Shown: piece after piece, positions 1 to 5,506 of the stretch
Layout of the letters: each line of letters starts with the position of its first letter
Position numbering within the stretch: position 1 is the first letter of the stretch
Assembly: GCA_008501735.1 (NCBI GenBank)
Contig: QQUF01000042.1
Coordinates: 1-5,506, forward strand
Direction of reading: 5' to 3'
DNA: 5,506 nucleotides
Origin: Calditrichota bacterium
GTDB taxonomy: Bacteria > CLD3
Notes under the pieces: model-generated
What the model saw: only the letters and a program-made list of their open reading frames with translations
Told to the model about the DNA's origin: nothing
The model's database searches: none
Position numbers and translations under genes: made by a program

Positions 1-387
1 CTGTGAAAGTTCACTCAAAGAAGAAAGTCCAAAAGACATTCCGTTGTTTGGTGAGTAAAAGATACCTTCACTTGTTTTTACAAAAATATTATTATTTCTA
101 CTAATTAGAATTTCTTCAACAGGAAAGCCGAAGTTAGTGTTTTGAGATAAATTTAAAGCTGTCCATTCAACTTGAGGACTAAAACTTTTCACACTTCTGT
201 AAAGTGTTGCACTTCCATTTACGGATTTTTTCAGTCCCAAAATTATGAATACTTCACTACTTTTGGTTTTGTATTCAACAATCGGATTTTCTTTGTCTTT
301 CTTAGCTTCTTCTAATTCAAAATAATTTCTTGGTAAACCGAAAACATTCCCAACTAAAATCACGAGTAAAAGTAAAATTACTTTCAT
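1..387 (-). CDS. Copy 1 (partial): T9SS-exported Asp-box propeller protein, N-terminal part
   Basis: The start codon is at 387-385 and the frame stays open to the window edge, giving 129 residues with the 3' end missing. It begins MKVILLLLVILVGNVFG, a Sec signal peptide with a short Lys-containing n-region and a Leu/Ile/Val core. A charged segment (about residues 24-33) follows, then the first Asp-box-like motif SPNNGMSF at 112-119. Nearly every residue matches copies 2 and 3, so the missing part probably carries the same propeller, ASH-like and sorting domains; that is inference. Residue 87 is Gly where both other copies have Asp (NFGFP versus NFDFP). The same start is used in all three copies, directly before the signal peptide and after a shared AGAGAAGT leader. 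It is the most downstream copy in the window and has its own candidate promoter in the spacer upstream. Confidence 0.9.
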   Translation of the reverse strand, partial: MKVILLLLVILVGNVFGLPRNYFELEEAKKDKENPIVEYKTKSSEVFIILGLKKSVNGSATLYRSVKSFSPQVEWTALNLSQNTNFGFPVEEILISRNNNIFVKTSEGIFYSPNNGMSFGLSSLSELSQ

Positions 388-388
388 A

Positions 389-400
389 CTTCTCTGCCTT
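389..400 (-). promoter_or_regulatory. Weak ribosome-binding region of copy 1, shared by copies 1-3
   Basis: On the minus strand the start codon is preceded by AAGGCAGAGAAGT. AAGG lies 9 nt upstream of the ATG and a purine-rich AGAGAAG ends 1 nt before it. The same bases stand before copy 2 (2743-2754) and copy 3 (5085-5096), which fixes the start choice for all three. It is not a strong Shine-Dalgarno sequence, which is normal for Bacteroidota-type genomes. Confidence 0.45.
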
Positions 401-442
401 TTTTAATTCTATGGCTTTTTTTAAAATATTTTTTTAACTCAT

Positions 443-475
443 CAAAAATAAACTAATAATTTTGGTTTTTGACAA
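443..475 (-). promoter_or_regulatory. Candidate promoter of copy 1
   Basis: On the minus strand TTG (475-473) is followed after 22 nt by TATTTTTG (450-443). The latter fits the Bacteroidota -7 consensus TAnnTTTG; the usual spacing to the -33 TTG is a little shorter. The same bases can also be read as a sigma70-like pair, TTGTCA-N17-TTTATT. The implied 5' untranslated region is about 50 nt. Support comes from the same arrangement upstream of copies 2 and 3, including in the otherwise diverged third spacer. Confidence 0.45.
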
Positions 476-513
476 TAGCAAATTTTAGCACTATAAACTA
501 TTCTCTAACAATT

Positions 514-540
514 GAGAACCTCACTGGAAGTGAGAATCTC
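514..540 (-). other. Stem-loop just downstream of copy 2
   Basis: An imperfect inverted repeat has arms 514-525 and 529-540 around a 3-nt loop. As minus-strand RNA it gives 11 of 12 pairs, including one G-U wobble and one U-U mismatch. It begins 5 nt after the stop codon of copy 2. No U-run follows it in the direction of transcription; the T5 run is before the stem. It is therefore not a standard intrinsic terminator, and it may be a 3'-end stabiliser or processing site. A short competing stem (TTCTC at 518-514 with GAGAA at 505-501) is also possible. Confidence 0.45.
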
Positions 541-545
541 AAAAA

Positions 546-2741
546 TTATTTTAAAAGTAGCATCTTTTTCGTGATGCTATTTTTATTACTTACAAGTTTG
601 TAAAAATAGATTCCTGAACTAACAGGTTTCCCAAACTTGTCAACGCCGTTCCAAACAATTTCACCTGAATTGGAACTTAGTTTCCACGATTTCACCTCCT
701 CTCCGAGAATGTTAAAAATTAAAAGTTTTGCTTTTTCGTAATTTGTAATTTGTAATTCGTAATTAATTGTCGTTGAAGGATTAAAAGGATTCGGATAATT
801 TTGGCTTAAATGAAAGTCTTTAATTTCGTTAGAGTTTTCTTCCGAACTTGTAACAATCTCAGCAGTTACAAGAACAGGTTGAATAGACTTAACTTGCTGA
901 TTAGTGTGAAACTGAATGTTTTGTGAGTAAGAACCTGCCATTTGTGGAAAGAAAAACAGATTGAGTGAAACGGAAGAGTCAGGTTGAATAGTAAAAGGAA
1001 GAGAATTCAGTGAAGCAATGTTTGTTGGAAAGTCAATTTGAGAAATAGTTAGAGGAAGGTTTCCAATATTTTTAATCACAATATTTGTGTCAACTGAAAC
1101 TGTGTTGGAAGAGTCAATAATTCCCAACTCCAAATTATTTGATTTAAAGAAAGGCATTTTGTAAAAACCTCTACGGAACCTTAAATTAAGTTCTCCAAGT
1201 CCGGGAGAAACTTCTTTTGCATCAGTGTAAGCAGTGTAAACGAGAGAATCGTCAATAGCAACTCCGTAGTTTATCAGAATACCATTTAAATCTGGTTCGT
1301 ATTTTGAAACTTGAATATGTTGAGAGAAAGTTTCTCCGTTATCTCTTGAGAATCTTGTAATTAGTCTTCTTCCTGGCCAAAATTGGTCGTCATACCAAAC
1401 AGGAAAGACATTATTTCCGTGTGAAGCGAGTTGTTGTTTAATTTCAGCTGTACAACTTGAATCCATCATACACAGAGTAACATTTGGAGTAAAGGAAGTT
1501 CCGTAATTTTCACTTTTAATGTAAGCGATATAAGTAAACCCTTGAGTAAGATGAAAAGTATTAGTGTGAAAAAATACTTCTGGCCAATCCGTGTTATTAC
1601 CAGTTGGATTAATATCATATTCACCAGTCCAAGAGTTTCCCAAGTCAAAAGACCTGTAAGCGGCAGTCTCACCAAGAGCAGTTGAATTTCCTGTTCTTGC
1701 ATAAACAATAGAGTTTCCACCAATCGCAACACTCGGTCTCTGAATCGTACTAAACAAAGGACCTGCTATCGAATCGTAAGGAGAAAAACTCATTCCTTCA
1801 TCATAAGAAATTGATTGATAAACATTTCCACCTGCTCCCGTTTCCTGATAATCATAAAGTGTGTCTCCACGAGCTATGAAACCAGATTGAACTGCATAAG
1901 TTATGGGAACTTTAGGATTCCAAGTCAAACCTCTGTCATCACTAACATAAATTCTTATCTCAGGAGGATTGCTTTGTGATGTGGTAATCGTGTAAGCGTG
2001 AACGTAACTTCCCGAAGTAAAAACTTCATAGATTCCTCCCATTGTGTCAGAAATTACAAGCTCAGGAGCAAAGGTAGTTCCGTAGTCATCACTTCTGAAA
2101 TAACTGAGTCTTTTATCTTCACCCAAAGTAAACAAGTGAACAGTTCCCGAATCGTCAACTGCAACTTTACCGTGCATTCCTGCAAAACCTGTAACATTGA
2201 AAGTTTTAAAAACTTGAGTTGTGTCCCAAAGAATTGTGTCCCAAACAGTTGGTTCATAAGGTGGAAGGTCATTTATTTTATTTGAATATTTTGAAGGTAG
2301 AGTAGGGAAAGGAGTTTCAAAATCAGATGAAACTTCAAAGTAATCTATTTTTTCTTGTGAAAGTTCACTCAAAGAAGAAAGCCCAAAAGACATTCCGTTG
2401 TTTGGTGAGTAAAAGATACCTTCACTTGTTTTTACAAAAATATTATTATTTCTACTAATTAGAATTTCTTCAACAGGAAAGTCGAAGTTAGTGTTTTGAG
2501 ATAAATTTAAAGCTGTCCATTCAACAAGAGGGCTGAAACTCTTCACACTTCTGTAAAGTGTTGCACTTCCGTTTACGGATTTTTTCAGTCCCAAAATTAT
2601 GAATACTTCACTGCTTTTTGTTTTGTATTCAATGATTGGATTTTCTTTGTCTTTCTTAGCTTCTTCTAATTCAAAATAATTTCTTGGTAAACCGAAAACA
2701 TTCCCAATTAAAATCACGAGTAAAAGTAAAATTACTTTCAT
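546..2741 (-). CDS. Copy 2: T9SS-exported Asp-box (BNR/sialidase-like) propeller protein with ASH-like and type A sorting domains
   Basis: Complete, 731 aa. A signal peptide covers residues 1-17 or so. Seven Asp-box-like motifs start at 112 (SPNNGMSF), 217 (SDDYGTTF), 267 (SDDRGLTW), 312 (SYDEGMSF), 364 (SFDLGNSW), 410 (SENYGTSF) and 465 (SRDNGETF). From the second onward they are about 45-55 residues apart, as expected for blades of a sialidase-type beta-propeller. Residues about 534-630 resemble an ASH/choice-of-anchor-D domain (VIKNIGNLPLTI, then FTIQPDSS, FFPQMAGSYSQ, FHTN). Residues 643-731 are a T9SS type A sorting domain: NYPNPFNPST, NILGEEV, GKPVSSGIYFYKL and terminal TKKMLLLK. The product should cross the inner membrane by Sec and the outer membrane by T9SS, then be anchored or released. 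The only two cysteines, C424 and C430, could form a disulfide. I see no clear sialidase active site (Arg triad, Tyr/Glu pair), so binding or an unknown enzymatic role is equally possible. Confidence 0.93.
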   Translation of the reverse strand: MKVILLLLVILIGNVFGLPRNYFELEEAKKDKENPIIEYKTKSSEVFIILGLKKSVNGSATLYRSVKSFSPLVEWTALNLSQNTNFDFPVEEILISRNNNIFVKTSEGIFYSPNNGMSFGLSSLSELSQEKIDYFEVSSDFETPFPTLPSKYSNKINDLPPYEPTVWDTILWDTTQVFKTFNVTGFAGMHGKVAVDDSGTVHLFTLGEDKRLSYFRSDDYGTTFAPELVISDTMGGIYEVFTSGSYVHAYTITTSQSNPPEIRIYVSDDRGLTWNPKVPITYAVQSGFIARGDTLYDYQETGAGGNVYQSISYDEGMSFSPYDSIAGPLFSTIQRPSVAIGGNSIVYARTGNSTALGETAAYRSFDLGNSWTGEYDINPTGNNTDWPEVFFHTNTFHLTQGFTYIAYIKSENYGTSFTPNVTLCMMDSSCTAEIKQQLASHGNNVFPVWYDDQFWPGRRLITRFSRDNGETFSQHIQVSKYEPDLNGILINYGVAIDDSLVYTAYTDAKEVSPGLGELNLRFRRGFYKMPFFKSNNLELGIIDSSNTVSVDTNIVIKNIGNLPLTISQIDFPTNIASLNSLPFTIQPDSSVSLNLFFFPQMAGSYSQNIQFHTNQQVKSIQPVLVTAEIVTSSEENSNEIKDFHLSQNYPNPFNPSTTINYELQITNYEKAKLLIFNILGEEVKSWKLSSNSGEIVWNGVDKFGKPVSSGIYFYKLVSNKNSITKKMLLLK
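738..765 (-). repeat. Heptanucleotide tandem repeat (4 units) inside the sorting domain of copy 2
   Basis: On the plus strand four 7-bp units run head to tail: gtaattt, gtaattt, gtaattc, gtaatta. On the coding strand this is an AATTACn-type repeat and gives the peptide INYELQITNYE. Because 3 x 7 = 21 bp, gain or loss of three units keeps the frame and adds or removes seven residues. Copies 3 and 4 lack the repeat and have INYKLAFNNKGK here, two residues shorter. It lies between the NYPNPFNPST motif and the NILGEEV strand. Confidence 0.8.
1690..1961. repeat. 272-bp tract identical to 4032-4303 (copy 2 member)
   Basis: By line-by-line comparison every base matches 4032-4303 at an offset of 2342. 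The bases just outside differ (1689 t versus a; 1962 a versus g). It encodes residues 261-351, including the third and fourth Asp-boxes. Synonymous positions are also unchanged, unlike the flanking coding sequence, which suggests recent gene conversion or unequal crossing-over. Confidence 0.85.
2144..2255. repeat. 112-bp tract identical to 4486-4597 (copy 2 member)
   Basis: This is a second stretch with no base differences between copies 2 and 3, bounded by mismatches at 2143 and 2256. It encodes about residues 163-199, the WDT-rich segment and the strand before the second Asp-box. The region between it and the 272-bp tract (1962-2143) carries a cluster of substitutions. Confidence 0.75.
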
Positions 2742-2796
2742 ACTTCTCTGCCTTTTTTAAAATTGTGGCTTTTTTTAAAATATTTTTTTAACTCAT

Positions 2797-2829
2797 CAAA
2801 AATAAACTAATAATTTTGGTTTTTGACAA
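2797..2829 (-). promoter_or_regulatory. Candidate promoter of copy 2
   Basis: Every base is the same as in the promoter region of copy 1: TTG at 2829-2827, a 22-nt spacer and TATTTTTG at 2804-2797, or TTGTCA-N17-TTTATT read as sigma70-like. It lies about 55 nt upstream of the copy 2 start at 2741. The surrounding 158-bp spacer differs from the copy 1 spacer at only 5 positions by hand count. Confidence 0.45.
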
Positions 2830-2867
2830 TAGCAAATTTTAGCACTATAAACTATTCTCTAACAATT

Positions 2868-2894
2868 GAGAACCTCACTGAAAGTGAGAATCTC
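2868..2894 (-). other. Stem-loop just downstream of copy 3
   Basis: This is the same imperfect stem as at 514-540, with arms 2868-2879 and 2883-2894, starting 5 nt after the stop codon of copy 3. The single base difference from the other hairpin falls in the 3-nt loop (gaa versus gga on the plus strand), so the stem itself is unchanged. No U-run follows in the direction of transcription. Confidence 0.45.
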
Positions 2895-2899
2895 AAAAA

Positions 2900-5083
2900 T
2901 TATTTTAAAAGTAGCATTTTTTTCGTAATGCTGTTTTTGTTACTTACAAGTTTGTAAAAATAGATTCCTGAACTAACAGGCTTACCAAACTTGTCAACAC
3001 CGTTCCAAACAATTTCACCTGAATTGGAATTTAGTTTCCACGAATTCACCTCCTCTCCGAGAATGTTAAAAATTGTAAGTTTACCTTTATTGTTAAATGC
3101 TAATTTATAATTGATAACTGTTGAAGGGTTAAAAGGATTCGGGTAATTTTGGCTCAAATGAAAGTCTTTAATCTCATTTGAGTTTTCTTCCAAATTTGTA
3201 ACAATTTCAGCATTTACAATAACAGGTTGAATTGATTTAACTTGTTGGTTAGTGTGAAACTGAATGCTTTGGGAATAAGAGCCTGAACTTGGAATAAAGA
3301 AAGAGAAGTTAAAAGTAGTAGAAGAATTAGGAAGAATAGTAATTGGAAGAGCCGTTAGTGAAGCGATGTTGTTTGGAAAGTCAACTTGAGAAATGGTTAG
3401 TGGAAGATTACCAATATTTTTGATTACAATACTTGTATCAATTGAAGTAGTAGTAGAAGAATCAATAACTCCAAGGTTCAACTCATTAGATTTAAAGAAT
3501 GGCATTTTGTAAAAACCTCTACGGAATCTTAGATTGAGTTCAAAGTTTCCGGGAGTTGGTTGTTTTGAATCAGTGTAAGCGGTGTAAACAAGAGAATCGT
3601 CAATTGCAACTCCATAATTTACTAAAACACCATTGATTCCAGGACCTTGTTGGGAAACTTCAATGTGTTGAGAAAAAGTTTCTCCATTGTCCCTTGAGAA
3701 TCTTGTAGCCAAATCTTTTCCAAAAAGAACATCATTAAAAACAGGAAAAACATTACTTCCGTGTGTAGCTAATTGTTGTTTGATTTCTGCTGTGCAAAAG
3801 GAGTCAATCTTACACAGAGTAATATTTGGTATAAAAGTAGCTCCGTAGTTTTCACTTTTGCTATAAGCAACATAAGTGAAACCTTGAGAAAGATGAAAAG
3901 TATTTGTGTGAAAAAAGATTTCGGGCCAATCTGAATTATTTCCTGTCGGATTCACATCGTATTCATCAGTCCAAGAATTTCCTAAGTCAAAAGACCTGTA
4001 AGCGGCAGTTTCTCCAAGAACTGTTGAGTTACCTGTTCTTGCATAAACAATAGAGTTTCCACCAATCGCAACACTCGGTCTCTGAATCGTACTAAACAAA
4101 GGACCTGCTATCGAATCGTAAGGAGAAAAACTCATTCCTTCATCATAAGAAATTGATTGATAAACATTTCCACCTGCTCCCGTTTCCTGATAATCATAAA
4201 GTGTGTCTCCACGAGCTATGAAACCAGATTGAACTGCATAAGTTATGGGAACTTTAGGATTCCAAGTCAAACCTCTGTCATCACTAACATAAATTCTTAT
4301 CTCGGGAGGAGAACTTTGTGATGTTGTAATCGTGTAAGCATAAACATAATTTTCAGAAGTCGAAACTTCATAAATTGCTCCCATTGTGTCAGAAATTACA
4401 AGTTCAGGAGCAAAAGTAGTCCCAAAATCATCACTTCGGTAGTAGCTTAATCTTTTGTCTTCACCCAAAGTAAACAAGTGGACATTTCCCGAATCGTCAA
4501 CTGCAACTTTACCGTGCATTCCTGCAAAACCTGTAACATTGAAAGTTTTAAAAACTTGAGTTGTGTCCCAAAGAATTGTGTCCCAAACAGTTGGTTCGTA
4601 AGGTGGAAGGTCATTAATTTTATTTGAATACTTTGAGGGAAGAGTAGGAAAAGGAGTTTCAAAATCAGATGAAACTTCAAAGTAATCTATTTTTTCTTGT
4701 GAAAGTTCACTCAAAGAAGAAAGTCCAAAAGACATTCCGTTGTTTGGTGAGTAAAAGATACCTTCACTTGTTTTTACAAAAATATTATTATTTCTACTAA
4801 TTAGAATTTCTTCAACAGGAAAGTCGAAGTTAGTGTTTTGAGATAAATTTAAAGCTGTCCATTCAACTTGAGGACTAAAACTTTTCACACTTCTGTAAAG
4901 TGTTGAACTTCCGTTAACGGATTCTTTCAATCCGAGAATTATAAATACCTCACTACTTTTAGTTTTGTATTCAACGATTGGATTTTCTTTGTCTTTCTTA
5001 GCTTCTTCTAATTCAAAATAATTTTTTGGTAACCCGAAAACATTCCCAACTAAAATCACGAGTAAAAGTAAAATTACTTTCAT
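2900..5083 (-). CDS. Copy 3: T9SS-exported Asp-box (BNR/sialidase-like) propeller protein with ASH-like and type A sorting domains
   Basis: Complete, 727 aa, with the architecture of copy 2. A signal peptide spans 1-17 or so. Asp-box-like motifs start at 112, 217 (SDDFGTTF), 267, 312, 364, 410 (SENYGATF) and 463. The ASH-like domain covers about 532-628 and the T9SS type A sorting domain 641-727. It is about 87% identical to copy 2 by hand count. The four-residue difference comes from two 2-residue deletions: one after residue 448 (FNDVLFGKDLA replaces WYDDQFWPGRRLI) and one in the sorting domain (LAFNNKGK replaces the heptamer-repeat peptide). Most substitutions lie after residue 355; residues 261-354 have none. 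Both cysteines are kept (LCKIDSFC). The upstream spacer is the diverged one, so expression could differ from copies 1 and 2. The ligand or enzymatic role is unknown. Confidence 0.93.
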   Translation of the reverse strand: MKVILLLLVILVGNVFGLPKNYFELEEAKKDKENPIVEYKTKSSEVFIILGLKESVNGSSTLYRSVKSFSPQVEWTALNLSQNTNFDFPVEEILISRNNNIFVKTSEGIFYSPNNGMSFGLSSLSELSQEKIDYFEVSSDFETPFPTLPSKYSNKINDLPPYEPTVWDTILWDTTQVFKTFNVTGFAGMHGKVAVDDSGNVHLFTLGEDKRLSYYRSDDFGTTFAPELVISDTMGAIYEVSTSENYVYAYTITTSQSSPPEIRIYVSDDRGLTWNPKVPITYAVQSGFIARGDTLYDYQETGAGGNVYQSISYDEGMSFSPYDSIAGPLFSTIQRPSVAIGGNSIVYARTGNSTVLGETAAYRSFDLGNSWTDEYDVNPTGNNSDWPEIFFHTNTFHLSQGFTYVAYSKSENYGATFIPNITLCKIDSFCTAEIKQQLATHGSNVFPVFNDVLFGKDLATRFSRDNGETFSQHIEVSQQGPGINGVLVNYGVAIDDSLVYTAYTDSKQPTPGNFELNLRFRRGFYKMPFFKSNELNLGVIDSSTTTSIDTSIVIKNIGNLPLTISQVDFPNNIASLTALPITILPNSSTTFNFSFFIPSSGSYSQSIQFHTNQQVKSIQPVIVNAEIVTNLEENSNEIKDFHLSQNYPNPFNPSTVINYKLAFNNKGKLTIFNILGEEVNSWKLNSNSGEIVWNGVDKFGKPVSSGIYFYKLVSNKNSITKKMLLLK
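4032..4303. repeat. 272-bp tract identical to 1690-1961 (copy 3 member)
   Basis: This is the copy 3 partner of the base-for-base identical tract. It begins just inside the codon for residue 351 and ends at the first base of codon 261, inside the propeller. Divergence resumes immediately on both sides. Confidence 0.85.
4486..4597. repeat. 112-bp tract identical to 2144-2255 (copy 3 member)
   Basis: This is the copy 3 partner of the second identical tract, at the same 2342-bp offset. The next base (4598, g versus a) is the first mismatch. Confidence 0.75.
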
Positions 5084-5146
5084 ACTTCTCTGCCTTTTTT
5101 AAAATTGTGGCTTTTTTTAAAAATTTAACTTTTTCTAAAAACTCAT

Positions 5147-5179
5147 AAAAAATAAACTAACAAATTTGAATTTTATCAA
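5147..5179 (-). promoter_or_regulatory. Candidate promoter of copy 3 (diverged version)
   Basis: TTG (5179-5177), a 22-nt gap and TATTTTTT (5154-5147) repeat the geometry seen before copies 1 and 2, although much of the gap differs. Read as sigma70-like it is TTGATA-N17-TTTATT. The block TTAGTTTATTTTT is kept. The last base of the -7-like box is T rather than G, which departs from TAnnTTTG and could alter strength. The region between this box and the start codon also differs from the other spacers. Confidence 0.4.
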
Positions 5180-5201
5180 CGCCTAAATTTGTAAACTCAA
5201 G

Positions 5202-5229
5202 AACCTTAGTAAAATATTCCTCAAAGGTT
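5202..5229 (-). other. Weak inverted repeat downstream of copy 4
   Basis: Short 6-bp arms (aacctt at 5202-5207 and aaggtt at 5224-5229) enclose a 16-nt loop, 5 nt after the stop codon of copy 4. It occupies the place of the stronger stem-loops behind copies 2 and 3 but is unrelated in sequence. No U-run follows it. It could be chance. Confidence 0.2.
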
Positions 5230-5234
5230 ATATT

Positions 5235-5506
5235 TTATTTTAAAAGCAGCATTTTCTTAGTAATGCTGTTTTTATCACTTACAAGTTTGTAAAAATAGAT
5301 TCCTGAACTAACAGGTTTCCCAAACTTGTCAATGCCATTCCAAACAACTTCACCTGAATTGGAACTTAGTTTCCACGAATTCACCTCCTCTCCGAGAATG
5401 TTAAAAATTGTAAGTTTACCTTTATTGTTAAATGCTAATTTATAATTGATAACTGTTGAAGGATTAAAAGGGTTAGGATAATTTTGACTTAAATGAAAGT
5501 CTTTAA
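5235..5506 (-). CDS. Copy 4 (partial): C-terminal T9SS type A sorting domain
   Basis: The stop codon is at 5237-5235 and the frame is open to the window end, giving 89 whole codons; the 5' part lies outside the window. The peptide starts KDFHLSQNYPNPFNPST and ends SITKKMLLLK, a complete type A sorting domain that directs export through T9SS. It carries the LAFNNKGKLTIF version found in copy 3 rather than the repeat-derived version of copy 2. It has a few private changes, such as VVWNGID for IVWNGVD and VSDKN for VSNKN. By analogy with its neighbours the missing part should be a signal peptide, propeller and ASH-like domain, but that cannot be seen here. It is the most upstream gene in the array shown, 151 bp from the start of copy 3. 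Confidence 0.9.
   Translation of the reverse strand, partial: KDFHLSQNYPNPFNPSTVINYKLAFNNKGKLTIFNILGEEVNSWKLSSNSGEVVWNGIDKFGKPVSSGIYFYKLVSDKNSITKKMLLLK

Follow-up and report, generated by a model that had tools for sequence, protein, structure and literature searches.

How did two neighbouring genes that differ at about 12% of their nucleotides come to share 272 nt without a single difference? The genes lie in a window of 5506 nt (the whole stretch of DNA analysed here, which is one entire contig, C37), and an initial annotation had proposed recent gene conversion or, as a second option, unequal crossing-over. Here we report that the tract is very probably the footprint of recent gene conversion between neighbouring tandem paralogues of secreted BNR-repeat proteins.

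The gene array and its encoded proteins

The minus strand carries all genes of the window, two of them complete and two represented by one end each, which in sense order are copies A, B, C and D. Copy A is present as its 3' end only (5235-5506; sense order 5506-5235) and copy D as its 5' end only (1-387; sense order 387-1). The complete copy C (546-2741, minus strand, 731 aa) has a signal peptide-like start, BNR repeats, a HYDIN/ASH Ig-like domain and a type IX secretion sorting domain, an architecture shared by the complete copy B (2900-5083, minus strand, 727 aa), to which it is adjacent as a direct repeat. The spacer between C and D (388-545, no strand) equals that between B and C (2742-2899) at 153 of 158 nt, with 5 differing; the A-B spacer (5084-5234) is clearly diverged.

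In both copies the BNR/Asp-box repeats were detected with PF02012 (33 and 34.2 bits, cut-off 27), the C-terminal type IX sorting domain with TIGR04183 (38.6 and 42.1 bits, cut-off 23) and also PF18962, and the HYDIN/ASH-like Ig domain above its curated cut-off. The genome encodes a PorU sortase (NF033707, 696.6 bits, cut-off 420), the one secretion component examined, and with sorting domain and sortase both present, copies B and C are predicted to be type A cargo of type IX secretion. AlphaFold2 models of these two sequences had a mean pLDDT of 28.8, unusable for the putative propeller fold, and a PDB sequence search with the copy proteins gave no match.

The window appears to be the inner part of a larger array. 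Its first 127 nt (1-127, the last 127 sense nt of copy D) and its last 127 nt (5380-5506, the first 127 of copy A) occur exactly in a paralogue on contig C24 (C24:268532-270721), and no exact match between the window ends and this gene was longer than 127 nt. When the ends of all 59 contigs were compared, ten exact overlaps of 127 nt appeared, the other exact lengths being one of 108 nt, one of 29 nt and those of contig C2 (2973 nt), both ends of which appear to be N only. An end overlap of 127 nt is thus usual in this assembly and is the signature of a k=127 de Bruijn graph. This is the largest value that SPAdes allows (PMC5481147), and SPAdes was probably the program used. Contigs C18 (59,088 nt) and C27 (39,448 nt) each overlap their own start by exactly 127 nt at their end and could therefore represent circular replicons or elements resembling phages.

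Judged from these overlaps, the window resembles a loop excised from the C24 gene, and the locus would consist of at least four head-to-tail genes at C24 with the window as its internal loop. One walk fits the orientation: the C24 left flank (with a gene that we take from its sequence to be obgE-like), gene 1, B, C and gene 4. Gene 1 is then the C24 5' part, a shared segment and A, and gene 4 is D, the shared segment and the C24 3' part; both composites give uninterrupted reading frames of 729 aa. The shared segment (1785 nt, codons 87-681, C24:268792-270576, L031 8793-10577) occurs once in the assembly, and we infer that the two outer genes were collapsed there, in which case isolated differences between them could have been lost. 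The array may also run through the loop more than once, or the loop may belong to a separate circle.

The identical tract and its surroundings

The tract lies at 1690-1961 on the minus strand in copy C (gene nt 781-1052, codons 261-351), where it spans Asp-box/BNR repeats of the putative propeller, and at 4032-4303 on the minus strand in copy B. It contains two Asp-box motifs, one of them the BNR match at residues 265-275 and the other spotted by eye. As the initial annotation had described, the identity is perfect within diverged flanks. No longer run without differences occurs between copies B and C. Nucleotide identity between B and C was 92.8% before the tract, 100% inside and 81.5% after it, and the adjoining 100 nt were 84% identical on one side and 82% on the other. 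At the protein level the copies were 85.8% identical outside the tract, with 94.2% for the part that precedes it and 80.1% for the part beyond residue 355, close to the earlier estimates of about 87% for the pair and 79% after that residue. Further identical runs of 143 nt (2383-2525, copy C position, minus strand; common also to the C24 gene), 112 nt (2144-2255, copy C position, minus strand) and 74 nt all lie nearer the 5' end.

The claim that synonymous sites, too, are unchanged across these codons was borne out by NG86 estimates, in which dS was 0 over 61.7 synonymous sites (codons 262-352 of the B/C alignment; rough 95% upper bound 0.05). Beside the tract it was 0.452 before (codons 181-261) and 0.908 after (codons 353-400), so that the zero is limited to the tract with sharp borders. 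Equally low dS throughout the pair, which had been named as contrary to conversion, was thus not observed. The expected number of identical runs of at least 272 nt was about 1e-24 when the rate of the diverged flanks was used (79.9% identity) and about 1e-16 at the whole-pair rate outside the tract (85.6%). A GENECONV-style permutation test, as the initial annotation had suggested, was significant whether it used all sites or silent codons only: B equals C at 87 consecutive variable sites, a run reached in 0 of 5000 permutations, and 23 consecutive agreements at silent codons were reached in 0 of 5000 over the whole gene and in 1 of 5000 when only codons 181-540 were permuted.

Within the tract the C24 gene, completed with the end of copy A, differs from B and from C at about 31% of nucleotides, with a dS of about 1.0, much as in neighbouring parts, and the region is therefore free to vary. 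The initial annotation had argued that purifying selection on the protein alone would not freeze synonymous sites. No sign of positive selection was seen on average, as NG86 dN was below dS in every block with synonymous change, which argues for ordinary purifying selection on average.

Along the genes the agreeing pair among B, C and the C24 gene changes repeatedly. B goes with the C24 gene at codons 31-120, with C at codons 121-540 and again with the C24 gene at codons 541-630 and 661-690. A single tree cannot give such switching, which shows repeated conversion. Taken with the spacer pattern, it means that sequence was exchanged several times, and the 272-nt tract is one of the recent events. 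In the central part the C24 type and the B/C type differ by about a third, and the ends are nearly alike. A diversity-generating array lacking silent cassettes, in which constant conversion keeps the conserved gene ends alike and two strongly differing types of propeller core (I, II, II, I along the array) either stay separate or are swapped, seems rather improbable to us. An antigenic-variation cassette system, with one expressed gene and truncated silent donors, finds no support here, as B, C and the two reconstructed outer copies are all complete frames with start codons.

Origin of the tract

Unequal crossing-over between tandem copies would produce a hybrid gene, of which the 272 nt might be the remnant. 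The head-to-tail arrangement allows for it, and the near-identity of the B-C and C-D spacers makes it probable that whole units were exchanged as well; past changes in copy number probably arose in this way. A crossover alone, however, would leave long identity running on from its breakpoint, and here both borders are sharp; a second event would be needed on one side, and we regard this origin of the tract as unlikely. Constraint on the nucleotide sequence itself (an overlapping gene, RNA structure or codon usage) might also preserve a tract, and a few other open frames do overlap copies B and C in the window, at chance level. It cannot account for the identity of B and C, because the third array member diverges in the same place, and it was rejected as having next to no probability.

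An artefact in which diverged copies were collapsed, so that one consensus now stands in both, deserves consideration because a k=127 graph assembly collapsed repeats at this very locus, and the concern about misassembly was sound in that the array is incompletely assembled. Bubble removal in assembly graphs can wipe out isolated differences. A bubble removed at k=127 should, however, need about 127 identical nt on either side, which would leave some 18 nt at the centre of the tract as the one place where differences could be concealed. Moreover, the tract is internal to a single contig, and misjoining sequences at an exact repeat would not itself produce that repeat. We consider such an artefact very unlikely, though the assembler could have phase-swapped the flanks of the tract between B and C at shared 127-mers.

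Gene conversion, the first option of the initial annotation, is favoured by a dS of zero confined to the tract, by its sharp borders and by the permutation results. A break or gap in one copy would have been repaired with the neighbour as template, presumably through RecA-type recombination, and heteroduplex would have been fixed across about 272 nt, probably with no net crossover. The transfer would have been non-reciprocal, from one copy to the other, with either B or C as donor. The genome encodes RecA (recA) and MutS1 (mutS1). In the Salmonella tuf genes, where bacterial conversion has been measured, processivity is about 0.998 per nt and mismatch repair is expected to shorten conversion tracts (PMC5485169); a tract of 272 nt fits these measurements (PMC5485169). 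With one genome of the genus in the comparison, there was no orthologue by which to date the event, and the sole long homologue in the one genome from the same taxonomic family is 48% identical and too distant to polarise the change.

The family in this genome and in known systems

Because the same-family relative has this single long homologue, the family has probably expanded in the present lineage; among named relatives there was only a 31% match to the C-terminal part, in a Bacteroidetes MAG. We examined 13 further full or partial members in the same genome. Tandem members on contig C9 have 252 identical nt in common, and on C5 the identity between two tandem genes extends over at least 937 nt before it meets a run of N. 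The C5 pair is found in L040 (C5:6000-15000) at about 2840-3770 and 5188-6130, and one copy runs into nearly 800 N, which probably mark a scaffold gap where a further array was collapsed. A third array (C58, C9 and C49; L034, L032/L168 and L167) is broken at contig ends, with C49 starting with the 127-mer of a C9 gene; these three contigs presumably form one array. On C49 the family gene end comes first, followed by hydrogenase-like genes, named by sequence only. The sorting domain region of B and C has protein-level matches at well over 100 places in the genome, many of them with about 70-86% DNA identity, so cargo genes that are unrelated elsewhere may likewise trade sequence at their 3' ends.

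As in copies B and C, a short contiguous tract is copied between paralogues on the same chromosome in Salmonella tufA and tufB, where conversion is limited by divergence and mismatch repair (PMC5485169). Unlike the adjacent, direct and about 12% diverged copies B and C, the tuf genes are distant, inverted and nearly identical (PMC5485169). Exported paralogues that become mosaic through repeated conversion are also known from the M. tuberculosis PE/PPE genes (PMC13061034) and from a review of bacterial antigens (PMC4534519), and such families are likewise poorly resolved by short reads (PMC13061034, PMC4534519). The present array differs from them in showing no evidence of silent donor cassettes, expression switching or a host, and its average dN/dS is low. 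Type IX-secreted surface proteins with exchanged segments occur in Porphyromonas gingivalis (PMC5266723); there the exchange is mostly between strains and accompanied by domain rearrangement (PMC5266723), whereas here it involves neighbouring copies in one genome.

Gene conversion is an established process, and it acts here on a familiar type of gene; what is new is that the collapsed array has been reconstructed and that there is evidence of recurrent conversion in the family. Such arrays break short-read assemblies, and for these families neither the number of genes nor their trees can be relied on where copies have been collapsed or are mosaic. The locus offers a clean, testable case of conversion still under way in a lineage-specific family of proteins secreted by the type IX system.
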